64,000 nucleotides of DNA from Streptomyces nigrescens. GTDB taxonomy: Bacteria > Actinomycetota > Actinomycetes > Streptomycetales > Streptomycetaceae. Where the stretch lies: contig AP026073.1 in the NCBI GenBank assembly GCA_024349765.1, positions 434,001-498,000 on the forward strand, written 5' to 3'. Under the pieces are notes generated by a model that was not told the DNA's origin, did not search any database, and worked only from the letters and a program-made list of their open reading frames with translations. Position 1 is the stretch's first letter. Every line of letters begins with the position of its first letter. Below are positions 1 to 64,000 of the stretch, in pieces. Both the position numbers and the translations under genes were made by a program.

Positions 1-1
1 G

Positions 2-556
2 CGCGAGGACAAGACCGAGGCGATCCGGGCGGCGGTCTTCGAGGAGCTGGCGGCGGTGGGCTTCGCCCGGATGTCGATCGAGGGCATCGCCCGCCGGGCC
101 GGCGTCGGGAAGACCGCCGTCTACCGGCGGTGGCGCTCCAAACTGCACCTCGTCCTGGACGTGGTCTCCGCGGTGGCCGCCGCGGGCCTGCCGACCCCGG
201 ACACCGGGTCGCTGCGCGGGGACGTACGGATGCTGCTGGAGGTCGCGGCCCGGGCGCTGCGGCACCCGATGGCGTCGCAGATCATCCCGGACCTGCTGGC
301 GGAGGCGGCGCGCAGCCCGGAGCTGGCGACCGCGCTGCGGGCGGCGCTGCACGACAGCCAGGAGGGCGTCGCGGCCGCGGTGGTGGCCAGCGCGGTGGCA
401 CGCGGCGAGCTGCCGCAGGACGTGGACACCCGCCTCGCGCTGGACCTGCTGACCGGCCCGCTGTACTGGCGGCTGCTGGTCGTACGCGACGAGCTGCCCA
501 AGGGCTACCTCGACGCCCTGGCGGGCTCGGTGGCGGCGGCACTCGGGGCGGAGTGA
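2..556 (+). CDS. TetR/AcrR-family transcriptional regulator (5' end outside window)
   Basis: The reading frame is already open at base 2, so the true start lies upstream of the window. The visible N-terminus is a TetR-type helix-turn-helix: a helix ending in EELAAVGFARMS, then IEGIARRAGVGKTAVYRRW, which is the classic recognition-helix signature (GVGKTAVYRRW). The C-terminal part (about 120 residues) is Ala/Leu-rich helical sequence matching the TetR_C ligand-binding and dimerisation region, with LLTGPLYWRLL close to the end, as in many actinobacterial TetR proteins. The ligand cannot be told from the sequence and no divergent target gene is visible. It is convergent with the glycosyltransferase gene on the other strand and separated from it by a strong hairpin. 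The partial state reflects the window edge, not gene damage. Confidence 0.9.
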   Translation, partial: REDKTEAIRAAVFEELAAVGFARMSIEGIARRAGVGKTAVYRRWRSKLHLVLDVVSAVAAAGLPTPDTGSLRGDVRMLLEVAARALRHPMASQIIPDLLAEAARSPELATALRAALHDSQEGVAAAVVASAVARGELPQDVDTRLALDLLTGPLYWRLLVVRDELPKGYLDALAGSVAAALGAE

Positions 557-760
557 GCGGAGCCGGCGGGGGAGGCGGGGCGGGGGTGGGGGGATCACCT
601 AGGGCGGGGGCGAACGGATCCCGTAGGGGGCGCGAGGGCCCCCTGCGGGGCCACAACCGGGAGAAGCGGGGCGGTATTCCCGCGGGAGGCGTCGAGGACG
701 CGAGAAGTGGCGGCGGCACTCGGGGCCGGAGTGAGCGGAGCCGGCGCCCCGAGTACCTGC

Positions 761-800
761 ACCACTGCCCCCGGCCGGAACGACGGCCGGGGGCAGTGGT
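761..800. terminator. bidirectional hairpin terminator between convergent genes
   Basis: A perfect 17-bp inverted repeat (arms 761-777 and 784-800) encloses a 6-nt loop. It lies between the + strand TetR gene and the end of the minus-strand glycosyltransferase gene. There is no U-tract, which is usual for Streptomyces terminators. The position suggests it serves both converging transcripts. Confidence 0.8.
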
Positions 801-841
801 GTCTGTGCCAGGGGCGCGGGTGTGCGGCGTCGGCCGGGGCC

Positions 842-3211
842 TCAGCCCGCCATCTCGACGTCCGAGGCGCCCGACGGGCCCGAGGTGCCCGATCCGGCCG
901 CGTCGGCGTCCGCCGACGTGCGCGGGGCGGGGAGCTTCACCAGGCCGGCCGCGGCGGCCGCGGCGCGGGGGGCCGGGGCCACGGTGCGCTCCTCCTGCGG
1001 CAGCGGCTCGGGGGCCGTTTCCTGGCCGAGGAAGACCCGGCGGACCACGCGCTCGGCGGCGTGCCCGTCGTCCCACTGGCAGAACCGTGCGCGGAACGCG
1101 GCGCGCAGCTCGGTGGCCCGCTCGTCGTCCCAGCGGCCGCTGCGGAAGGCGTCGATCAGCTCGTCCTCGGTGGTGGCGAGCACGCCCGGGGTGTCGCCCG
1201 GCTTGCCCGACAGCAGGTCGAAGGTGACGCCGCGGGAGCGGACGTAGGTGTCCCAGTCGTCGGTGTAGTTGATGATCGGCCGGTCGAGGTTGGCGTAGTC
1301 GAACATGATCGACGAGTAGTCGGTGACCAGGGCGTCGGCGGCCAGGCACAGTTCCTCGACGACCGGGTGGCCGGAGACGTCGATGATCGCGCCGCGCTCC
1401 TGCAGCTCCTGGAGGCGGGTGTCCTGGTCGTAGAAGTAGTGGGTGCGCACCAGCAGGACGAAGTCCTCACCGAGCTCGCGGGAGATCTTCTCCAGGTCCA
1501 GCCGCGGCACGTAGCCGACCTGGTAGTCGCGCATGGTCGGGGCGTACAGGACCGCCGTCTTGCCGGGGGCGACGCCCAGGCGCTCGCGGATGTCCAGGAC
1601 GTCCTGGGCGCTCGCCCGGTAGTAGACGTCGTTGCGGGGGTAACCGGCGTCCAGCGACTCGAAGTTGCAGGGGTAGACCCGCTCCCACTGCTCGGTGGTG
1701 TGCTGGTTGGAGGAGAGCGAGTAGTCCCAGCGGTCGGCGCGGGCCAGCAGCTTGCGGAAGCTCATGCCCTTGGCGGCGGCCGGGTAGCGCTTCTGGTCGA
1801 CGCCCATCGACTTCAGCGGGGTGCCGTGGTGGGTCTGGAGGTGGACCTGCCCCTCGCGCTTGACCACGCCGTCCGCGAAGTTCACGTTGTTGACGAGGTA
1901 CTTGGCGCGGGCCATGACCTCCCAGTAGCGCGGCGAGTTCAGCACGACGTGGTCGACGCCGGCCGGTATCTCGCCGGAGTCGGCCAGCTGCTGCTTGACG
2001 ACCCACACGCCGTGGACGTGCGGGGCGAGCTCCTTGGCCTTCTCGTAGATCGCCAGCGGGTTGCAGGCCGGCAGCCGGTTCCAGTACGCGGAGTAGACCG
2101 CGAGGTTCTCGTCCAGCGGCTGCCGCAGCAGGGCCTGGTAGCGCAGGTCCATGGCCTTCTTCTTGGCCTGGCGGACCTTCTTGCCGGCGTGCTTGCGGAC
2201 CGTGCGCTGCACCTTGCCGGCGACCTTGAGGCCGGCCAGCGCCGGGTAGGCGTCCTTGGCGAGCAGCGCGTACTTGCCGCCGGCCACCCCGGCGGGCCGG
2301 ACGAAGCCGGCCGGCAGCCGCCGGCGGTAGTCGCGGGCGGCGCGGTGGAAGAACTCGGCGGTGGCGTTCTGCGGCAGCCGGCCCGGCTTGTCCAGCACCG
2401 TCAGGTAGTGGTCGACCATCTTGCGGAACATGTGCGGGCGCCAGCGCGACAGCTCCGGGTGGGCGTCGAGGTAGGCGAAGACCCGCTCGTACTGGTCGAA
2501 GACGTCGAAGTGCTTGCGGCTGGTGGTGCGCAGGATGTTGCCGCCCTGCCGGCGCTGGCGGTAGTGCAGACAGACCCGGTCGAGGACCGCGATGGACTTC
2601 GCGGTGATCAGCGTGCAGAACGTCCAGGGGGCGTCCTCGTAGTAGCCGACCGGGAAGGTGAAGCCGTGCTCCTCGATGAAGTCGCGGCGGTAGGCCTTGT
2701 TCCAGACGATCTGCAGCAGGTCGAGGATCTCGGGGCGCTCGGCGAGGGCGAAGCTGGGCGCGCCGGACTCGTCGAGCCGGTCGGCGAGGAGGTTGCGGCG
2801 GACCGAGCCGTCCCAGTAGGTCCGGGCGTAGTCGAAGATCAGGATCTCCGGGCTGCCGGTGGTGTCCAGCCGCTCCGCCAGCGCGCCGAGCGCGCCGGGC
2901 ACGAGGGTGTCGTCGCTGTCGAGGAAGAGGACGTACTCGCCGCGGACCTTCGCAAGGCCGGCGTTGCGGGCCAGGCCCAGGCCGACGTTCTCCGGCAGGT
3001 GCAGGACCTGTACGCGCTCGTCCCGGGCGGCGTACTCGTCGAGGATGGCGCCGCTGCGGTCCGGCGAGCAGTCGTCGACGGCGATCACCTCGAAGTCCGT
3101 GAAGTCCTGCGCCAGCACCGAGTCCATGCACTCGCGCAGGAAGCCCTGCACTCTGAACACGGGCACGATGATGCTGAAGCGGGGTACGACGGGGTCGAGC
3201 GTCTCGGACAT
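842..3211 (-). CDS. bifunctional GT2 glycosyltransferase / CDP-glycerol glycerophosphotransferase-like protein
   Basis: This 789-aa protein fuses two modules. Residues 10-240 are a GT-A family 2 glycosyltransferase (FSIIVPVFRVQGFL, nucleotide-binding VIAVDDCSPD, and the metal-binding DSDD at 98-101). Residues of about 370-740 match the CDP-glycerol:poly(glycerophosphate) glycerophosphotransferase family (TagB/TagF), with LQTHHGTPLKSMG and TDYSSIMFDYANLDRPI as the conserved active-site regions. The last 40 residues are Ala/Pro-rich and probably disordered. The family builds teichoic-acid-like wall polymers at the inner face of the membrane by adding polyol-phosphate units, and the GT2 half would add sugars. 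There is no membrane segment, so membrane attachment is probably peripheral. It is transcribed alone. The substrate (glycerol, ribitol or another polyol) cannot be read from sequence. Confidence 0.9.
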   Translation of the reverse strand: MSETLDPVVPRFSIIVPVFRVQGFLRECMDSVLAQDFTDFEVIAVDDCSPDRSGAILDEYAARDERVQVLHLPENVGLGLARNAGLAKVRGEYVLFLDSDDTLVPGALGALAERLDTTGSPEILIFDYARTYWDGSVRRNLLADRLDESGAPSFALAERPEILDLLQIVWNKAYRRDFIEEHGFTFPVGYYEDAPWTFCTLITAKSIAVLDRVCLHYRQRRQGGNILRTTSRKHFDVFDQYERVFAYLDAHPELSRWRPHMFRKMVDHYLTVLDKPGRLPQNATAEFFHRAARDYRRRLPAGFVRPAGVAGGKYALLAKDAYPALAGLKVAGKVQRTVRKHAGKKVRQAKKKAMDLRYQALLRQPLDENLAVYSAYWNRLPACNPLAIYEKAKELAPHVHGVWVVKQQLADSGEIPAGVDHVVLNSPRYWEVMARAKYLVNNVNFADGVVKREGQVHLQTHHGTPLKSMGVDQKRYPAAAKGMSFRKLLARADRWDYSLSSNQHTTEQWERVYPCNFESLDAGYPRNDVYYRASAQDVLDIRERLGVAPGKTAVLYAPTMRDYQVGYVPRLDLEKISRELGEDFVLLVRTHYFYDQDTRLQELQERGAIIDVSGHPVVEELCLAADALVTDYSSIMFDYANLDRPIINYTDDWDTYVRSRGVTFDLLSGKPGDTPGVLATTEDELIDAFRSGRWDDERATELRAAFRARFCQWDDGHAAERVVRRVFLGQETAPEPLPQEERTVAPAPRAAAAAAGLVKLPAPRTSADADAAGSGTSGPSGASDVEMAG

Positions 3212-3248
3212 GCGGTGCTTACTCCTCGTGGCGAGCTGAGTACAGAAC

Positions 3249-3272
3249 GCAAAAAAGCCCCAAAGGGGTTCT
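3249..3272 (-). promoter_or_regulatory. short hairpin plus U-tract in the leader of the GT2/TagF-like gene
   Basis: Read on the minus strand, the sequence about 40-60 nt upstream of the start codon at 3211 is CCCC-TTT-GGGG followed by C and six Ts. The stem is only 4 GC pairs, but the U-run is unusual in this GC-rich genome. It could act as a transcription attenuator in the 5' leader. It may equally be chance. Confidence 0.3.
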
Positions 3273-3449
3273 ATGCATTGTCAGCCCTCCTGACCGCCGT
3301 TCACCCGAAAAGGTTGTTGTTCGTAACCTGAAAGTTCTGTGGCGCTCATCACGGATGCACGTAAGTGGCGACTTTTCGGGCGGGTGGAATGCCCCCCGGT
3401 CACCGCTATCGGACGAGCGGTCCGCCCCCGCTCACCGAATACTGAGGAC

Positions 3450-5657
3450 GTGTCACCGCCGCGCCCGCCCCGTGTCACCCGCCGCCGGCTGCTCCAGCTC
3501 ACCGGCGGCGGGCTGCTCGCCGCGGCGGCGGGCACCGGCGTCTGGGCCCACGTCGCGGACGAGGGCCCCCGGACGGGTGCACCGGCCGGCTCCGGGCCGC
3601 CCCTGGTCGACCCGGCGGACCAGTCCTTCCTGCACGTCATCGCCCATCCGGACGACGGCCTGTACTTCATGAACCCCGACCTGGAGCAGGCCGTCCGCGC
3701 CGGGGCCCGCTCGGTCACCGTCTGCCTCACGGGCGGCGAGTCCGACGGACACAACGTCAGCAGGCACGCCGCGTACGCCGATCGGGTCCCCAGGAACCGG
3801 CCCGCCTTCGCCCGGGCCCGCACCAACGGACTGCGCGCCGCGCACGCCGAGATGGCCCTCGGCGACCCCGCGGCCCCCTGGCACCTGACCGCGATATCCC
3901 TGCTCCCCGACGTCCAGGCCGAACTGCACACCCTCCAGGCCGCCCCGCACCAGCAGCTGCTGTTCCTGGAACTGGTGGAGGCCCGGGCCGTCTGGCAGGC
4001 CCGCGCCACCAGCCTGCGCGGCCTGTGGCTCGGCGCCACGCCCTTCCTGCCCACCCTGCGCCCGGCCGGCTCACCCGTACGGCACCAGTTCCTCTACAGC
4101 CGCGCCCAGGTCGTCGCGGCCCTGGTGGCGGTGCTCGACCGGGCCCGTCCCACGGTGGTGCGCACCCTGGACCCCAACGCGGTGCACTCCCGCAAGCGGC
4201 CGCCGGCCGGTCCGGACCGCGACCCCCGGCTGGCCGGGCTGCGCTACTACGACCACCAGGACCACACCGCCTCCGCCTACTTCGCGCAGGCCGCGCTGGC
4301 CGTCTACCGGCCGCGCGGCAGCCGCCCGCCCATCGTCGAGAACTACCTCGGCTACGAGGCGTCCGCGCTGCCCAACGACGTCGACCTGAAGGCCGCCCGG
4401 CGCAAGGCCCGGCTGCTGTCGGTGTACGGCTGGGCCGACCACCGCCGCTGCGGCGACCCGGCCGGCTGCGGCGACCGCAAGGTCGGCGGCTCGGCGCTGG
4501 ACGGCGGCTCCCGCGACTGGACCCGCTCCACCCGGCTGCGCGCCCCCGGCTCCAACGCCTGGCTCCGGCCCGCGCAGGACGGCCGGCTGGCGGCCTTCGC
4601 GGTGCTCGGCGGCACCGCGTACTGCTGGGCCGAGACCCGCCCCGGCAGCGGCCGGTTCGGGGCGCCGGTACCGGCCGGCGGCACGATGCTGCAGGGGCAG
4701 ATCCACGCGGTGCGCCGCCCCGACGGGCCGCTGCAGCTGTTCGCCTCGCGCACGGTGCTGCCGGACCGCACCGCCGCGCACCGCCGCGAGCTGATGACCG
4801 CGGTCCAGCGCGGCACCGCCCCGGACGGCACGCCGCTGTTCGGCCGCTGGGAGTCGCTGGGCTCACCGGACCCGGACCCGGAGCGTTCGCTGGAGATCGG
4901 CTTCCCGGCGGCGGTGGCCGCCCCGGACGGCACGGTGCACGTCTTCGTCCGCACCTGGGACGGCAACATCGCGCACCGCGCCGGCCCCGGCGGTACGGGC
5001 TTCACGCCGTGGGAGCGGCTGGAGGGCACGGTCAGCACCCTGAAGGCGTCCCCGCAGGTCGTCGACGGGCTGGACGCCTGTGTGGACTCCGACGGGCTGA
5101 TCCACGTGGTCGCGCCGGGCATCGGGACGGTGGCGCACTGGGTGTCGAAGGAGCCCGGGCACATACCGCGGCCGGCCGCGGCCACCGGGCTGCCGCAGCC
5201 GGGCGGCCCGGTCAGTCTCGTCCCGCTGGCCGACGGCGTGGTGCGGGCCGTCTACCGCCGCTCGGTCACCGCACAGGTGCTGATCGCCGAGCGGCACCGG
5301 CGGATCGGCGGCTGGCGGGTGGCGGCGCAGTGCGCGCCGGTCGGCGGCTACGGGCGGGTGGCGGCGGCCCCGGTGGGCAGCGGGGACCGGATGGTCGTCG
5401 CGGCCCGGGACGACACCGGGGAGGTGCGGGCGGCGATGGCCCAGGACGCCCCCAAGCCCTGGCAGCCGGGCCGGGTGTCGCACTCCGCGGCGGCCGGGGT
5501 CGCGCAGGACGCCGCCGGGCGGGCGGTGGTGGTCGCGCTGGGCACCGACGGCCGGCTGTACGCGGCCCGGCAGACGTCGGTGGGGCAGACCGCGCTGTTC
5601 GGTGCCTGGCGGCCTCAGAGCGGGTCGCCGGAGCGGACCGGCGACGCCCCGGCCTGA
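3450..5657 (+). CDS. secreted (Tat) PIG-L-family deacetylase with C-terminal propeller-like domain
   Basis: From the GTG at 3450 the protein is 735 aa. The N-terminus has a twin-arginine signal (RVTRRRLLQLTGGGLLAAAAG), so it is exported folded. The PIG-L/LmbE-type deacetylase domain follows, with the metal-binding motif HVIAHPDDGLYF and the later YYDHQDHTAS, typical of zinc-dependent N-acetyl-sugar deacetylases. From about residue 390 to the end the sequence is a series of short beta-strand repeats (GRWESLGSP, WERLEG, FGAWRPQS) like a sialidase/tectonin-type beta-propeller, probably binding glycans. Given the neighbouring wall-polymer genes, a role in deacetylating surface N-acetylhexosamine is plausible but inferred. 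The frame is open further upstream (GTG 3339), so the start is uncertain. The stop overlaps the convergent gtrA-like gene by 43 nt. Confidence 0.85.
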   Translation: MSPPRPPRVTRRRLLQLTGGGLLAAAAGTGVWAHVADEGPRTGAPAGSGPPLVDPADQSFLHVIAHPDDGLYFMNPDLEQAVRAGARSVTVCLTGGESDGHNVSRHAAYADRVPRNRPAFARARTNGLRAAHAEMALGDPAAPWHLTAISLLPDVQAELHTLQAAPHQQLLFLELVEARAVWQARATSLRGLWLGATPFLPTLRPAGSPVRHQFLYSRAQVVAALVAVLDRARPTVVRTLDPNAVHSRKRPPAGPDRDPRLAGLRYYDHQDHTASAYFAQAALAVYRPRGSRPPIVENYLGYEASALPNDVDLKAARRKARLLSVYGWADHRRCGDPAGCGDRKVGGSALDGGSRDWTRSTRLRAPGSNAWLRPAQDGRLAAFAVLGGTAYCWAETRPGSGRFGAPVPAGGTMLQGQIHAVRRPDGPLQLFASRTVLPDRTAAHRRELMTAVQRGTAPDGTPLFGRWESLGSPDPDPERSLEIGFPAAVAAPDGTVHVFVRTWDGNIAHRAGPGGTGFTPWERLEGTVSTLKASPQVVDGLDACVDSDGLIHVVAPGIGTVAHWVSKEPGHIPRPAAATGLPQPGGPVSLVPLADGVVRAVYRRSVTAQVLIAERHRRIGGWRVAAQCAPVGGYGRVAAAPVGSGDRMVVAARDDTGEVRAAMAQDAPKPWQPGRVSHSAAAGVAQDAAGRAVVVALGTDGRLYAARQTSVGQTALFGAWRPQSGSPERTGDAPA

Positions 5658-6085
5658 CCGGCGGTGCCGCGTACGGCCCCGGCTGCCGTGCCGGGCCGGG
5701 CGGGCGGGCGCAGGATCCGCCGCGAGACCAGATAGCCGACCGGCAGCGCGAAGGCGGCGGCGGCCAGCGGCGCCAGCGCGCTGTTCATCCCGCACCAGCC
5801 GACCAGCGCCACCAGTCCGGCGCTCTGCATGCCGTAGTTGGTGACCTGGGTCAGCGGGAACAGCAGGAACTTCTTCCAGCTCGGGCGGGTGCGGTAGGTG
5901 AAGTAGGTGTTGAGCAGGAACGAGCCGGTCATGCTCAGCGCGAAGGCGAGGCTGTAGGCGGCGAAGTACGGCAGCAGGCGGTGCAGCGGCAGGTAACAGG
6001 CGTAGAACGTCGCGGTGTTGATCCCGCCGACGGCGGCGAAGCGCACCGGCTGCGCCCAGCCCCCGCCCGCGGACCGGCCGGCCAT
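5615..6085 (-). CDS. GtrA-family membrane protein (polyprenyl-phosphate-sugar flippase candidate)
   Basis: This 156-aa protein has four predicted membrane helices and the GtrA signature: VRFAAVGGINTATFYACY, SFLLNTYFTYR, and a C-terminal hydrophobic pair ending VGYLVSRRIL. GtrA/GtcA proteins are thought to flip undecaprenyl-phosphate-linked sugars to the outer face of the membrane. Its ATG shares one base with the stop of the upstream GT2 gene (TGATG arrangement), so the two are translationally coupled, and both follow the YfhO-type gene. Together they match the three-component surface glycosylation set. Its 3' end overlaps the convergent deacetylase gene by 43 nt, so no dedicated terminator is present between them. 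Confidence 0.9.
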   Translation of the reverse strand: MAGRSAGGGWAQPVRFAAVGGINTATFYACYLPLHRLLPYFAAYSLAFALSMTGSFLLNTYFTYRTRPSWKKFLLFPLTQVTNYGMQSAGLVALVGWCGMNSALAPLAAAAFALPVGYLVSRRILRPPARPGTAAGAVRGTAGQAGASPVRSGDPL

Positions 6086-7071
6086 CAGCCGGCCTGCGAC
6101 CCGGCGGTGGCGGCGTCCGCGGGCCCGGCGGCGGCGCTCAGCGCGGCCTCGGCGGCGTTCCCCTCCTTGACCAGGTAGTGCGGGCGCCGCTTGGCCTCGT
6201 GGTAGATCCGGCCGATGTACTCGCCGATCAGCCCGAGCATCACCATCTGCAGCCCGCCCAGGCCCACGATGATCGCCACCAGCGTCACATAGCCGGGCGC
6301 GGTGACCCCGCCGACGACGGCCGCCGCGACGATCCACAGGGTGTAGAGCGCGGCCAGCCCGGCCAGGCCGAGACCGGCGTAGATGGCCAGCCGCAGCGGC
6401 CGGCTGTTGAAGGAGAGCATCCCGTCGATGCCGTAGTTGACCAGCGCGCCGAGCCGCCACTTGGTCTCGCCGGCCTCCCGGACCGCGTTGCGGTAGTCGA
6501 AGGTGACGGTGTCGAAGCCGATCCAGGAGAACAGGCCCTTGGAGAAGCGGTTGTACTCCGGCAGCGCCAGCAGCGCGTCCACCGCCTTGCGCGACAGCAG
6601 CCGGAAGTCCCCTACCCCGTCGGCGAGTTCGACGTCGACCCAGGTGTTGACGGCCCGGTAGTAGCAGCGGCTCAGCGCGGACCGCAGCCGCCGCTCGCCG
6701 TCCCGGCTGCGCCGCGCGACGACCTGGTCGTGGCCCAGCTGGTAGAGGTCGAGCATCTTCTCGATGAGGTCCGGCGGATGCTGCAGGTCGGCGTCCATCA
6801 GGATCACCGCGTCGCCGGTGGCCGCCCGCAGGCCGGCCAGCATGGCGGGCTCCTTGCCGAAGTTGCGGCTGAACGACAGGTAGCGGGTGGTGCCCCGGTG
6901 CTGCTGGGCCAGGCCGCGCAGCCGGGCCAGGGTGCCGTCGGTGCTGCCGTCGTCGACGTAGCACAGCTCGTGGGCGACGCCGAGGCGGGCGAGGACCGCC
7001 CGGACCGCCTCGTCGAAGCGGGCCAGCACGGCCTCCTCGTTGTAGCAGGGGACGACGATGGAGAGCTTCAT
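6085..7071 (-). CDS. GT2 polyprenyl-phosphate glycosyltransferase (DPM/CsbB-like)
   Basis: This 328-aa protein starts KLSIVVPCYNEEAVL and has YVDDGSTDGT, ILMDADLQHPPDLI (the D-x-D that binds metal and nucleotide) and FSKGLFSWIGFDT. It then has two C-terminal membrane helices (LRLAIYAGLGLAGLAALYTLWIV and VTLVAIIVGLGGLQMVMLGLIGEYIGRIY). This is the architecture of GtrB/CsbB/ArnC-type enzymes, which transfer a sugar from a nucleotide sugar to undecaprenyl phosphate on the cytoplasmic side. It overlaps the upstream YfhO-type gene by 4 nt (ATGA) and the downstream gtrA-like gene by 1 nt. The operon context supports a role in supplying lipid-linked sugar to the YfhO-type transferase. The sugar is unknown. 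Confidence 0.93.
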   Translation of the reverse strand: MKLSIVVPCYNEEAVLARFDEAVRAVLARLGVAHELCYVDDGSTDGTLARLRGLAQQHRGTTRYLSFSRNFGKEPAMLAGLRAATGDAVILMDADLQHPPDLIEKMLDLYQLGHDQVVARRSRDGERRLRSALSRCYYRAVNTWVDVELADGVGDFRLLSRKAVDALLALPEYNRFSKGLFSWIGFDTVTFDYRNAVREAGETKWRLGALVNYGIDGMLSFNSRPLRLAIYAGLGLAGLAALYTLWIVAAAVVGGVTAPGYVTLVAIIVGLGGLQMVMLGLIGEYIGRIYHEAKRRPHYLVKEGNAAEAALSAAAGPADAATAGSQAG

Positions 7072-9719
7072 CCGCGGGCCTCCTTGGTGGTGCGACGCCG
7101 GGACCGGCCGCGGCCCCGTAGCTGACCCCCCACCGCCACCGCGCCGACCGCCAGCCCGGCCGCGCCGCTCGCCGCCAGCCCCGCACTCAGGCCCGGCGGC
7201 AGGTACGTGCAGGTCAGCCGGGTCGCCCCGGGCCGCAGCGGCACCGCCAGCAGCCCGCCGTACGAGGCCGGCTCGCGCCGCGGCCCGCCGTCCACCGCAC
7301 AGCCCCACCCCGCGACGGCCGGCAGCGCCAGCACCGCGTGCCCCCGGCTGCCGCGCGGCAGCCGGGCCGTCAGCCGGTGCCCGCCCGCGGTCAGCGCCAC
7401 CGGCCCGCGCAGCGCGCGCACCGCCCGGTCCAGCGCGCCCGGCCGCAGACAGCCCAGCGGGCGCGCGGGCAGCCACTGGCTGCCCCGGCCGATGAACCGC
7501 ACCGCGACCGTCCCGTCGTCCGGCACCCGCCCCAGCACCCGCACCGGGTTGGCGGTGGTGTCCGCCCGGCCGATGCCCTTGGTACGGGTGCCCAGTCCGC
7601 TGACCTGGCCCCAGAACCAGGGCGCGTACCAGACGACGGTGCCGCCGGGGATGCAGCGGGCGGTGAAGGTGGTGCCCGCGCCGTTCGGGCCGGCCAGGGG
7701 CGCGGCCGCGGCGGGCAGCGCCGACGGCGGCAGCAGCCAGCCGTCGCGCCCGGGCACCGGCGCGGTGCCCGCGGTGGGCGTCAGCTCCGGCACCTCGTAG
7801 ACCGCCGCGCCCAGCACCCGTTCCTGGCGCGCGAACACGCTCTCCGGGCCGCGCGGCGGGGCCGCCAGGCGGTCGCGCACGGTCAGCAGCGGGGCCGGCG
7901 CCGGGCGGGCGCGGTCCACGGTGAAGTGGCCGCGGGGGTCCTGCGGTGCGGGGAGCAGCGAACTGCCGACGCCCATCAGGGCCCGGCCCACCGGGTCCTC
8001 GAAGCTGAGGGTGTGACGGCCCCTCATGTACCAGCCGGCGCCCAGGTCCCGCAGGGCGCGGGCGGTGGCCGCGGGCACGTAACTGCTGTAGTAGGCGCCG
8101 CCCTCGCCGCCGAGCAGCAGCGGGTCGTTGTTGGCGAACTCGTGCGGCCCCGGGTCGGTGCGCGAACGCGGCCAGTCGTCGCGTGCGGCGAGGCCGGCGC
8201 GGGCCGCCAGGGACGCCCGGGTCATGGTGATCTTGGGCCGGAACCAGGCGATCTTGCCCCGTACGGCCGTCACCGAGAACACCGTGTACGCCGAGGCGAG
8301 CAGCACCGTGCCGGCCAGCGCCGCGGTGAGCGCGGTCCGCGGGCCGGTCCGGGCGCCGGCGGCGGGCAGCACCGCCAGCGCGGTCAGCGCCGCCAGGGCC
8401 GCGGTGCCGCCGCCGGCCACCAGGATCCAGGTCGCCGCGCCGACCGCGCCCTGGTCCCGGCACGCCCACGCCAGCAGCGCCACCAGCGCCCCGCCGGCGG
8501 CCAGTTCGCCGGCCCGGGGCCGGTGCGCCAGCGCCAGCCAGGAGATCATCACGAGGATGCCGCTGAGCACGAACGCGGCCCGGTACGGGCTGCCGTTGGG
8601 CAGCGCCAGCCCGTGCCACAGCAGGATCGTCGGCCGCCAGACGAACGAGGCGGCCACCCCCAGCGCCAGCGCGTACCAGGCGAGGCGGGCCCGCGCCGGA
8701 ACCGCCCGGACGAACGGGAAGGCGGCGACCAGCAGCAGCCCCGGCACGCCGATGAAGATGTTGGGCGTGGGCACCGCGCCGTGGCCGCCGGGCAGCAGCT
8801 GCGCCAGCTGGTACAGCACGGTGGGCCGTGCCTCGTAGGAGACCGGGGGAGCGGGCTGGGCGGCCCGGCTGGCCCGCAGGGTGACGGTCAACACGGGCGC
8901 CGCGAGGCCGATCCCGGCGAGCGTCGCCGTCATCGCCCGGCCGGCCGCCCGCAGCCGCGCGCCCGGCGGCATCCCGGCCGCCGTGCCCAGCCGCACCGCC
9001 AGCACCAGCCCGGTCGCCAGGGTGGCCATCGCCGCCGTGTAGAAGTTGCCCGCCCAGGCCAGGGCGACCAGCAGCGTCCCGGCCACCCAGCGGGTGCGCC
9101 GCAGGCACCAGTCCGCGGCGATCCCCAGCAGCGGCAGCGCCACCGGCCCCCACATCCACATCGGGTCCGCGGCACCGTCGTTCAGCACCCAGCCGCACAG
9201 CGCGTAGCCCACCGACAAAAGCGCCCGCAGCGTCCCGGAGCCGGGGTGCAGCCGGCCGAGGAGGACGGTCATCAGGGCGGCGGCCAGGCCGATGCTGCAC
9301 AGCGTGACCAGGAAGACCGGAAGGTCCGCCGCCGCGCGCGGGAAGAGGCCGACGAGCAGCGAGAACGGGTTCATCAGATACGTGAGGAAGTCCGCGAGGA
9401 ACGGCACCCCGTATCCGCTGCTCCAGTTGAAGAACAGATCGCCGGCGGCCCGGCCGTGCAGCAGGTCCCACAGCCGGGCGTGGAAGGGCACGAACTGATT
9501 GCCGAGGTCGTTGACGGCGCGCGAGCGCGGCCCGAACGGGTAGCTGCCGTACGCGGCCAGCCCCAGGCAGTACGCCACCGTGGACAGCGCCGCAGCCGTG
9601 CAGGGGGCGGTCCACCGTCGTGGCGGCCGGTCCGCCTCCGGGCGGTCCCCTCCGGGCAGCGGCCGGGCAACCTCCCGGGGCCGGAGCGCCTCTTGGGGGG
9701 TGGCGGGCGTCGGAGCCAC
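7068..9719 (-). CDS. YfhO-family polytopic membrane protein (GT-C-type glycosyltransferase)
   Basis: A protein of about 883 aa with a dozen or more hydrophobic segments and the YfhO-family N-terminal region: YCLGLAAYGSYPFG, then NDLGNQFVPFHARLWDLL, FFNWSSGYGVPFLADFLTYLMNPFS. A large extracytoplasmic domain (about residues 530-830) precedes a final membrane helix. In Firmicutes YfhO proteins use undecaprenyl-phosphate sugars to decorate lipoteichoic acid outside the cell. Here the gene is the first of a coupled operon with a CsbB-like GT2 and a GtrA-like flippase, which strengthens that reading. I prefer GTG 9719 because GGAGGA precedes it by about 6 nt; the GTG at 9725 overlaps the ribosome binding site. 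It is transcribed divergently from the GT2 gene at 9801. Confidence 0.88.
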   Translation of the reverse strand: MAPTPATPQEALRPREVARPLPGGDRPEADRPPRRWTAPCTAAALSTVAYCLGLAAYGSYPFGPRSRAVNDLGNQFVPFHARLWDLLHGRAAGDLFFNWSSGYGVPFLADFLTYLMNPFSLLVGLFPRAAADLPVFLVTLCSIGLAAALMTVLLGRLHPGSGTLRALLSVGYALCGWVLNDGAADPMWMWGPVALPLLGIAADWCLRRTRWVAGTLLVALAWAGNFYTAAMATLATGLVLAVRLGTAAGMPPGARLRAAGRAMTATLAGIGLAAPVLTVTLRASRAAQPAPPVSYEARPTVLYQLAQLLPGGHGAVPTPNIFIGVPGLLLVAAFPFVRAVPARARLAWYALALGVAASFVWRPTILLWHGLALPNGSPYRAAFVLSGILVMISWLALAHRPRAGELAAGGALVALLAWACRDQGAVGAATWILVAGGGTAALAALTALAVLPAAGARTGPRTALTAALAGTVLLASAYTVFSVTAVRGKIAWFRPKITMTRASLAARAGLAARDDWPRSRTDPGPHEFANNDPLLLGGEGGAYYSSYVPAATARALRDLGAGWYMRGRHTLSFEDPVGRALMGVGSSLLPAPQDPRGHFTVDRARPAPAPLLTVRDRLAAPPRGPESVFARQERVLGAAVYEVPELTPTAGTAPVPGRDGWLLPPSALPAAAAPLAGPNGAGTTFTARCIPGGTVVWYAPWFWGQVSGLGTRTKGIGRADTTANPVRVLGRVPDDGTVAVRFIGRGSQWLPARPLGCLRPGALDRAVRALRGPVALTAGGHRLTARLPRGSRGHAVLALPAVAGWGCAVDGGPRREPASYGGLLAVPLRPGATRLTCTYLPPGLSAGLAASGAAGLAVGAVAVGGQLRGRGRSRRRTTKEARG

Positions 9720-9800
9720 CGGCACTCCTCCACGGTCGGCGAACGTTCAGTCAACGTTATATGTCTTAATAGTCTGTTTTGCCTCGCTGGAGTACTGCGT
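9720..9800. promoter_or_regulatory. divergent promoter region of yfhO-like and GT2 genes
   Basis: The 81-bp gap between two divergently transcribed glycosylation genes contains the only AT-rich patch in this area (about 9751-9780, with TATATG and TTAATAGTCTG). It must contain the start signals of both units. No palindromic operator stands out. Confidence 0.5.
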
Positions 9801-11357
9801 ATGCCGAGGGACACCGAGGACAACCCCCGCACCACACCGATGACCCGCGCCACCCCGGCCGTCTCGGTGATCGTGCCCGTCCACAACACGCTGCCCTACC
9901 TCGACCGCTGCCTCGGCTCCGTCTTCGCCCAGACCCTCGACCCGCACCGCATCGAGATCATCGCCGTCGACGACGGCTCCACCGACGGCAGCGCCGACTG
10001 GCTCACCGACGCCGCCCGCCGCAACCCCCGCCTCACCGTCGTCCGCCAGCACGCCTCCGGCGGCGCCGGCAAACCCCGCAACACCGGCCTGGACCGCGCC
10101 ACCGGCGACTACGTCTTCTTCCTCGACTCCGACGACCGTCTCGGCCCCGAAGCCCTCGACCGCCTCACCCGCATGGCCCAGACCCACGGCTCCGACGTCG
10201 TCTACGGCCGCATCGTCGGCGCCGACGGCCGCGCCGCCCCCGTCGATCTGCGCACCACCAGCCCCGCCGTCTCCGTCTTCGACTCGCCCGTCTACTGGTC
10301 CCTGGCCGCCTACAAACTCTTCCGCCGCGCCTTCCTCGAAACCCACCGGCTGCGCTTCGTCGAGGGCCGCCTGCTCGGCGAGGACCTCCCCTTCGGCATC
10401 GCGGCACTGCTGCGCGCCCGCACCGTCTCCGTCCTCGCCGACTACGACTGCTACTACCTCCACGGCCGCGCCGACGACAGCAACGCCAGCCGCCAGGACG
10501 TCGACTGGCCGGACTACCTGCACTACATCGGCGACGTCCTCGACACCGTCGCCGCCGAGGTCCCGCCCGGCCCCGACCGCGACAAACTGATGACGCGTCA
10601 CTTCCACGGCGAGATCCTCATGCCCTTCGGCCCCGCCTACCTCGCCCGCACCCCCGCCGGCCGCCGGATGATGACGGCCGCCGCCCGCCCCCTCGTCCGC
10701 CGCCACCTCACCGACCGCATACGCACCGCCCTGCCGCCCCGCCTCCGGCTGCGCGCCCACTGCCTCGACGCCGGCGACGACGACGCGCTGGCCGCCGTCG
10801 TCCGCGCCGACACCGGCCCCGTCCCCACCCAGGTCGACCCCGACGGCCGGGTCCACGCCCGCTACCCGTACTTCCGCGACCCGCACCACCCGTTGCCCGA
10901 CGCCTGCTACGACCTCACCGACCGCGTCGTCCTGCGCCAGCGGCTGACCGGCTGCCACTGGACCGGCACCGTCCTCCGCCTGGCCGGCACCGCCGCCCTG
11001 CCGCACCTCGACACCACCGCGGTCACCCTCGTCCTGCACCGCGCCGGCGCCACCCACCGCCTGCCCGCCCACTACGCGGACGGCCACTGGCAGGCGGAAC
11101 TCGACCCGGCCACCGCCGCCGGCGCCCCCCTCGCCGACGGCATCTGGGGCCTCAAGATCGCCGTCACCGGACACGGCACCACCACGGACGGCGCCCCGGG
11201 CCCCGCCGTCCACCGCGCGGCCTGGCTCGTCCCCGAAACCCCCTTGTCCGCCGCCGACCTCGCCCCGCGCCCGGTGCCGCCCGGCCCGGCCACCGCCGCG
11301 CTGTTCCTCTCCCGCCCGCACGGCCACCTCCACCTGCGGCTGACCGCCCCGGAATGA
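9801..11357 (+). CDS. GT2 family glycosyltransferase with C-terminal extension
   Basis: This 518-aa protein has a GT2 domain in its first 230 residues: VSVIVPVHNTLPYLDRCL, IIAVDDGSTDGSADWL, and YVFFLDSDDRLGPEAL with the DSDD metal site. The middle region (RAFLETHRLRFVEGRLLGEDLPFG) resembles the wall-polymer GT2 proteins also encoded nearby. The C-terminal 200 residues contain beta-rich sequence without a catalytic motif I recognise. A GGAG Shine-Dalgarno lies 8 nt before the ATG at 9801; an in-frame ATG at 9840 is the alternative. It probably transfers a sugar to a wall polymer or lipid-linked intermediate. Donor and acceptor are unknown. Confidence 0.9.
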   Translation: MPRDTEDNPRTTPMTRATPAVSVIVPVHNTLPYLDRCLGSVFAQTLDPHRIEIIAVDDGSTDGSADWLTDAARRNPRLTVVRQHASGGAGKPRNTGLDRATGDYVFFLDSDDRLGPEALDRLTRMAQTHGSDVVYGRIVGADGRAAPVDLRTTSPAVSVFDSPVYWSLAAYKLFRRAFLETHRLRFVEGRLLGEDLPFGIAALLRARTVSVLADYDCYYLHGRADDSNASRQDVDWPDYLHYIGDVLDTVAAEVPPGPDRDKLMTRHFHGEILMPFGPAYLARTPAGRRMMTAAARPLVRRHLTDRIRTALPPRLRLRAHCLDAGDDDALAAVVRADTGPVPTQVDPDGRVHARYPYFRDPHHPLPDACYDLTDRVVLRQRLTGCHWTGTVLRLAGTAALPHLDTTAVTLVLHRAGATHRLPAHYADGHWQAELDPATAAGAPLADGIWGLKIAVTGHGTTTDGAPGPAVHRAAWLVPETPLSAADLAPRPVPPGPATAALFLSRPHGHLHLRLTAPE

Positions 11358-11425
11358 GCCGCCACACCGTGCACCCGCCGCCCGGCGGGAGCACTCTGGT
11401 AGGAGCGGTTCCGGAGGTGATGGTG

Positions 11426-11704
11426 ATGCTGCAGACAGCCGTCGGATGGCACGTCGAGATGGAATTCGAGGAGGACAACCACCGCACGCGCGCGGCCGCC
11501 CTCGTGCGGCTCCCGGACGGTACCGAGGTCCGGTCCCACGGGTACGCCAGCCGGCACCCCGCCGACTCCAACCAGCCGCGGGTCGGCGAGGAGGTCGCCG
11601 GGGCCAGGGCACTCAACGACCTGGCGATGAAACTGCTGACCAAGGCCCACGACGAGATCGACGAGGCGTCCGGACGGACGTCGTACCCGCTGACGACCCG
11701 CTGA
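11426..11704 (+). CDS. DUF1876 (dsRBD-fold) family small protein
   Basis: This 92-aa cytoplasmic protein begins MLQTAVGWHVEMEFEEDNHRT and ends DEIDEASGRTSYPL, with VRLPDGTEVRSHGYASRHP in the middle. That is the standard DUF1876 pattern, a small actinobacterial family with a predicted dsRNA-binding-like fold and no established function. The ATG at 11426 is chosen because CCGGAGG lies 8 nt upstream; two nearby in-frame starts (GTG 11417, ATG 11420) sit too close to it. It follows the GT2 gene by 68 nt on the same strand and may be co-transcribed. Confidence 0.85.
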   Translation: MLQTAVGWHVEMEFEEDNHRTRAAALVRLPDGTEVRSHGYASRHPADSNQPRVGEEVAGARALNDLAMKLLTKAHDEIDEASGRTSYPLTTR

Positions 11705-11780
11705 CCGCCCCCCGGCCGGCCGGGACCCGCGGGCACGGCCGGGACCCGCCGACCGGGCGGGCCCGCCGGTCCTCCTGGGG

Positions 11781-12758
11781 TCAGGCCGTTGGGTGGTGGT
11801 GGCGCCAGCCCGCCCACGCCGACGTGACCATGTCCCGCACGTCGTGCCGGGCCTTCCAGCCCAGCTCCGCGCCGATCCGGTCGGCGGCCGCCACCACCCG
11901 CGCCGGGTCACCCGGCCGGCGCGGCGTCACCTCGGGCGTCACGCCCTCGTACCCGGTGACCTCCGCGATCAGGCGGATCAGCTCGCGCACCGAAACGCCC
12001 TCGCCGCGCCCGATGTTCAGGGTCAGGTCCCGCACCGGGCCCGGCCCGGCGAGCTTCCGGGCCGCCGCCACATGCGCCTCGGCGAGATCGGCGACATGGA
12101 TGTAGTCGCGGATGCAGGTGCCGTCCGGCGTGTCGTAGTCGTCACCGAAGATCCGCGGCGCGGCACCCGCCGTCAGCCGCTCGAACACCATCGGCACGAT
12201 GTTGAAGACGCCCGTGTCGGCCAGCTCCGGGGTGGCCGCACCGGCCACGTTGAAGTACCGCAGGCAGGCCGTGGAGATGCCGTGCGCCTTCCCCACCGCC
12301 CGCGCCATCCACTCCCCGACCAGCTTCGTCTCCCCGTACGGGTTGATCGGCACGCACGGGGTGTCCTCGGTCACCAGCTCCACGTCCGGCATGCCGTACA
12401 CCGCCGCCGACGACGAGAACACCAGCCGGCCCACGCCGCCCGCCGCCATCGCCTCCAGCAGCGTCTGCAGCCCGTGGACGTTCTCCCGGTAGTACAGCAG
12501 CGGCATCTCGACGGACTCGCCGACCTGCTTCTTCGCCGCCAGATGCACCACGTCGGTCACGCCGTGCTCCGCGATCGCCGCGTCCAGCACCGCCCGGTCG
12601 AGCGTGGAACCGACGACCAGCGGCACGTCCTCCGGAATCCGGGCGGCCACGCCCGTCGTCAGGTCGTCCAGCACGACGACCCGCTCGCCCGCCTGCCGCA
12701 GGGCCCGTACGACATGGGAGCCGATGTAACCGGCACCACCCGTGATCAAGTAAGACAT
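11781..12758 (-). CDS. galE: UDP-glucose 4-epimerase
   Basis: This 325-aa short-chain dehydrogenase/reductase has the Rossmann NAD-binding glycine motif at the very N-terminus (YLITGGAGYIGSHVV). The catalytic Tyr-x3-Lys is YGETK within NPYGETKLVGEWM, a Ser-rich FSSSAAVYG precedes it, and CIRDYIHVADLAEAH is the signature that separates GalE from other epimerases. It interconverts UDP-glucose and UDP-galactose (or the N-acetyl forms) and would supply donor sugars to the surrounding glycosyltransferases. It is encoded 40 nt downstream of another GT2 gene. A TAGGAT hexamer lies 6 nt before the ATG on the coding strand, so the mRNA may be leaderless; the AGGA inside it could also act as a ribosome binding site. 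Confidence 0.95.
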   Translation of the reverse strand: MSYLITGGAGYIGSHVVRALRQAGERVVVLDDLTTGVAARIPEDVPLVVGSTLDRAVLDAAIAEHGVTDVVHLAAKKQVGESVEMPLLYYRENVHGLQTLLEAMAAGGVGRLVFSSSAAVYGMPDVELVTEDTPCVPINPYGETKLVGEWMARAVGKAHGISTACLRYFNVAGAATPELADTGVFNIVPMVFERLTAGAAPRIFGDDYDTPDGTCIRDYIHVADLAEAHVAAARKLAGPGPVRDLTLNIGRGEGVSVRELIRLIAEVTGYEGVTPEVTPRRPGDPARVVAAADRIGAELGWKARHDVRDMVTSAWAGWRHHHPTA

Positions 12759-12798
12759 ACGCCCATCCTAGGAGCGAAGAAGTCGGACAACGACAAGG

Positions 12799-14493
12799 TC
12801 AGCGGCGCAGCCGGCGCGCCGCGATCCGCCAGACGCTGCGCAGCCCCGACGCCACCCGCAGCGACAGCGCACCGCCCGTCGTCGCGTACGGCTGCACCAG
12901 CAGCACCGTGTGCCGCCGGCTCGGCAGCACCCGCCGCCGCAGCCCCGGCCCGGTCGCCCGCAGCGCGGCCCGGAAACCCGCCCCGTCGGCACAGCTGACC
13001 TGCGCCATCAGGTCCCACGGCTCCGGATCGGCCGCCGCCTTGCCGCCGCCCTCGGTCAGCGCCTCCAGATCCAGCACGACCTCCGCCGTCCAGCTCACCG
13101 CCGCCGCACTCCCCGCGGCGCCCGCGGCCGCCCGGGTCAGGGCCGCGGTGTGCACCGGGCCCCGCCGGTCGTCCCGGCGCCGCCGCAACTCCACATCGAT
13201 GCTCTCCGGGCCCGCCGCCGCCAGCCGCCCGTACAGATCGTGCACCCGCAGCCGCAGCACACTGCGGCCGCCGACCGACGGCTCCGCGTCGATCGTCACC
13301 GGCAGCCGGCCTATCGGCTTCGTCCCCAGCGCGTCCAGCTCCACCTCGGGCAGGTCCGGCGACCACACCGCCCGCCCGCCGGCCTCCGCGTACGGCGGCA
13401 GCAGCCGCCCCGGACGGCTCGCCAGCTGCGTGATCCGGTCCAGGTCCCGCGGCGCCGGCGACGCCAGCACCACCCGCGCCAGCCACCGCGACGGCGCCCG
13501 CGCCGCCCGCAGCGCCGCCTCGTCGAAACCCCCCAGGTACTCCCGGGTCAGCCGCCACCACTCCGCCCGGTAGTCCGCACCACGGGTGTGCAGCTCCCGC
13601 ACGTACATCCGCAGATCGTGATCGAGGAACTTGGTGGCCGCCGCCTGCGCCAGCACCGGCGACCCCGCCTCCCGGAAGATCTCCACACTCGCCCGGTGCG
13701 CCGCGATCCGCGCCTCCCAGTTCGCGACGTCCTTGCGGTTCAGCGAGATCGACTGCCGCGCCGCCGACCGGCGCACATGCCAGACGTAGACACTGTCCGG
13801 CACCGTCGCGATCCGCGGCGCCGCCGCCAGCACCTGCGCGGTGAACACGAAGTCCTCGTACGTGAACCGGCCCTCGGGGAACGCGATCGCGTGCTTCGCC
13901 AGGAACTCCCGCTCGTACAGCTTGTTCACGCACAGCGTGTCCCGCACCAGCTGCGGACTGGCCTCGGCCGACTCGTGCACCGCCGCCTCCCGGTACAGCC
14001 CCGGCTGCCACGGCACGTCCCGCCGGGCCGGCAGCTCCCGCCGCACGCACGCCCCCGACACCACCGGCGCGTCGTGCCGCAGCGCCGCCGACAGCAGCGC
14101 CCGCACCGCACCCGGCGGCAGCACGTCGTCACTGTCCAGGAACATCACGAACCGGCCCGTCGCCGCCCGCAGCCCCTCGTTACGGGGCGTGCCGCACCCG
14201 CCGCTGTTCTCACTGCGGTGGATCACCCGCAGCCGCGGCTCGGTACGGGCCAGATCGTCCAGGGCGGCGCCGGTGCCGTCGGTGGAGGCGTCGTTCACCG
14301 CGATCACCTCGGTGACCGTGTCACCGGGAACCTCCTGGGCGAGCGCGGAACGCACCGCATCACCGACATGGCCGGCATCGTTGAACGCGATGACGACGAT
14401 GCTGACCTGCGCGGAGGGCGTGATGGTGGGCCCCGGCAGCTGCTCAGGGGCTTCTTTCACAGTCACTAAATCTACATTTCGTGTCGACAGCAT
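12799..14493 (-). CDS. GT2 family glycosyltransferase with long C-terminal region
   Basis: This 564-aa protein has its GT2 domain at about residues 30-260: VSIVVIAFNDAGHVGDAV, VIAVNDASTDGTGAAL, CGTPRNEGLRAATG and FVMFLDSDDVLPPGAV (metal-binding DSDD). The middle segment with FLAKHAIAFPEGRFTYEDFVF is shared with the GT2 halves of the neighbouring CDP-glycerol fusions, so they form a paralogous set. The C-terminal 200 residues are beta-rich, possibly acceptor-binding. The start is uncertain: ATG 14493 has no clear Shine-Dalgarno. GTG 14460 is preceded by TAGATT 8 nt upstream and could be a leaderless start giving 553 aa. It runs into galE after a 40-nt gap and the two may form one unit. Confidence 0.88.
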   Translation of the reverse strand: MLSTRNVDLVTVKEAPEQLPGPTITPSAQVSIVVIAFNDAGHVGDAVRSALAQEVPGDTVTEVIAVNDASTDGTGAALDDLARTEPRLRVIHRSENSGGCGTPRNEGLRAATGRFVMFLDSDDVLPPGAVRALLSAALRHDAPVVSGACVRRELPARRDVPWQPGLYREAAVHESAEASPQLVRDTLCVNKLYEREFLAKHAIAFPEGRFTYEDFVFTAQVLAAAPRIATVPDSVYVWHVRRSAARQSISLNRKDVANWEARIAAHRASVEIFREAGSPVLAQAAATKFLDHDLRMYVRELHTRGADYRAEWWRLTREYLGGFDEAALRAARAPSRWLARVVLASPAPRDLDRITQLASRPGRLLPPYAEAGGRAVWSPDLPEVELDALGTKPIGRLPVTIDAEPSVGGRSVLRLRVHDLYGRLAAAGPESIDVELRRRRDDRRGPVHTAALTRAAAGAAGSAAAVSWTAEVVLDLEALTEGGGKAAADPEPWDLMAQVSCADGAGFRAALRATGPGLRRRVLPSRRHTVLLVQPYATTGGALSLRVASGLRSVWRIAARRLRR

Positions 14494-14732
14494 CTCTTGG
14501 CGCGAGCGGGATCCGAACCCATATCCGATGGGTCAGAGGGCGAAACCCGCCGAGCGGTTGCACTCCTCGCCCCGCTTTTCCGCCGTATTGCCGTCTCGTG
14601 ACCGGGCAGAGCACCGGGCTCGGGTGCGCAAGGACCCGACAGCCCGCCGCGGACCCCTGCACATGCTGTAACGACGCGAATGGCGTGCGATGCCGATCCG
14701 CGCGCCATCACCTTGCCGCGGACCGGCAACCC
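14494..14732. other. intergenic region with a tRNA-like remnant
   Basis: This 239-bp gap between two minus-strand glycosyltransferase genes has no credible ORF. Around 14498-14570 the minus strand resembles the 3' half of a tRNA (a T-arm-like GGGTTCGGATCCC and an end CGCTCGCGCCA). The T-loop has G where A58 is expected and no anticodon stem can be drawn, so I do not call a tRNA. Confidence 0.4.
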
Positions 14733-17700
14733 TCACCGCTCCATCACGTCCGCGACCCGCCCCGCCGCACCACCGTCGTCCCGGTGGCAGAACACCGCCC
14801 GGAAATCCGCGTACGCCTCCGCACTCGCCGCCGCCACCGCCTCCAGATCACCCAGCGCCTCGACCAGCTCACCCGTCGACGACAACAACGGCCCCGGCAC
14901 CCGCGCCTCGAAATCCAGCGTGAACCCCCGCAGCGCGTCCCGGTAATGCGGCAGATCCGGCGTCAGGAACAACATCGGCCGGCCCGTGTTCGCGAAATCC
15001 ACCGCCAGCGACGAATAGTCCGTCACCAGCACGTCCGCCACCAGCAGCAACTCCATCGCGTCCGGATACGCCGACACGTCCACCGCGAACGGCGCATGGT
15101 GCCCCGGCAGCCGGTCCGCGACCAGCGGATGCCCCCGCACCAGCAGCACATGCCCGTCCCCCAGCTCCCGCCGCGCCAGATCGACGTCCAACGCCAGCGG
15201 CAACCGGTGGTGCCGCGCGTCGTACGCCACGTCGTCCCGCGGCGTCGGCGCGTACAGCACCACCCGCCGGCCGGGCTCCAGCCCCAGCCGCTCCCGCACC
15301 GCCGCCGCCCGCAGCTCCCGGTCCGCCGCGAACAGCACATCCGTCCGCGGCAGCCCCGTCTCCAGCACCCGCCCCGCGAACCCCAGCGCCGACCGCAGCA
15401 CCGCGGTGCTGTGCCCGTTCGGCGACAGCAGCACGCTCCACTGCCGGCTCACCCGCGGCCGCGGCGCCAGATGCGCCAGCCCCGCACACAGCGTCCCCGC
15501 CAGATCCGCACCGATCCGCTTCAGCGGCGTACCGTGCCACGTCTGCACGATCCGCTGACCGCCCCGCCGCGTGAACCACCACGGCAGATGCGTGTTCGTC
15601 ACCACCCACCGGCTGTGCGCCAGCGCCCCGTGCCACTCCGCGCTGCCCACCACCACCGCCCGCGCCGTCCCCGGCACCGTCGACTGCGCGTCCCGCACCG
15701 CCCACAGATGCTCCACGTCCATCCCCCGGCGCACCAGCTCCTCGTGCACCGCCCGCGGCGAATCCCCGTACGACCGGCCACCGAAACTGCTGTACAGCAC
15801 CGTGTCCCGCAGCGGACGCGAACGGTGCAGCACATAGTGCTGCTCCCGCAGCAGCCGCCGCCGGTACGGGCCCCGGTCCGCGGCCGGCACCGCCGGCCCC
15901 GCCACCACCAGCAGCTCATCGCCCCGGTGCCGGTCCACCACCAGCGGCTTCCCCCGGACCGTGCACGACGCCGGCAGCCCGTCCAGCACCCGCGGCGCCA
16001 GCCGCACCGGCGCGTCCAGCGGCGACGCCACCGCCCCCCGCTCCCGCAGATGCAGCGACCAGCCGCCCTCCCGCAGCGGCACCGGCCCGGCCAGCGACGG
16101 CAACGCCCCCAGCGGCAGCCGCCCGTGGAACCGGCCCTCGTCATGCGTCACCGGAAACGTCAGCTCCGCCGCATGCACCCCGTGCTTCAGCACCAGCTCC
16201 GTGGCGTGCGGCGCCGCCGCCGGCAACCCGCCCGCCACCAGCAGCGTCCCGTCCGACCGCCACAGCACCCGGTCCGCATACGGCTGCGGCGTCCGGTCGT
16301 GCAGCATCAGATCCCCCGCCGGACCGGCCGCCACCACCAGCTCCCGGCCGTGCGGCAGCGGATACCCCACCGGCTCCAGCGCCGGATCACACGCCACCCG
16401 GTCCGTGGCGCCGTCCGGCAGCACCAGCTCCGCCAGCCAGCTCTCCGTATGCGCCGGCGGGATCAACGACGGCGCCCCGTCCCGCGGCGGACGCGCCGAA
16501 GCCACCGCCTCCGCCAGCACCCGGAACGTCACCTCACCCCCCTCCGCGGGCTCCGCCCCCGCCGGGAACGACACCACCGTGCCCGTCCCCTGATGCGTCA
16601 GCCGCAGCCCCGACGGCACCGGCCCCGGCGCCCGCACCGACACCTGAAGCGCACCGGCCGCCACCGACCGGTGCCCCGCCAGCCACCGCGTCCGCCGCGC
16701 CACCGACAACCGCAGCCGCCCGTCCTCGTACCACGGCGTCACCCGCACCACGCCCCGCGGTCCCTCGTCCGCCACCTCGCACACCACCGGCGCCGCCCCC
16801 GAACCCGACTCCGGCGCCTCCGGCGACGCCATCCGCACCCCGTTCGCCGACGCCAGCACCAGCCCGACCGACCAGTCCCCCTCCTCCCACCGCCCGCCCC
16901 GCCGCAGCCGCGCCGGATCCACCCGCAGCTCGAACCCCGACCAGTCGTAACAGTGCAGCTCCTGCCCCGACTCCGCGGTCGCCTCCGGCATCGCCACCGT
17001 CCGCAGCGGCAGCACGATCCGCCGCCGCCCGCACGACAGCACCGCCGTCCGCACCCCCACCGTGTGCCGGTGCGCCGCATCCACGTTCCGCACGTACGCG
17101 TGCCCCCGCAGCACCAGCACCCCGTCCCGCCACACCGCCTCCCGCACCCGCGCACACACCGGGAAGTCCCCACGGCCCAGCCGCGTCACCCCCGGCGGCA
17201 GCTCCAGCGGCGGACTCACCGGCACCACCGCCCGCCGCCGCAACGGCGGCCCCGCCACCGCGAACGCGGCCGGATTCCGCGCCTCGTGCCGCAGCAACGT
17301 CAGCAGATCCGCCGCCCGCCCCGCCCGCACCAGATACCACCGCATCCGCAACTCCACCGGCAGCTCCGGGAACACCCGCGGATCCACCCCCGCCAGGAAG
17401 TCCCGCGCACAGTCCAGGAACGCCGTCCGGGTCTCCGGCGCCGCCCCCGGCAACGCCGCCACCAGATCCGCCAGCCCGTCCGTCAGCTGGAACCGGTCGT
17501 AATCCCGCCGGTACCCGTGCAACTGCGGCCGCGCCGCATCACCCAGGAACCGCCGGATCGCCGCCACCGCCGCGAACCGGTCCCGCACCCCCCGCGGATC
17601 CGGCCGCCGGTGCCGCGCCGCACCCTCCGGCAGCCGCCAGTAACACACGTGCTCCCGCAGCACGTCCACCGCACCCGCCAGGAAATGCGCCGGCACCGTC

Positions 17701-18284
17701 ACCGCCTCGTCCAGGCACAACTCGCCCTCCGGGAAGGCGAAACCGTGCCGGTCCCAGAACTCCCGGCGGAACACCTTGTTCCGGGCGAAGGAATCCGCCA
17801 GCAGCGTCAGATCCTCCGTCACATGCGTCCTCAGCACCGTCTGCCGGCCCGCCGGATGACGCGCCGACTGACTCCGCCCCGCCGCCCCCAGCCGGTACAC
17901 ATTGCCCGTCGCCAGATCCGCCCCCGACCTCTCCAGCAACCCCACCAGATCCTCGTATGCCCGGGGCAGCAGCACATCGTCCGCATCCAGGAACGCCAGA
18001 TAACCGGTGTGCGGAAAAGCGTGCCGGGCACCGGCGTTCCGCGCCGCACCGCACCCCGGCACCTCACCCCCCGTCAGATGCACGATCCGGAACCGCGGAT
18101 CCCGCTCCGCGGCGGCATGCGCCACAGCAGAAGACGGGCCCGCACCGGCGGGCCCGCCCTCCACCAGCACCACATCCAGTTCCGCCAGCGTCTGCGCCGC
18201 CACCGACGCCAGGCACTCCTCCAGATTCCCCTCCGCCCCCGCACCACGAGGAACCGGGACGACGACGGTGAGCCGGGGCTTCAT
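14733..18284 (-). CDS. large bifunctional GT2 / CDP-glycerol glycerophosphotransferase-like protein
   Basis: From the ATG at 18284 the protein is 1183 aa. Residues 1-300 are a GT2 domain (LTVVVPVPRGAGAEGNLEECL, VLVEGGPAGAG, GYLAFLDADDVLLP). Residues of about 400-780 are beta-rich modules with no motif I know. Residues of about 790-1180 match the CDP-glycerol glycerophosphotransferase (TagF) family: VVTNTHLPWWFTRRGG, IVQTWHGTPLKRIGADL, LFAADRELRAAAV and VTDYSSLAVDFANTGRPMLFL. It is a longer paralogue of the 842-3211 gene, with an extra central module. It probably polymerises a polyol-phosphate-containing wall polymer. The frame continues upstream of 18284, but the GT2 core begins there. Codon use is as GC-biased as its neighbours. 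Confidence 0.9.
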   Translation of the reverse strand: MKPRLTVVVPVPRGAGAEGNLEECLASVAAQTLAELDVVLVEGGPAGAGPSSAVAHAAAERDPRFRIVHLTGGEVPGCGAARNAGARHAFPHTGYLAFLDADDVLLPRAYEDLVGLLERSGADLATGNVYRLGAAGRSQSARHPAGRQTVLRTHVTEDLTLLADSFARNKVFRREFWDRHGFAFPEGELCLDEAVTVPAHFLAGAVDVLREHVCYWRLPEGAARHRRPDPRGVRDRFAAVAAIRRFLGDAARPQLHGYRRDYDRFQLTDGLADLVAALPGAAPETRTAFLDCARDFLAGVDPRVFPELPVELRMRWYLVRAGRAADLLTLLRHEARNPAAFAVAGPPLRRRAVVPVSPPLELPPGVTRLGRGDFPVCARVREAVWRDGVLVLRGHAYVRNVDAAHRHTVGVRTAVLSCGRRRIVLPLRTVAMPEATAESGQELHCYDWSGFELRVDPARLRRGGRWEEGDWSVGLVLASANGVRMASPEAPESGSGAAPVVCEVADEGPRGVVRVTPWYEDGRLRLSVARRTRWLAGHRSVAAGALQVSVRAPGPVPSGLRLTHQGTGTVVSFPAGAEPAEGGEVTFRVLAEAVASARPPRDGAPSLIPPAHTESWLAELVLPDGATDRVACDPALEPVGYPLPHGRELVVAAGPAGDLMLHDRTPQPYADRVLWRSDGTLLVAGGLPAAAPHATELVLKHGVHAAELTFPVTHDEGRFHGRLPLGALPSLAGPVPLREGGWSLHLRERGAVASPLDAPVRLAPRVLDGLPASCTVRGKPLVVDRHRGDELLVVAGPAVPAADRGPYRRRLLREQHYVLHRSRPLRDTVLYSSFGGRSYGDSPRAVHEELVRRGMDVEHLWAVRDAQSTVPGTARAVVVGSAEWHGALAHSRWVVTNTHLPWWFTRRGGQRIVQTWHGTPLKRIGADLAGTLCAGLAHLAPRPRVSRQWSVLLSPNGHSTAVLRSALGFAGRVLETGLPRTDVLFAADRELRAAAVRERLGLEPGRRVVLYAPTPRDDVAYDARHHRLPLALDVDLARRELGDGHVLLVRGHPLVADRLPGHHAPFAVDVSAYPDAMELLLVADVLVTDYSSLAVDFANTGRPMLFLTPDLPHYRDALRGFTLDFEARVPGPLLSSTGELVEALGDLEAVAAASAEAYADFRAVFCHRDDGGAAGRVADVMER

Positions 18285-18553
18285 AGACGGACCACGCCCT
18301 TCCTGTCTGTTGTGGGCGTTCAACTCACCACCGGCGGCACGGTCACCGGATCTGCGCTGAAAGGGTGAGCCCCCCCGCCCGCGGCCGCACCACCCACCCG
18401 CACCCCACCGCCCGCCCGAAGACCTTCCGCCCACCGGGTCGGCGCGCCGCGGCCACCCCGCCCCGGCCCATGCCGTAGACCCGAAGCCGTACACCCGTCG
18501 CGCAGCGTTACGGCGCCCCCGCGCCGCGTCCCAGGGAAGGTGACCGCGTCCCG

Positions 18554-19240
18554 ATGCCCGGCCGAACCGACAGCCCCGCCCCCACCGACAGCCCGGATGC
18601 CCAGCCACCCACCGGCGAACCCCGCACCCCCCGCACCCCCCGCCCCACCGGCACCGCCCCCGCCGCCTCCACCGCCCGCCTCCCCGCCGAACCCACCCGC
18701 CCCGGCCTCGCCCGCCTGCTGCCCGCCCACACCCCCTACCGCCGGCAACTACGGCGCATCGGCGCCGGCCGCGTCCTGGAAATCGGCTGCGGCGACGGCG
18801 ACACCCTCGCCGGCTGCACCCCCGGCAGCGTCGGCATCGACCACGACCCCGACGCCGTCGCCCGCTGCCGCACCCGCGGCCTGACCGCCTACACCCCCGA
18901 CGCCTTCCTCGCCGGCCCGCACGCCCGCCCCGGCGCCTTCGACGCCCTCCTCACCGCCCACGTCCTCCAGCACCTCGACGACGAACAGGCCGAAGAACTC
19001 CTCCGCGCCTACGTCCCCTACGTACGGCCCGGCGGCGGCGTCCTCCTCATCACCCCCCAGGAAGCCGGCCACCGCACCGGCCCCCCACCCGTCCGCTTCA
19101 CCGACTTCACCCTGCTGCGCGCCTTCGCCGCCACCGCCGGCCTCACCGTCCGCCGCACCTACTCCCACCCCCTGCCCCGCCCCGCCGGGATGCTGCTGCG
19201 CCCCAACGTGTTCGTCCTGGTGGGGCAGGTACCGCGATAG
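18554..19240 (+). CDS. class I SAM-dependent methyltransferase
   Basis: The 228-aa protein opens with about 45 Pro/Thr/Ala-rich residues, then has the class I methyltransferase core. Motif I is VLEIGCGDGDTLAG at about 75-88, the acidic end of strand 2 is VGIDHDPDA, motif post-I/II is FDALLTAHVLQHLDD and motif III is YVRPGGGVLLITPQE. Such proteins (Methyltransf_11/23 group) often methylate small molecules or sugars. The location between glycopolymer genes suggests a surface polymer or lipid precursor as substrate, but this is inference. It is divergent from the large GT2/TagF gene and convergent with the next methyltransferase. Confidence 0.87.
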   Translation: MPGRTDSPAPTDSPDAQPPTGEPRTPRTPRPTGTAPAASTARLPAEPTRPGLARLLPAHTPYRRQLRRIGAGRVLEIGCGDGDTLAGCTPGSVGIDHDPDAVARCRTRGLTAYTPDAFLAGPHARPGAFDALLTAHVLQHLDDEQAEELLRAYVPYVRPGGGVLLITPQEAGHRTGPPPVRFTDFTLLRAFAATAGLTVRRTYSHPLPRPAGMLLRPNVFVLVGQVPR

Positions 19241-19285
19241 GGAAGGGCAGGTACCGGGGGGCACGGGCGCCGGCGCACACGAAAA

Positions 19286-19319
19286 CCGGGGCGGGCCGCC
19301 CTACGGCAGCCCGCCCCGG
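19286..19319. terminator. bidirectional hairpin terminator
   Basis: A perfect 11-bp GC-rich inverted repeat (arms 19286-19296 and 19309-19319) has a 12-nt loop. It lies between two convergent methyltransferase genes. On the minus strand the stem is followed by a TTTTC run from the flanking AAAA, which fits an intrinsic terminator in that direction. Confidence 0.75.
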
Positions 19320-19338
19320 CCCCTCGCCGGCGCGGCGG

Positions 19339-20304
19339 CTAGCGCCCGCCCACCCGCTTACGGGCCTTCACGAGCGCCCGCGCCACGATCGGCGGCAGCA
19401 CCTCCCGCGCCACCTTCCGCACCGTCGCCCGCGTCGGAACCGGCGCCCGCCGCCCCGGCCGCACCGCCGGCCCGGACGCCACCGCCACCTCGGGGCGCAC
19501 CGCACCCGCCGCGGCCGCCGACGGCGCCGCACGGTGCCGCGACACCGGCTGCACCGGCTCCTTCGCACCCTTCGCGCTCAACCGCACCAGCGGCGCCCCG
19601 TTCACGTACTGCACCTCGTGCCAGATGTCACCGCGCTCCGCGATCCACCCCACCAGCGCCTTCTGGAGCGGCTCCGGATCACCCCACGTCCCGTAGAACT
19701 TCGTGCCCGTGATGCAGATCGGCCGCAGCCCCTCATTGGCGACCGCCTGCCACGTCGCCGCCGCCACCCCCGGACAGTGCTCCGCGCGGTAGTCGTCCAG
19801 CACCACCACACCACTGCCGGTCAGCAACTCCCGCACCGCCAGGATGTCCCCGTGCACATGCTCGTACAGATGCGACGCGTCGATGTGCGCGAACCGCACC
19901 GAGCCCTTCTCGACGTGCTCGCTGACGATCGAACTCAGCCCCTGCACGATCGTCGGCAACTCGTCGTGGAACGACAGGTAGTTGGCCTCGAAAGCCCGCC
20001 GCGTCAGCGACGCGTACGACTTCTTCATCTCCTTGGAGTTCGACGCGTCCTCGGCCGGCGAATCGAAGAGATCGCAGACCGTGAAGCGCTCACCGGCGCC
20101 CAGCCGCGCACCGAGGAAAATCGCGCTCTTGCCCATGTACGCGCCCAGTTCGAGCAGATCGCCCGCCTCGGAACGCGCCTGCTGATACGCCAGGAACCAG
20201 TCGAACAGCAGCTGATCGGCAGTGAAGAACCAGCCTTTCACCTCGGACAACCGGACAGGGCGCGGGAGTTGCTCGGCACTCTGGTCTGCGGTGGGGGCAG
20301 TCAT
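19339..20304 (-). CDS. class I SAM-dependent methyltransferase (Methyltransf_24-like)
   Basis: This 321-aa protein starts at ATG 20304, with GGAG about 11 nt upstream. The core shows DLLELGAYMGKSAIFLGARL (motif I), FTVCDLFDSP (strand-2 acid), VRFAHIDASHLYEHVHGDI and GVVVLDDYRAEHCPGV. The IDASHxYExVxxDI and DDY pattern is typical of the Methyltransf_24 group found in sugar and cell-surface polysaccharide clusters. The last 75 residues are Ala/Pro/Arg-rich and basic, perhaps contacting membrane or polymer. It is likely to act on the locus' glycopolymer or its precursor, which is not provable here. Confidence 0.87.
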   Translation of the reverse strand: MTAPTADQSAEQLPRPVRLSEVKGWFFTADQLLFDWFLAYQQARSEAGDLLELGAYMGKSAIFLGARLGAGERFTVCDLFDSPAEDASNSKEMKKSYASLTRRAFEANYLSFHDELPTIVQGLSSIVSEHVEKGSVRFAHIDASHLYEHVHGDILAVRELLTGSGVVVLDDYRAEHCPGVAAATWQAVANEGLRPICITGTKFYGTWGDPEPLQKALVGWIAERGDIWHEVQYVNGAPLVRLSAKGAKEPVQPVSRHRAAPSAAAAGAVRPEVAVASGPAVRPGRRAPVPTRATVRKVAREVLPPIVARALVKARKRVGGR

Positions 20305-20694
20305 GTGCGGTCCGTCTCCAGACGGTCGGGAACGTAGGCGGAATGCAACAGGCAAAGCGATGTGCGGGGACACATACGGACGCATACGGAGTGTGCAGTT
20401 ATGAACACGCCCGGCCCCGGTACGGGACGGCGCACGGGCCCCGCCCACGCAGGGGCGGGCACACCCTCGTCCGGCACGGAAAACGCGCCGGCGCCGCTAC
20501 GCAGTCTCCACGACGGAGCCCCGTCGCACCATGCGTTTCACGGCAGTGACCGACATCGTAGGGGGACGGACATGAACGCGGGATAACAACGGCGCGACCC
20601 GTAACCGACCCCGTACCCCGTACGCCGTACCCCGTACGCCGTACCCCGTACGGCACACGGCACACGGCACACGGCCCGCCGCGCCCGCCACCCC
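20305..20694. other. 390-bp gene-free region with promoter and short repeats
   Basis: No ORF here has coding character. The right-hand end must hold the promoter of the methyltransferase (minus strand, starting 20304). The left-hand part next to the permease stop holds tandem repeats (see the 20616-20674 entry). Confidence 0.6.
20616..20674. repeat. 14-bp and 7-bp tandem repeats downstream of permease gene
   Basis: Two and a half copies of CCCCGTACGCCGTA (20616-20629, 20630-20643, 20644-20653) are followed directly by three copies of CACACGG (20654-20674). The 14-mer contains the palindrome CGTACG. The array begins 19 nt past the permease stop at 20695, on the downstream side of that minus-strand gene, where a terminator would be expected. 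Confidence 0.85.
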
Positions 20695-21606
20695 TCACTT
20701 CACCGCGCCCGCCATCACCCCGGACACGAACTGCCGCTGGAACGCGAAGAAAACGATCAACGGCACCACCATCGACAGGAACGCCCCCGGCGCCAGCACA
20801 TCGATGTTGTTGCCGAACTGCCGCACCTCCTGCTGCAACGCCACCGTGATCGGCGGACTCCCACTGTCCGCGAAGATCAACGCCACCAGCATGTCGTTCC
20901 ACACCCACAGGAACTGGAAGATCCCCAACGACGCGATCGCCGGACCCCCCAACGGCAACACCACCCGCGTGAACAACCGCAGCTCACCCGCCCCGTCCAG
21001 CCGCGCCGCCTCCAACAACTCCCGAGGGATCTCCGCGAAGAAATTCCGCAACAGGAACACCGCGAACGGCAACCCGAACGCCGTGTGGAAAAGAATCACC
21101 CCCGCCGTCGTCTCGAACAGCCCCACCGCCCCGAACAACTTCGCCACCGGAATCAGCGCCACCTGCACCGGCACCACCAGCAACCCCACCACCACCAGGA
21201 ACCAGCCGTCCCGGCCCGCGAAATCCATCCACGCGAACGCATAACCCGCCAGCGCCCCGATCACCACCACCAGCACCGTCGCCGGCACCGTGATCTCCGC
21301 CGTCGTCAGCAGCGAACCCATCACCTTGCCGTTCGACAGCAACCGGCCGTAATTGTCGAACGTGATCTGCGCCGGCTCCGCGAACACCCGCCACCAGCCC
21401 GACTCACCGATCCGCTGCGGACTGCGCAACGACGACAACAACAACCCCACCGACGGCATCAACCAGAACAACGCCACCAGCACCAGGAACACGCGCACCG
21501 CACCACCACCGGCCCGCGCCACCAACCGCGCCGCCAAAGACGGCCGCGCCCGCCCCACCGCACCCGCCCCGCCACCGGCCCGGACGACCCCCTCCACCGC
21601 CGTCAT
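20695..21606 (-). CDS. carbohydrate ABC transporter permease (MalG-type)
   Basis: This 303-aa inner-membrane protein has six hydrophobic segments and the MalG-like EAA loop PRELLEAARLDGAGELRLFTRVVLPLGGP, where the coupling helix meets the ATPase. FLWVWNDMLVALIF and the C-terminal FVSGVMAGAVK are also typical of CUT1 sugar importers. The ATG at 21606 overlaps the upstream permease stop by 4 nt (ATGA), so the two subunits are translationally coupled. No ATPase gene is present in the operon. In Streptomyces such importers generally share the MsiK ATPase encoded elsewhere. The sugar is unknown. Confidence 0.95.
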   Translation of the reverse strand: MTAVEGVVRAGGGAGAVGRARPSLAARLVARAGGGAVRVFLVLVALFWLMPSVGLLLSSLRSPQRIGESGWWRVFAEPAQITFDNYGRLLSNGKVMGSLLTTAEITVPATVLVVVIGALAGYAFAWMDFAGRDGWFLVVVGLLVVPVQVALIPVAKLFGAVGLFETTAGVILFHTAFGLPFAVFLLRNFFAEIPRELLEAARLDGAGELRLFTRVVLPLGGPAIASLGIFQFLWVWNDMLVALIFADSGSPPITVALQQEVRQFGNNIDVLAPGAFLSMVVPLIVFFAFQRQFVSGVMAGAVK

Positions 21607-22949
21607 CGACGACGCTCCTTCCGTATCCGCCGGAGATTCACCCACATCACCGGCAGCACGAGCAGCAGCAGGAACACCGCGATCGCACTGCCCAGCCCCT
21701 CATCGACATCCGTCCCGAACGACGACTGGAACAACTGCAACGCCAGCACATTCGCCGACCGCAGACTCGACCCCGGCGCGATGATGTACACCAGGTCGAA
21801 GATCTTCAGCACATTGATCATCAACGTCACCAGCACCACCACCAGCACCGGCGCCAGCAACGGCACCGTGATCCGGCGGAACACCTGCCACTCACCCGCC
21901 CCGTCCACCCGCGCCGCCTCCAACAACTCCCGCGGCACCCCCGCCAGCCCCGCCGCGATCAACACCATCGCGAAACCCGCCCACATCCACACATACGCCC
22001 CGATGATCGCCGGAGTCACCAACGCCGGCCCCAGCCACTCCACCCCGCCGTACGCCGACGCGAAATTCCCCGCCGGCAACCGCAACCGCGACCCGTCCGC
22101 CGCCCCACCCGGCAACACGAACGTCCCGTCCGCCGCCGTCCGCGCCGACGCCACCACCCGGCCGCCCCGCACCGCCTCCACGGTCACCCCGGCCAGACCC
22201 TTCTCCGACCCGTCGACCACATTCGGCCGGCCGCCACCACCCCGGGTGAAATCCAGCCACACCGTCCCCGTCACACTCCCCGGCCGCGCCACCGCACCCG
22301 CCGCCGGCCGCGCACCCCGCACATCGTCCTGCTGCACCGCCACCAACGGCAGCATCACCACGGACCCCGCACGCACCACCGACCCCGTACTGAACGCCCC
22401 GCCCCCCGACGGCCGCAGCACCCCGTTCGGCCGCGGCCGCGCCCCCGGGAACGGCGCCGGCTCCGCGAACGTGTCATGCACCCCCACCCACACCGCATTG
22501 GCCACCCCACGCTCCGGATTCTGGTCGTACACCAGCCGGAAAATGATCCCCGCCGCCAACATCGAAATCGCCATCGGCATGAAAATGACCAGCTTGAACG
22601 CCGTACCCCACCGCACCCGCTCCGTCAGCACCGCGAAGATCAACCCCAGCGCCGTCGACACCGTCGGCGCCACCACCACCCACACCACGTTGTTCCGCAA
22701 CGCGGTACGAATCCCGTCGTCCGCGAACAACGCCCCGTAATTCCCGAGCCCCACGAACCCGTCACCGGACGCATCGAACAGACTCCGGTACACGGAAAAC
22801 CCGATGGGATACACCACCAGCGCACCCAACAACACCAACGCCGGCAACAAGAACACGGCAGCCACCCACCGCCGCGTCCCCGTCACACGCCGCCCACCAC
22901 TGACGGTCGCCGTACTGCCGCTGACTTCCGCGGACCTGCTGCTGCTCAT
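21603..22949 (-). CDS. carbohydrate ABC transporter permease (MalF-type) with large extracellular insertion
   Basis: From the ATG at 22949 the protein is 448 aa, about 130-150 aa longer than usual for a CUT1 permease. Hydrophobic segments TM1 (about 29-50), TM2 (88-108) and TM3 (117-140) precede an insertion at roughly 155-305, followed by TM4 (GPALVTPAIIGAYVWMWAGFAMVL) and the EAA loop (PRELLEAARVDGAGEWQVF). The insertion contains GSVTGTVWLDF, GLAGVTVEAVRGGRVV and TAADGTFVLPGG, which look like a SdrD-B/SpaA or carboxypeptidase-regulatory beta-sandwich. It sits in the outside loop between TM3 and TM4, the place where E. coli MalF has its P2 domain that touches the binding protein. A docking role is inferred. 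Confidence 0.92.
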   Translation of the reverse strand: MSSSRSAEVSGSTATVSGGRRVTGTRRWVAAVFLLPALVLLGALVVYPIGFSVYRSLFDASGDGFVGLGNYGALFADDGIRTALRNNVVWVVVAPTVSTALGLIFAVLTERVRWGTAFKLVIFMPMAISMLAAGIIFRLVYDQNPERGVANAVWVGVHDTFAEPAPFPGARPRPNGVLRPSGGGAFSTGSVVRAGSVVMLPLVAVQQDDVRGARPAAGAVARPGSVTGTVWLDFTRGGGGRPNVVDGSEKGLAGVTVEAVRGGRVVASARTAADGTFVLPGGAADGSRLRLPAGNFASAYGGVEWLGPALVTPAIIGAYVWMWAGFAMVLIAAGLAGVPRELLEAARVDGAGEWQVFRRITVPLLAPVLVVVLVTLMINVLKIFDLVYIIAPGSSLRSANVLALQLFQSSFGTDVDEGLGSAIAVFLLLLVLPVMWVNLRRIRKERRR

Positions 22950-23014
22950 CGTGACAATCCCCCGGCACAGGCGAAACGGCACAGGAAAGAAGGGCAATGG
23001 AGCCAAGAGGCATA

Positions 23015-23072
23015 GGAAAGAGGAAGAGGAAGAGGAAGAGGAAGGAACGGCCGGCGGCAGATTCGCCGGCCG
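23015..23072 (-). promoter_or_regulatory. intercistronic hairpin and GA-rich repeat between binding-protein and permease genes
   Basis: A perfect 9-bp inverted repeat (arms 23048-23056 and 23064-23072, 7-nt loop) lies just after the binding-protein stop at 23084. Downstream on the transcript comes a run of CTTCCT hexamers (GGAAGA on the + strand, about 23015-23046). Such hairpins usually protect or partly terminate the message, so that the binding protein is made in excess over the permeases. Confidence 0.6.
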
Positions 23073-23083
23073 CTCAACTCCCC

Positions 23084-24448
23084 TCACCCACCGAACGACT
23101 TGACCGCGTCCCGCTCCAGCCGCGCCTGCGTCCCCGCCACGTCCTTCGGGTTCTTCAGGAAGTCCTGCAAGTCCTTCCACTCACCCTGACCCGGCTTCCC
23201 ACCGAACGACGCCGGCGCCTGATCCGACATGTCGAAGCGGAAATCATCACCGGCCGCGATCAGCGCCCCCGCGATCCTCCGCATCACCGCGTCCCCGTAC
23301 GCCGCCCGGTCGAGTGCCTTGTTCGGCGAAATGAACCCACCCGCCTGCGCCCAGATCCGCGCCGCATCCGTCGACGCCAGGAACGTCAGCAGCGCCTGCG
23401 CCGCCTTACCGCCCTTCAGCGCCACCGCCACATCCCCGCCCGTCACCACCGGCGACTTCGCACCCACCGCCGGGAACGGGAAAACCTTCGCGTCCGACCC
23501 GATCTTCGCCTTCGTCTGCGAAATATTCGCCGCCGCGAAATCCGCCGACGACACCATCGCCGCCTTCGGCGCGTCACCACCGCTGAACGTCTGCGTCACC
23601 GACGTCGGGAAATCCGTCTGCAACGCCCCCGCATTACCACCCGCCAGCAGATCCTTGCGCCCGAAAAGCTGACCGAGCGTGGACAGCGCCTGCTTCACCG
23701 AGGCATCCGTCCAGGCGATCCGGTGCTGGGCCAGCTGGTCGTACTTCTCCGGCCCGGCCTGCGAAAGATAGATGTTCTCGAACCAGTCGGTCAGCGTCCA
23801 GCCGTCCGACCCGCCCACCGAGACCGGCTGCACCCCCGACTCGGAAATCGTCCGCGCCGCCTTCAGGAACTCCGCCCAGGTCTTCGGCTCCTTCACACCG
23901 GCGTTCCCGAACGCCTGCGCGTTGTACCACACCAGCGACTTGTTACTGGCCTTGAAATACACCCCGTACTCGGTGCCCTTATGAGCCCCGAGGTCCCGCC
24001 ACCCCTTGCTGTAATTCTTCGCCAACTGCGCCTTGGCCTCCGGCCCCAGTGGCTTCAGCCAGCCCTTCCCGGCGAACTCGTTGAGCACCCCGACCTGCTG
24101 CAGCATCGCCACGTCCGGCGGCCCACCCCCGGCGATCTTCGACCCGATGAATCCGGCCATGTCATCGCCGCTGGGCACGAAATCCACCTTCGCCCCGGTG
24201 CGCTTCTCGAACTCGTCCAGCACCTTGACGAAGTTCTCCCGCTCCGCCCCCGTCCACACCGCGGTCACCTGCAGCCGCTGCCCCGCCAACTTGGGCAACC
24301 GCACCGTCACGGCATTCCGCTCGCCCCCGTCGCCCCCACCCCCCTCACCCTTCTTCCCGCCGCCCCCACCACTCCCACAACCGGCCACCCCCACCGCCAG
24401 CACCACGCCCACCACAACGCCGGCCGCCCCCCGCCGCCGCCAACCCAT
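23084..24448 (-). CDS. sugar ABC transporter substrate-binding lipoprotein
   Basis: This 454-aa protein has a lipoprotein signal: WRRRG, a hydrophobic core VVVGVVLAVGVAG, and Cys in the lipobox VAGC at about residue 23, followed by a Gly-rich flexible linker. The mature part is a family 1 extracellular solute-binding protein (ENFVKVLDEFEKRTGAKVDFVPSG, FKASNKSLVWYNAQAF, GDVAVALKGGKAAQALLTFLASTDA). It would capture a sugar or oligosaccharide at the outer face and deliver it to the two permeases encoded downstream. The ATG at 24448 has AGGAG 7 nt upstream; an ATG five codons earlier (24463) is less well placed. The ligand cannot be predicted. Confidence 0.93.
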   Translation of the reverse strand: MGWRRRGAAGVVVGVVLAVGVAGCGSGGGGGKKGEGGGGDGGERNAVTVRLPKLAGQRLQVTAVWTGAERENFVKVLDEFEKRTGAKVDFVPSGDDMAGFIGSKIAGGGPPDVAMLQQVGVLNEFAGKGWLKPLGPEAKAQLAKNYSKGWRDLGAHKGTEYGVYFKASNKSLVWYNAQAFGNAGVKEPKTWAEFLKAARTISESGVQPVSVGGSDGWTLTDWFENIYLSQAGPEKYDQLAQHRIAWTDASVKQALSTLGQLFGRKDLLAGGNAGALQTDFPTSVTQTFSGGDAPKAAMVSSADFAAANISQTKAKIGSDAKVFPFPAVGAKSPVVTGGDVAVALKGGKAAQALLTFLASTDAARIWAQAGGFISPNKALDRAAYGDAVMRRIAGALIAAGDDFRFDMSDQAPASFGGKPGQGEWKDLQDFLKNPKDVAGTQARLERDAVKSFGG

Positions 24449-24524
24449 CCCTCGACTCCTCATCCCCAAACCCCCAATTCCCTCAATGCCGCCCATACCT
24501 GCAACCTGCGCCGCACGGTGATGC

Positions 24525-24556
24525 GCGGTCCGCGCCGCGCGGTGACGGCGGACCGC
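24525..24556. promoter_or_regulatory. 9-bp inverted repeat upstream of the ABC operon
   Basis: GCGGTCCGC (24525-24533) and its exact inverse complement GCGGACCGC (24548-24556) are separated by 14 nt, about 80 bp upstream of the binding-protein start codon. It could be a repressor site or a leader hairpin. No regulator gene lies beside the operon. Confidence 0.4.
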
Positions 24557-24735
24557 TACGAATCGCCGACTCGCTTGTTGACTGGATCGCTTGATCGCTG
24601 GCTCAGTGGATCGCTGGCTTACTGGCTTACTGGCTCGCTGGATTGCTCGGTTCCGTAGCCGGTTCTGCGACCGATGCTGTGACCTGCCGCGGCCCTTCAC
24701 ACGCGGCTCCCAGGGGGCCGCCGTAGTGCTCCTGC

Positions 24736-24825
24736 GGTGGTACGAGGTGCGGTGGTGCGAGGTGCGGTGGTGCGAGGTGCAATGGTGCGAGGTGCAATGG
24801 TGCGAGGTGCAATGGTGCGAGGTAC
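24736..24825. repeat. six 15-bp tandem repeats
   Basis: Units of GGTGGTGCGAGGTGC (three copies, one with an A) are followed by AATGGTGCGAGGTGC (three copies, the last with one change). The period is exact, at 24736, 24751, 24766, 24781, 24796 and 24811. The unit is a multiple of three, so it reads as RWCEV/QWCEV pentapeptides on the + strand, but the flanking frame is not gene-like. Confidence 0.9.
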
Positions 24826-25248
24826 TGCTTGCGAGGCACTGCCGTGGCGGTGCAAGTGCGGTGGTACGTAACGCGGTGGTACGTAACGCCTTGGTATGTA
24901 ACTGCGTTCCTGCTTTCCTGCGATCTGCCGCGCCCGTGCCCTCTGTCCCTCTGCCCGTGCTCTGTGACCTGCCGATGCCTGCCGATGCTGCCGATGCCGT
25001 GCTGGCGCGGCGCGGTTCGGGGTGACCCTGACGCCACGGTGCGCCGCTGTGCGCCGCCGTCGCGCGGCTACCGGCCGCCCCGCACCGCCTCGGCCGGCGT
25101 CCAGCCCGGCACGCCGCACCGCCTCAGCCGGCGCCGAGCCCGACACGGCGTGCGACAGGTCTACGCCCCACCCCCGGCCTCCGCAATACCGCGTCCAGCG
25201 CCAACTCGCCTTTCGTAATGGTGCTGTTACGGCCACTCCAAACCCCGA

Positions 25249-25341
25249 TGCGACGCGGAGGGTGCGCTTGCACCAGCGTTGCGATGCGGAGGATGCGCTT
25301 ACACCAGCGGTGCGACGCGGAGGGTGCGCTTACACCAGCGG
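25249..25341. repeat. three 31-bp tandem repeats copying the end of the FHA-FtsK gene
   Basis: Three head-to-tail units occupy 25249-25279, 25280-25310 and 25311-25341 and differ from each other at only a few positions. The third unit contains the last codons and TAA stop of the minus-strand FHA-FtsK gene, so the gene terminus has been duplicated twice downstream. Confidence 0.9.
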
Positions 25342-28300
25342 TGCCGCGGGCGATGCCCCCGAGGACTGGGCGGCTCGCTGGAGCGCGCTGGCGAGCAGGG
25401 CGAGGTCCGTCGGGCCGTTGCCGAGTTCGCGCAGCGGGCGGCGGGCCGGCGGATCGCCCATCCGCTGCCACTCCAGCGGGACGACCGTCGGCCGGAGCGT
25501 GGACGTACGGGGTATCCGGCCGGTCACCCGGCCGGCCTGGAACGGCGTGGCGGAGCCGTCCGCCGTGCGGAGGAGCCGTCCGCGGCCGACCGGGGCGGGC
25601 TCGGACGCGTCGTCGGGTGTGCCCAACTCGACGCGGAGTGCGGCGAGTTCGCTGGTCGCGGTGTCGGCCGTGCGGTCCGGGTGGCCGGTCGCGGCTATGA
25701 GGTGGACGCCGAGCGCCGCCCCGTCCCGGGCCACCGCCTCCAGCGCGCGCACCACGGAGCCGGCGGCCGGGCGGCCGGGGCTGCCGAGCGCCGGGGCGAC
25801 CAGAGCGTCGAAGTCGTCGACCAGGATGAAGAGGCGCGGCATCGGGGCCGTGGGGTCGGGCGGGGTGGGCAGGGCGGCGGGGGTGGCGTCGGGCTCGGGG
25901 TTGGCTGGGGTGGGTGTCGGGGCTCCGGGGCGGGAGCGGAGGCGGAGGGTGCCCGTGCTCGCCAGGGTGCCGGTGTCGGAGGGGTCCGCCGCCGCTGTGC
26001 CGCCTCCTTCGTTACGGCAACGATTACGGAGCGTGATTAGTTCCTGCTCTCCGTGATGATTTCCGTACGGTGTGTAGTCGGCGGTCCCGGAGGGCCGGGA
26101 GGGGTTGGGGGCGGCGTTGGGGGAGGTGTTGTCACGCTGGGCGCCGGGCTCGGGGGTGCGGCTCGTCGGCGGGGCGTCGTACCTCTCGGCGTTCGTCTCA
26201 CCGTAGGTACGGCCTTGCGGCGCGGTGGCCGCGGAACCTTGTGCACCGCCCCCTTGTGCACCGCTGCTTGGCGCGCCGGCACCTTGTGCACCCTGCGCAG
26301 CCCGGGCCTCGCCCGTGCGGCCTTCTCCCGTACGGCCTTCAGTGGTGCGGCCTTCTCCCGTACGGCCTTCAGTGGTGCGGCGGGGGGCGATGACGCGGGG
26401 GGCCGGGAGGTGTGTGGTGCGCCATTCGGTGAAGGGGGTGCCGGACAGTATTTCGGTGCGGCGTTTGAGTTCGGAGGAGAGGGCCTGGGCGAACTCGCGC
26501 ATGCGGACCGGGTCGGAAGCGGCGAGGTACGTCGTGACGTGCGGCAGGTCCGTACATACCCGCAGGCCCTCGCCGCGGTCGGTGCCGCCGCCGTCCACCA
26601 GCACCAGGGACAGCAGGTCGGGGCGGTCGGCGGCGGCGAGGGAGGCCGCCAGGGACCGGAGGAGTTCGGTTTTGCCGCCGGCGGCGGGGCCCTGGACGAG
26701 GAGGGGGGCGCCCTCGGCGGCCAGGTCGGCGCAGACCGGTCCGTGCGGCCCGGCGCCCAGTACGGCGGTGGCGCCCGGCCGGTCGGTGTCCAGGGTGGCG
26801 GCCCAGCGGGCCATCAGGGAGGCGGGGGTGGCGCGGGCCAGCCCGAGTTCGTCCAGGAGTCGGGCCGTCGCGGGCAGCGGGACGGCCGCGCGGGGCGTCG
26901 CGCGGCCGCCGCCGGCCGTGGTCTCGGCCTCGCGCAGCGGCGCCAGGGCCCGGGCGAACCGCTCGGCCCAGGCGGCGGAGACCGCGTCGACCGTGGCGAT
27001 CGTGCCGTTCGGCCCGGAACCGGGCTGGACGACGCGCACCGCGGTGGCCACGTCGCCGCTGAGGACGGCCACCGCGCCGCACTCCCCGAAGGCCGGCGAC
27101 GCGGCCCGGGCCGCCTCGTACGTGGCGGCGAGGGGGAAGGCGGGGGAGGCGGCCGGGGTCTCGGCCAGGCAGAGGAGATGGACGCCGGCGGCCGCGCCGG
27201 CCGTGGCCAGCCGCGCGGTGGTCTCGCGCAGTGCGGACGAGCCGGGGTCGCCGTCGACGATCAGGAGGGTGAACGGTCCCTGGTGGCGGGCGGCGGCCAG
27301 GGCGATCTCGGCGCGTTCGGCGCTGGCCCAGCCGGGGCCCAGCGGGCAGTCGTCGAGCCGTCGTACGAGTTCGGCGGTGCGGGCGGTGGCCTGTTCCTTG
27401 TCGTAGGCGAGCAGTAGCCGGCAGTCCTGGCCGTGGGCCGGGCGGAGGTGCGGCAGCCAGCCGAGCCAGGACCAGTCCGCGACCCGTTCCTCGGTGGTGC
27501 GGGCCCGGTCGGTGCTGATCAGCACGATGTCCAGGGTGGCGGGGGAGTGCAGGGCGGCGAGCTGGGCGATGGCGGAACGGGCGAGTCCGGCGAGGCGGGC
27601 GCGCGGCCCGGCCAGGCCGAGGGAACCGGCCCGGCGCAGCCCGATGGTGACGGGCAGGGCGGTGCGGCCGCCGTCGCGGCCGGCCGTGCCGAGCCGGACG
27701 GTGAGGGTGTCGGGGTGGTCCGGGCCGCGCTCCCAGAGCCGGGGGCCCGGGCCCAGCGCGGTGAGCAGGACGGCGGCGGCGTCCGGCCACCGTTCGTCCG
27801 GGGCGGTCCCGGAGGCGGCCGGGGACGTCGCTCCGTCACCGGGCGGCGCCACGGGGGCGGCCTGGGGTGCGCCGGACGCCGGGAGGCCCGATGCCGGGAG
27901 GTCGTCGTAGGGCCCTTCCGTGGTGGGCCGGCCGCCGGTCAGCCGGCGTGCCCAGGCGCCGATCCCGCCGCGGCGGCCGCTTCTGCGGGGCGCGGTGCCG
28001 TAACGTGTCGCGGCCTCCGCGGCGGCGTCCTCGGCGGGTGCCAGGCTCTGCTGTCCGCCGTGGGTGCGGTCCTCGCTGCGGATGCCGTGGGTTCGGTCCG
28101 GGGCGCCGGCGGTCGAGGCGCCGTCCGGGTGCCCGGGGGCCGGATGCTCGCCGTACGGATACTCGTGGCCCTGTGGGGCGAGGTGCGCGCGGTCCGGATG
28201 CGCGCGGCCGGGGTGTTCGCCGTGCGGGTGCCCGTGGATGCCGGGTCCGGCTCCCAGGCCCGGGCCGTGGCCCAGTCCATGAGCGGTGGCGGCGTCCGGG

Positions 28301-29232
28301 TGCGACGGCCCGGCCGGGGTGCCGCGCAGCGGGGTGTCGCGCCGGCCGGCCGGGTCCGGTGACCAGTCCGTACCGGGAGCGGGTACGGGGGCGGCCGGTC
28401 CCGGGGCCATCGCCGGGGGGTATCCGGAAGCCGGTGCCGGTGCCGGTGCACCGAGCGCCCCGGCCACCTCGGCCCCACCAGCCCCACCAGCTCCGCCAGT
28501 CCCACCAACTCGGCCGGCCCCGCCGCCTTCACGACCTTCCGCGACCCTCGCGTACCCGCCCCCCGCCCCCGTGGAGATGCGCAGCCGGCCCTCGCCGTCG
28601 GGGGTGGCCTCCAGGGCGGGGTCCGGGGTGGTGGGGGCGGACTGCAGGCGGAGGGTGGATTCGCCGATGCGCAGCAGGGCGCCGGCTGGGAGCGGGGCGG
28701 GCAGGTCGCCGAGGCCGGTGCCGTCGACGGCGGTGCCGTTCGTGGAGCGCAGGTCGGCGACGTGGACCGAGCCGTCCGGTTCGACGGTCACGGCGCAGTG
28801 CAGCCGGGAGACGTCCGGGTCGTCGAGGGGGACGTCGGCGTCGGCGGAGCGGCCGATGCGGATCTGGCCGCCGTGCAGCAGGTGGACGCCGCCGGCGTCG
28901 GGTCCGGAGATGACGCGCAGCCGGGCGGTGCCGTGCGGCAGGCCGTGTGCCGGGGCGGGGCCGGGGCCCTGGAGGGAGAGCACCGCGCCGTCGATCAGGG
29001 GCGGTTCGCCGAGCGCGGCGCGCTGCGGGTCGAGGCGTTCGGTGCCGGCGTAGAGCACGACCGGGCCGCTGCCGCCGCCCGCGCCGGTGTCCGCGCCCGG
29101 GCCCGCGACGGATGCCGCGAGGGAGCCGGCCACCGCCGCCAGCGCGGTCCCGGCGGGGGCCGTCACGAGCACGTCGCAGGCCCGTGTGGTGGGGCCGCTG
29201 CGCGGCCCGAGGACGGTCAGCCGGATCTGCAT
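25330..29232 (-). CDS. FHA-domain FtsK/SpoIIIE-type ATPase
   Basis: From the ATG at 29232 the protein is 1300 aa. Residues of about 103-196 are a forkhead-associated (phosphothreonine-binding) domain with IRIGRSADAD (GRS 127-129), VSRLHC and RSTNGT. Residues of about 200-500 are a Gly/His/Pro-rich disordered linker. The C-terminal half is an FtsK/SpoIIIE-like ATPase with Walker A GPAAGGKTELL and Walker B RLFILVDDFD; a Gly/Arg/Thr repeat linker interrupts the ATPase part. The layout recalls EccC-type type VII secretion or DNA-pump ATPases, but no WXG100 or ecc gene is nearby. It is divergent from two Ser/Thr kinase genes, which could phosphorylate its partner. The gene ends in TAA inside a tandem repeat. 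Confidence 0.85.
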   Translation of the reverse strand: MQIRLTVLGPRSGPTTRACDVLVTAPAGTALAAVAGSLAASVAGPGADTGAGGGSGPVVLYAGTERLDPQRAALGEPPLIDGAVLSLQGPGPAPAHGLPHGTARLRVISGPDAGGVHLLHGGQIRIGRSADADVPLDDPDVSRLHCAVTVEPDGSVHVADLRSTNGTAVDGTGLGDLPAPLPAGALLRIGESTLRLQSAPTTPDPALEATPDGEGRLRISTGAGGGYARVAEGREGGGAGRVGGTGGAGGAGGAEVAGALGAPAPAPASGYPPAMAPGPAAPVPAPGTDWSPDPAGRRDTPLRGTPAGPSHPDAATAHGLGHGPGLGAGPGIHGHPHGEHPGRAHPDRAHLAPQGHEYPYGEHPAPGHPDGASTAGAPDRTHGIRSEDRTHGGQQSLAPAEDAAAEAATRYGTAPRRSGRRGGIGAWARRLTGGRPTTEGPYDDLPASGLPASGAPQAAPVAPPGDGATSPAASGTAPDERWPDAAAVLLTALGPGPRLWERGPDHPDTLTVRLGTAGRDGGRTALPVTIGLRRAGSLGLAGPRARLAGLARSAIAQLAALHSPATLDIVLISTDRARTTEERVADWSWLGWLPHLRPAHGQDCRLLLAYDKEQATARTAELVRRLDDCPLGPGWASAERAEIALAAARHQGPFTLLIVDGDPGSSALRETTARLATAGAAAGVHLLCLAETPAASPAFPLAATYEAARAASPAFGECGAVAVLSGDVATAVRVVQPGSGPNGTIATVDAVSAAWAERFARALAPLREAETTAGGGRATPRAAVPLPATARLLDELGLARATPASLMARWAATLDTDRPGATAVLGAGPHGPVCADLAAEGAPLLVQGPAAGGKTELLRSLAASLAAADRPDLLSLVLVDGGGTDRGEGLRVCTDLPHVTTYLAASDPVRMREFAQALSSELKRRTEILSGTPFTEWRTTHLPAPRVIAPRRTTEGRTGEGRTTEGRTGEGRTGEARAAQGAQGAGAPSSGAQGGGAQGSAATAPQGRTYGETNAERYDAPPTSRTPEPGAQRDNTSPNAAPNPSRPSGTADYTPYGNHHGEQELITLRNRCRNEGGGTAAADPSDTGTLASTGTLRLRSRPGAPTPTPANPEPDATPAALPTPPDPTAPMPRLFILVDDFDALVAPALGSPGRPAAGSVVRALEAVARDGAALGVHLIAATGHPDRTADTATSELAALRVELGTPDDASEPAPVGRGRLLRTADGSATPFQAGRVTGRIPRTSTLRPTVVPLEWQRMGDPPARRPLRELGNGPTDLALLASALQRAAQSSGASPAAPLV
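26315..26374. repeat. two 30-bp direct repeats inside the FHA-FtsK gene
   Basis: Identical 30-bp units at 26315-26344 and 26345-26374 keep the reading frame and encode a Thr-Glu-Gly-Arg-Thr-Gly-Glu-Gly-Arg type repeat in the linker of the ATPase. This is recent slippage in a disordered segment. Confidence 0.9.
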
Positions 29233-29753
29233 CGCCGTCAACGGTCCCTTCTGCCGGGGGCCGGCAGGGGCCGTTCGCTCCCCCCGCCCGCCCGGGCACG
29301 TCGGCACGGACAAGTCCCAGGTGCACGTCACGACAAAGGCCGCGCGCCCCCACCGCATCGTGCTGGGTGCATCCTCGCACCTGCGACTGACAACACGCCC
29401 GCCGGCCGCCACTCCGTGATCTTGTTTTGTCGTGTCCGGACGAAAAAATGCCTGGTTGCGGGCCGTGGTCGGGCAGATTCGGAACGTCGTGATCAGCTCC
29501 GAATCGTCCCCGTCCGGGAGGTGCGCCGGTCCGCGCGCGGCGGCGGGCGGCGCGCAACCATCCGCCCGGAACGTGCGTCTTCCCACGAGCCCGGACCGCC
29601 GGACCGAAAAGCTTGTGCGACGGCGTGGCGGGCCGCAGGCCCTACAGTGGATCGGACGGACCGCGCGACGGTGACCATGACCGGACGGCGCGGAGCCGAA
29701 CGGCCGGTCCGGTGGGCCGGCAGGAGATCCACCACGACCAGGGAGCGCATGAC
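29233..29753. other. divergent intergenic region (FHA-FtsK / Ser-Thr kinase)
   Basis: This 521-bp region has no coding ORF. It must contain both divergent promoters. An A/T-richer stretch at about 29415-29450 (TGATCTTGTTTTGTCG, then GAAAAAATG) is the likeliest promoter area. I see no clear operator or terminator. Confidence 0.5.
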
Positions 29754-31391
29754 GTGCGGCCGGTAGGCAGCAAGTACCTGCTTGAGGAGCCGCTGGGACG
29801 CGGCGCCACGGGCACCGTCTGGCGTGCCCGCCAGCGGGAGACGGCGGGCGCCGAGGCCGCCGTGGCGGGAGAGCCCGGTGAGACGGTCGCGATCAAGGTC
29901 CTCAAGGAGGAGCTCGCGCACGACGCCGACGTGGTGATGCGCTTCCTGCGCGAGCGCTCCGTCCTGCTGCGGCTCACCCACCCGAACATCGTCCGCACCC
30001 GCGACCTCGTCGTGGAGGGCGACCTGCTCGCGCTGGTCATGGACCTGGTCGACGGGCCGGACCTGCACCGCTATCTGCGCGACAACGGCCCCTTCAGCCC
30101 GGTGGCGGCCGCCCTGCTCACCGCCCAGATCGCCGACGCGCTGGCCGCCAGCCACGCGGACGGCGTGGTCCACCGCGACCTGAAGCCGGCGAACGTCCTG
30201 CTCGCCGGGTCCGACGGCAGCGGCGAGATGCACCCGATGCTGACCGACTTCGGCATCGCCCGGCTCGCCGACTCCCCGGGCCTGACCCGCACCCACGAAT
30301 TCGTCGGGACCCCCGCCTATGTGGCGCCGGAGTCCGCCGAGGGCCGCCCGCAGACCTCCGCGGTGGACATCTACGGCGCCGGCATCCTCCTGTACGAGCT
30401 CGTGACCGGCCGCCCGCCGTTCGCCGGATCGACGGCCCTGGAGGTGCTGCACCGGCACCTGAGCGAGGAGCCGCGCCGCCCCTCCACGCTCCCCGAGCCG
30501 CTGTGGACCGTCATAGAGCGCTGTCTGCGCAAGCGCCCCGAGGAGCGGCCCAGCGCCGAGAACCTCGCCCGTGCGCTGCGTACCGTCGCCACCGGCATCG
30601 GCGTGCACGCCACCCCGGCCGCGGCCGAGGCCGCGCTGGGCGTCGCCGCGCTGCTCGCCCCGGACCCGGCGCCCGCGACCGTCCCCGGCACCGACGGCGG
30701 CCAGGGGGGCGGCGACGCCGACCCCACCCAGGTCCTCCCGTCCGGCGCGGGGTCGTACGACCCGGCCGCGGCGACCAGCGTGCTGCCCTCGACGGGCGCC
30801 CCGGGAGTCCCGGGCGGCCAGGGCGCCGATCCGACCCGTGCGATGCCGCCGGTGCCGCCCATGCCGACCGGCGCGCCGGCCGCGGGTGCGCAAGCGCCCG
30901 ACGGGCCCCATCCGTGGGAGTCCCAGATGCGCGCCGCCCGGGACCGCAACGAGCAGACGCAGGTCCAGTACCTGGACCCGAACGAGGACCCGCTGCGCCG
31001 CCGTCCGCAGCGCCGCCCGGCCGCACCCCAGCAGCAGCCGCAGCAGCCCCCGTACCGCCAGCCGGCCCCCGCGCCGTACGCGCAGGCGCCGCAGGCCCCG
31101 CAGCGCCGCCAGGAGCCGCCGCCGCAGCGGTACGAGCCGCAGCGGCCGCCCGCCCCGGAGCCCCGGCCGCGGCGCGAGCCCCGTCAGCGCAGCGCCAACC
31201 CGATGCGGATCCCCGGCCTGGGCTGCCTCAAGGGCTGCCTGGTCACGCTGATACTGCTGTTCGTGGCCGCGTGGCTGATCTGGGAGCTCACCCCGCTCCA
31301 GGAGTGGATCGGCACGACCCGCGGCTTCTTCGCGCAGATCGGGCACGTGTACAACCAGGTCGAGCGCTTCGTGAACAAGCTCAGCGGCTGA
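29754..31391 (+). CDS. pkaA: membrane-anchored Ser/Thr protein kinase (PkaA-like)
   Basis: This 545-aa Hanks-type kinase has its ATP loop EEPLGRGATGTVW (Gly-rich loop 15-20), lysine in TVAIKVL (about 48), catalytic loop VVHRDLKPANV, DFGIARLAD and APE (YVAPESAEG). After the kinase domain (about 280 residues) comes a Pro/Gln-rich juxtamembrane linker, then one hydrophobic helix LVTLILLFVAAWLIW near residues 496-510 and a short outer tail without PASTA repeats. The kinase is cytoplasmic. GTG 29754 is chosen because GGGAG lies about 9 nt upstream and the kinase fold starts immediately. A paralogue follows 187 nt later on the same strand. The symbol is based on the tandem kinase pair before prfB that I recall from S. 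coelicolor. Confidence 0.9.
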   Translation: MRPVGSKYLLEEPLGRGATGTVWRARQRETAGAEAAVAGEPGETVAIKVLKEELAHDADVVMRFLRERSVLLRLTHPNIVRTRDLVVEGDLLALVMDLVDGPDLHRYLRDNGPFSPVAAALLTAQIADALAASHADGVVHRDLKPANVLLAGSDGSGEMHPMLTDFGIARLADSPGLTRTHEFVGTPAYVAPESAEGRPQTSAVDIYGAGILLYELVTGRPPFAGSTALEVLHRHLSEEPRRPSTLPEPLWTVIERCLRKRPEERPSAENLARALRTVATGIGVHATPAAAEAALGVAALLAPDPAPATVPGTDGGQGGGDADPTQVLPSGAGSYDPAAATSVLPSTGAPGVPGGQGADPTRAMPPVPPMPTGAPAAGAQAPDGPHPWESQMRAARDRNEQTQVQYLDPNEDPLRRRPQRRPAAPQQQPQQPPYRQPAPAPYAQAPQAPQRRQEPPPQRYEPQRPPAPEPRPRREPRQRSANPMRIPGLGCLKGCLVTLILLFVAAWLIWELTPLQEWIGTTRGFFAQIGHVYNQVERFVNKLSG

Positions 31392-31578
31392 TGCCGGCCG
31401 CCCCGGACCGCCGGTCCCGGGGCGGCTCAGTGGATTTGTCGACTTCCGGCGGGCAATTTCGCTCTCAGAAGTGAAGGTTGCCGCCTTCCGGGGCACGGAA
31501 CCCGGTGGCATCCGCGTAGCTTTGACGCCAACCTCAGCCCCCGCAGGACGCTCGGGGGCCCGACACGTCGGAGCAGTT

Positions 31579-32880
31579 TTGGCACGGAAGATCGGCAGCC
31601 GGTACACCGCCCACCAGATCCTGGGGCGCGGCAGTGCCGGCACGGTATGGCTGGGCGAGGGGCCCGAAGGGGCCGTGGCCATCAAGCTGTTGCGTGAGGA
31701 CCTCGCTTCCGACCAGGAGCTCGTCGGCCGCTTCGTGCAGGAGCGGGCGGCGCTGCTGGGCCTTGCGGACCCGCATGTCGTCGGCGTCCGCGACCTGGTC
31801 GTCGACGGCAACGACCTGGCACTGGTGATGGACCTGGTGCGCGGCACCGACCTGCGCACCCGTCTGGAGCGCGAGCGCCGGCTGGCCCCGGAGGCCGCCG
31901 TCGCGATCGTCGCGGACGTCGCCGACGGGCTCGCCGCCGCGCACGCCGCACGGATCGTGCACCGCGACGTCAAGCCCGAGAACGTCCTGCTGGACATGCA
32001 GGGGCCGCTCGGCCCCGGTGGCGCGCACCCCGCGCTGCTCACCGACTTCGGCATCGCCCGGCTCGTCGACTCGCCGCGCCGGACCCTCTCCCAAGGCCCC
32101 GCGGCCCAGGGGAGGAGCCACGCCACCAGGGTCATCGGCACCCCCGACTACCTCGCCCCGGAGATCATCGAGGGCCTGCCGCCGCGCGCCTCGGTGGACA
32201 TCTACGCCCTGGCGACCGTCCTGTACGAGCTGCTCGCCGGGTTCACGCCCTTCGGGGGCGGCCACCCCGGGGCCGTACTGCGCCGGCACGTCACCGAGAG
32301 CGTGGCGCCGCTGCCCGGCATTCCCGACGAGCTGTGGCAGCTGCTGCTGCAGTGCCTGGCCAAGGCCCCGGCGTCCCGGCTGCGCGCCGCGGAGCTGGCC
32401 GCCCGGCTGCGGGAGCTGCTGCCGGGGCTGGCCGGGATGCCGCCGCTGGACATCGACGAGCCGGAGAGCGACGGCCCGGACGACGAGCCGGACGGCGCGT
32501 CCCCGGGGACCCGTGAGGAACCGTTCTACCCGTCGGCGGGCGAGACCGTCCCGCAGCGCGGCGCGGTCCCCCTGGTGCCGGGCTCCGCGCCGGACTCCAA
32601 CCGGGAGACGCACACCAGCATGCGGGTGCCCGGCCCCGACGAGCTGGCCGGCGGCGCCCACGGCACCGCCCGGGCCCCGCGGGCGGCCGGGGAGCGCCGG
32701 GCCGGCTCGGCGCGGCACCGGGGCTCCGCGGAGGCGGTGCGCCGCCGCCGGATCAAGCTGGGTGCGGCCGCCGCCGTGGTGGTCGTGGCGGCCGGTCTGG
32801 GCGGCTGGCTGGCCTCCGGGGACGACGACGGCGGCGAGGCCCCGCCGGGCGTGCACCAGTCGGAGCAGGAGACCCCCTGA
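31579..32880 (+). CDS. pkaB: membrane-anchored Ser/Thr protein kinase (PkaB-like)
   Basis: A 433-aa Hanks-type kinase: YTAHQILGRGSAGTVWLGEG (glycine loop), AIKLLRED, IVHRDVKPENVLL, TDFGIARLVDS and YLAPEIIEGLPP. A low-complexity linker leads to a single C-terminal membrane helix (LGAAAAVVVVAAGLGGWLASG, about 394-413) with an acidic outer tail. I prefer the TTG at 31579, which has GGAG 5 nt upstream and yields the family N-terminus ARKIGSRYT. The GTG at 31471 would add 36 residues of poor quality. It is a tandem duplicate of the preceding kinase, and the pair sits directly before prfB. Substrates are unknown; the divergent FHA protein is a candidate partner. Confidence 0.9.
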   Translation: MARKIGSRYTAHQILGRGSAGTVWLGEGPEGAVAIKLLREDLASDQELVGRFVQERAALLGLADPHVVGVRDLVVDGNDLALVMDLVRGTDLRTRLERERRLAPEAAVAIVADVADGLAAAHAARIVHRDVKPENVLLDMQGPLGPGGAHPALLTDFGIARLVDSPRRTLSQGPAAQGRSHATRVIGTPDYLAPEIIEGLPPRASVDIYALATVLYELLAGFTPFGGGHPGAVLRRHVTESVAPLPGIPDELWQLLLQCLAKAPASRLRAAELAARLRELLPGLAGMPPLDIDEPESDGPDDEPDGASPGTREEPFYPSAGETVPQRGAVPLVPGSAPDSNRETHTSMRVPGPDELAGGAHGTARAPRAAGERRAGSARHRGSAEAVRRRRIKLGAAAAVVVVAAGLGGWLASGDDDGGEAPPGVHQSEQETP

Positions 32881-32961
32881 CGCGGGCCCCAAGGCGGCTT
32901 TCGGCCCGGCCCCGGCAGGCCCGTCCTGCCGGGGCCGGGTCAGGTTCGCCGTGGTAGCCGT

Positions 32962-32973
32962 TAGGCTGGGTGC
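32962..32973 (+). promoter_or_regulatory. candidate promoter -10 for a leaderless prfB mRNA
   Basis: TAGGCT (32962-32967) ends 6 nt before the GTG start of prfB and there is no Shine-Dalgarno. Transcription starting at the usual distance would begin on or next to the start codon. No convincing -35 is visible. Confidence 0.4.
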
Positions 32974-34080
32974 GTGGCAGTCGTCGATGTATCCGAAGAG
33001 CTGAAGTCCCTCTCCTCGACCATGGGGTCGATCGAGGCCGTCCTGGACCTCGACAAGATGAGGGCCGACATCGCCGTGCTTGAGGAACAAGCGGCGGCGC
33101 CGTCCCTGTGGGACGACCCCGAGAGCGCCCAGAAGGTCACCAGCCAGCTGTCCTACCTCCAGGGCCAGCTGCGCCGCGCCGAGGAGCTGCGGGGCCGGGT
33201 CGACGACCTCGAGGTGCTCTTCGAGCTGGCCGAGGCCGAGGGCGACGAGGACGCCCGCGCCGAGGCCGAGGGCGAGCTGGCCGACGTCCGCAAGGCCGTG
33301 GAGGAGCTGGAGGTCCGCACCCTCCTCTCCGGCGAGTACGACTCCCGTGAGGCGGTCGTCAACATCCGCGCCGAGGCCGGTGGCGTGGACGCCGCCGACT
33401 TCGCCGAGAAGCTCCAGCGGATGTACCTGCGCTGGGCCGAGCGGCACGGCTACAAGACCGAGCTCTACGAGACCTCGTACGCGGAAGAGGCCGGCATCAA
33501 GTCGACCACCTTCGCGGTCAACGTCCCGTACGCCTACGGCACGCTCTCCGTCGAGCAGGGCACGCACCGCCTGGTGCGCATCTCGCCGTTCGACAACCAG
33601 GGCCGCCGCCAGACGTCGTTCGCCGGCGTCGAGGTGCTGCCCGTCGTCGAGCAGACCGACCACATCGAGATCGACGAGTCCGACCTGCGGGTGGACGTGT
33701 ACCGCTCCTCGGGCCCCGGCGGCCAGGGCGTGAACACCACCGACTCCGCGGTCCGGCTGACGCACCTCCCGACCGGCATCGTCGTCTCCTGCCAGAACGA
33801 GCGCTCGCAGATCCAGAACAAGGCGACCGCGATGAACGTCCTCCAGGCCAAGCTCCTCGAGCGCCGCCGCCAGGAGGAGCAGGCCAAGATGGACGCGCTC
33901 AAGGGCGACGGCGGCAACTCCTGGGGCAACCAGATGCGTTCGTACGTCCTGCACCCCTACCAGATGGTCAAGGACCTGCGGACCGAGTTCGAGGTCGGCA
34001 ACCCGCAGGCCGTGCTGGACGGCGACATCGACGGCTTCCTGGAGGCCGGAATCCGCTGGCGCAAGCAGCAGGAGAAGTAG
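32974..34080 (+). CDS. prfB: peptide chain release factor 2
   Basis: This 368-aa class I release factor reads UGA and UAA stops. It carries the RF2 codon-recognition tripeptide SPF ([17 protein letters not shown]) and the catalytic GGQ loop ([25 protein letters not shown]) that triggers hydrolysis of peptidyl-tRNA. Length and N-terminal coiled region (residues 1-110) are normal. The frame is continuous, with no in-frame UGA and frameshift site of the E. coli type; actinobacterial prfB genes usually lack this autoregulation. GTG start. It is followed by a strong terminator. Confidence 0.98.
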
Positions 34081-34115
34081 CCCGACGGCCCCGCGCACGG
34101 GCCTTCTGACACCGG

Positions 34116-34149
34116 AACAACTGCCTCCGTCACGGAGGCAGTTGTTTTT
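34116..34149 (+). terminator. intrinsic terminator of prfB
   Basis: A 15-bp inverted repeat (34116-34130 / 34132-34146) around AACAACTGCCTCCGT is followed by a run of Ts to 34149. This is one of the few classical stem-plus-U-tract terminators in the window. Confidence 0.9.
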
Positions 34150-34410
34150 GCTGTGGCGGTTTGGTCACAGTCGTATGTCCATGTACCGCCCAACTCTCAG
34201 CAATTCGGGCAACGGGTCTTTATTCGACCTTGACGATACCGGCCGTACTGGGAAGGCTGAGCGCGGCATGCGTATGTTCCGGGGCGCGTGCAGTAACGGG
34301 GAGATGAGTGGCCAGTCGGCATCCGTGGCCGGAACTCGCCTACCCCCAGCGCTGGTCGCCCCGTGCAGCGGTGCACCCATGACGAGTTCAGCTACTGGGG
34401 GTAGCAGTAC

Positions 34411-35265
34411 ATGACGAAGAAGACGCGGCTGCGCGTGGCGCGCATTGCAGCTGGTGCGGTGATCGCGGCCGGTGCGTCGCTCACCGCCGCCGGCGCCGCT
34501 TCCGCCGCCAGCCCGGGTGAGACCGGCGGCTCCGACGGCGGGATCATCGGCGGCATCATCGGCGGGATCATCGGTGGCGGCGACTCCGGTGGCGACACCG
34601 GCGGCGACTCCGGTGGCGACAACGGTGGTCAGGTCGGCGGCTCGGACGACGGCGGCCAGATCGGCGGCGAGATCGGCGGCTCGGACGACGGCGGTCAGGC
34701 CGGCGGCGAGATCGGCGGCTCGGACGACGGCGGCACCGACGACGGTGGCCAGGCCGGCGGCCAGGACGGTGGCCAGAACGGCGGCCAGGACGGTGGCCAG
34801 AACGGCGGCCAGGCGGGCGGTCAGAACGGCGGCCAGAACGGCGGCCAGGCCGGCGGTCAGAACGGCGGCCAGGACGGTGGCCAGAACGGTGGCCAGAACG
34901 GCGGCAACAACGGCGGCCAGGACGGCGGCAACAACGGTGGCGGCCACAGCGGCGGCCAGAACGGTGGCGGCAACAACGGCGGTGGGAACAACGGCGGTGG
35001 CAACACCGGCGGCGACTCCACCGGCACCGGCACCGACAACGAGGGCTCCAAGCCGGTCGAGCAGCCCGGCAAGGGCAAGGAGCAGATCGCTGACACGCCC
35101 GGCCAGGCCAAGCAGCAGGCGAAGGGCGGGGAGCTGGCCGAGACCGGTTCCTCCGGCACCACCTTCCTGCTGATCGGCGCGGCCACGATGATCGCGGGCG
35201 GTGTCGGCTTCCGTATGCTGCCCCGTCTGATCAACAAGAACGGCGGCGGCGCGGCAGCGGCCTGA
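34411..35265 (+). CDS. sortase-anchored Gly/Asn/Gln-rich repeat surface protein
   Basis: This 284-aa secreted protein has a Sec signal peptide (RIAAGAVIAAGASLTAAGAASAA). About 190 residues of GGQNGGQDGG-, GGSDDGGQ- and GGNNGG-type repeats follow, then a C-terminal cell-wall sorting signal: LAETG, a hydrophobic stretch TTFLLIGAATMIAGGVGF and a positively charged end (RLINKNGG). LAxTG is the motif preferred by Streptomyces class E sortases, so the protein should be covalently linked to peptidoglycan. The repeats have no enzyme motif and may form an extended or polyglycine-like surface fibre. ATG 34411 follows GGGGG about 9 nt upstream. It is monocistronic between two hairpin terminators. Confidence 0.9.
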   Translation: MTKKTRLRVARIAAGAVIAAGASLTAAGAASAASPGETGGSDGGIIGGIIGGIIGGGDSGGDTGGDSGGDNGGQVGGSDDGGQIGGEIGGSDDGGQAGGEIGGSDDGGTDDGGQAGGQDGGQNGGQDGGQNGGQAGGQNGGQNGGQAGGQNGGQDGGQNGGQNGGNNGGQDGGNNGGGHSGGQNGGGNNGGGNNGGGNTGGDSTGTGTDNEGSKPVEQPGKGKEQIADTPGQAKQQAKGGELAETGSSGTTFLLIGAATMIAGGVGFRMLPRLINKNGGGAAAA

Positions 35266-35283
35266 CGCTGACGCGGCACCACA

Positions 35284-35315
35284 AGGGCCCGGGACGCACA
35301 CGCGTCCCGGGCCCT
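35284..35315. terminator. hairpin terminator after the sortase substrate gene
   Basis: A perfect 14-bp inverted repeat (35284-35297 / 35302-35315) has a 4-nt loop ACAC. It begins 18 nt after the stop codon and lies between converging genes. Confidence 0.85.
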
Positions 35316-35462
35316 CGGCGTATTTCCGGCCGCCGCATCTCCCCGGCCACTGCATTCCACCTGCCGCCCGTCACCGGGCGAATGCTGTCGTAAGCACTAC
35401 GTAACGGAAGGTGGCCCGCTCAAGCCGTCACCCGGCCACCGGGCCGGCTTCGGCGAGCGCCG

Positions 35463-35657
35463 TCAGACGGTCTGGTGCAGCAGCAGGCCCACCGCGAGCA
35501 GCAGGACCATCAAAGCCACCAGCATCGCCGGGCTGAGCTGGGCGAACACGCCGCCTGCCTGCTGCTGGAGCCGTTCCCTGCTGGCCCGGCACACGGGGCA
35601 GCGGCCCTCACTGACAGGGGCCGCGCAGTTGGCGCACACCAGTCGGTCGTACGTCAT
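35463..35657 (-). CDS. small zinc-ribbon membrane protein
   Basis: This 64-aa protein begins MTYDRLVCANCAAPVSEGRCPVCRAS, two CxxC pairs that should bind one zinc ion. It ends in a single hydrophobic helix (PAMLVALMVLLLAVGLLLH). The ATG at 35657 has a near-perfect AAGGAGG 4-5 nt upstream, which is strong evidence that this short gene is real. It is divergent from ftsE and convergent with the sortase substrate. I do not know the function; the topology suggests a membrane-tethered cytoplasmic zinc knuckle. Confidence 0.8.
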   Translation of the reverse strand: MTYDRLVCANCAAPVSEGRCPVCRASRERLQQQAGGVFAQLSPAMLVALMVLLLAVGLLLHQTV

Positions 35658-35909
35658 GCGACCTCCTTCTCCACTGCACCAACGCCCCGGAGGGTGCATT
35701 GGTTCCCTCTTCCACTGTGCCAGCTCCTCGGCGGAACGGCGCGCGCCCCGGGATTGTGCGCCCTTTTGTCCCTGTAGGTGCCGTGAAGAACCGCACCAAC
35801 CCCCCACGCCGACTGCACCGCCGCGCGAGGTTCGCGTATGGTCACGCACACCGACGGGAGCCGCAACTCGGCAGCCCGTGCCCCTATCCAGGTCGACCGT
35901 GGTGCATCA

Positions 35910-36599
35910 GTGATCCGATTCGACAACGTCTCCAAGACCTACCCGAAGCAGAACCGTCCTGCACTCAGGGACGTCTCGCTCGAGATCGAGCGCGGCGAGT
36001 TCGTCTTCCTGGTGGGCTCCTCGGGCTCCGGCAAGTCCACCTTCCTGCGGCTGCTGCTCCGCGAGGAGCGGGCCAGCCATGGCCATGTGCACGTGCTCGG
36101 CAAGGACCTCGCCAAGCTCTCCAACTGGAAGGTCCCGCAGATGCGGCGCCAGGTGGGCACGGTCTTCCAGGACTTCCGGCTGCTCCCCAACAAGACCGTC
36201 GGGGAGAACGTCGCCTTCGCCCTGGAGGTCATCGGCAAACCGCGCGGCCAGATCCGCAAGACGGTCCCCGAGGTCCTCGAACTCGTCGGCCTCGGCGGCA
36301 AAGAGGACCGCATGCCGGGCGAGCTCTCCGGTGGTGAGCAGCAGCGCGTCGCCATCGCGCGGGCCTTCGTCAACCGTCCGCTGCTGCTCATCGCGGACGA
36401 GCCCACCGGCAACCTCGACCCGCAGACCTCGGTCGGCATCATGAAGCTGCTGGACCGGATCAACCGGACCGGAACCACGGTGGTCATGGCCACCCACGAC
36501 CAGCAGATCGTCGACCAGATGCGCAAGCGGGTCATGGAACTCGAAAAGGGCCGTCTCGTACGCGACCAGTCGCGCGGCGTGTACGGCTACCAGCACTAA
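35910..36599 (+). CDS. ftsE: cell division ABC transporter ATPase FtsE
   Basis: This 229-aa ABC ATPase starts at GTG 35910 ([18 protein letters not shown]). Walker A is [11 protein letters not shown], the signature motif is [15 protein letters not shown], Walker B is [14 protein letters not shown] and the H-loop is [10 protein letters not shown]. Length and sequence are standard for FtsE, which pairs with FtsX to switch on peptidoglycan hydrolases at the septum. The frame is open 24 codons upstream, but the FtsE family start fits here. ftsX follows after 32 nt. The upstream 250 bp also serve the divergent zinc-ribbon gene. Confidence 0.97.
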
Positions 36600-36631
36600 G
36601 CGTGTACGGCCCCCAGTACTGAAAGGACGCC

Positions 36632-37543
36632 ATGCGCGCCCAGTTCGTCCTGTCGGAGATCGGCGTCGGTCTCCGCCGAAACCTCACGATGACCTTCGCC
36701 GTCATCGTCTCCGTAGCCCTCTCGCTCGGCCTGTTCGGCGCCTCGCTGCTGATGCGCGACCAGGTCAGCACCATGAAGGGCTACTGGTACGACAAGGTCA
36801 ACGTCTCCATCTTCTTCTGCAACAAGAACGACGCCGAGACCGGCGCCAACTGCGCCAAGGGCGCGGCCACCCAGCAGCAGAAGGACGACATCAAGGCCGA
36901 GCTGAACCGGCTGCCGCTCGTGCAGAGCGTGCAGTACGAGTCCAGCGACCAGGCCTACAAGCACTACAAGGAGCAGTTCGGCGACACCCCCGTCGCCGGC
37001 CTGGTGACGCCCGACCAGCTTCCCGAGTCGTTCCGCGTCAAGCTGAAGGACCCCACGAAGTTCAAGGTCATCAAGTCGGCGTTCTCCGAGCGGCCCGGTG
37101 TCCAGGAGGTGCAGGACCAACGCGACACCGTCGAGCCGCTGTTCAACCTCCTCAACGGCATGAACATCGCCGCGCTGTGCGTGATGGGACTGATGCTCGT
37201 CGTTGCGCTGATGCTGATCGTCAACACCGTGCGGGTGTCGGCGTTCAGCCGCCGGCGGGAGACCGGCATCATGCGGCTCGTGGGGGCGTCCAGCTTCTAC
37301 ATCCAGATGCCGTTCATCCTGGAGGCCGCCATCGCGGGCCTGCTGGGCGCCGCGTTCGCCTGTGTGCTGATCGTCGGCGGCAAGTACCTCCTCGTCAACA
37401 ACTGGCTGGCGAAGAAGATCCAGGTGATCAACTTCATCGGCTGGGACTCGGTGGCGGCGGTGCTCCCGCTGGTCCTCCTGATCGGGCTGCTGATGCCCGC
37501 GCTCGCCGCGTTCTTCGCGCTGCGCAAGTACCTCAAGGTGTGA
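36632..37543 (+). CDS. ftsX: cell division permease-like protein FtsX
   Basis: This 303-aa membrane protein has the actinobacterial FtsX layout. TM1 (MTFAVIVSVALSLGLFGASLL) is followed by an extracellular domain with two cysteines (FFCNKND and ANCAKGA), probably disulfide-bonded. TM2 (IAALCVMGLMLVVALMLIV), the cytoplasmic loop VSAFSRRRETGIMRLVGASSF that contacts FtsE, and two further helices follow. It transmits FtsE ATPase cycles to an extracellular cell-wall hydrolase. ATG 36632 follows GAAAGGAC. The following gene, a secreted S41 protease, starts only 68 nt later beyond a hairpin. Confidence 0.97.
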   Translation: MRAQFVLSEIGVGLRRNLTMTFAVIVSVALSLGLFGASLLMRDQVSTMKGYWYDKVNVSIFFCNKNDAETGANCAKGAATQQQKDDIKAELNRLPLVQSVQYESSDQAYKHYKEQFGDTPVAGLVTPDQLPESFRVKLKDPTKFKVIKSAFSERPGVQEVQDQRDTVEPLFNLLNGMNIAALCVMGLMLVVALMLIVNTVRVSAFSRRRETGIMRLVGASSFYIQMPFILEAAIAGLLGAAFACVLIVGGKYLLVNNWLAKKIQVINFIGWDSVAAVLPLVLLIGLLMPALAAFFALRKYLKV

Positions 37544-37554
37544 GCTTTGCCAAG

Positions 37555-37591
37555 GGGCGCCGTACGGTCAACTCGCCGTACGGCGCCCTTT
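37555..37591 (+). terminator. hairpin terminator after ftsX
   Basis: A 13-bp inverted repeat (37555-37567 / 37576-37588) has an 8-nt loop and is followed by TTT. It ends about 8 nt before the TAGACT element of the next gene, so the terminator overlaps the upstream part of that promoter. Confidence 0.8.
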
Positions 37592-37598
37592 CGTCCCC

Positions 37599-37611
37599 TA
37601 GACTCACCGGC
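37599..37611 (+). promoter_or_regulatory. candidate -10 for a leaderless S41 protease mRNA
   Basis: TAGACT (37599-37604) ends 7 nt before the ATG at 37612, and no Shine-Dalgarno is present. This is the same arrangement as at prfB. Confidence 0.4.
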
Positions 37612-38832
37612 ATGTCGGGCCCGTGTTCGTACGACCGGCCCCGCCGCTACCGCCGCGGGGCGGCCCTGACGTTGTTCCTCGCCGGGGTGCTCGCCACCGG
37701 CGCGGTGACCGGCACCTGGAGCGACGAGGCCGAAGGCGCGGTGGGCCACGGCATCCCGAAGCGCGCGGCGTCCGGCGCGCGCCCCCCGGAGGCCGCCACC
37801 GCCGACCGCGCGGCCGTCGAGCGGGCCGCCACCGAAGCCATCGAGGACGGCAAGTCCGGTTCGCAGGCAGCCGCCGAGGTCGTCAGCCGTAGTGGCGACC
37901 GCTGGTCGACGATCTACACCGAGGGCGAGTTCGAGGACTTCCAGCAGCAGTTGGACGGCGCCTACGTCGGCGTCGGCCTGTGGGTACGGCAGCTCGCCGG
38001 CGGCCGCACCGAGGTCTCCCGGGTGCAGCCCGGCGGCCCCGCCGCCCGCGCCGGCATCGCCGTCCACGACCGGCTGCGCGCCATCGACGGCCGGACCACC
38101 CAGGGACAGCCGGTCACCGAGACCGTCGCCCGGCTCCGCGGCAACGCCCCGAACGGCTCCCGTACGCCCGCCGCCGGCGCCGGTACTCCGGTACGCCTCG
38201 ACCTCCAGCGCGGCACCCGGCGGTGGAGCCTCACCCTGCACCGCATCCGGCTGCGCACCCGCAACGTCACCGTCGACCGGCCGGCAGGGCCGCACGGCCC
38301 CACCCGCGTCAAGATCACCTCGTTCGCCAGGGGCACCGGCGCCGCGGTCCGCCGCGCCGTCCGGGGCGCCTCCCCGCACGGCGGCGTGCTGCTCGACCTG
38401 CGCGGCAATACGGGCGGCCTGGTCACCGAGTCCGTCGCCACCGCCTCCGCCTTCCTCGACGGCGGCCTGGTCGCCACCTACGACGTACGGGGCAGCCAGC
38501 GCGCCCTGTACGCCCGGCGCGGCGGGAACACCCGCCTGCCGCTCGTCGTCCTCGTCGACGGCGGCACGATGAGCGCCGCCGAACTGCTGGCCGGCGCCCT
38601 CCAGGACCGCGGCCGGGCCATCGTGGTGGGCTCCCCGACCTTCGGCAAGGGCTCGGTGCAGATGCCCAGCCGGCTGCCCGACGGCTCGGTGGCCGAGCTC
38701 ACCGTCGGCCACTACCGCACGCCCTCCGGCCGGACCGTCGACGACGCCGGGCTCACCCCCGACCTGGTCGTCGAGGACCATGCCGAGCGGCGGGCCCGCA
38801 CGGTATTGAGTGGCCTCGGGGCCGGCACGTAG
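37612..38832 (+). CDS. S41-family carboxy-terminal processing protease
   Basis: This 406-aa protein has an N-terminal signal or anchor (AALTLFLAGVLATGAVTGTW). A PDZ domain with YVGVGLWV and VQPGGPAARAGIAVHDRLRAIDG precedes the S41 peptidase domain. The nucleophile is Ser in DGGTMSAAELLAGAL and the base is Lys in GSPTFGKGSVQ, spaced as in CtpA/Prc (Ser-Lys dyad). GVLLDLRGNTGGL is the conserved strand before them. It should cleave C-termini of exported proteins at the outer face of the membrane. It is directly downstream of ftsEX, which suggests a target among division-related cell-wall hydrolases or regulators (inference). Confidence 0.93.
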   Translation: MSGPCSYDRPRRYRRGAALTLFLAGVLATGAVTGTWSDEAEGAVGHGIPKRAASGARPPEAATADRAAVERAATEAIEDGKSGSQAAAEVVSRSGDRWSTIYTEGEFEDFQQQLDGAYVGVGLWVRQLAGGRTEVSRVQPGGPAARAGIAVHDRLRAIDGRTTQGQPVTETVARLRGNAPNGSRTPAAGAGTPVRLDLQRGTRRWSLTLHRIRLRTRNVTVDRPAGPHGPTRVKITSFARGTGAAVRRAVRGASPHGGVLLDLRGNTGGLVTESVATASAFLDGGLVATYDVRGSQRALYARRGGNTRLPLVVLVDGGTMSAAELLAGALQDRGRAIVVGSPTFGKGSVQMPSRLPDGSVAELTVGHYRTPSGRTVDDAGLTPDLVVEDHAERRARTVLSGLGAGT

Positions 38833-38850
38833 TGCGAAAATGGCCGCACT

Positions 38851-39348
38851 ATGGCTAAGCAAAAGGGCAAGGACAAGGATCCCGGGCGCAAGCTCGTGGC
38901 GCAGCACAAGAAGGCGCGGCACGACTACCACATTCTGGACACCTATGAGTGCGGGTTGGTATTGACCGGCACCGAGGTGAAGTCGCTGCGTCAGGGCCGG
39001 GCGTCGCTGGTCGACGGATTCGTCCAGATCGACGGCAACGAGGCCTGGCTGCACAACGTACACATCCCGGAATACGCCCAGGGAACCTGGACGAATCACT
39101 CCGCCCGGCGCAAGCGGAAGCTGCTGATGCACCGCTTCGAGATCGACAAGCTGGAGTCCAAGAGCCAGGAGACCGGCCACACGATCGTGCCGCTGGCCCT
39201 GTATTTCAAGGACGGCCGGGCCAAGGTCGAGATCGCGCTGGCCAAGGGCAAGAAGGAGTACGACAAGCGGCAGACCCTCCGCGAGCAGCAGGACCGCCGC
39301 GAGGCCGACCGCGCGATGTCGGCGGCCCGCCGCCGTCAGCGCGCCTGA
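38851..39348 (+). CDS. smpB: SsrA-binding protein SmpB
   Basis: This 165-aa protein has the SmpB core: [46 protein letters not shown] and the basic C-terminal tail [20 protein letters not shown] that folds in the ribosomal decoding centre. It binds tmRNA and is needed for trans-translation and rescue of stalled ribosomes. It starts 18 nt after the S41 protease stop. Its RNA partner ssrA lies 244 nt downstream, as is common in actinobacteria. Confidence 0.98.
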
Positions 39349-39507
39349 CCACGGCCGGCCGACGGGCGGGCACGCCGCGAGCGGCCCGGGCCTGCGGGCG
39401 GGAGCGAGCCCGGCATCCGGCCGGTGGGCCCGTGCGGGCGGGGCGTGGACGGTTCCGGCCGGGCGGCGGCCCGCGGAATACGCTGGCAACCTCAGGCGTT
39501 GTTCACG

Positions 39508-39513
39508 TACGAT
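39508..39513 (+). promoter_or_regulatory. candidate -10 element of ssrA
   Basis: TACGAT lies about 80 nt upstream of the mature tmRNA 5' end, which would leave a precursor leader for RNase P to remove. The -35 region (around 39485-39490) is weak. Confidence 0.35.
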
Positions 39514-39592
39514 GGCTCCGCATCCCACGGAGGGTGCGGGAACCGCAGGCGTCATGGTGTAGGCGCCGGGGTCCGTCTTGATAAATCAACAT

Positions 39593-39960
39593 GGGGATGA
39601 TCGGTTTCGACAGCGGATGTCGAAGCAGGGGAAGCGAGTCGAGGAAGCGGCCATGATCTCGTAAACCACAGGCCGAAACCAATAATCGCCAACACCAAGC
39701 GCGATTCCTTCGCTCTCGCTGCCTAAGTAGCGACTTGCGAAGTGTCAGCCCGGGGCTGTTCCCGACCCGGATCCTGGCATCAGCTAGGGGACTAAACTTC
39801 TGAACCCGGTCACGGGGTGCAGAAGGAAATCAAACAGTGACTGAGCCCGTCGGAGACTTGTTCGCGTGATCTCCGGGGCTGAGAAAATCGCAGCGAACTG
39901 CACTCGGAGAAGCCCTGTTTCCGCACCGTTGGACGCGGGTTCGATTCCCGCCATCTCCAC
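39593..39960 (+). ncRNA. ssrA: transfer-messenger RNA (tmRNA)
   Basis: The 5' end GGGGATG pairs with CATCTCC at 39952-39958 to form the tRNA-like acceptor stem. GATCGGTTTCGACAG is the universal tmRNA start, and GGTTCGATTCC near the 3' end is the T-arm. The tag reading frame is 39688-39726 and encodes ANTKRDSFALAA followed by TAA, ending in the ALAA that ClpXP recognises. The bases after the discriminator A read CTC, so the terminal CCA seems not to be encoded. With SmpB encoded just upstream it rescues stalled ribosomes. It is followed by a very strong terminator. Confidence 0.97.
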
Positions 39961-39972
39961 TCATCCCATGTG

Positions 39973-40019
39973 AAGCAGCTGCCCCGGCGAGTTCCCGCCG
40001 GGGCAGCTGCTTTTTGTTT
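39973..40019 (+). terminator. intrinsic terminator of ssrA
   Basis: A perfect 17-bp inverted repeat (39973-39989 / 39996-40012) with a 6-nt loop is followed by TTTTTGTTT. This is the strongest classical terminator in the window. Confidence 0.95.
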
Positions 40020-40100
40020 CCTCTCCACCCTCGCCTCTTCTCCTTCCCTTCTCTCCACTCTTCTCTCCTCTTCTCTCCTCTGTCCTCCGCGCTCGCTTCC
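40018..40100. repeat. C/T-rich (pyrimidine) tract
   Basis: About 80 bases after the ssrA terminator are almost pure CTCTTCTCC-type pyrimidine sequence on the + strand. It looks like simple-sequence expansion. No gene is present between ssrA and the MFS gene stop at 40225. Confidence 0.7.
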
Positions 40101-40224
40101 GTCGCTTTCCCGTCCTTCGGGTTTCCCTCGCACACTCAACCCTCGGTATGACAACCCCTGGGTTGATGTGCATCCACCCCGACTCCGTCACGCTGAGTGA
40201 ATGAAGAGATCACAGCATGCAACC

Positions 40225-41544
40225 TCAGCCCAGCTCCCGGTCTCCGATGGCGGAAGAAGCGACGGACGACGGGGTGGCGACGGCGGTCGGCAGGGCAAGG
40301 ATCACGGCCAGCCCGGCGGCCACGGCCGGAACCCCGTACGCGACCCCCGCCCCCGCCACGTGGTCCACGACCCAGCCCCCCGCCGCCGAGCCGGCCGCGA
40401 TACCACCCAGCAGAGCCGTCACGGCGAGCGTCATCCCCTCATTCAACTGAGCCGCCGGAGTGCGGGATTGGATCAGTCCCATCCCGGTGACCATGGTCGG
40501 CGCGGTGGCCATCCCGGCGGCCAGCAGTGCGGCGGCCAGCGCCCCCGGGCGCCCGGTCGACGCCGCGAGGAGGGGCAGCAGCATCAGCACGGCCATCGTG
40601 CCCACGCACACCAGGAACCGCCGCCCGCTCCGGCCCGCCGGACGCAGCACGCCGTAGAGCAGCCCCGCCGCGCACGACCCGGCTGCTTGGAGGGCCAGCA
40701 GCCCGCCCGCGGCGGACCGCATCCCGAGGCCGTCGGCGTAGGCCAAGGTCACGACCTCCATCGATCCGAAGATCGCGCCGGTGCACAGGAACGTGCCGAG
40801 CAGAGGGGGAATGCCCCGCCGCCGCAGCGGAGAGCGGACCCCGCCGGCACGGGCGGCCGCCCGCCCGGCCGCCGGTGGCTCCGTGCGGCGCTGGGCCGCG
40901 AAGAGCAGCACCCCGCTCAGCAGCAGGGTCGCGCCCACCGCCGTGCCCGCCTCGGGTGCGACCGCCGTGCAGAGCAGCGTCGCGAGCACCGGCCCGAGCA
41001 TGAAACACAGCTCGTCCGCGGCCTGTTCGAAGGAGTTGGCGGTGTGCCGGGCAGCCGGGTCGTCGCGGAAGAGGTGTGCCCAGCGGGCACGGGACATCCC
41101 TCCGGTGTTGGGGGTGGTGGCGGTCGCGGCGTACGAGACGAACAACGCCCAGTCGGGCGCACCGAAGCGGACGCACAGCAGCAGCGACAGCGACCCGAGC
41201 ACCGCGAGCGCGGTGGCGGGCACGGCGATCCGGGCCTGGCCGTGGCGGTCGACCATCCGGGCGGTCCATGGCCCGACCAGCGCGGTCGCCGCCAGTCCGG
41301 TCGCGGTGACGGCCCCGGCCAGCGCATAGGAGCCACGCGAGCCGCTGATCATCAGGACGGCGCTGACGCTGAGCATGCCCATGGGCAGACGAGCCAGCAG
41401 ATTGGCGGCGGTGAACGCCCGGGCGCCGGGGACGGCAAAGATCCGCCGGTAAGGAGCGAAGAGCCGAAAGCGCCGGGGACGCCGACGCGGAACCGGCCGT
41501 ACGGGCGGAGCGGTCACCGGACGAGCAGCAAGGAAAAGGATCAC
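40225..41544 (-). CDS. MFS-family transporter
   Basis: From GTG 41544 the protein is about 439 aa (an ATG at 41607 would add 21 residues) with about 12 hydrophobic segments. FTAANLLARLPMGMLSVSAVLMI and ATGLAATALVGPWTARMVDRHGQARI are the N-terminal MFS pattern (the loop 2-3 GxxxDRxGxR-like motif reads MVDRHGQARI). It resembles actinobacterial drug/metabolite efflux proteins. It is divergent from a LysR-type regulator, a common arrangement for an efflux pump and its regulator. The substrate is unknown. No residues specific to peptide export are visible. Confidence 0.88.
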   Translation of the reverse strand: MILFLAARPVTAPPVRPVPRRRPRRFRLFAPYRRIFAVPGARAFTAANLLARLPMGMLSVSAVLMISGSRGSYALAGAVTATGLAATALVGPWTARMVDRHGQARIAVPATALAVLGSLSLLLCVRFGAPDWALFVSYAATATTPNTGGMSRARWAHLFRDDPAARHTANSFEQAADELCFMLGPVLATLLCTAVAPEAGTAVGATLLLSGVLLFAAQRRTEPPAAGRAAARAGGVRSPLRRRGIPPLLGTFLCTGAIFGSMEVVTLAYADGLGMRSAAGGLLALQAAGSCAAGLLYGVLRPAGRSGRRFLVCVGTMAVLMLLPLLAASTGRPGALAAALLAAGMATAPTMVTGMGLIQSRTPAAQLNEGMTLAVTALLGGIAAGSAAGGWVVDHVAGAGVAYGVPAVAAGLAVILALPTAVATPSSVASSAIGDRELG

Positions 41545-41621
41545 GCTCTTACGATCCCGGCCCCTTCCCTCACCCGTCCAACACCTGATCAGAGCCCATT
41601 CACGCACTCACGATGTAGATC

Positions 41622-41690
41622 GGGAGCCGGGAGCCGGGAGCCGGGAGCCGGGAGTCGGGGGAGGGGGACGGGAGTCGGGAGTTGGGAGGA
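41622..41690 (+). repeat. 7-bp G-rich tandem repeat with G-quadruplex potential
   Basis: CGGGAGC units recur every 7 bp from 41621 (five near-perfect copies) and then degenerate. In total the + strand has about ten runs of three or more Gs within 70 nt, separated by 1-5 nt. It lies in the intergenic region between the divergent MFS and LysR genes. Confidence 0.8.
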
Positions 41691-41845
41691 GGTGGATGGG
41701 TTGGCAGGAGGAGGTGGATGGGGTCGACAGGAGGAGGAAAAGGCAAGGCCGCACCGGCTGACGAGTCCCATGAGTCGGCGGGGGGACGCCGAGGCTCCGG
41801 GAATACGGTGGCCGAGGGCAGGGGGAGCGCTGCAAGGATGACCCG

Positions 41846-42862
41846 ATGCCGTTCGATATCGATCCGCGACTGCTCCGGGCGTTCACCGCTGTAGCCGAGG
41901 AACTGCACTTCACCCGCGCCGCGGCCCGGCTCTACGTGGCCCAGCAGGCCCTGAGCCGTGACATCCGGCGACTGGAGCGGGAGGTGGGCACGGCACTCTT
42001 CGTACGGACGACCCGCCAGGTCGCCCTCACGGCCGACGGCGAGCGGCTACTGCCGTACGCCCGCCGGGTGTTGAGCGCCCACGAGGACCTGGCGGCGGCC
42101 TTCCGGCCGGTTCCCGAGCGGCCGCTGCTGGTCGATGTCGGGGTGCCGATCGGTACCGCGCACCGGGTGCTGGAGGACGCCAGGGAGCGTGTGCCGGACA
42201 GCTGTGAGCTGGTGGCCCGCTTCCACAGCGGGCTGACGGGGGCGGCGGCCGAGCTGGCGGCCGGGCGGCTCGATGTCTCCTTCGGGCGCTACGCGGGCCT
42301 GCCACCCGCCGTCCGGTCCGGTCTGGCACACCAGCCGGTCCGTCTGGAGCCGATGGCTGTGCTGCTGCGGGAGGACCATCCCCTGGCGGCGCGGCCCGAG
42401 GTTCCGCTCGCGGAGCTGGCCGGCGAGACGCTCTATGCGGCTGCCGGGAATCCGCAGACCGAGGAGTGGACGGAGCTGGCGGCCCGGCTGTTCGCGGGGC
42501 GGGGTATCGCGATGGCCGAGCCGTTCCCGGAGATCGAGGGCTCGCGGGAGTTCGTACGCGTGGTGCGGAAACGGGGGTGGTCGGTACTGGCGAGCGTGGA
42601 GTTCATCGACGTACCGGGGATGGTGCTGCGCCCGGTCGTGGACCCCGTACCCCTGTCACCCCTCTCAATGGTGTGGCGCCGCGACCTGCACCACCCCGGC
42701 CTGACCGCCCTGCGCGCTGCGGTACACGAACTGGCAAGGAAAAACGAATGGTTGACGGTACCGGAGGACGCCTGGCTCCCTCGGGAGGATGCCGCCGCGA
42801 TGGGTGTGAGTGTGGGTGAGGGAGAGGGGGAGGGGGAGGGGGAGGGCGTGCGGGGGCGGTAG
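41846..42862 (+). CDS. LysR-family transcriptional regulator
   Basis: This 338-aa protein has an N-terminal winged helix-turn-helix of LysR type (LLRAFTAVAEELHFTRAAARLYVAQQALSRDIRRLEREVGTALFVRTTRQVALTADG, shown here only as a family description in three contiguous motifs: the AVAEELHFTRAA helix, the QQALSRDIRRLE recognition helix and the LTADG turn). A substrate-binding domain follows from residue 90. It is divergent from the MFS gene, its likely target. The last 15 residues are a Gly-Glu repeat (GEGEGEGEGEG) encoded by a simple-sequence tract, so the C-terminus appears to have been extended or replaced. The 3' end is overlapped in antisense by the broken lasso B1 frame. Confidence 0.9.
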   Translation: MPFDIDPRLLRAFTAVAEELHFTRAAARLYVAQQALSRDIRRLEREVGTALFVRTTRQVALTADGERLLPYARRVLSAHEDLAAAFRPVPERPLLVDVGVPIGTAHRVLEDARERVPDSCELVARFHSGLTGAAAELAAGRLDVSFGRYAGLPPAVRSGLAHQPVRLEPMAVLLREDHPLAARPEVPLAELAGETLYAAAGNPQTEEWTELAARLFAGRGIAMAEPFPEIEGSREFVRVVRKRGWSVLASVEFIDVPGMVLRPVVDPVPLSPLSMVWRRDLHHPGLTALRAAVHELARKNEWLTVPEDAWLPREDAAAMGVSVGEGEGEGEGEGVRGR

Positions 42863-43015
42863 GGGGAGACGTGTCGCGTCCCCGCGTACACGTCGCGCCC
42901 GCGCACACGTCGCGGTCGCGTTCATCTGCCAGTAGCGGCCGGTGCGGGTGGCGAGCAGGACCGTGCCGTCGGCCGTGCGGGTGCTGGTGACGTGCGGGGC
43001 GAGGGCGAGGGTCAT
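42665..43015 (-). pseudogene. truncated lasso-peptide B1 (PqqD-like RRE) gene
   Basis: The first 33 codons from ATG 43015 read TLALAPHVTSTRT, GTVLLATRTGRYWQMNATA, a good match to the start of lasso B1/PqqD-like recognition proteins. Those normally continue YWQLNxTGxxVLxxLxxG. Here the similarity stops at about base 42912 and the frame continues as Arg/Pro/Thr-rich sequence, antisense to the 3' end of the LysR gene, ending at 42665 (116 codons in total). The helices that grip the leader peptide are missing, so the product should not function. The ATG overlaps the cyclase stop by 4 nt (ATGA), the normal C-B1 coupling. Repeats of ACACGTCGCG at 42870-42920 mark the presumed deletion junction. Confidence 0.75.
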
Positions 43016-45420
43016 GGGGTGCCTTGGGCCGGTGCGGGCAGGGGCGGTGCGGGGAACGGCGAGGAGGGGAGCGCCGGTGTGGGGCGGGACGGCGCGGGGA
43101 TGTGCGTCGGGGTGAGCGCGCGGAGCCAGTACTCGGTGGCGAGAGTGGGGTCCAGTGCGCGCAGGGCGTCGGGGTGCGGCTGGAGCGACGTCAGGTGGTG
43201 CCGGAGGGCGGCGGGGCGGATCAGACCGCGTTCGGCGAGGAGGGAGTCGTCGCAGAGCGCGGACAGGGCGCCGCGGTGGGCGCGCAGACCGGCGTGGACC
43301 TCGGTGCTGTGCTCGTTCTTCGTGCCGAGGCCGAGCACCGCCTCGGGCACGATGCCGCGCAGCGCACGGGTCAGCAGTGGCTTGTAGACGCCGGCCCGGG
43401 CGCGGTCGGCGAGTCGGAGGGTGAGCGCCGCGTCGATGACGGCGTTGTCGAGGAACGGCGCCTCGTAGGCGACGCCGTGCGGGGCGGTGAGGGCGAGGGC
43501 GCCGCGGACGATCTCCCCGGAGCGGAGGGCGGCGCGCACGATGTCGTGCTGGCAGCGCAGCGGCGCGAACGGTTCGGGTGCCTCGGCGGCGGCCTCGCGC
43601 AGCAGCCGGCGGACGGTGGCGACGGCGTCCGGATGCGCCCACGGCGGCAGGCTGGACAGGACCTCCCAGTCGGCGCCGCAGGTCCGGGGATCGCCGCCGG
43701 CGGTCACCCGGGAGGCGCTGCCGGCCAGCCAGCGCGGATACGGGCGGCCGCCCAGCAGCGTGCGCAGGGTCTCGGAGGTCTTCCAGCGGCAGAGGTGGTG
43801 TGCCGTCCAGGCGCGCTGGGCGGCGGTGCGCAGGTCGCTGCGGACAAGGGAGTTGAGGGCGGCGGGGCGGTGGGAGAAGAGTTCGTCGCCGCCGACGCCG
43901 ACGAGGTGCAGCCGGGAGCCGCGGGCGGCGACGAGACGGGCCTGGTGGGCGATCCGGGCGGCTTCCCGGAAGAGGGCGAGCGGGGCGGCCGGGTCGGTGG
44001 CGGTGGGGTGCAGGGGGTGGTGGGGCGGGGTGTACCAGGTGGGGGCGTCGGCGTAGGGGAGGGAGAGGTGCTCGCCGGCCTGGGGTCGTGACCGCGACGC
44101 CGGGCCGTTGCCCGCACCCGCGCCCCTGGCCCTGCCACTGCCACTGCCACTGCCCCTGCCCCCGCCCCTGTTCCCGCTCCCGCCCCTGCCCCCGCTTCCG
44201 CCGCTGTGCCTGCTTCCGCCCCCGTTCCCGCCCGTACCCGCTCCGTTGGTCCTGTGCGCGACCGCCCCGCTGCGCTCGCCCTCGTTCTTGGCCTGGACCT
44301 GGCCCTGGCCCTGACCCTTGCCCTTCTCCTTGCCCTTGCCGTGGGCCGTGTCCCCCACTGAGCGTGGGTCCCCGCCGGGTCCGGGGCCCGGGCCGGCCGC
44401 CTGTTCGCGTTGGCGTTCGGCGGCGCTCAGGTGGGCTGCGCTGCGGGCGCTCCACATGGTGTCGTCGTTGCCGGGGTCGCGGGACACCCAGGACGTGGTG
44501 ATCAGCCGGACGTCCTCCTGGGCGGCGAGGAAGCACAGGCCGGTGGAGTCGGTGCCGCCGGAGAGGTCGGCGCTGAGGGTGGGACGGCCCAGGGCCCCGT
44601 ACGCGCTTCCATTCGTGGTCTCGCCCGTATCGGTCTGCTCGATCCGTTCGTTCTGCCCGTTCTGTTCGTTGATCCTCTCCTGTTCGTTCTGCCGTCGGGC
44701 GCGGTGTGTACGGGCCGCCACGGCGTCGCTGAGGGCCTGGCGTACGGTCTCGGCGGCGCGCTCCAGGGGGACGTCCGGTTCCGGTGGCTGCCACCAACGG
44801 GCCACGGAGGGCTGCCCGTTGGCGTCCACGGTGAGGTGGTGGCCCGGCGGGACGGCCGGTACCGCGCGCCACAGCGGGCGCAGGGCGAGCGGGAGCGGGG
44901 CGAACGGGAACAGCAGGCGCAGCGCGAGGGATTCCTCGTCGAGCAGGCCGGTGCCGGGGGCGCCGGGCGGCAGTCCGCCGGTGGCCGCGCTGCGGGCGAG
45001 CGCCGCCAGGTCCTGGGGCCGGTTGCCGGCGACGGTGATGCCGCCGATCCGGGCGTGATGGAGCTGGTGGACGGTCGCGAGGTCGCCCTGGCAGCGCAGG
45101 TCGGGGCCGATGGCGGCCAGGAGTGCGTAGCTGCCGGGGAGTTGGCGGGTGCGCCGGGCGATGCCGTCCAGGCCGTCGGGGCCGTGCAGCAGCCGGGCCA
45201 GGGTGTCCGGGTGGGCGGAGGTGGTGCCGAGCAGGACGGCGCGGCGTGGGCCCGCCTCCGCCGTGAGGATCTGGTCGGCCGACCACCGGCCCACGATCCA
45301 GGGGCGGCCCGAGGGGTGGCGGAGGATCTGGACGGGCGGTCCGGCGGGCAGCTGCCGGCGGAGGGCGTCGGTTGCGGGGTGGTCGGGGAAGACGAGGAAG
45401 TCCACGGGATACCTGTCCAT
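43012..45420 (-). CDS. lasso peptide macrolactam synthetase (asparagine-synthase-like, protein C)
   Basis: The 802-aa protein has the lasso cyclase layout. An N-terminal glutaminase-like domain without the catalytic Cys1 (FLVFPDHPATDALRR, LPGSYALLAAIGPDLRC) is followed by an AsnB-type ATP-binding domain with the pyrophosphate loop DLSGGTDS (SGGTDS 287-292). The C-terminal part has YEAPFLDNAVIDAAL, VYKPLLTRALRGIVPEAVLG and TKNEHSTEVHAGLR. It adenylates the Asp side chain of the precursor core and joins it to the Gly1 amine. It is about 200 aa longer than typical: low-complexity insertions lie at about 242-275 (Gln/Asn/Glu-rich) and 338-447 (Gly/Lys/Gln then Gly/Ser/Arg). The key motifs remain intact. 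No clear Shine-Dalgarno precedes the ATG. Confidence 0.92.
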   Translation of the reverse strand: MDRYPVDFLVFPDHPATDALRRQLPAGPPVQILRHPSGRPWIVGRWSADQILTAEAGPRRAVLLGTTSAHPDTLARLLHGPDGLDGIARRTRQLPGSYALLAAIGPDLRCQGDLATVHQLHHARIGGITVAGNRPQDLAALARSAATGGLPPGAPGTGLLDEESLALRLLFPFAPLPLALRPLWRAVPAVPPGHHLTVDANGQPSVARWWQPPEPDVPLERAAETVRQALSDAVAARTHRARRQNEQERINEQNGQNERIEQTDTGETTNGSAYGALGRPTLSADLSGGTDSTGLCFLAAQEDVRLITTSWVSRDPGNDDTMWSARSAAHLSAAERQREQAAGPGPGPGGDPRSVGDTAHGKGKEKGKGQGQGQVQAKNEGERSGAVAHRTNGAGTGGNGGGSRHSGGSGGRGGSGNRGGGRGSGSGSGRARGAGAGNGPASRSRPQAGEHLSLPYADAPTWYTPPHHPLHPTATDPAAPLALFREAARIAHQARLVAARGSRLHLVGVGGDELFSHRPAALNSLVRSDLRTAAQRAWTAHHLCRWKTSETLRTLLGGRPYPRWLAGSASRVTAGGDPRTCGADWEVLSSLPPWAHPDAVATVRRLLREAAAEAPEPFAPLRCQHDIVRAALRSGEIVRGALALTAPHGVAYEAPFLDNAVIDAALTLRLADRARAGVYKPLLTRALRGIVPEAVLGLGTKNEHSTEVHAGLRAHRGALSALCDDSLLAERGLIRPAALRHHLTSLQPHPDALRALDPTLATEYWLRALTPTHIPAPSRPTPALPSSPFPAPPLPAPAQGTP

Positions 45421-45454
45421 AGGGGGAGGGGCGTTGCCGCCGGACCGTCGGCCA

Positions 45455-45494
45455 CAGCGCTGCCGGGCCCGGGGGGCCGGGTCCGGCAGCGCTG
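45455..45494 (-). promoter_or_regulatory. hairpin between lasso precursor and cyclase genes
   Basis: An 18-bp stem (arms 45455-45472 and 45477-45494, one G-T wobble) has a 4-nt loop. It starts 8 nt after the precursor stop codon. Such structures in lasso and other RiPP operons usually stabilise or partly terminate the message so that precursor exceeds enzyme. Confidence 0.7.
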
Positions 45495-45501
45495 CCGTTC
45501 G

Positions 45502-45651
45502 TCACCACCCGAAGAAGCCGGCCCAGCCGTCCCAGTGGTAGCCCGTGAACCCGAGCGTCAGCTCGGTGAAGTCGCCCACCTCGACGAGCTGCGGCGCCTC
45601 GTAGTCGGTGGCGGTGTCGGCAGCGGCCGGCACCTCCTGCGTGTCCTGCAT
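45502..45651 (-). CDS. lasso peptide precursor (protein A)
   Basis: The gene encodes 49 residues and has a GGGAG 5 nt upstream of ATG 45651. The leader shows the exact lasso recognition pattern Tyr17-x2-Pro20-x-Leu22-x3-Gly26-x-Phe28-x3-Thr32 (YEAPQLVEVGDFTELTL). Thr32 is the conserved position -2. The predicted core is GFTGYHWDGWAGFFGW: Gly1 would be linked to the side chain of Asp8 to form an 8-residue ring with an 8-residue tail rich in Trp and Phe for threading. There is no Cys, so a class II lasso is expected, with a calculated monoisotopic mass of about 1871.78 Da after ring closure. The cyclase gene is directly downstream. B1 is broken and B2 is absent here. Confidence 0.92.
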   Translation of the reverse strand: MQDTQEVPAAADTATDYEAPQLVEVGDFTELTLGFTGYHWDGWAGFFGW

Positions 45652-45974
45652 CGTTCACTCCCTTCGCTCTTCTCCGGGCACACCACCCGCACCGCTACCG
45701 ACACGGAGTGTGCTCACGTGATTACTCGTTGCGTTCGACGAAAATGCTGACAGTGCCCAGGTCGCCTGCCATTACCTCGAACGAGTGGTGTCAGGGGGCG
45801 TGCGAGGCACTTCGGTGTGACTCCGCCCGGCGTGTACGCCCCGGCGTCCGCGGTCGCTCACGCACGGGTCCGGTGGCGCGTGAGCGCAAGGTTTCGCCGC
45901 GGTCACCTGCTGCCACGGTGCGGAAACCCGCCGTCCCTAGCTTCGGGGGAGGACCCGACCCCCTGGGAGGCGCG
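45652..45974. other. divergent promoter region (lasso precursor / narK)
   Basis: This 323-bp region has no ORF. On the minus strand a candidate promoter for the precursor lies about 45712-45750 (TAATCA-like -10, with the A/T-richer GCATTTTCG upstream). The + strand side contains the narK ribosome binding site GGGAGG (45965-45970). No clear GlnR box was identified by eye. Confidence 0.45.
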
Positions 45975-47534
45975 ATGACGGCCGAGGCCGCGGCAGGCAC
46001 CCGTAGCGACAGCAGCAGTGAAATCAGCGACGACAGCCCTGACGAAAACCGAACGGACCGCACGACCTCCACCCCGACGTCCGCCCCGACGTCCACCCCG
46101 ACGTCCGCCCCGACGTCCGGTGGCTCCACGCCCGCCGGCCCCACGCCCGGCGGCCGTACGCGGCGGGGCGGGCGGTGGATCGAGCGGTGGGAGCCCGAGG
46201 ACGAGACGTTCTGGGCGGAGACCGGGGCGCGGGTCGCCCGGCGGAACCTGGCCTTCTCCGTACTGTCCGAGCACATCGGCTTCTCCATCTGGAGCCTGTG
46301 GTCGGTGATGGTGCTGTTCATGGGGCCGGAGTACGGATTCGATCCGGCCGGCAAGTTCTTCCTGGTGGCGATGCCGACCCTGGTGGGCGGGGTGCTGCGG
46401 GTGCCGTACACCTTCGCGGTGGCGCGGTTCGGCGGACGCAACTGGACGGTGATCAGCGCGCTGATGCTGCTGGTGCCGGCGACGGCGGCCGCGGTGGTGA
46501 TGAAGCCGGGTACCTCCTACACCACGTTCCTGGTGATCGCGGCGCTCGCGGGCGTCGGCGGCGGCAACTTCGCCTCCTCGATGACGAACATCAACTCCTT
46601 CTACCCCCTGCGGAAGAAGGGCTGGGCGCTGGGGCTGAACGCCGGCGGCGGCAACATCGGCGTCCCCGTGATCCAGCTGCTGGGGCTGCTGGTGATCGGT
46701 ACGGCCGGGGCCGCGCAGCCGCGGCTGGTGCTCGCCGTCTACCTGCCGCTGATCGTGGTCGCGGCGGTGCTCGCGGCGCTGTTCATGGACAACCTGGCGC
46801 CGGTGCGGAACGACACCGGAGCGGCCCTGGACGCCGCCCGGGAGCCGCACACCTGGGTGATGTCGGTGCTGTACATCGGCACGTTCGGGTCGTTCATCGG
46901 CTACAGCTTCGCCTTCGGGCTGGTGCTGCAGAACCAGTTCGCGCGCACGCCCCTCCAGGCGGCGTCGCTGACGTTCATCGGGCCGCTGCTGGGGTCGCTG
47001 GTGCGGCCGGTCGGCGGCCGGCTGGCGGACCGGTTCGGCGGCGCCCGGATCACCCTGGGCAACTTCCTGGCGATGGCCCTGGCCACCGGGGTGGTCATCT
47101 ACGCGTCGGCGGTGCGGTCGCTGCCGGTGTTCCTCGTCGGCTTCATCGCGCTGTTCGTGCTGACCGGGCTCGGCAACGGCTCCACGTACAAGATGATCCC
47201 GGGGATCTTCCAGGCGCAGGCGGTCCGGCGCGGGCTGACCGGGGAGGCGGCCGAGGCCAGCGGGCGGCGGCTGTCGGGGGCGGCGATGGGGCTGATCGGC
47301 GCGGTCGGCGCGCTCGGCGGGCTGGCCATCAACCTCGCCTTCCGGCAGTCGTTCCTGGCCACCGGGTCGGGTACGCCGGCGTTCGTGTCGTTCCTGGTCT
47401 GCTACGCGGTGTGCACCGTGGTGACCTGGGCCGTATACCTGCGGCCGGCGGCGCGCGCACGGCGTACGGAGCGGGCGGGCGCGGGTGCCACGGCCGGGGA
47501 GGCGGAGCGGCGGCCGGTCCACGCCGAAGTGTGA
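45975..47534 (+). CDS. narK: nitrate/nitrite transporter (NarK-type MFS)
   Basis: The 519-aa protein has about 75 Thr/Ser/Pro-rich N-terminal residues (with a TSAPTSTPTSAPTS repeat) and then a 12-helix MFS domain. It has the nitrate signature in the fifth helix, GGGNFASSMTNINSFYPLRKKGWALGLNAGGGN, and FAFGLVLQNQF. It should exchange or import nitrate and nitrite. ATG 45975 has GGGAGG 4 nt upstream. It lies directly before the HemD/winged-helix regulator gene, the narK-nnaR pairing known from S. coelicolor nitrogen metabolism. Confidence 0.93.
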   Translation: MTAEAAAGTRSDSSSEISDDSPDENRTDRTTSTPTSAPTSTPTSAPTSGGSTPAGPTPGGRTRRGGRWIERWEPEDETFWAETGARVARRNLAFSVLSEHIGFSIWSLWSVMVLFMGPEYGFDPAGKFFLVAMPTLVGGVLRVPYTFAVARFGGRNWTVISALMLLVPATAAAVVMKPGTSYTTFLVIAALAGVGGGNFASSMTNINSFYPLRKKGWALGLNAGGGNIGVPVIQLLGLLVIGTAGAAQPRLVLAVYLPLIVVAAVLAALFMDNLAPVRNDTGAALDAAREPHTWVMSVLYIGTFGSFIGYSFAFGLVLQNQFARTPLQAASLTFIGPLLGSLVRPVGGRLADRFGGARITLGNFLAMALATGVVIYASAVRSLPVFLVGFIALFVLTGLGNGSTYKMIPGIFQAQAVRRGLTGEAAEASGRRLSGAAMGLIGAVGALGGLAINLAFRQSFLATGSGTPAFVSFLVCYAVCTVVTWAVYLRPAARARRTERAGAGATAGEAERRPVHAEV

Positions 47535-47725
47535 GGCGGCGTGGGGCTGGTGTGCGGCCGGTTGCCCGTGGTGGCCGCGCAGCGGCGTAACCCGGGGGAA
47601 ATACTGGAGGACCGGGCCTGTCATGTGGTGTCGGCAGGCTGGACACCAGTGGCTTCCGGACCTCGACACCCCGGGACTTGGCTCCTCGGACCCGGGGAGC
47701 CGGAGATCCGGGGAGGTCGGGATCT

Positions 47726-47751
47726 CGGTATCCCGGGGTCCCGGGATACCG
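47726..47751. terminator. palindrome between narK and nnaR
   Basis: GGTATCCCGGG (47727-47737) and its inverse complement CCCGGGATACC (47740-47750) are almost contiguous. The pair could end the narK transcript or be a binding site just upstream of nnaR. The local sequence is also rich in CCCGGG and GGGATC repeats. Confidence 0.5.
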
Positions 47752-47791
47752 GAGCTCACCCGTCGCCCGGGCCGCGGCGGCGGGGAGCGCC

Positions 47792-49204
47792 ATGCAGCAC
47801 AACCACTCTGGGCGGAGCGGGACGACCATGCACGATCAGCAGCAGCAACAGGAGCACGGCGAGCGGGAGACGCGGACGGCACCCGCCACCGGGCCGGCAG
47901 CGGGACCCCAGGAACCCCAGGAACCCCAGGAACCCCAGGAACCCCAGGGAACCCACGGAGCCCCGGGGACCCGGGAAGCCGCGCCGGAACCCGGGCCGGG
48001 AACCGGACCAGTGACCGCGCCGGGAACCGGGCCGGAAGCCGGGCCCGGGGACGGTTCCGGGCCCGGTGCTGCCCCCGTGCGGCCGCTGGACGGCTTCACC
48101 GTCGGCGTGACCGCGGCCCGGCGGGCCGAGGAGCTCGGTGCCCTGCTGGAGCGGCGCGGCGCGCAGGTGATGCACGCGCCCGCGCTGCGCATCGTGCCGC
48201 TGCCGGACGACACCGAACTGCTCGCGGTGACCCGGGCGCTGATCGGTCATGCGCCGGACGTCGTCGTGGCCACCACGGCCATCGGGTTCCGCGGCTGGAT
48301 CGAGGCCGCGGAGGGCTGGGGGCTGGGCGAGGCGCTGCTGGACCGGCTGACCGGCGTCGAACTGCTCGCGCGCGGCCCGAAGGTACGGGGCGCGATCCGG
48401 GCCGCCGGGCTCACCGAGAAGTGGTCCCCGGCCTCGGAGTCGATGGCCGAGGTGCTGGACCGGCTGCTGGCGGAGGGGGTGTCCGGGCGGCGGGTGGCCG
48501 TACAGCTGCACGGCGAGCCGCTGCCCGGGTTCGTGGAGGCGCTGCGGGCCGGCGGCGCGGAGGTGATCGGCGTCCCGGTGTACCGCTGGATGCCGCCGGA
48601 GGACCTCGGTCCGGTCGACCGGCTGCTGGACGCGGTGGTCGGCGGCGGCCTGGACGCGGTGACGTTCACCAGCGCACCCGCCGCCGCGTCGCTGCTGCGC
48701 CGGGCCGAGGAGCGCGGCATCCGGGAGGAGGTGCTGGCGGCGCTGCGGCAGGGCGTGCTGCCCGTGTGTGTGGGGCCGGTGACCGCGCTGCCCCTGGAGG
48801 CCGAGGACGTGCCCACGCTCCAGCCGGAGCGCTTCCGGCTGGGGCCGCTGGTGCAGCTGCTGTGCCGCGAACTGCCCGGGCGGGCGCGGCCGTTGCCGGT
48901 GGCCGGGCGGCGGCTGGAGATCCGCGGGCACGCGGTCGTGGTGGACGGCGCGCTGCGGCCGGTGCCGCCGGCCGGCATGGCGTTGCTGCGGGCGCTGGCC
49001 CGCCGCCCCGGCTGGGTCGTCTCCCGCGCCGAGCTGCTGCGGGTGCTGCCGGGGTCGGGGCGGGACGAGCACGCCGTGGAGACCGCGATGGCCCGGCTGC
49101 GGGTGGCCCTGGGCGCGCCGAAGCTGATCCAGACCGTGGTCAAGCGGGGGTACCGGCTGTCGTTGGACCCGCACGCCGACACGGACAAGTACGGCGCGGC
49201 GTAA
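47792..49204 (+). CDS. nnaR: uroporphyrinogen-III-synthase-like / winged-helix transcriptional regulator
   Basis: From ATG 47792 (GGGGAG 5-6 nt upstream; ATG 47828 is the alternative) the protein is 470 aa. The first 95 residues are low-complexity, with four Gln-Glu-Pro triplets in a row. A HemD-fold domain follows (FTVGVTAARRAEELGALLERRGAQVMHAP as a single motif region, AVTFTSAPAAASLL, VCVGPVTA). A C-terminal OmpR-type winged helix follows (RPGWVVSRAELLRVLPG, HAVETAMARLRVALG, IQTVVKRGYRLSL). Fusions of this kind are NnaR in S. coelicolor, which activates nitrate/nitrite assimilation genes together with GlnR. Position after narK supports this. It is probably a regulator rather than the main haem enzyme. 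Confidence 0.9.
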   Translation: MQHNHSGRSGTTMHDQQQQQEHGERETRTAPATGPAAGPQEPQEPQEPQEPQGTHGAPGTREAAPEPGPGTGPVTAPGTGPEAGPGDGSGPGAAPVRPLDGFTVGVTAARRAEELGALLERRGAQVMHAPALRIVPLPDDTELLAVTRALIGHAPDVVVATTAIGFRGWIEAAEGWGLGEALLDRLTGVELLARGPKVRGAIRAAGLTEKWSPASESMAEVLDRLLAEGVSGRRVAVQLHGEPLPGFVEALRAGGAEVIGVPVYRWMPPEDLGPVDRLLDAVVGGGLDAVTFTSAPAAASLLRRAEERGIREEVLAALRQGVLPVCVGPVTALPLEAEDVPTLQPERFRLGPLVQLLCRELPGRARPLPVAGRRLEIRGHAVVVDGALRPVPPAGMALLRALARRPGWVVSRAELLRVLPGSGRDEHAVETAMARLRVALGAPKLIQTVVKRGYRLSLDPHADTDKYGAA

Positions 49205-49580
49205 CCGGTTTCACGGCGGCGCGTGACCGGTTCCACGGCGGGGACTGTCGGTCCGTTCCACGGCGGGGATTGCCGGTCCCTTCCACGGCGGGGACTGTCG
49301 GTCCGTTCCACGGCGGGGACTGCCGGTCCCTTCCACGGCGGGGGCGGCGGCCGTTCCAGGGCGGGGCGCCCGGCCCGTTCCCCGCCGGGGCGGCCGGGTG
49401 CACGGCCGCGGGAGCGGGGTGCGCGGCCGGGGGAGTCGGGATCGCGGGGGCGGCCGCAAAAAATTCTCGCCATCCTTTGAGCACCCCGCCCGTCCCGTCC
49501 GTACTCCTCACCGCAAGTCCGATTCATGGCCAGGTCCCCGGCGATCTTGGGTGATCCGGGCTCTCGACCCGGGAGTTGGA
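49205..49580. other. intergenic region with 25-bp tandem repeats before the sigma factor
   Basis: 376 bp without a coding ORF. Four exact-period 25-bp units, TTCCACGGCGGGGACTGTCG plus GTCCG (or the variant with GCCGGTCCC), occupy 49231-49330. Degenerate copies run to about 49395. The rest contains the promoter of the ECF sigma gene. Confidence 0.85.
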
Positions 49581-50120
49581 GTGCGTAAGGATGCCGTCGT
49601 GGCAGACAGGACGACACCTGAAGAGGAGCTCATGCGAGCCCTCTATGACGAGCACGCGGGCCCGCTCCTCGCCTTCGTCCTGCGGCTGGTGGCGGGCGAC
49701 CGGCACCGCGCGGAGGACGTGGTCCAGGAGACGCTGGTGCGTGCCTGGCGCAACGCCGATCAACTACAGCGCGCCACGGGCTCGATCCGGCCCTGGCTGG
49801 TGACCGTAGCCCGGCGGATAGTGATCGACGGGTACCGCAGCCGGAAGGCCAGACCCCAAGAGGTCGACGCGACACCCCTGGAGACGATGCCGGCCGCCGA
49901 CGTGATCGACCGGGCGCTGCGCACGATGACGATCTCCGAGGCGCTGAGCGATCTGAGCCAGGCCCATCGAGAGGCCCTCGTGGAGACGTACTTCAAGGAG
50001 CGTACGGTCAACGAGGCAGCGGAGGTGCTGCGCGTACCCGCAGGGACCGTGCGGTCCCGGGTCTTCTACGCGCTGCGCTCCCTGAAGCTCTCGCTCGAGG
50101 AACGAGGAGTGACGGAGTGA
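49581..50120 (+). CDS. sigU: ECF-family RNA polymerase sigma factor (SigU-like)
   Basis: The protein is 179 aa from GTG 49581 (173 aa from GTG 49599, which has AAGGA 7 nt upstream). Region 2 is MRALYDEHAGPLLAFVLRLVAG, DRHRAEDVVQETLVRAWRN and SIRPWLVTVARRIVIDGYRSRKA, which binds the -10 element. Region 4 is LSDLSQAHREALVETYFKERTVNEAAEVLRVPAGTVRSRVFYAL, split here by motif: the AEVLRVPAGTVRSR helix-turn-helix recognises the -35. A 4-nt GTGA overlap couples it to a zinc-binding anti-sigma gene. The symbol rests on genome order before helD and the malic enzyme gene; it is a recollection, not a search. It probably responds to cell-envelope signals. Confidence 0.88.
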   Translation: MRKDAVVADRTTPEEELMRALYDEHAGPLLAFVLRLVAGDRHRAEDVVQETLVRAWRNADQLQRATGSIRPWLVTVARRIVIDGYRSRKARPQEVDATPLETMPAADVIDRALRTMTISEALSDLSQAHREALVETYFKERTVNEAAEVLRVPAGTVRSRVFYALRSLKLSLEERGVTE

Positions 50121-50866
50121 TCCCGCCCACGCAGCCGGACCGGCACAGCGACGTCGGCGCCTATGCGCTGGGCGTTCTGGACGCCGCCGACGCCGAACGG
50201 TTCGAGATGCATCTCGTCGGCTGTGACCGGTGCGCGGCCGAACTCGAGGAACTCATGGGCCTGACTCCGGTGCTGGCCGAGTTCAAGGAGTCCGCCCCCA
50301 CCCCGGACACGCTCACCGCCGTCCCCGGCCCCCGGCTCCTCGGCGGACTGCTCGACGAGGTCGCCGTCACCCGCCGCGGCCGGGCCCGCCGCCGGCTGTT
50401 CCTGGTCGCCGCGGCCGTCGTGCTGATCGTCGGCGGGCCGCTGGCCGCCGTCTCCGTCGTCAAGGGCGGTACGGAGCAGACGCCGACGGCGGCGCCCCCG
50501 CTGGCGAACGCGGTCCGCGCCCAGTACGCCGAGGGCGAGCAGGTCCACTCCGTCGACCCGGACACCAAGGTCTCCGCGGGCGTGTCCATGGCGGCCCGCC
50601 CCTGGGGCACCCAGGTCGTCCTCCAACTCGCCCACGTCAAGGGCCCGCTCAGCTGCTCCCTGGTCGCGGTCGGCAAGGACGGCCGTCGGCAGACCGTCAC
50701 CACCTGGGCGGTCCCCGAGGGCGGCTACGGCATCCCCGGGAGCGCGGCCAAGTGGAACCGCGAGCCCCTGTACGCGGCGGGCGGCGCCGCACTCGACCGG
50801 AACGAGATCGACCACTTCGAGATCAGCACCCTGGAGGGCAGGAAGCTGGCCACGGTCAAGGCGTGA
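50117..50866 (+). CDS. rsuA: ZAS-type transmembrane anti-sigma factor (RsuA-like)
   Basis: The 249-aa protein begins with an anti-sigma domain: DVGAYALGVLDAADAERFE then MHLVGCDRCAAELEEL, with the zinc motif His-x3-Cys-x2-Cys. A single membrane helix (RRLFLVAAAVVLIVGGPLAAVSVV, about 93-116) leads to an outer domain with the RskA-like features VSMAARPWGTQVVLQLAHVKG and FEISTLEGRKLATV. It should hold the adjacent ECF sigma factor at the membrane and release it on an extracellular signal. The GTG start overlaps the sigma stop by 4 nt. Confidence 0.92.
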   Translation: MIPPTQPDRHSDVGAYALGVLDAADAERFEMHLVGCDRCAAELEELMGLTPVLAEFKESAPTPDTLTAVPGPRLLGGLLDEVAVTRRGRARRRLFLVAAAVVLIVGGPLAAVSVVKGGTEQTPTAAPPLANAVRAQYAEGEQVHSVDPDTKVSAGVSMAARPWGTQVVLQLAHVKGPLSCSLVAVGKDGRRQTVTTWAVPEGGYGIPGSAAKWNREPLYAAGGAALDRNEIDHFEISTLEGRKLATVKA

Positions 50867-50885
50867 GCCGCCCGGAGCGGGCGGC
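50867..50885 (+). terminator. hairpin after the sigma/anti-sigma operon
   Basis: A 7-bp GC stem (GCCGCCC / GGGCGGC) with a 5-nt loop starts right after the anti-sigma stop. It is a modest terminator candidate. Confidence 0.4.
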
Positions 50886-51063
50886 CAGGGGCGGCGGAGT
50901 CGGCCCCGCCACCCCCTCCAGTGACCGCCCAAGACGCCCGAAGTAACGGTCTGCATCAACATCCGACCGAATCCGCCCGGATTTGTCCTTCTCACCAGGT
51001 GCGCACGGTGCCCGGTTCGCGTACGGTTGACGGCTGCCCTACGCACAGCAGAAGGGGGCCTGG

Positions 51064-53478
51064 GTGGCCGCGCACAACGCCACGCACGCACCGGACCACG
51101 CCTCGGAATCGGTTCGCGCCCGCGAGATCGAGGCCGAGCAGACGCACCTGGACCGCGTCTACCGGCGCCTCGAGGAGAAGATCCACGAGGCGGAGTTCCT
51201 CATGGACGACGCCGCCAAGCGCGGCCAGGTCGGCACGCCCGGCGCGCTCGCCGAGCGTGACGCCCAGGTCTTCCAGGCCGGTGTCCATCTCCACCGGCTG
51301 AACTCCGAGTACGAGGACTTCCTCTTCGGGCGGATCGACCTGCTCCTCGGCAAGGACGGCAAGAAGGGCCCGGACGGCGCGTACACCTCCGTCGAGCCCG
51401 CCGAGGGCGCGATCGTGGACAACCGCGCCCGGATCGCCGAGACGCTGCACATCGGCCGGCTCGGCGTCCTGGACGCGGACTACTCCCCGCTGGTCATCGA
51501 CTGGCGGGCGCCGGCCGCCGCGCCCTTCTACCGCGCCACCCCGGTGGCGCCCGGCCGGGTCGTCCGCCGCCGGGTGATCCGTTCCAAGGGCCGCAAGGTG
51601 CTCGGCGTCGAGGACGATCTGATGCGCCCGGAGATCACCGCCACGCTGGACGGCGAGGAGCTCCCGGCGATCGGCGACGGTGCGCTGATGGCCGCGCTCG
51701 GCCGGGCCCGCAGCCACACCATGCGGGACATCGTCGCGTCCATCCAGGCCGAGCAGGACATGGTGATCCGGGCGCCCGCCGCCTCCGTCACCGAGGTCGA
51801 GGGCGGGCCGGGCACCGGCAAGACCGCGGTCGCCCTGCACCGCGCCGCCTACCTCCTCTACCAGGACCGCCGCCGTTACGCCGGCGGCATCCTGATCGTC
51901 TCCCCGACGCCGCTGCTGGTCGCCTACACCGAGGGCGTGCTGCCGTCGCTCGGCGAGGAGGGCCAGGTCGCCATCCGGGCGCTCGGCTCGCTCGTCGACG
52001 GCGCCGAGGCGACCGCCTACGACCCGCCGGCGGTGGCCCGGATCAAGGGCTCGTCGCGGATGCAGAAGCTGCTGCGCAAGGCCGCGAGGGCCGCCCTGGA
52101 CCTGCCCCCGGGCGGCACCGCGCCCACCCAGGGGCCGGCCGGCCAGCTCGCGTTCGGCGACGACGAGGAGACCGCGCCGGCGGTACGGACCGACCGGCTC
52201 CGGGTCGTCGCCTTCGGCTCCCGGATCGAGCTGGCCGCCGACGAGCTGCGCGCCATCCGGCAGTCCGCGCTCGGCGGCACCGCGCCGGTCAACCTGCTGC
52301 GCCCCCGGGCCCGCCGGCTGATCCTGGACGCGCTGTGGGCCCGGTCGGGCGCCGGCCGCCGCTACACCGACCCCGAGCTCGCCGCCGAGGCCCGTGAGGG
52401 CTTCGACGAGGACCTCACCACCGAGACCTCGTTCCAGGAGTTCCTGGACGCCTGGTGGCCCGAGCTGACCCCGCGCGGCGTGCTCGCCGCGATGGCCGAC
52501 GAGAAGCTGCTGGGCCGCTGGGCGCGCCGCGTCCTCAACCCGCGCGAGGTGCGCCAACTGGCCCGTTCCCTGGGCCGGTTGGACGCCTCGGGGCACGGCC
52601 CGCTGTCGGTGCACGACGTCGCCCTGCTGGACGAGCTGCAGCAGATCCTCGGCGCCCCGATGCGCCCGGCCCGGCCGCGCGAGGCCGACCCTCTGGAGCA
52701 CCTGACCGGCCTGGAGGAGCTGACGACGTACGCGGACCGCAACGGCGGCGGCCGCGGCCGGCGCGAACGCCTGGAGGAGGAGCGCACCGACTACGCCCAT
52801 GTGATCGTCGACGAGGCGCAGGACCTGACGCCCATGCAGTGGCGGATGGTCGGCCGCCGCGGCCGGCACGCCACCTGGACCGTGGTCGGCGACCCGGCGC
52901 AGTCCTCGTGGTCCGACCCGGACGAGGCGGCCGCCGCCCGTGACGAGGCGCTCGGCACCCGCCCGCGCCGCCGCTTCACCCTCACCGTCAACTACCGCAA
53001 CCCGGCGGAGATCGCCGAGCTGGCCGGGAAGGTGCTGGCGCTGGCGATGCCCGGCATGCAGTCCCCGAAGGCGGTCCGTTCGACGGGCCTTCGGCCGCGG
53101 TTCGCGCTCGTCGGGGACGGCGCCGGGTCGGCCGGCGAGTCCGCGCTGGCCGCCGCGACGGCGGCGGAGGCCGAGCGGCTGCTGGGCGAGGTGGACGGCA
53201 CGGTCGGCGTCGTGGTGGCGATGCACCGCCGCGAGCAGGCCCGCCGCTGGCTGGCCCCGCTCGGTGACCGGGTGGTGGCGCTGGGCTCCCTGGAGGCGAA
53301 GGGGCTGGAGTACGACGCCACGCTGGTGGTGTCGCCGGCCGAGATCGCCGACGAGTCCCCGGCCGGGCTGCGGGTGCTGTACGTGGCGCTGACCCGGGCC
53401 ACCCAGCAGCTGACCGTGCTGTCCGCCGGGCGCGACGAGCCGGACGCGGCCGGGGTGCCCGACCTGCTGCGGGACTGA
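51064..53478 (+). CDS. helD: HelD-type superfamily 1 ATPase associated with RNA polymerase
   Basis: The 804-aa protein starts with a charged coiled-coil arm (EIEAEQTHLDRVYRRLEEKIHEAEFLMDDA, in two halves), as in HelD proteins that enter the RNA polymerase secondary channel. DADYSPLVIDWRAPAAAPFYRAT is the conserved beta-domain entry. Walker A is VEGGPGTGKTAVALHRAAYLLY. Walker B is YAHVIVDEAQDLTPMQWRM, and the C-terminal RecA domain has LEAKGLEYDATLVV and LYVALTRATQQL. The family recycles stalled or hibernating RNA polymerase and can give rifamycin tolerance in actinobacteria. It is monocistronic and preceded by a GAAGGGGG ribosome binding site before the GTG. Confidence 0.88.
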   Translation: MAAHNATHAPDHASESVRAREIEAEQTHLDRVYRRLEEKIHEAEFLMDDAAKRGQVGTPGALAERDAQVFQAGVHLHRLNSEYEDFLFGRIDLLLGKDGKKGPDGAYTSVEPAEGAIVDNRARIAETLHIGRLGVLDADYSPLVIDWRAPAAAPFYRATPVAPGRVVRRRVIRSKGRKVLGVEDDLMRPEITATLDGEELPAIGDGALMAALGRARSHTMRDIVASIQAEQDMVIRAPAASVTEVEGGPGTGKTAVALHRAAYLLYQDRRRYAGGILIVSPTPLLVAYTEGVLPSLGEEGQVAIRALGSLVDGAEATAYDPPAVARIKGSSRMQKLLRKAARAALDLPPGGTAPTQGPAGQLAFGDDEETAPAVRTDRLRVVAFGSRIELAADELRAIRQSALGGTAPVNLLRPRARRLILDALWARSGAGRRYTDPELAAEAREGFDEDLTTETSFQEFLDAWWPELTPRGVLAAMADEKLLGRWARRVLNPREVRQLARSLGRLDASGHGPLSVHDVALLDELQQILGAPMRPARPREADPLEHLTGLEELTTYADRNGGGRGRRERLEEERTDYAHVIVDEAQDLTPMQWRMVGRRGRHATWTVVGDPAQSSWSDPDEAAAARDEALGTRPRRRFTLTVNYRNPAEIAELAGKVLALAMPGMQSPKAVRSTGLRPRFALVGDGAGSAGESALAAATAAEAERLLGEVDGTVGVVVAMHRREQARRWLAPLGDRVVALGSLEAKGLEYDATLVVSPAEIADESPAGLRVLYVALTRATQQLTVLSAGRDEPDAAGVPDLLRD

Positions 53479-53551
53479 GCCCGGCGGAGGCCGTCCGGGG
53501 GGACCCGAAATCCGTACCCCGCGACGGGATTCGCTTCCGGAGATGGTTTGT

Positions 53552-53695
53552 TAGCCTGGGTGACGGCACCGGCTCGATCCAAGCCCCCGGGCCCAACCAT
53601 CGTCGCTACGAGCGACCACTTGCCGCGAGGCGAGCATGGCGGGTCGGTGTCTTAAGTGTGTGCTGCGGGCGCCCTTCCTCCGGGAGGGCGCCCGC
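53552..53695 (+). ncRNA. candidate small RNA between helD and malic enzyme genes
   Basis: TAGCCT (53552-53557) is a -10-like hexamer very similar to the one before prfB. About 100 nt later, an 11-bp GC-rich hairpin (53665-53675 / 53685-53695) with a 9-nt loop should stop transcription. The span between, from roughly 53564, has no convincing gene; the open frame from 53636 begins with odd, Arg/Cys-rich sequence. The predicted transcript is about 130 nt. Inference only. Confidence 0.45.
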
Positions 53696-53963
53696 GGTCG
53701 TTGTCGGCCCGCAGCCGTGGTCCACCCGCCGTCGGCTGCCGGAGTGTGGCGGTCCGCACGCTCCGCCCGGAAGGCTTCTTCCGCGAAGGGCTTCCACTCG
53801 CCCGATCATCTCTCGTATGGTGGAAGTGTCTTTCCGAAATTTGTAGCTGGTTACCGTGTACCGGCTGGTAGGTGGGACGATCGGACGACGCGCTCCCGGC
53901 CCGGGCACCTCTGGGCCGCGGAGCCGCTGAGAGAGAAACCAGGGAAAGCAGAGGAAGTCGGCC

Positions 53964-55397
53964 ATGGCAACGGCGCCTAGCGTCTCGTATTCGATGACGG
54001 TGCGACTGGAAGTACCCGCGAGCGGCACCGCCGTCAGCCAGCTCACCACGGCCGTGGAGTCCTCCGGCGGGTCGGTCACCGGCCTCGACGTCACCGCGTC
54101 GGGCCACGAGAAGCTCCGGATCGACGTCACCATCGCCGCGACCTCCACCGCGCACGCGAACGAGATCGTCGAGAAGCTGCGCGGCATCGAGGGCGTCTCG
54201 CTCGGCAAGGTGTCCGACCGTACGTTCCTGATGCACCTCGGCGGCAAGATCGAGATGTCGTCGAAGCACCCGATCCGCAACCGCGACGACCTCTCCATGG
54301 TCTACACCCCCGGCGTCGCCCGGGTCTGCCAGGCCATCGCCGACAACCCCGAGGACGCCCGCCGGCTGACGATCAAGCGCAACAGCGTCGCGGTCGTCAC
54401 GGACGGCTCCGCGGTCCTGGGCCTGGGCAACATCGGCCCCAAGGCCGCCCTGCCCGTCATGGAGGGCAAGGCGGCCCTCTTCAAGCGCTTCGCCGGCATC
54501 GACGCCTGGCCGCTGTGCCTGGACACCCAGGACACCGACGCCATCGTGGAGATCGTCAAGGCCATCGCCCCCGGCTTCGCCGGCATCAACCTGGAGGACA
54601 TCTCCGCGCCCCGCTGCTTCGAGATCGAGGCGCGGCTGCGCGAGGCGCTGGACATCCCGGTCTTCCACGACGACCAGCACGGCACCGCCATCGTGGTGCT
54701 CGCCGCGCTCACCAACGCGCTGCGCGTCGTCGGCAAGAAGATCGAGGACGTCCGGGTCGTGATGTCCGGCGCCGGCGCGGCCGGCACCGCCATCCTCAAG
54801 CTGCTGCTGGCCGCCGGCGTCCGGCACGCCGTCGTCGCCGACATCCACGGCGTGGTGCACGCCGGCCGCCCGGACCTGGTCGACGCCGACCCGGACTCGG
54901 CGCTGCGCTGGATCGCCGACAACACCAACCCCGAGGGCGTCACCGGCACCCTCAAGGAGGCCGTGGTCGGCGCGGACGTCTTCATCGGCGTCTCGGCGCC
55001 CAACGTCCTCGACGGCGACGACGTCGCGAAGATGGCCGAGGGCGCGATCGTGTTCGCCCTCGCCAACCCCGACCCCGAGGTCGACCCGGCCATCGCCCGG
55101 CAGACCGCCGCCGTCGTGGCCACCGGCCGCTCCGACTTCCCGAACCAGATCAACAACGTCCTGGTGTTCCCCGGCGTATTCCGCGGCCTCCTGGACGCCC
55201 ACTCCCGTACGGTGAACACCGAGATGATGCTGGCCGCGGCCCGCGCCCTCGCGGACGTCGTCCTGGAGGACGAGGTCAACCCGAACTACATCATTCCCAG
55301 CGTCTTCAACGAGAAGGTCGCGGGCGCGGTGGCCGGTGCGGTGCGGGAGGCGGCCAAGGGCAGCGACCCGGCTGTGACGACGGCCACGGCGGTCTGA
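53964..55397 (+). CDS. malic enzyme with N-terminal ACT domain
   Basis: The 477-aa protein has an ACT regulatory domain at about residues 8-80 (YSMTVRLEVPASGTAVSQLTTAVESSGGSV, given as start and end of the segment). The malic enzyme proper follows: YTPGVARVCQAI, VAVVTDGSAVLGLGNIGP with the Lys of KAALPVMEGKAALF, metal-binding EDI/FEIEARLREALDIPVFHDDQHGTA, and the NAD(P) Rossmann motif VMSGAGAAGTAILKLLLAAG. It decarboxylates malate to pyruvate, linking the TCA cycle to acetyl-CoA and NAD(P)H supply. The ACT domain suggests allosteric control by a small molecule. Cofactor preference cannot be fixed by eye; the S. coelicolor homologue in this context is reported as NAD-dependent, from memory. 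Confidence 0.95.
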   Translation: MATAPSVSYSMTVRLEVPASGTAVSQLTTAVESSGGSVTGLDVTASGHEKLRIDVTIAATSTAHANEIVEKLRGIEGVSLGKVSDRTFLMHLGGKIEMSSKHPIRNRDDLSMVYTPGVARVCQAIADNPEDARRLTIKRNSVAVVTDGSAVLGLGNIGPKAALPVMEGKAALFKRFAGIDAWPLCLDTQDTDAIVEIVKAIAPGFAGINLEDISAPRCFEIEARLREALDIPVFHDDQHGTAIVVLAALTNALRVVGKKIEDVRVVMSGAGAAGTAILKLLLAAGVRHAVVADIHGVVHAGRPDLVDADPDSALRWIADNTNPEGVTGTLKEAVVGADVFIGVSAPNVLDGDDVAKMAEGAIVFALANPDPEVDPAIARQTAAVVATGRSDFPNQINNVLVFPGVFRGLLDAHSRTVNTEMMLAAARALADVVLEDEVNPNYIIPSVFNEKVAGAVAGAVREAAKGSDPAVTTATAV

Positions 55398-55503
55398 CAA
55401 CGGCGCGTCGCGGGACACGCCGTCATGACGGCCCCCATAGGGTGGCGGGCAGCAATCCGCCAACCTGGGGATCCGGCCCGGAGCGGAACGATGCGGAACG
55501 TCA

Positions 55504-55527
55504 CCACTGCGTGGCAGTGGCGCTTTT
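55504..55527 (+). terminator. intrinsic terminator after the malic enzyme gene
   Basis: CCACTGC (55504-55510) and GCAGTGG (55514-55520) form a 7-bp stem with a 3-nt loop, followed by CGCTTTT. It lies 107 nt after the malic enzyme stop and 200 nt before the HU gene. Confidence 0.6.
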
Positions 55528-55726
55528 CGTGTGACCCGCCAGGGCGCCGGATTGGCTTTACTGCCGCAGGTAGGGGCAGGATGCGTATTCGGGCGCGAGG
55601 GTCTGGCAGGCAGACCCGGGTCCGGGGACTGTCCGAGGACCCTGGCAGCATCGGCTTCGCTGTGCCCAACATGCGGCTCTGCCGCGTGGCACGCCTCATT
55701 GGCAAGAAGAACACGGGAGTACAAAC

Positions 55727-56008
55727 ATGAACCGCAGTGAGCTGGTGGCCGCTCTGGCCGATCGCGCCGAGGTGACCCGCAAGGACGCCGACGCCGTTCT
55801 GGCCGCCCTCGCCGAGGTGACCGGCGAGGTCGTCGCCAAGGGCGACGAGAAGGTCACCATCCCCGGCTTCCTGACCTTCGAGCGCACCCACCGTGCCGCT
55901 CGCACCGCGCGCAACCCGCAGACCGGCGACCCGATCCAGATCCCGGCCGGCTACAGCGTGAAGGTGTCCGCGGGCTCCAAGCTCAAGGAAGCCGCCAAGG
56001 GCAAGTGA
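55727..56008 (+). CDS. hupA: HU-family DNA-binding protein
   Basis: The 93-aa protein has the full HU fold: MNRSELVAALADRAEVTRKDADAVLAAL, GDEKVTIPGFLTFERTHRAARTARNPQTG, and a C-terminal helix ending KLKEAAKGK. The histone-like RNPQTGDPIQIPA arm inserts in the DNA minor groove. It is the short nucleoid protein, without the Lys/Ala-rich tail of HupS. The RBS GGGAG lies 7 nt before the ATG. A strong hairpin follows the stop. Confidence 0.97.
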   Translation: MNRSELVAALADRAEVTRKDADAVLAALAEVTGEVVAKGDEKVTIPGFLTFERTHRAARTARNPQTGDPIQIPAGYSVKVSAGSKLKEAAKGK

Positions 56009-56028
56009 GGCCCTGACCCGGCGTAACG

Positions 56029-56058
56029 AGGCGGCCGCCCCGACGGGGGCGGCCGCCT
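56029..56058 (+). terminator. hairpin terminator after hupA
   Basis: A perfect 13-bp inverted repeat (56029-56041 / 56046-56058) with loop GACG and a short TT tail. Confidence 0.85.
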
Positions 56059-56196
56059 TCGTCGTACCCGCGCACCGCGCACCCCTGCCGCACCCGCCCG
56101 TACGGCCGTTCCGGGGCGCCACCACGGCCGTACGGGGCCGGAAACGGCGCCCGGCACTCCCGGGCCGTCCCGCGGCGCGCGCGGCCCCCTGACAGC

Positions 56197-56235
56197 CCTG
56201 AGGGGCGGCCACCGGTCCGGTGGCCGCCCCTCAGG
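56197..56235. terminator. 39-nt palindrome at the end of murA
   Basis: Arms 56197-56215 and 56217-56235 are exact inverse complements over 19 bp around a single central T. It lies downstream of the minus-strand murA stop (56284) and faces the HU terminator, so it should end the murA transcript. Confidence 0.85.
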
Positions 56236-56283
56236 CGTGGTCGTACGGGCGTGGGCGCGGCGCGCCCAGGTGCCCGGGCGTCG

Positions 56284-57630
56284 TCAGTGGCTCAGTGCCC
56301 CGTTGGGCAGCTCCACGTGGGCGCCCAGCTCGACGAGCTTCTCCATGAAGTTCTCGTAGCCGCGGTTGATCAGGTCGATGCCGTGCACCCGGGAGGTGCC
56401 CTGCGCCGCCAGCGCCGCGATCAGGTACGAGAAACCGCCGCGCAGGTCGGGGATGACCAGGTCGGAGCCCTGCAGCTTGGTCGGGCCGGAGACCACCGCG
56501 GAGTGCAGGAAGTTGCGCTGGCCGAAGCGGCAGGCCGAGCCGCCCAGGCACTCCCGGTAGAGCTGGATGTGCGCGCCCATCTGGTTGAGGGCGGACGTGA
56601 AGCCGAGGCGGGACTCGTAGACCGTCTCGTGGACGATGGACAGGCCCGACGCCTGGGTCAGGGCGACGACCAGCGGCTGCTGCCAGTCGGTCTGGAAGCC
56701 GGGGTGGACGTCGGTCTCCAGGGCGATGGCGTTGAGCGAGCCGCCCGGGTGCCAGAAGCGGATGCCCTCGTCGTCTATCTCGAAGGCGCCGCCGACCTTC
56801 CGGAAGGTGTTGAGGAAGGTCATCATCGACCGCTGCTGCGCGCCGCGGACGTAGATGTTGCCCTCGGTGGCCAGCGCCGCGGACGCCCAGGAGGCGGCCT
56901 CCAGGCGGTCCGGGAGGGCCCGGTGGGTGTAGCCGTTGAGCTTGTCGACACCGGTGATCCGGATCGTCCGGTCGGTGTCCATGGAGATGATCGCGCCCAT
57001 CTTCTGCAGCACGCAGATCAGGTCCTCGATCTCCGGCTCCACGGCGGCGTTCGACAGCTCGGTGACGCCCTCCGCCAGTACGGCGGTCAGTAGCACCTGC
57101 TCGGTCGAGCCGACCGACGGGTACGGCAGCCGGATCTTGGTGCCGCGCAGCCGGTGCGGTGCCTCCAGGTACTGCCCGTCGGCGCGCTTCTCGATCTTCG
57201 CGCCGAACTGGCGCAGCACGTCGAAGTGGAAGTCCACCGGGCGGCCGCCGATGTCACAGCCGCCCAGGCCCGGGATGAAGGCGTGGCCGAGGCGGTGCAG
57301 CAGCGGGCCGCAGAACAGGATCGGGATCCGCGAGGAGCCGGCGTGCGCGTCGATGTCGGCGACGTTGGCGCTCTCCACGTGCGACGGGTCGAGGACCAGC
57401 TCGCCGGGCTCGTCGCCCGGGCGGACCGTGACGCCGTGCAGCTGCAGCAGTCCGCGCACCACGCGTACGTCGCGGATGTCGGGCACGTTGCGCAGCCGGC
57501 TGGGTCCGCTGCCGAGCAGGGCGGCGACCATGGCCTTGGGCACAAGGTTCTTCGCACCGCGAACCCGGATCTCGCCCTCCAGCGGGGTGCCGCCGTGGAC
57601 AAGCAGTACGTCGTCAGTAGAGACGGTCAT
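56284..57630 (-). CDS. murA: UDP-N-acetylglucosamine 1-carboxyvinyltransferase
   Basis: The 448-aa enzyme performs the first committed step of peptidoglycan synthesis: transfer of enolpyruvate from PEP to UDP-GlcNAc. Visible signatures are LVHGGTPLEGEIRVRGAKNLVPKAMVAAL (the KN pair that contacts substrate, given as one family motif in two parts: EGEIRVRGAKN, VPKAMVAAL), the catalytic Cys in IPGLGGCDIGGRPVDFH and SSRIPILFCGPLL. The Cys means it should be fosfomycin-sensitive, unlike the Asp variants of mycobacteria. ATG 57630; the 5' region to 57955 is shared with the divergent yqgE gene. Confidence 0.97.
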   Translation of the reverse strand: MTVSTDDVLLVHGGTPLEGEIRVRGAKNLVPKAMVAALLGSGPSRLRNVPDIRDVRVVRGLLQLHGVTVRPGDEPGELVLDPSHVESANVADIDAHAGSSRIPILFCGPLLHRLGHAFIPGLGGCDIGGRPVDFHFDVLRQFGAKIEKRADGQYLEAPHRLRGTKIRLPYPSVGSTEQVLLTAVLAEGVTELSNAAVEPEIEDLICVLQKMGAIISMDTDRTIRITGVDKLNGYTHRALPDRLEAASWASAALATEGNIYVRGAQQRSMMTFLNTFRKVGGAFEIDDEGIRFWHPGGSLNAIALETDVHPGFQTDWQQPLVVALTQASGLSIVHETVYESRLGFTSALNQMGAHIQLYRECLGGSACRFGQRNFLHSAVVSGPTKLQGSDLVIPDLRGGFSYLIAALAAQGTSRVHGIDLINRGYENFMEKLVELGAHVELPNGALSH

Positions 57631-57954
57631 GGATCTCGCGTTCCTGGAGACGGGCAGGGCCAAGCAGAAATGGTAAGGGCGTCCGAGGGGGTGCCCGTAA
57701 GCCCGTGCAGCCTCTGAGCATGTAATGGCTTTGTCACAACACGCTCGGCTACGGTCACCCTTTGATCTGTAATCGCCTTTTGGCGGAAAAGCCCCAGATT
57801 GTCTTAAATGCACTGTGAGGAAGTCGGATTGGGGCGGGTGCACTTCCGGGGGCGGGATCGTGCGCCGGGGCTGCCGCCGTACGCCCTGCCCTGCGCTCGC
57901 ACCGGTCACGGCGTTGACTCCCCGCTCGGGGCAGAAGTGCGGGATCATGTGGCC
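57631..57954. other. divergent promoter region (murA / yqgE)
   Basis: 324 bp with no coding ORF. The stretch 57715-57810 is clearly A/T-richer than its surroundings (TGTAATGGCTTTGTCAC, TAATCGCCTTTTGG, AGATTGTCTTAAATG) and must contain the murA promoter. No operator palindrome was recognised. Confidence 0.5.
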
Positions 57955-58626
57955 ATGACCGAGGTGTCCTCGCTCACAGGCCGGCTGCTCGTCGCGACGC
58001 CCGCGCTTGCGGACCCGAACTTCGACCGCGCGGTGGTGCTGCTCCTCGACCACGACGAGGAGGGCTCCCTCGGCGTGGTCCTCAACCGCCCCACCCCGGT
58101 GGGCGTCGCGGACATCCTCGCGCCCTGGGCCGCGCTGACCGGTGAGCCGGGCGTGGTCTTCCAGGGCGGCCCGGTCTCGCTGGACTCCGCACTCGGGGTG
58201 GCGGTGGTGCCCGGCGGGGCCCTCGGCGAGGGCGGCACGCCCCCCATGGGTACGGGTGCCGGTCCCGGCGCCGAGGCGGGGGAGACGGCCGGCGCGCAGG
58301 TCGCCGACCGCGCGGGCGTACAGCCGGCCGAGGAGCCGCTGGGCTGGCGCCGGGTGCACGGCGCGATCGGCCTGGTCGATCTGGAGGCCCCGCCCGAGCT
58401 CCTCGCGGCCGTGCTCGGCAGCCTGCGGATCTTCGCCGGCTACGCGGGCTGGGGCCCGGGCCAGCTGGAGGACGAGCTGGTCGAGGGCGCCTGGTACGTC
58501 GTCGAGTCCGAACCGGGCGACGTCTCCTCGCCCGACCCGGAACAGCTGTGGCGCGCGGTCCTGCGGCGGCAGCGCAACGAGCTGGCGATGGTGGCCACGT
58601 ACCCGGACGACCCGTCGCTGAACTGA
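57955..58626 (+). CDS. YqgE/AlgH family protein (DUF179)
   Basis: The 223-aa protein has the YqgE/AlgH pattern: LTGRLLVATPALADPNFDRAVVLLLDHDEEGSLGVVLNRPT (quoted as the two family blocks LLVATPALADPNFDR and GSLGVVLNRPT), VFQGGPVSLDSA, and FAGYAGWGPGQLEDEL near the C-terminus. The biochemical role of the family is still not defined. An insertion of about 30 Gly/Ala/Pro-rich residues (about 95-128) is not present in the E. coli protein. ATG 57955 is chosen; GTG 57949 is possible. Divergent from murA. Confidence 0.92.
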   Translation: MTEVSSLTGRLLVATPALADPNFDRAVVLLLDHDEEGSLGVVLNRPTPVGVADILAPWAALTGEPGVVFQGGPVSLDSALGVAVVPGGALGEGGTPPMGTGAGPGAEAGETAGAQVADRAGVQPAEEPLGWRRVHGAIGLVDLEAPPELLAAVLGSLRIFAGYAGWGPGQLEDELVEGAWYVVESEPGDVSSPDPEQLWRAVLRRQRNELAMVATYPDDPSLN

Positions 58627-58810
58627 TCGCGAGGGCCGGTCGGCCGGTCGCGGGGGAGGTCCCGCCGAACGCCGGATTTTTGTTGAGCGCTGGATTATTG
58701 TGACGGCTTCGTCATGAGGAATTGTCAGTGCCCGTCGCTATGGTTCGAGTGACAGGGGACGGTGCGCGGCCGCGTCGGCGGGGCCGCGCAGGACAGCGGG
58801 GGAGAGTGCC

Positions 58811-59491
58811 ATGCACAGGCCGAGTGTGCCCGGGGATCTGGACCGTCCGGAGCGGCTGTGGGCGCGGGCCGCGACGCTCGCGGTGGTCGCCGCGGCGGTG
58901 GACGACTGGGACGAATTCTCCTGGGGGAAGCACGGACTCGAGTGCTGGAACGGCGGCGGCAGCTACTGGTGGCGGCTGAAGCTGTACGACGGCGGCCGGG
59001 CGCTGCTCTGCGGCCAGGACTCCGACGGCAGCTACACCCACAGCGGCGACCGCCAGATCGACTTCCTGGCCGGCGGCCCCGAGTGGCTGCCCTGGGAGCA
59101 GCTGAACGACGACGCCCGGGGGAACCTCTTCGGGTTCGTCTACTGGTGGCAGGACGGCGCCTGGGCGCGCGCCCCGTATCCCGAGAAGCTGCCGGACGAC
59201 GGCCTGGAGATGGCGATGAGCTGGGCCGCCCCCGGTGAGGCGTCGATCGGCCGGATCGTCGACGACCTCGTGGCCCGTACGGAGACCGAGGTCGACGCGG
59301 CCGACGCGGTCCGCGCCTTCATCGCCGCCGCCGAGGCCCGTACGGTCGGCGCGCCGGAGGTCGCCGCGCTGCTGGACGCGGTCTGCGACAAGGACTCCTG
59401 GTACGAGGTCCGGCCGGAGGCCGCGCTGGCCTTCGCCGAGACGCTGGGCCTGACCTCCGGCGACCGCGGCGGGCTGGCGGTGGCCTCCTGA
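58811..59491 (+). CDS. conserved hypothetical protein (Trp-rich)
   Basis: The 226-aa soluble protein has no signal peptide or membrane helix. The N-terminal half is rich in Trp, Gly and Asp (DDWDEFSWGKHGLECWNGGGSYWWRL in two runs; YWWQDGAWARAPYPEKL), which suggests a beta-rich ligand-binding or effector fold. The C-terminal part is helical (IVDDLVARTETEV, VRAFIAAAEARTVGAPEVAALLDAV). RBS GGGGGAGAG lies just before ATG 58811. I do not recognise a family of known function. The conserved position between yqgE and the DUF3039 gene suggests a core Streptomyces gene. Confidence 0.8.
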   Translation: MHRPSVPGDLDRPERLWARAATLAVVAAAVDDWDEFSWGKHGLECWNGGGSYWWRLKLYDGGRALLCGQDSDGSYTHSGDRQIDFLAGGPEWLPWEQLNDDARGNLFGFVYWWQDGAWARAPYPEKLPDDGLEMAMSWAAPGEASIGRIVDDLVARTETEVDAADAVRAFIAAAEARTVGAPEVAALLDAVCDKDSWYEVRPEAALAFAETLGLTSGDRGGLAVAS

Positions 59492-59639
59492 GCGGAGGTG
59501 TCACCCGGCCCCCGCGGGCGGACGGAGCGGAGGCCCGGACGGGTCCGGCGGCGGGCGTTGCGGCGGCGGGTCCCGCGCTCCACCCGGGCGGCGGGCCGTC
59601 GCTCCCGGGTCGTCGCGGGCGTGAGTACCCTTGGCAGCT

Positions 59640-59933
59640 ATGAGCACTCTTGAGCCCGAGCGCGGGGCAGGTACGGGGACCCTCGTAGAGCCGACACCGC
59701 AGGTGTCGCACGGCGACGGCGACCACGAGCGCTTCGCCCACTACGTCCAGAAGGACAAGATCATGGCGAGCGCGCTCGACGGTACCCCCGTCGTGGCGCT
59801 GTGCGGCAAGGTCTGGGTCCCGGGTCGCGACCCGAAGAAGTACCCGGTCTGCCCCATGTGCAAGGAGATCTACGAGTCCATGGGCGCCGGTGGCGACAAG
59901 GACAAGGGCGGCAAGGACGGCGGCAAGAAGTAA
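59640..59933 (+). CDS. DUF3039 small zinc-binding-like protein
   Basis: The 97-aa protein contains ERFAHYVQKDKIMASALDGTPVVALCGKVWVPGRDPKKYPVCPMCKEIY, here quoted as its two key pieces: VVALCGKVWVPGRDP and YPVCPMCKEIYE. The Cys-x(17)-CPMC spacing is typical of the actinobacterial DUF3039 family and probably binds zinc. The C-terminus is Gly/Lys/Asp-rich. TACCCT (59626-59631) ends 8 nt before the ATG and there is no Shine-Dalgarno, so a leaderless mRNA is likely. Function unknown. Confidence 0.88.
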   Translation: MSTLEPERGAGTGTLVEPTPQVSHGDGDHERFAHYVQKDKIMASALDGTPVVALCGKVWVPGRDPKKYPVCPMCKEIYESMGAGGDKDKGGKDGGKK

Positions 59934-59951
59934 CCGCCGCCGGCCCGCCGC

Positions 59952-59997
59952 GGGCACGGGCCCGGAGCTCTCGCAGCCCGGGCCCGCCGTCGTGCCC
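59952..59997 (+). terminator. hairpin terminator after the DUF3039 gene
   Basis: Nested stems GGGCAC/GTGCCC (59952-59957 / 59992-59997) and GGGCCCGG/CCGGGCCC (59958-59965 / 59978-59985), with a bulge on the 3' side, begin 19 nt after the stop. Confidence 0.55.
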
Positions 59998-60260
59998 GCA
60001 CACCCGGACGCCGGCACCGGGCCGCCCGTACGGGAAGCGCCGGCCCCTCCCCGCGGGCTCCTCGCGGGAACCCGCGGGACGGCGTGCCGACGGCAGGCCG
60101 GGCGGCGAGATGGCCGGATTGATGGCCGGATTACCGGCCTCCGCGGACCGGCGGATGGCAGCATCGACCCCGACACCGCCCGCGGCACGGGCAGGTGCTC
60201 TCCGTACGCCTACAGCGCCGGCCGGTCCCGGACCCGGGGGCGCGGTGGAGGACTGACGGC

Positions 60261-61985
60261 ATGCCGGACACAGACGGCCCCACGCGCCACCCGGACACCC
60301 CCGCGGCACGACCGGCCCCGGGCACCCCTCCCGCACCCGACCCGGGCACCCCGCCCCTACCGGGTGCCGGGCTGATCCCCGCACCGCTGAGCATCGACGC
60401 GGCCCCCGGCGGCGCCGTCCGGCTCGGCCCGGACACCGCGCTCGCCGCCGCACCCGGCACCGAGGACACCGCGCACTGGCTGCGGGCCACCCTCGGCGAC
60501 GCCTACGGCCTGCCGCTGCCGCCCGGCTCCGCCGACGCCACCGACACCCTCGCCCTGGCCCTCGATGCGGCCCTGCCCGCGGAGGGCTACCGCCTGGAGG
60601 CCGACGCCCGCTGGGGCGTACGGATCACCGGCGGCGGCCCGGCCGGCGTCTTCTGGGGCGCCCAGACGCTCCGTCAGCTCCTCGGCCCGCACGCCTTCCG
60701 CCGCGCCCCGCTCACCCCCGGGCGGCCGGCCGTCCTCCCGCAACTGACCGTCGAGGACGGCCCCCGCTTCGGCTGGCGCGGCATGCTGCTCGACGTCGCC
60801 CGGCACTTCCTGCCCAAGGACGGCGTGCTGCGCTACCTCGACCTGCTCGCCGCGCACAAACTCAACGTCCTGCACCTGCACCTGACCGACGACCAGGGCT
60901 GGCGCCTGGAGATCCGGCGCTACCCGAAACTGGCCGGAACCGGCTCCTGGCGCGCCCGCACCAAACTCGGCCACCGGGCCTCCCCGCTCTGGGACGAGCG
61001 CCCGCACGGCGGCCACTACACCCAGGACGACATCCGCGAGATCGTCGCCTACGCCGCCCGGCGGCATATCACCGTCGTCCCCGAGATCGACGTCCCCGGA
61101 CACTCGCAGGCCGCCATCGCCGCGTATCCGGAACTCGGCAACACCGACGTCATCGACACCACCTCCCTGCAGGTCTGGGACACCTGGGGCGTCAACCCCA
61201 ACGTACTGGCACCCACCGACACCGCCCTGCGGTTCTACGAGCACGTCCTCGAAGAGGTCCTGGAGCTCTTCCCGTCCCGCTTCGTGCACATCGGCGGCGA
61301 CGAGTGCCCCAAGGACCAGTGGCGGGCCTCCGCCACTGCGCAGGCCCGGATCGCCGAACTCTCCCTGGCCGGCGAGGACGAGCTGCAGAGCTGGTTCATC
61401 CGGCACTTCGACCGCTGGCTCGCCGACCGCGGCCGGCGGCTCATCGGCTGGGACGAGATCCTGGAGGGCGGCTTGGCCGAAGGGGCGGCCGTCTCCTCCT
61501 GGCGGGGCTACGCCGGCGGGGTCGCGGCCGCCAAATCCGGCCACGACGTCGTCATGTGCCCCGAACAGCAGGTCTACCTGGACCACCGTCAGGACCCGTC
61601 CCCGGAGGAGCCGGTGCCGATCGGCTACGTACGGACCCTGGAGGACGTCTACCGCTTCGAGCCGGTACCGCCGGAGCTGACGGCCGAACAGGCCGCGCAC
61701 GTCCTCGGCACCCAGGCCAACGCCTGGACCGAGGTCATGGACAGTCAGCAGCGCCTCGACTACCAGGTCTTCCCCCGGCTCTCCGCGTTCGCCGAGGTCG
61801 CCTGGTCCCGCCTGCCGGCCCCGGCCGACCGCGACTACCAGGACTTCACCCGCCGGATGGCCGCCCACTACGGCCGCCTCGACGCCCTGGGCGTCGACTA
61901 CCGGCCGCCCGGCGGTCCCCGCCCCTGGCAGAAACGCCCCGGGGTGCTCGGACGCCCGATCGACGGGGCGCCCCCAAACGTGTGA
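60261..61985 (+). CDS. family 20 beta-N-acetylhexosaminidase
   Basis: The 574-aa protein has an N-terminal Pro-rich stretch, a GH20b-type alpha/beta domain (EGYRLEADARWGVRITGGGPAGVFWGAQTLRQLL in two blocks) and the GH20 TIM barrel. WRGMLLDVARHFLPKDGVLRYLDLLAAHKLNVLHLHLTDDQGWRLEI contains the substrate-binding HLTDDQGWR. The catalytic Asp-Glu pair is in HIGGDECPKDQW and a substrate-stabilising VSSWRG follows. It removes terminal GlcNAc or GalNAc from chitin or cell-wall oligosaccharides. There is no signal peptide, so it is probably cytoplasmic, acting on imported chito-oligosaccharides or recycled wall sugars. ATG 60261 has GGAGG about 10 nt upstream. Confidence 0.93.
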   Translation: MPDTDGPTRHPDTPAARPAPGTPPAPDPGTPPLPGAGLIPAPLSIDAAPGGAVRLGPDTALAAAPGTEDTAHWLRATLGDAYGLPLPPGSADATDTLALALDAALPAEGYRLEADARWGVRITGGGPAGVFWGAQTLRQLLGPHAFRRAPLTPGRPAVLPQLTVEDGPRFGWRGMLLDVARHFLPKDGVLRYLDLLAAHKLNVLHLHLTDDQGWRLEIRRYPKLAGTGSWRARTKLGHRASPLWDERPHGGHYTQDDIREIVAYAARRHITVVPEIDVPGHSQAAIAAYPELGNTDVIDTTSLQVWDTWGVNPNVLAPTDTALRFYEHVLEEVLELFPSRFVHIGGDECPKDQWRASATAQARIAELSLAGEDELQSWFIRHFDRWLADRGRRLIGWDEILEGGLAEGAAVSSWRGYAGGVAAAKSGHDVVMCPEQQVYLDHRQDPSPEEPVPIGYVRTLEDVYRFEPVPPELTAEQAAHVLGTQANAWTEVMDSQQRLDYQVFPRLSAFAEVAWSRLPAPADRDYQDFTRRMAAHYGRLDALGVDYRPPGGPRPWQKRPGVLGRPIDGAPPNV

Positions 61986-62329
61986 GCCCCGGTGCAAGGA
62001 GGGCGCCCGTACGGCCGGACCCTGGGACGGTGGTACACACGGCGGTTCCTCCCCGCGCCGCCGTACCGAGCACCGCCGTACGACGGCGTGCGCCACGGCC
62101 CGGGCGCACCCGACCCGCACACGCCCCGCCGGCGGGCCCGACCGCGGACTTCACCGGCGGTGGCGGACGAATCCGGACCAGCACCCTGTCCGGGGACGGA
62201 TCGTCCCTTCGCGGACCCTCGCGCCGAGGGTCCGGGAAGATGTGCCAGAGTTGCCACGTCCGGGCTGTGAGCACGTACCGTACGGCGGAGCGGAACTGCC
62301 GGGACACCACCGGGGAAGGGGCAGCTGGC
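61986..62329. other. intergenic region between hexosaminidase and FAD-protein genes
   Basis: 344 bp without a coding ORF. Repeats of CCGTACG-type palindromes occur near 62010-62095. A 9-bp hairpin (62212-62220 / 62226-62234, 5-nt loop) lies about 95 bp upstream of the next start. It must contain the next promoter. Confidence 0.5.
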
Positions 62330-63226
62330 TTGACCACGCACGCACCGCACGCGTCGCACACGGTGACGTTGCCGGCCTCGCTCGACGAGGCCGTGGCGGC
62401 ACTCACCGCCATGCCCGCCGCCGTGCCCGTCGCGGGCGGCACCGACCTCATGGCGGCGGTCAACGCCGGACTCCTCAGACCCGCGGCCCTGGTGGGCCTG
62501 GGCCGGATCAGCGAGATCCGCGGCTGGCAGTACCTGGACGGCCACGCGCTGCTCGGCGCCGGCCTGACCCTCGCCCGTATGGGGCGCCCCGACTTCGCCG
62601 CCCTCATCCCCGGCCTGGCCGCCGCCGCGCGCGCGGCCGGTCCCCCGCAGATCCGCAACGCCGGCACCCTCGGCGGCAACATCGTCACCTCCGCCCCCAC
62701 GGGCGACACGCTCCCGGTGCTCGCCGCCCTGGAGGCCACCGTGATCATCGCCGGCCCCGGGGGCGCCCGCCGCGAGATCCCGGTCAGCCACCTCCTGGCG
62801 GGCCGCGAGATGCTGCACCCCGGCGAACTCGTCGGCTTCGTACGGGTGCCGCTGCTGCACGCCCCGCAGGCCTTCCTCAAGGCCACCGGCCGCACCGGCC
62901 CCGGCCGGGCCACCGCGTCGGTGGCGCTGGTCCTCGACCCCGCCCGGCGCGGGGTGCGCTGCGCGGTCGGCGCGGTCGCCGCGATGCCGCTGCGCCCCCT
63001 GGAGGCCGAGCAGTGGGTGGCCTCGCTCATCGACTGGGACGGCGAACGCGGCCTGGTGCCCGAGGCCCTGACGGCCTTCGGGGACTACGTCGCCGCCGCC
63101 TGCATCCCCGACCCGGCCCCGCCGGAGGACGGTTCCGAACCGGCGACCCTGCCGCCGGCCGCGCTGCACCTGCGCCGTACGGTGGCAGCCCTGGCCCGCC
63201 GCGCACTTGGGAGGGCGCTCTCGTGA
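62330..63226 (+). CDS. FAD-binding subunit of a molybdopterin dehydrogenase (xanthine/CO dehydrogenase type)
   Basis: The 298-aa protein has the FAD-PCMH signature of CoxM/XdhB-like subunits: LDEAVAALTAMPAAVPVAGGTDLMAAVNAG, GPPQIRNAGTLGGNIVTSAPTGDTLPVL (the RNxxTxGGN motif that binds FAD) and the CO_deh_flav_C-like end (ATASVALVLD, GAVAAMPLRPLEAE). The partner iron-sulfur and molybdenum subunits should follow. The next gene overlaps by 4 nt (GTGA), which fits a three-subunit operon. The TTG start at 62330 has GGGGAAGGGG 9 nt upstream; no ATG is nearby. Confidence 0.9.
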   Translation: MTTHAPHASHTVTLPASLDEAVAALTAMPAAVPVAGGTDLMAAVNAGLLRPAALVGLGRISEIRGWQYLDGHALLGAGLTLARMGRPDFAALIPGLAAAARAAGPPQIRNAGTLGGNIVTSAPTGDTLPVLAALEATVIIAGPGGARREIPVSHLLAGREMLHPGELVGFVRVPLLHAPQAFLKATGRTGPGRATASVALVLDPARRGVRCAVGAVAAMPLRPLEAEQWVASLIDWDGERGLVPEALTAFGDYVAAACIPDPAPPEDGSEPATLPPAALHLRRTVAALARRALGRALS

Positions 63227-64000
63227 GCGAAGACCACCGTCATCCGCAGCAGCCGCACGCCGATCAGGGCTGGCAGCCGCTGCCGCAGGGCGGCGAGTAC
63301 GAGTCCGAGGCCACGGCCTTCGTCCAGCTCCCGGAGGGCTTCACCACCGGGGTCTACGGCGGCCGTACGCCCGGCTACCCCACCCCGGGGGCCGACCCGC
63401 TCGCCGCGCCCGGTCACGGCTACACCCCGCCTGCGTCCTTCACCCCGCACGCGGCCGCGCCGCAGGCCCCCGAAGCGGGCGCCGACCCCGCGGCCACCGG
63501 GCAGTGGACCATGCCGTTCACCGACCAGGCCGGCGGCTACGCCGACCCCTCCACCGGATACGGCGCGCCCGCGCACGACCCCGCCCACCAGGGCGGCTCC
63601 GCGATCTACCAGGGCGCCGCGCCCGAGGCCGCCCGGCCGTGGGGCCCGGACACCGTGGAGTGGCCGGAGGCGGGCAGCGCCGAGGCCGCCGCCTCCTGGA
63701 GCATCCCGGCGGCGGACGACGGACTGGAGGAGTCCGGTGAGTACCTGGTCGACGACGACCGGCTGACCGGCCACCCGGGCCCCGTGGGCCACCCGGGACA
63801 CCAGGGCCTCACGGGCACCAACGGCGCCGGCTACCAGGCCGGCGGCTACCCGGGCTCCGGCGCGTACGAGAGCGCCGCCACCACGGCGGACACCGCCGAC
63901 GCCGCCCGCACCGGCCACTGGAACTTCACCGCCGGCCTGAGCGCCACCAGCGGCGCCCCCGCGACCGCCGAGGAGCCCCAGGAGGCCGCCCCGGCACCCT
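63223..64000 (+). CDS. Pro/Gly-rich protein, probably N-terminal part of the 2Fe-2S subunit (3' end outside window)
   Basis: A GTG at 63223 overlaps the stop of the FAD-subunit gene by 4 nt, and the frame stays open to the window end (259 codons visible). All visible sequence is low-complexity: Tyr/Gly/Pro/Ala/His-rich with TGQWTMPFTDQ and TGHWNFTAGL, two spaced copies of a TGxW element, and acidic patches. No catalytic motif is seen yet. From the operon position, the 2Fe-2S domain expected for this enzyme class should lie beyond the window behind this long N-terminal extension. That identity is inference. Confidence 0.7.
   Translation, partial: MSEDHRHPQQPHADQGWQPLPQGGEYESEATAFVQLPEGFTTGVYGGRTPGYPTPGADPLAAPGHGYTPPASFTPHAAAPQAPEAGADPAATGQWTMPFTDQAGGYADPSTGYGAPAHDPAHQGGSAIYQGAAPEAARPWGPDTVEWPEAGSAEAAASWSIPAADDGLEESGEYLVDDDRLTGHPGPVGHPGHQGLTGTNGAGYQAGGYPGSGAYESAATTADTADAARTGHWNFTAGLSATSGAPATAEEPQEAAPAP

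Follow-up and report, generated by a model that had tools for sequence, protein, structure and literature searches.

The stretch of DNA analysed here (the window, 64,000 nucleotides of Streptomyces nigrescens) carries on its minus strand a lasso peptide precursor gene (A), a cyclase gene (C) and the beginning of a B1 gene, set among neighbours that are syntenic in relatives. The features of the locus are:

40225-41607, minus strand: MFS transporter (PF07690), a syntenic neighbour on the far side of the LysR gene
41846-42862, plus strand: LysR-type regulator (PF00126, PF03466), intact, convergent with the cluster and syntenic in relatives
42665-43015, minus strand: truncated B1, with about 36 B1-like codons (43015-42909) and then unrelated sequence up to the stop
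42869-42908, no strand assigned: junction filler of about 40 bp, delimited by comparison with S. endophytica (L052)
43012-45420, minus strand: cyclase C, 802 amino acids, with long low-complexity insertions (PF00733, 85.6 bits; NF033561, 199.7 bits)
45651-45502, minus strand: lasso precursor A, with leader (45651-45553), core (45552-45505) and stop (45504-45502), the cleavage site being placed by the T-2 pattern
45975-47534, plus strand: MFS transporter (PF07690, 80.3 bits), a syntenic neighbour divergent from the precursor gene
47678-49204, plus strand: HemD-domain protein with a C-terminal DNA-binding domain (PF02602, PF00486), a syntenic neighbour

The MFS transporter divergent from the precursor gene is presumably NarK-like. 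Close to the site, the window also holds smpB (38851-39348) and the gene for tmRNA (39593-39962).

The initial annotation had described a lasso precursor at 45502-45651 with six conserved leader positions, a single possible ring between Gly1 and Asp8, an unusually aromatic core with an aromatic tail, a predicted mass near 1871.78 and no resemblance to a characterised compound that it could recognise. This description holds up. The open reading frame at these coordinates, on the minus strand, encodes 49 residues, MQDTQEVPAAADTATDYEAPQLVEVGDFTELTLGFTGYHWDGWAGFFGW, which we divide into the leader MQDTQEVPAAADTATDYEAPQLVEVGDFTELTL and the core GFTGYHWDGWAGFFGW. Residues 17-35 match the leader model NF033521 (lasso_leader_L3) with 37.6 bits (cut-off 19, E 1.3e-9), and Y-17, P-14, L-12, G-8, F-6 and T-2 are all there. 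As a search of the whole genome (9.33 Mb) with this model finds two further sites besides precursor A, the match is not a chance one. The core begins with Gly1, contains no cysteine and has Asp8 as its sole acidic residue, which leaves Gly1-Asp8 as the only possible ring; the ring itself is a prediction, and the computed mass of the lasso is 1871.784. With three Trp, three Phe and one Tyr among its 16 residues, the core is among the more aromatic of those compared, sharing the top aromatic fraction of 0.44 with two others in a set of 20 hand-picked cores. The string GFTGYHWDGW was not found in the searched literature, within the reach of a narrow text search, and precursor A had no match among 72,556 plasmid records. 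A codon pattern for YHWDGWAG occurs in 2 of 392 sampled genomes of the genus, those of S. nigrescens and of NRRL S-337, and precursor-like matches were found in 21 of 295 in the genus sample. Judged by its sequence, precursor A appears to be a genuine class II lasso precursor, with a presumably threaded product and a core that is new relative to the searched literature.

Two known systems can be compared with precursor A and its cyclase. RES-701, whose ring comprises nine residues and whose core we take to be strongly aromatic, differs from the window peptide in its core sequence. PMC7280977 gives RES-701 a class II core of 16 residues with a C-terminal tryptophan, as in the window, and a fragment of the RES-701 core was not found in the text of that paper. 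The likeness to albusnodin consists of a weak leader match (NF033525, 21.4 bits, below the cut-off of 30) and of the best cyclase model, which is of the albusnodin/ikarugamycin type; however, window precursor and cyclase both stay below the model cut-offs.

The locus departs from a complete cluster downstream of the cyclase gene. The stop codon of C and the ATG of B1 at 43015 overlap. Of the 78 positions of the model NF033530, the window B1 matches 1-33 and no more (42.1 bits against a cut-off of 70), whereas the B1 of NRRL S-337 matches positions 1-77 (90.7 bits). Beyond codon 36 the frame reads on past the 3' end of the convergent LysR gene. We considered that B1 might continue in another frame and rejected the idea, since the listed frames after codon 36 hold no RRE continuation and the stretch is absent by comparison with L052. 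In L052, B1 is followed by a B2 of 145 amino acids (NF033537, 122.5 bits) that ends about 50 bp before the LysR gene. The window is collinear with L052 for about 107 nt of B1, continues with the filler of about 40 bp, and resumes beside the LysR stop, leaving about 629 bp of L052 (the end of B1 and all of B2) without a counterpart. A 28-base piece of the filler occurs once in the window. Neither PF13471 (B2) nor PF05402 (B1) has a match in the 64-kb window; elsewhere in the genome there are three matches to the former and two to the latter. The initial annotation had overlooked the enzyme genes, namely the truncation of B1 beside the cyclase and the absence of B2. Its view of a working system, with a product to be sought in the S. 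nigrescens strain, is unsupported, as the locus has neither a complete B1 nor a B2.

The cyclase next to the precursor is whole. Its best model is NF033561, which it matches below the cut-off of 300, as do the cyclases of whole clusters (260.2 bits for L040 and 246.9 bits for L047). It retains the SGGxDS motif, the YKP lysine and the TK lysine, residues to which we assign a catalytic role. We compared these motifs across 56 loci and set 8 lone or degraded cyclases apart; in the 48 others, which count NRRL S-337 and S. rimosus twice each and include some loci without a B1/B2 match, the YKP lysine is found in 47 of 47 readable sequences and the TK lysine in 45 of 47. A search of the cyclase profile against solved structures gave no sequence match at E 1e-3. 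The low-complexity insertions in cyclases of the window lineage vary in length among close relatives; similar insertions occur in NBRC 110611 and G137, while the remaining syntenic cyclases are almost free of them.

Candidate signs of decay in the cyclase did not stand. Four changes in and before the segment TKGEHSAEVY might indicate a decayed active site, but with the exception of the TK lysine this segment is variable in the 48 other loci, and only the Asn after TK is unseen among the 47 readable ones. Relaxed selection was another candidate, and the codon-position counts for the whole gene (11, 17 and 21 on the window branch) only looked relaxed; after removal of the low-complexity parts and of the out-of-frame stretch of L052, they are 7, 6 and 15. 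In these conserved parts, the ratio of changes at the first two codon positions to those at the third is 13:15 on the window branch and 76:106 for a pair from whole clusters (p 0.39). Between the window and NRRL S-337 cyclases, dN/dS is 0.35 over the 617 codons common to the outgroups (0.53 with the low-complexity parts), compared with 0.31 for the L053 and L054 cyclases and 0.21 for the MFS neighbour. The short genes give 0.65 (A, 49 codons) and 1.08 (B1, 34 codons). On these measures, A and C show no clear decay. As C bears no clear trace of the loss of B1 and B2, either this loss happened recently or A and C remain in use.

The same chromosomal site can be followed in relatives. We defined it by the divergent MFS gene and the HemD-like gene adjoining a cyclase gene, and our sample consists of at least 15 distinct loci with a cyclase at the site: those of the window, NRRL S-337, S. 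endophytica, CB02923, S. rimosus, G090, G036, G137, S. albospinus, CT34, CB02959, MspMP-M5, S. rhizoryzae, S. noursei and NBRC 110611. In 4 of the 15 loci found (CB02923, S. rimosus, G090 and G036), A, C, B1 and B2 are all apparently full length; their cores differ (GFHGHHWDTFGGRGHGWW, GYTGELSDSWGGMHSTFW, GLVGWHHDAFGGHFWQE and GFHGELSDSWGGLHSTFW), and all have Gly1 and Asp8. The other 11 of 15 are eroded or damaged, and the cyclase stands alone in 7. Queries with B1 and B2 from several clusters against these seven C-only loci gave as best match a 42-residue piece with E 0.096, in L056 and far from the cyclase. A pattern search revealed no precursor at the seven loci. For all of them but S. rhizoryzae, the frames upstream of the cyclase were also inspected by eye, again without finding one; in NBRC 110611 this region includes a stretch of N. 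In G137, B2 is kept, B1 and A are absent, and the cyclase motifs are degraded. The window locus is one of several erosions of this site in Streptomyces.

Two of the relatives are particularly close. The locus of NRRL S-337 (L039/L051) is syntenic, with a core, GYTGYHWDGWAGFFGW, identical at 15 of 16 positions and a cyclase that is 87% identical. It differs from the window in that A, C and B1 are whole and B2 is present, with a frame break about 137 bp from the contig end; no description of its product as a compound was found in the searched literature. S. endophytica HNM0140 (L052) is also syntenic and, judged by its neighbours, the closest locus among the matches listed (96% identity for LysR and 99.7% for the divergent MFS transporter in the aligned parts). 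Its core, GFSGYHWDGWAGRAGFFGW, has one substitution and a three-residue insertion relative to that of the window. L052 differs in having a whole B2 and a nearly whole B1 with a shifted end, and as deposited, about 49 of its cyclase codons are out of frame. The frame breaks in these two deposits may be sequencing errors.

Three lone syntenic cyclases have Arg in place of the TK lysine: L057:10007-11905 (CB02959), L058:10007-11905 (MspMP-M5) and L060:10007-11902 (S. noursei), the last of which also lacks the YKP lysine and reads SGC for SGG. Their pairwise dN/dS values are 0.23-0.26, with a roughly threefold excess of third-position changes, and from these sequences they were possibly kept for another role. 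The other lone cyclases, compared as L055 with L056 and in pairs with L059, give 0.43-0.55.

Elsewhere in the S. nigrescens genome, more than 3 Mb away, lie both other B1-B2 pairs found with the Pfam models. One belongs to a complete cluster (L040, C1 at about 3.56 Mb) with the core GFIGWGKDIFGHYGG, which we take to be of ulleungdin type from the agreement in mass and from the sequence. The [M+2H]2+ computed for this core, 796.8859, equals the calculated value for ulleungdin printed in PMC7955054. Ulleungdin and the window share a class II actinobacterial cluster with split B, a Gly1-Asp8 ring and a similar leader, whereas the core differs and the ulleungdin-type cluster is complete. The second pair, in the L041 cluster at about 4.03 Mb, accompanies the core LLNSSGNDRLILSKN, presumably citrulassin-like. 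A third B2-like protein (Transglut_core3) is encoded in a 258-aa frame at L003:1501-1785, minus strand (G000:C2:998125-998409), and no PqqD-family match was found near it in the genome search.

Stand-alone precursors of the window core family occur in S. rimosus (L043, at about 9671, minus strand) and in G036 (L046, at about 9749, plus strand; L042, at 3907 and 9585, both plus strand). No cyclase, B1 or B2 match better than E 0.05 was found near any of the three loci, in flanks of mostly about 9 kb (4 kb on one side for one of them). L043 and L046 lie in the same gene setting, with neighbours that by eye resemble carotenoid genes.

Together, our data make it likely that the window contains a class II lasso cluster of the order A-C-B1-B2 that was recently inactivated, by a deletion seen in the assembly. 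In its working form, B1 would bind the leader through YxxPxL...G.F, B2 would cut after Thr-2/Leu-1, and C would activate Asp8 with ATP and link it to Gly1, closing the ring around the threaded aromatic tail. The deletion, with its filler of about 40 bp, would have taken away B2 in full, together with roughly 49 codons from the end of B1. Maturation would then halt before leader removal because of this loss, and no lasso peptide would be expected from the locus alone. The loss would be recent on the window branch, because the reading frames of A and C are still whole.

The same wholeness of A and C can be turned against inactivation, as genes that show no clear decay may still be used, and so can the intact ulleungdin-type B1 and B2 of the same genome, with the similar leader of that cluster. 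These B genes, about 3.08 Mb away, could act in trans while the local cyclase closes the ring, so that the peptide would still be made. We consider this unlikely, and equally the naturally split pathway that it implies, in which one B1/B2 pair matures two different lasso cores in one strain. Maturation of the window precursor at a distance is plausible. Both B proteins of the ulleungdin-type cluster are whole (110.1 bits for B1, 124.9 bits for B2), B1 being identical to that of NRRL S-337 at 40 of 83 positions and B2 to that of L052 at 84 of 142, and the two leaders have Y..P.LVEVG.F....TLG in common. According to PMC13381572, the actinobacterial FusB1 binds foreign leaders, having bound two foreign precursors in pull-downs, whereas two Bacillota recognition proteins discriminated between precursors. 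Maturation in trans is also favoured by the precursors of this core family that stand alone in S. rimosus and G036, where no lasso enzyme turned up in the surrounding 9 kb or so, but each of these genomes contains a complete cluster of that family as well. Moreover, no direct evidence for it comes from the window locus, none of the 14 other loci combines the presence of A and C with the absence of both B genes, and erosion of the site is common.

An error of assembly or sequencing in a strain whose cluster is whole would also account for the missing genes, and the possibly erroneous frame breaks in the deposited loci of relatives lend this some weight. Yet the window contains no N, the locus lies inside a contig of 8.25 Mb, and the junction has 40 bp of its own that are absent from L052, which makes such an error very improbable. 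Least credible to us is that the cyclase, or A and C together, now serve another role without B1 and B2. Such a role is possible in CB02959, MspMP-M5 and S. noursei, whose lone cyclases show a low dN/dS and a threefold third-position excess despite the Arg for the TK lysine, but the window cyclase retains both lysines and adjoins a whole precursor, and the higher dN/dS of the other lone-cyclase pairs does not fit. We therefore return to recent inactivation as the preferred reading.

If the cluster was inactivated, the peptide is probably no longer made in the S. nigrescens strain, barring helpers from another cluster. Mining from the precursor alone would thus lead to a search for a peptide that the strain is probably unable to produce. 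More promising are relatives with a whole cluster, or the B1/B2 pair found elsewhere in the S. nigrescens genome. The site presents a biosynthetic cluster caught in the middle of erosion, with at least 15 orthologous loci that range from whole through partial clusters to lone cyclases, some of which have lost a catalytic lysine and yet look selected. Should maturation in trans prove true after all, the locus would test, in a natural host, how far lasso recognition proteins reach to foreign leaders.
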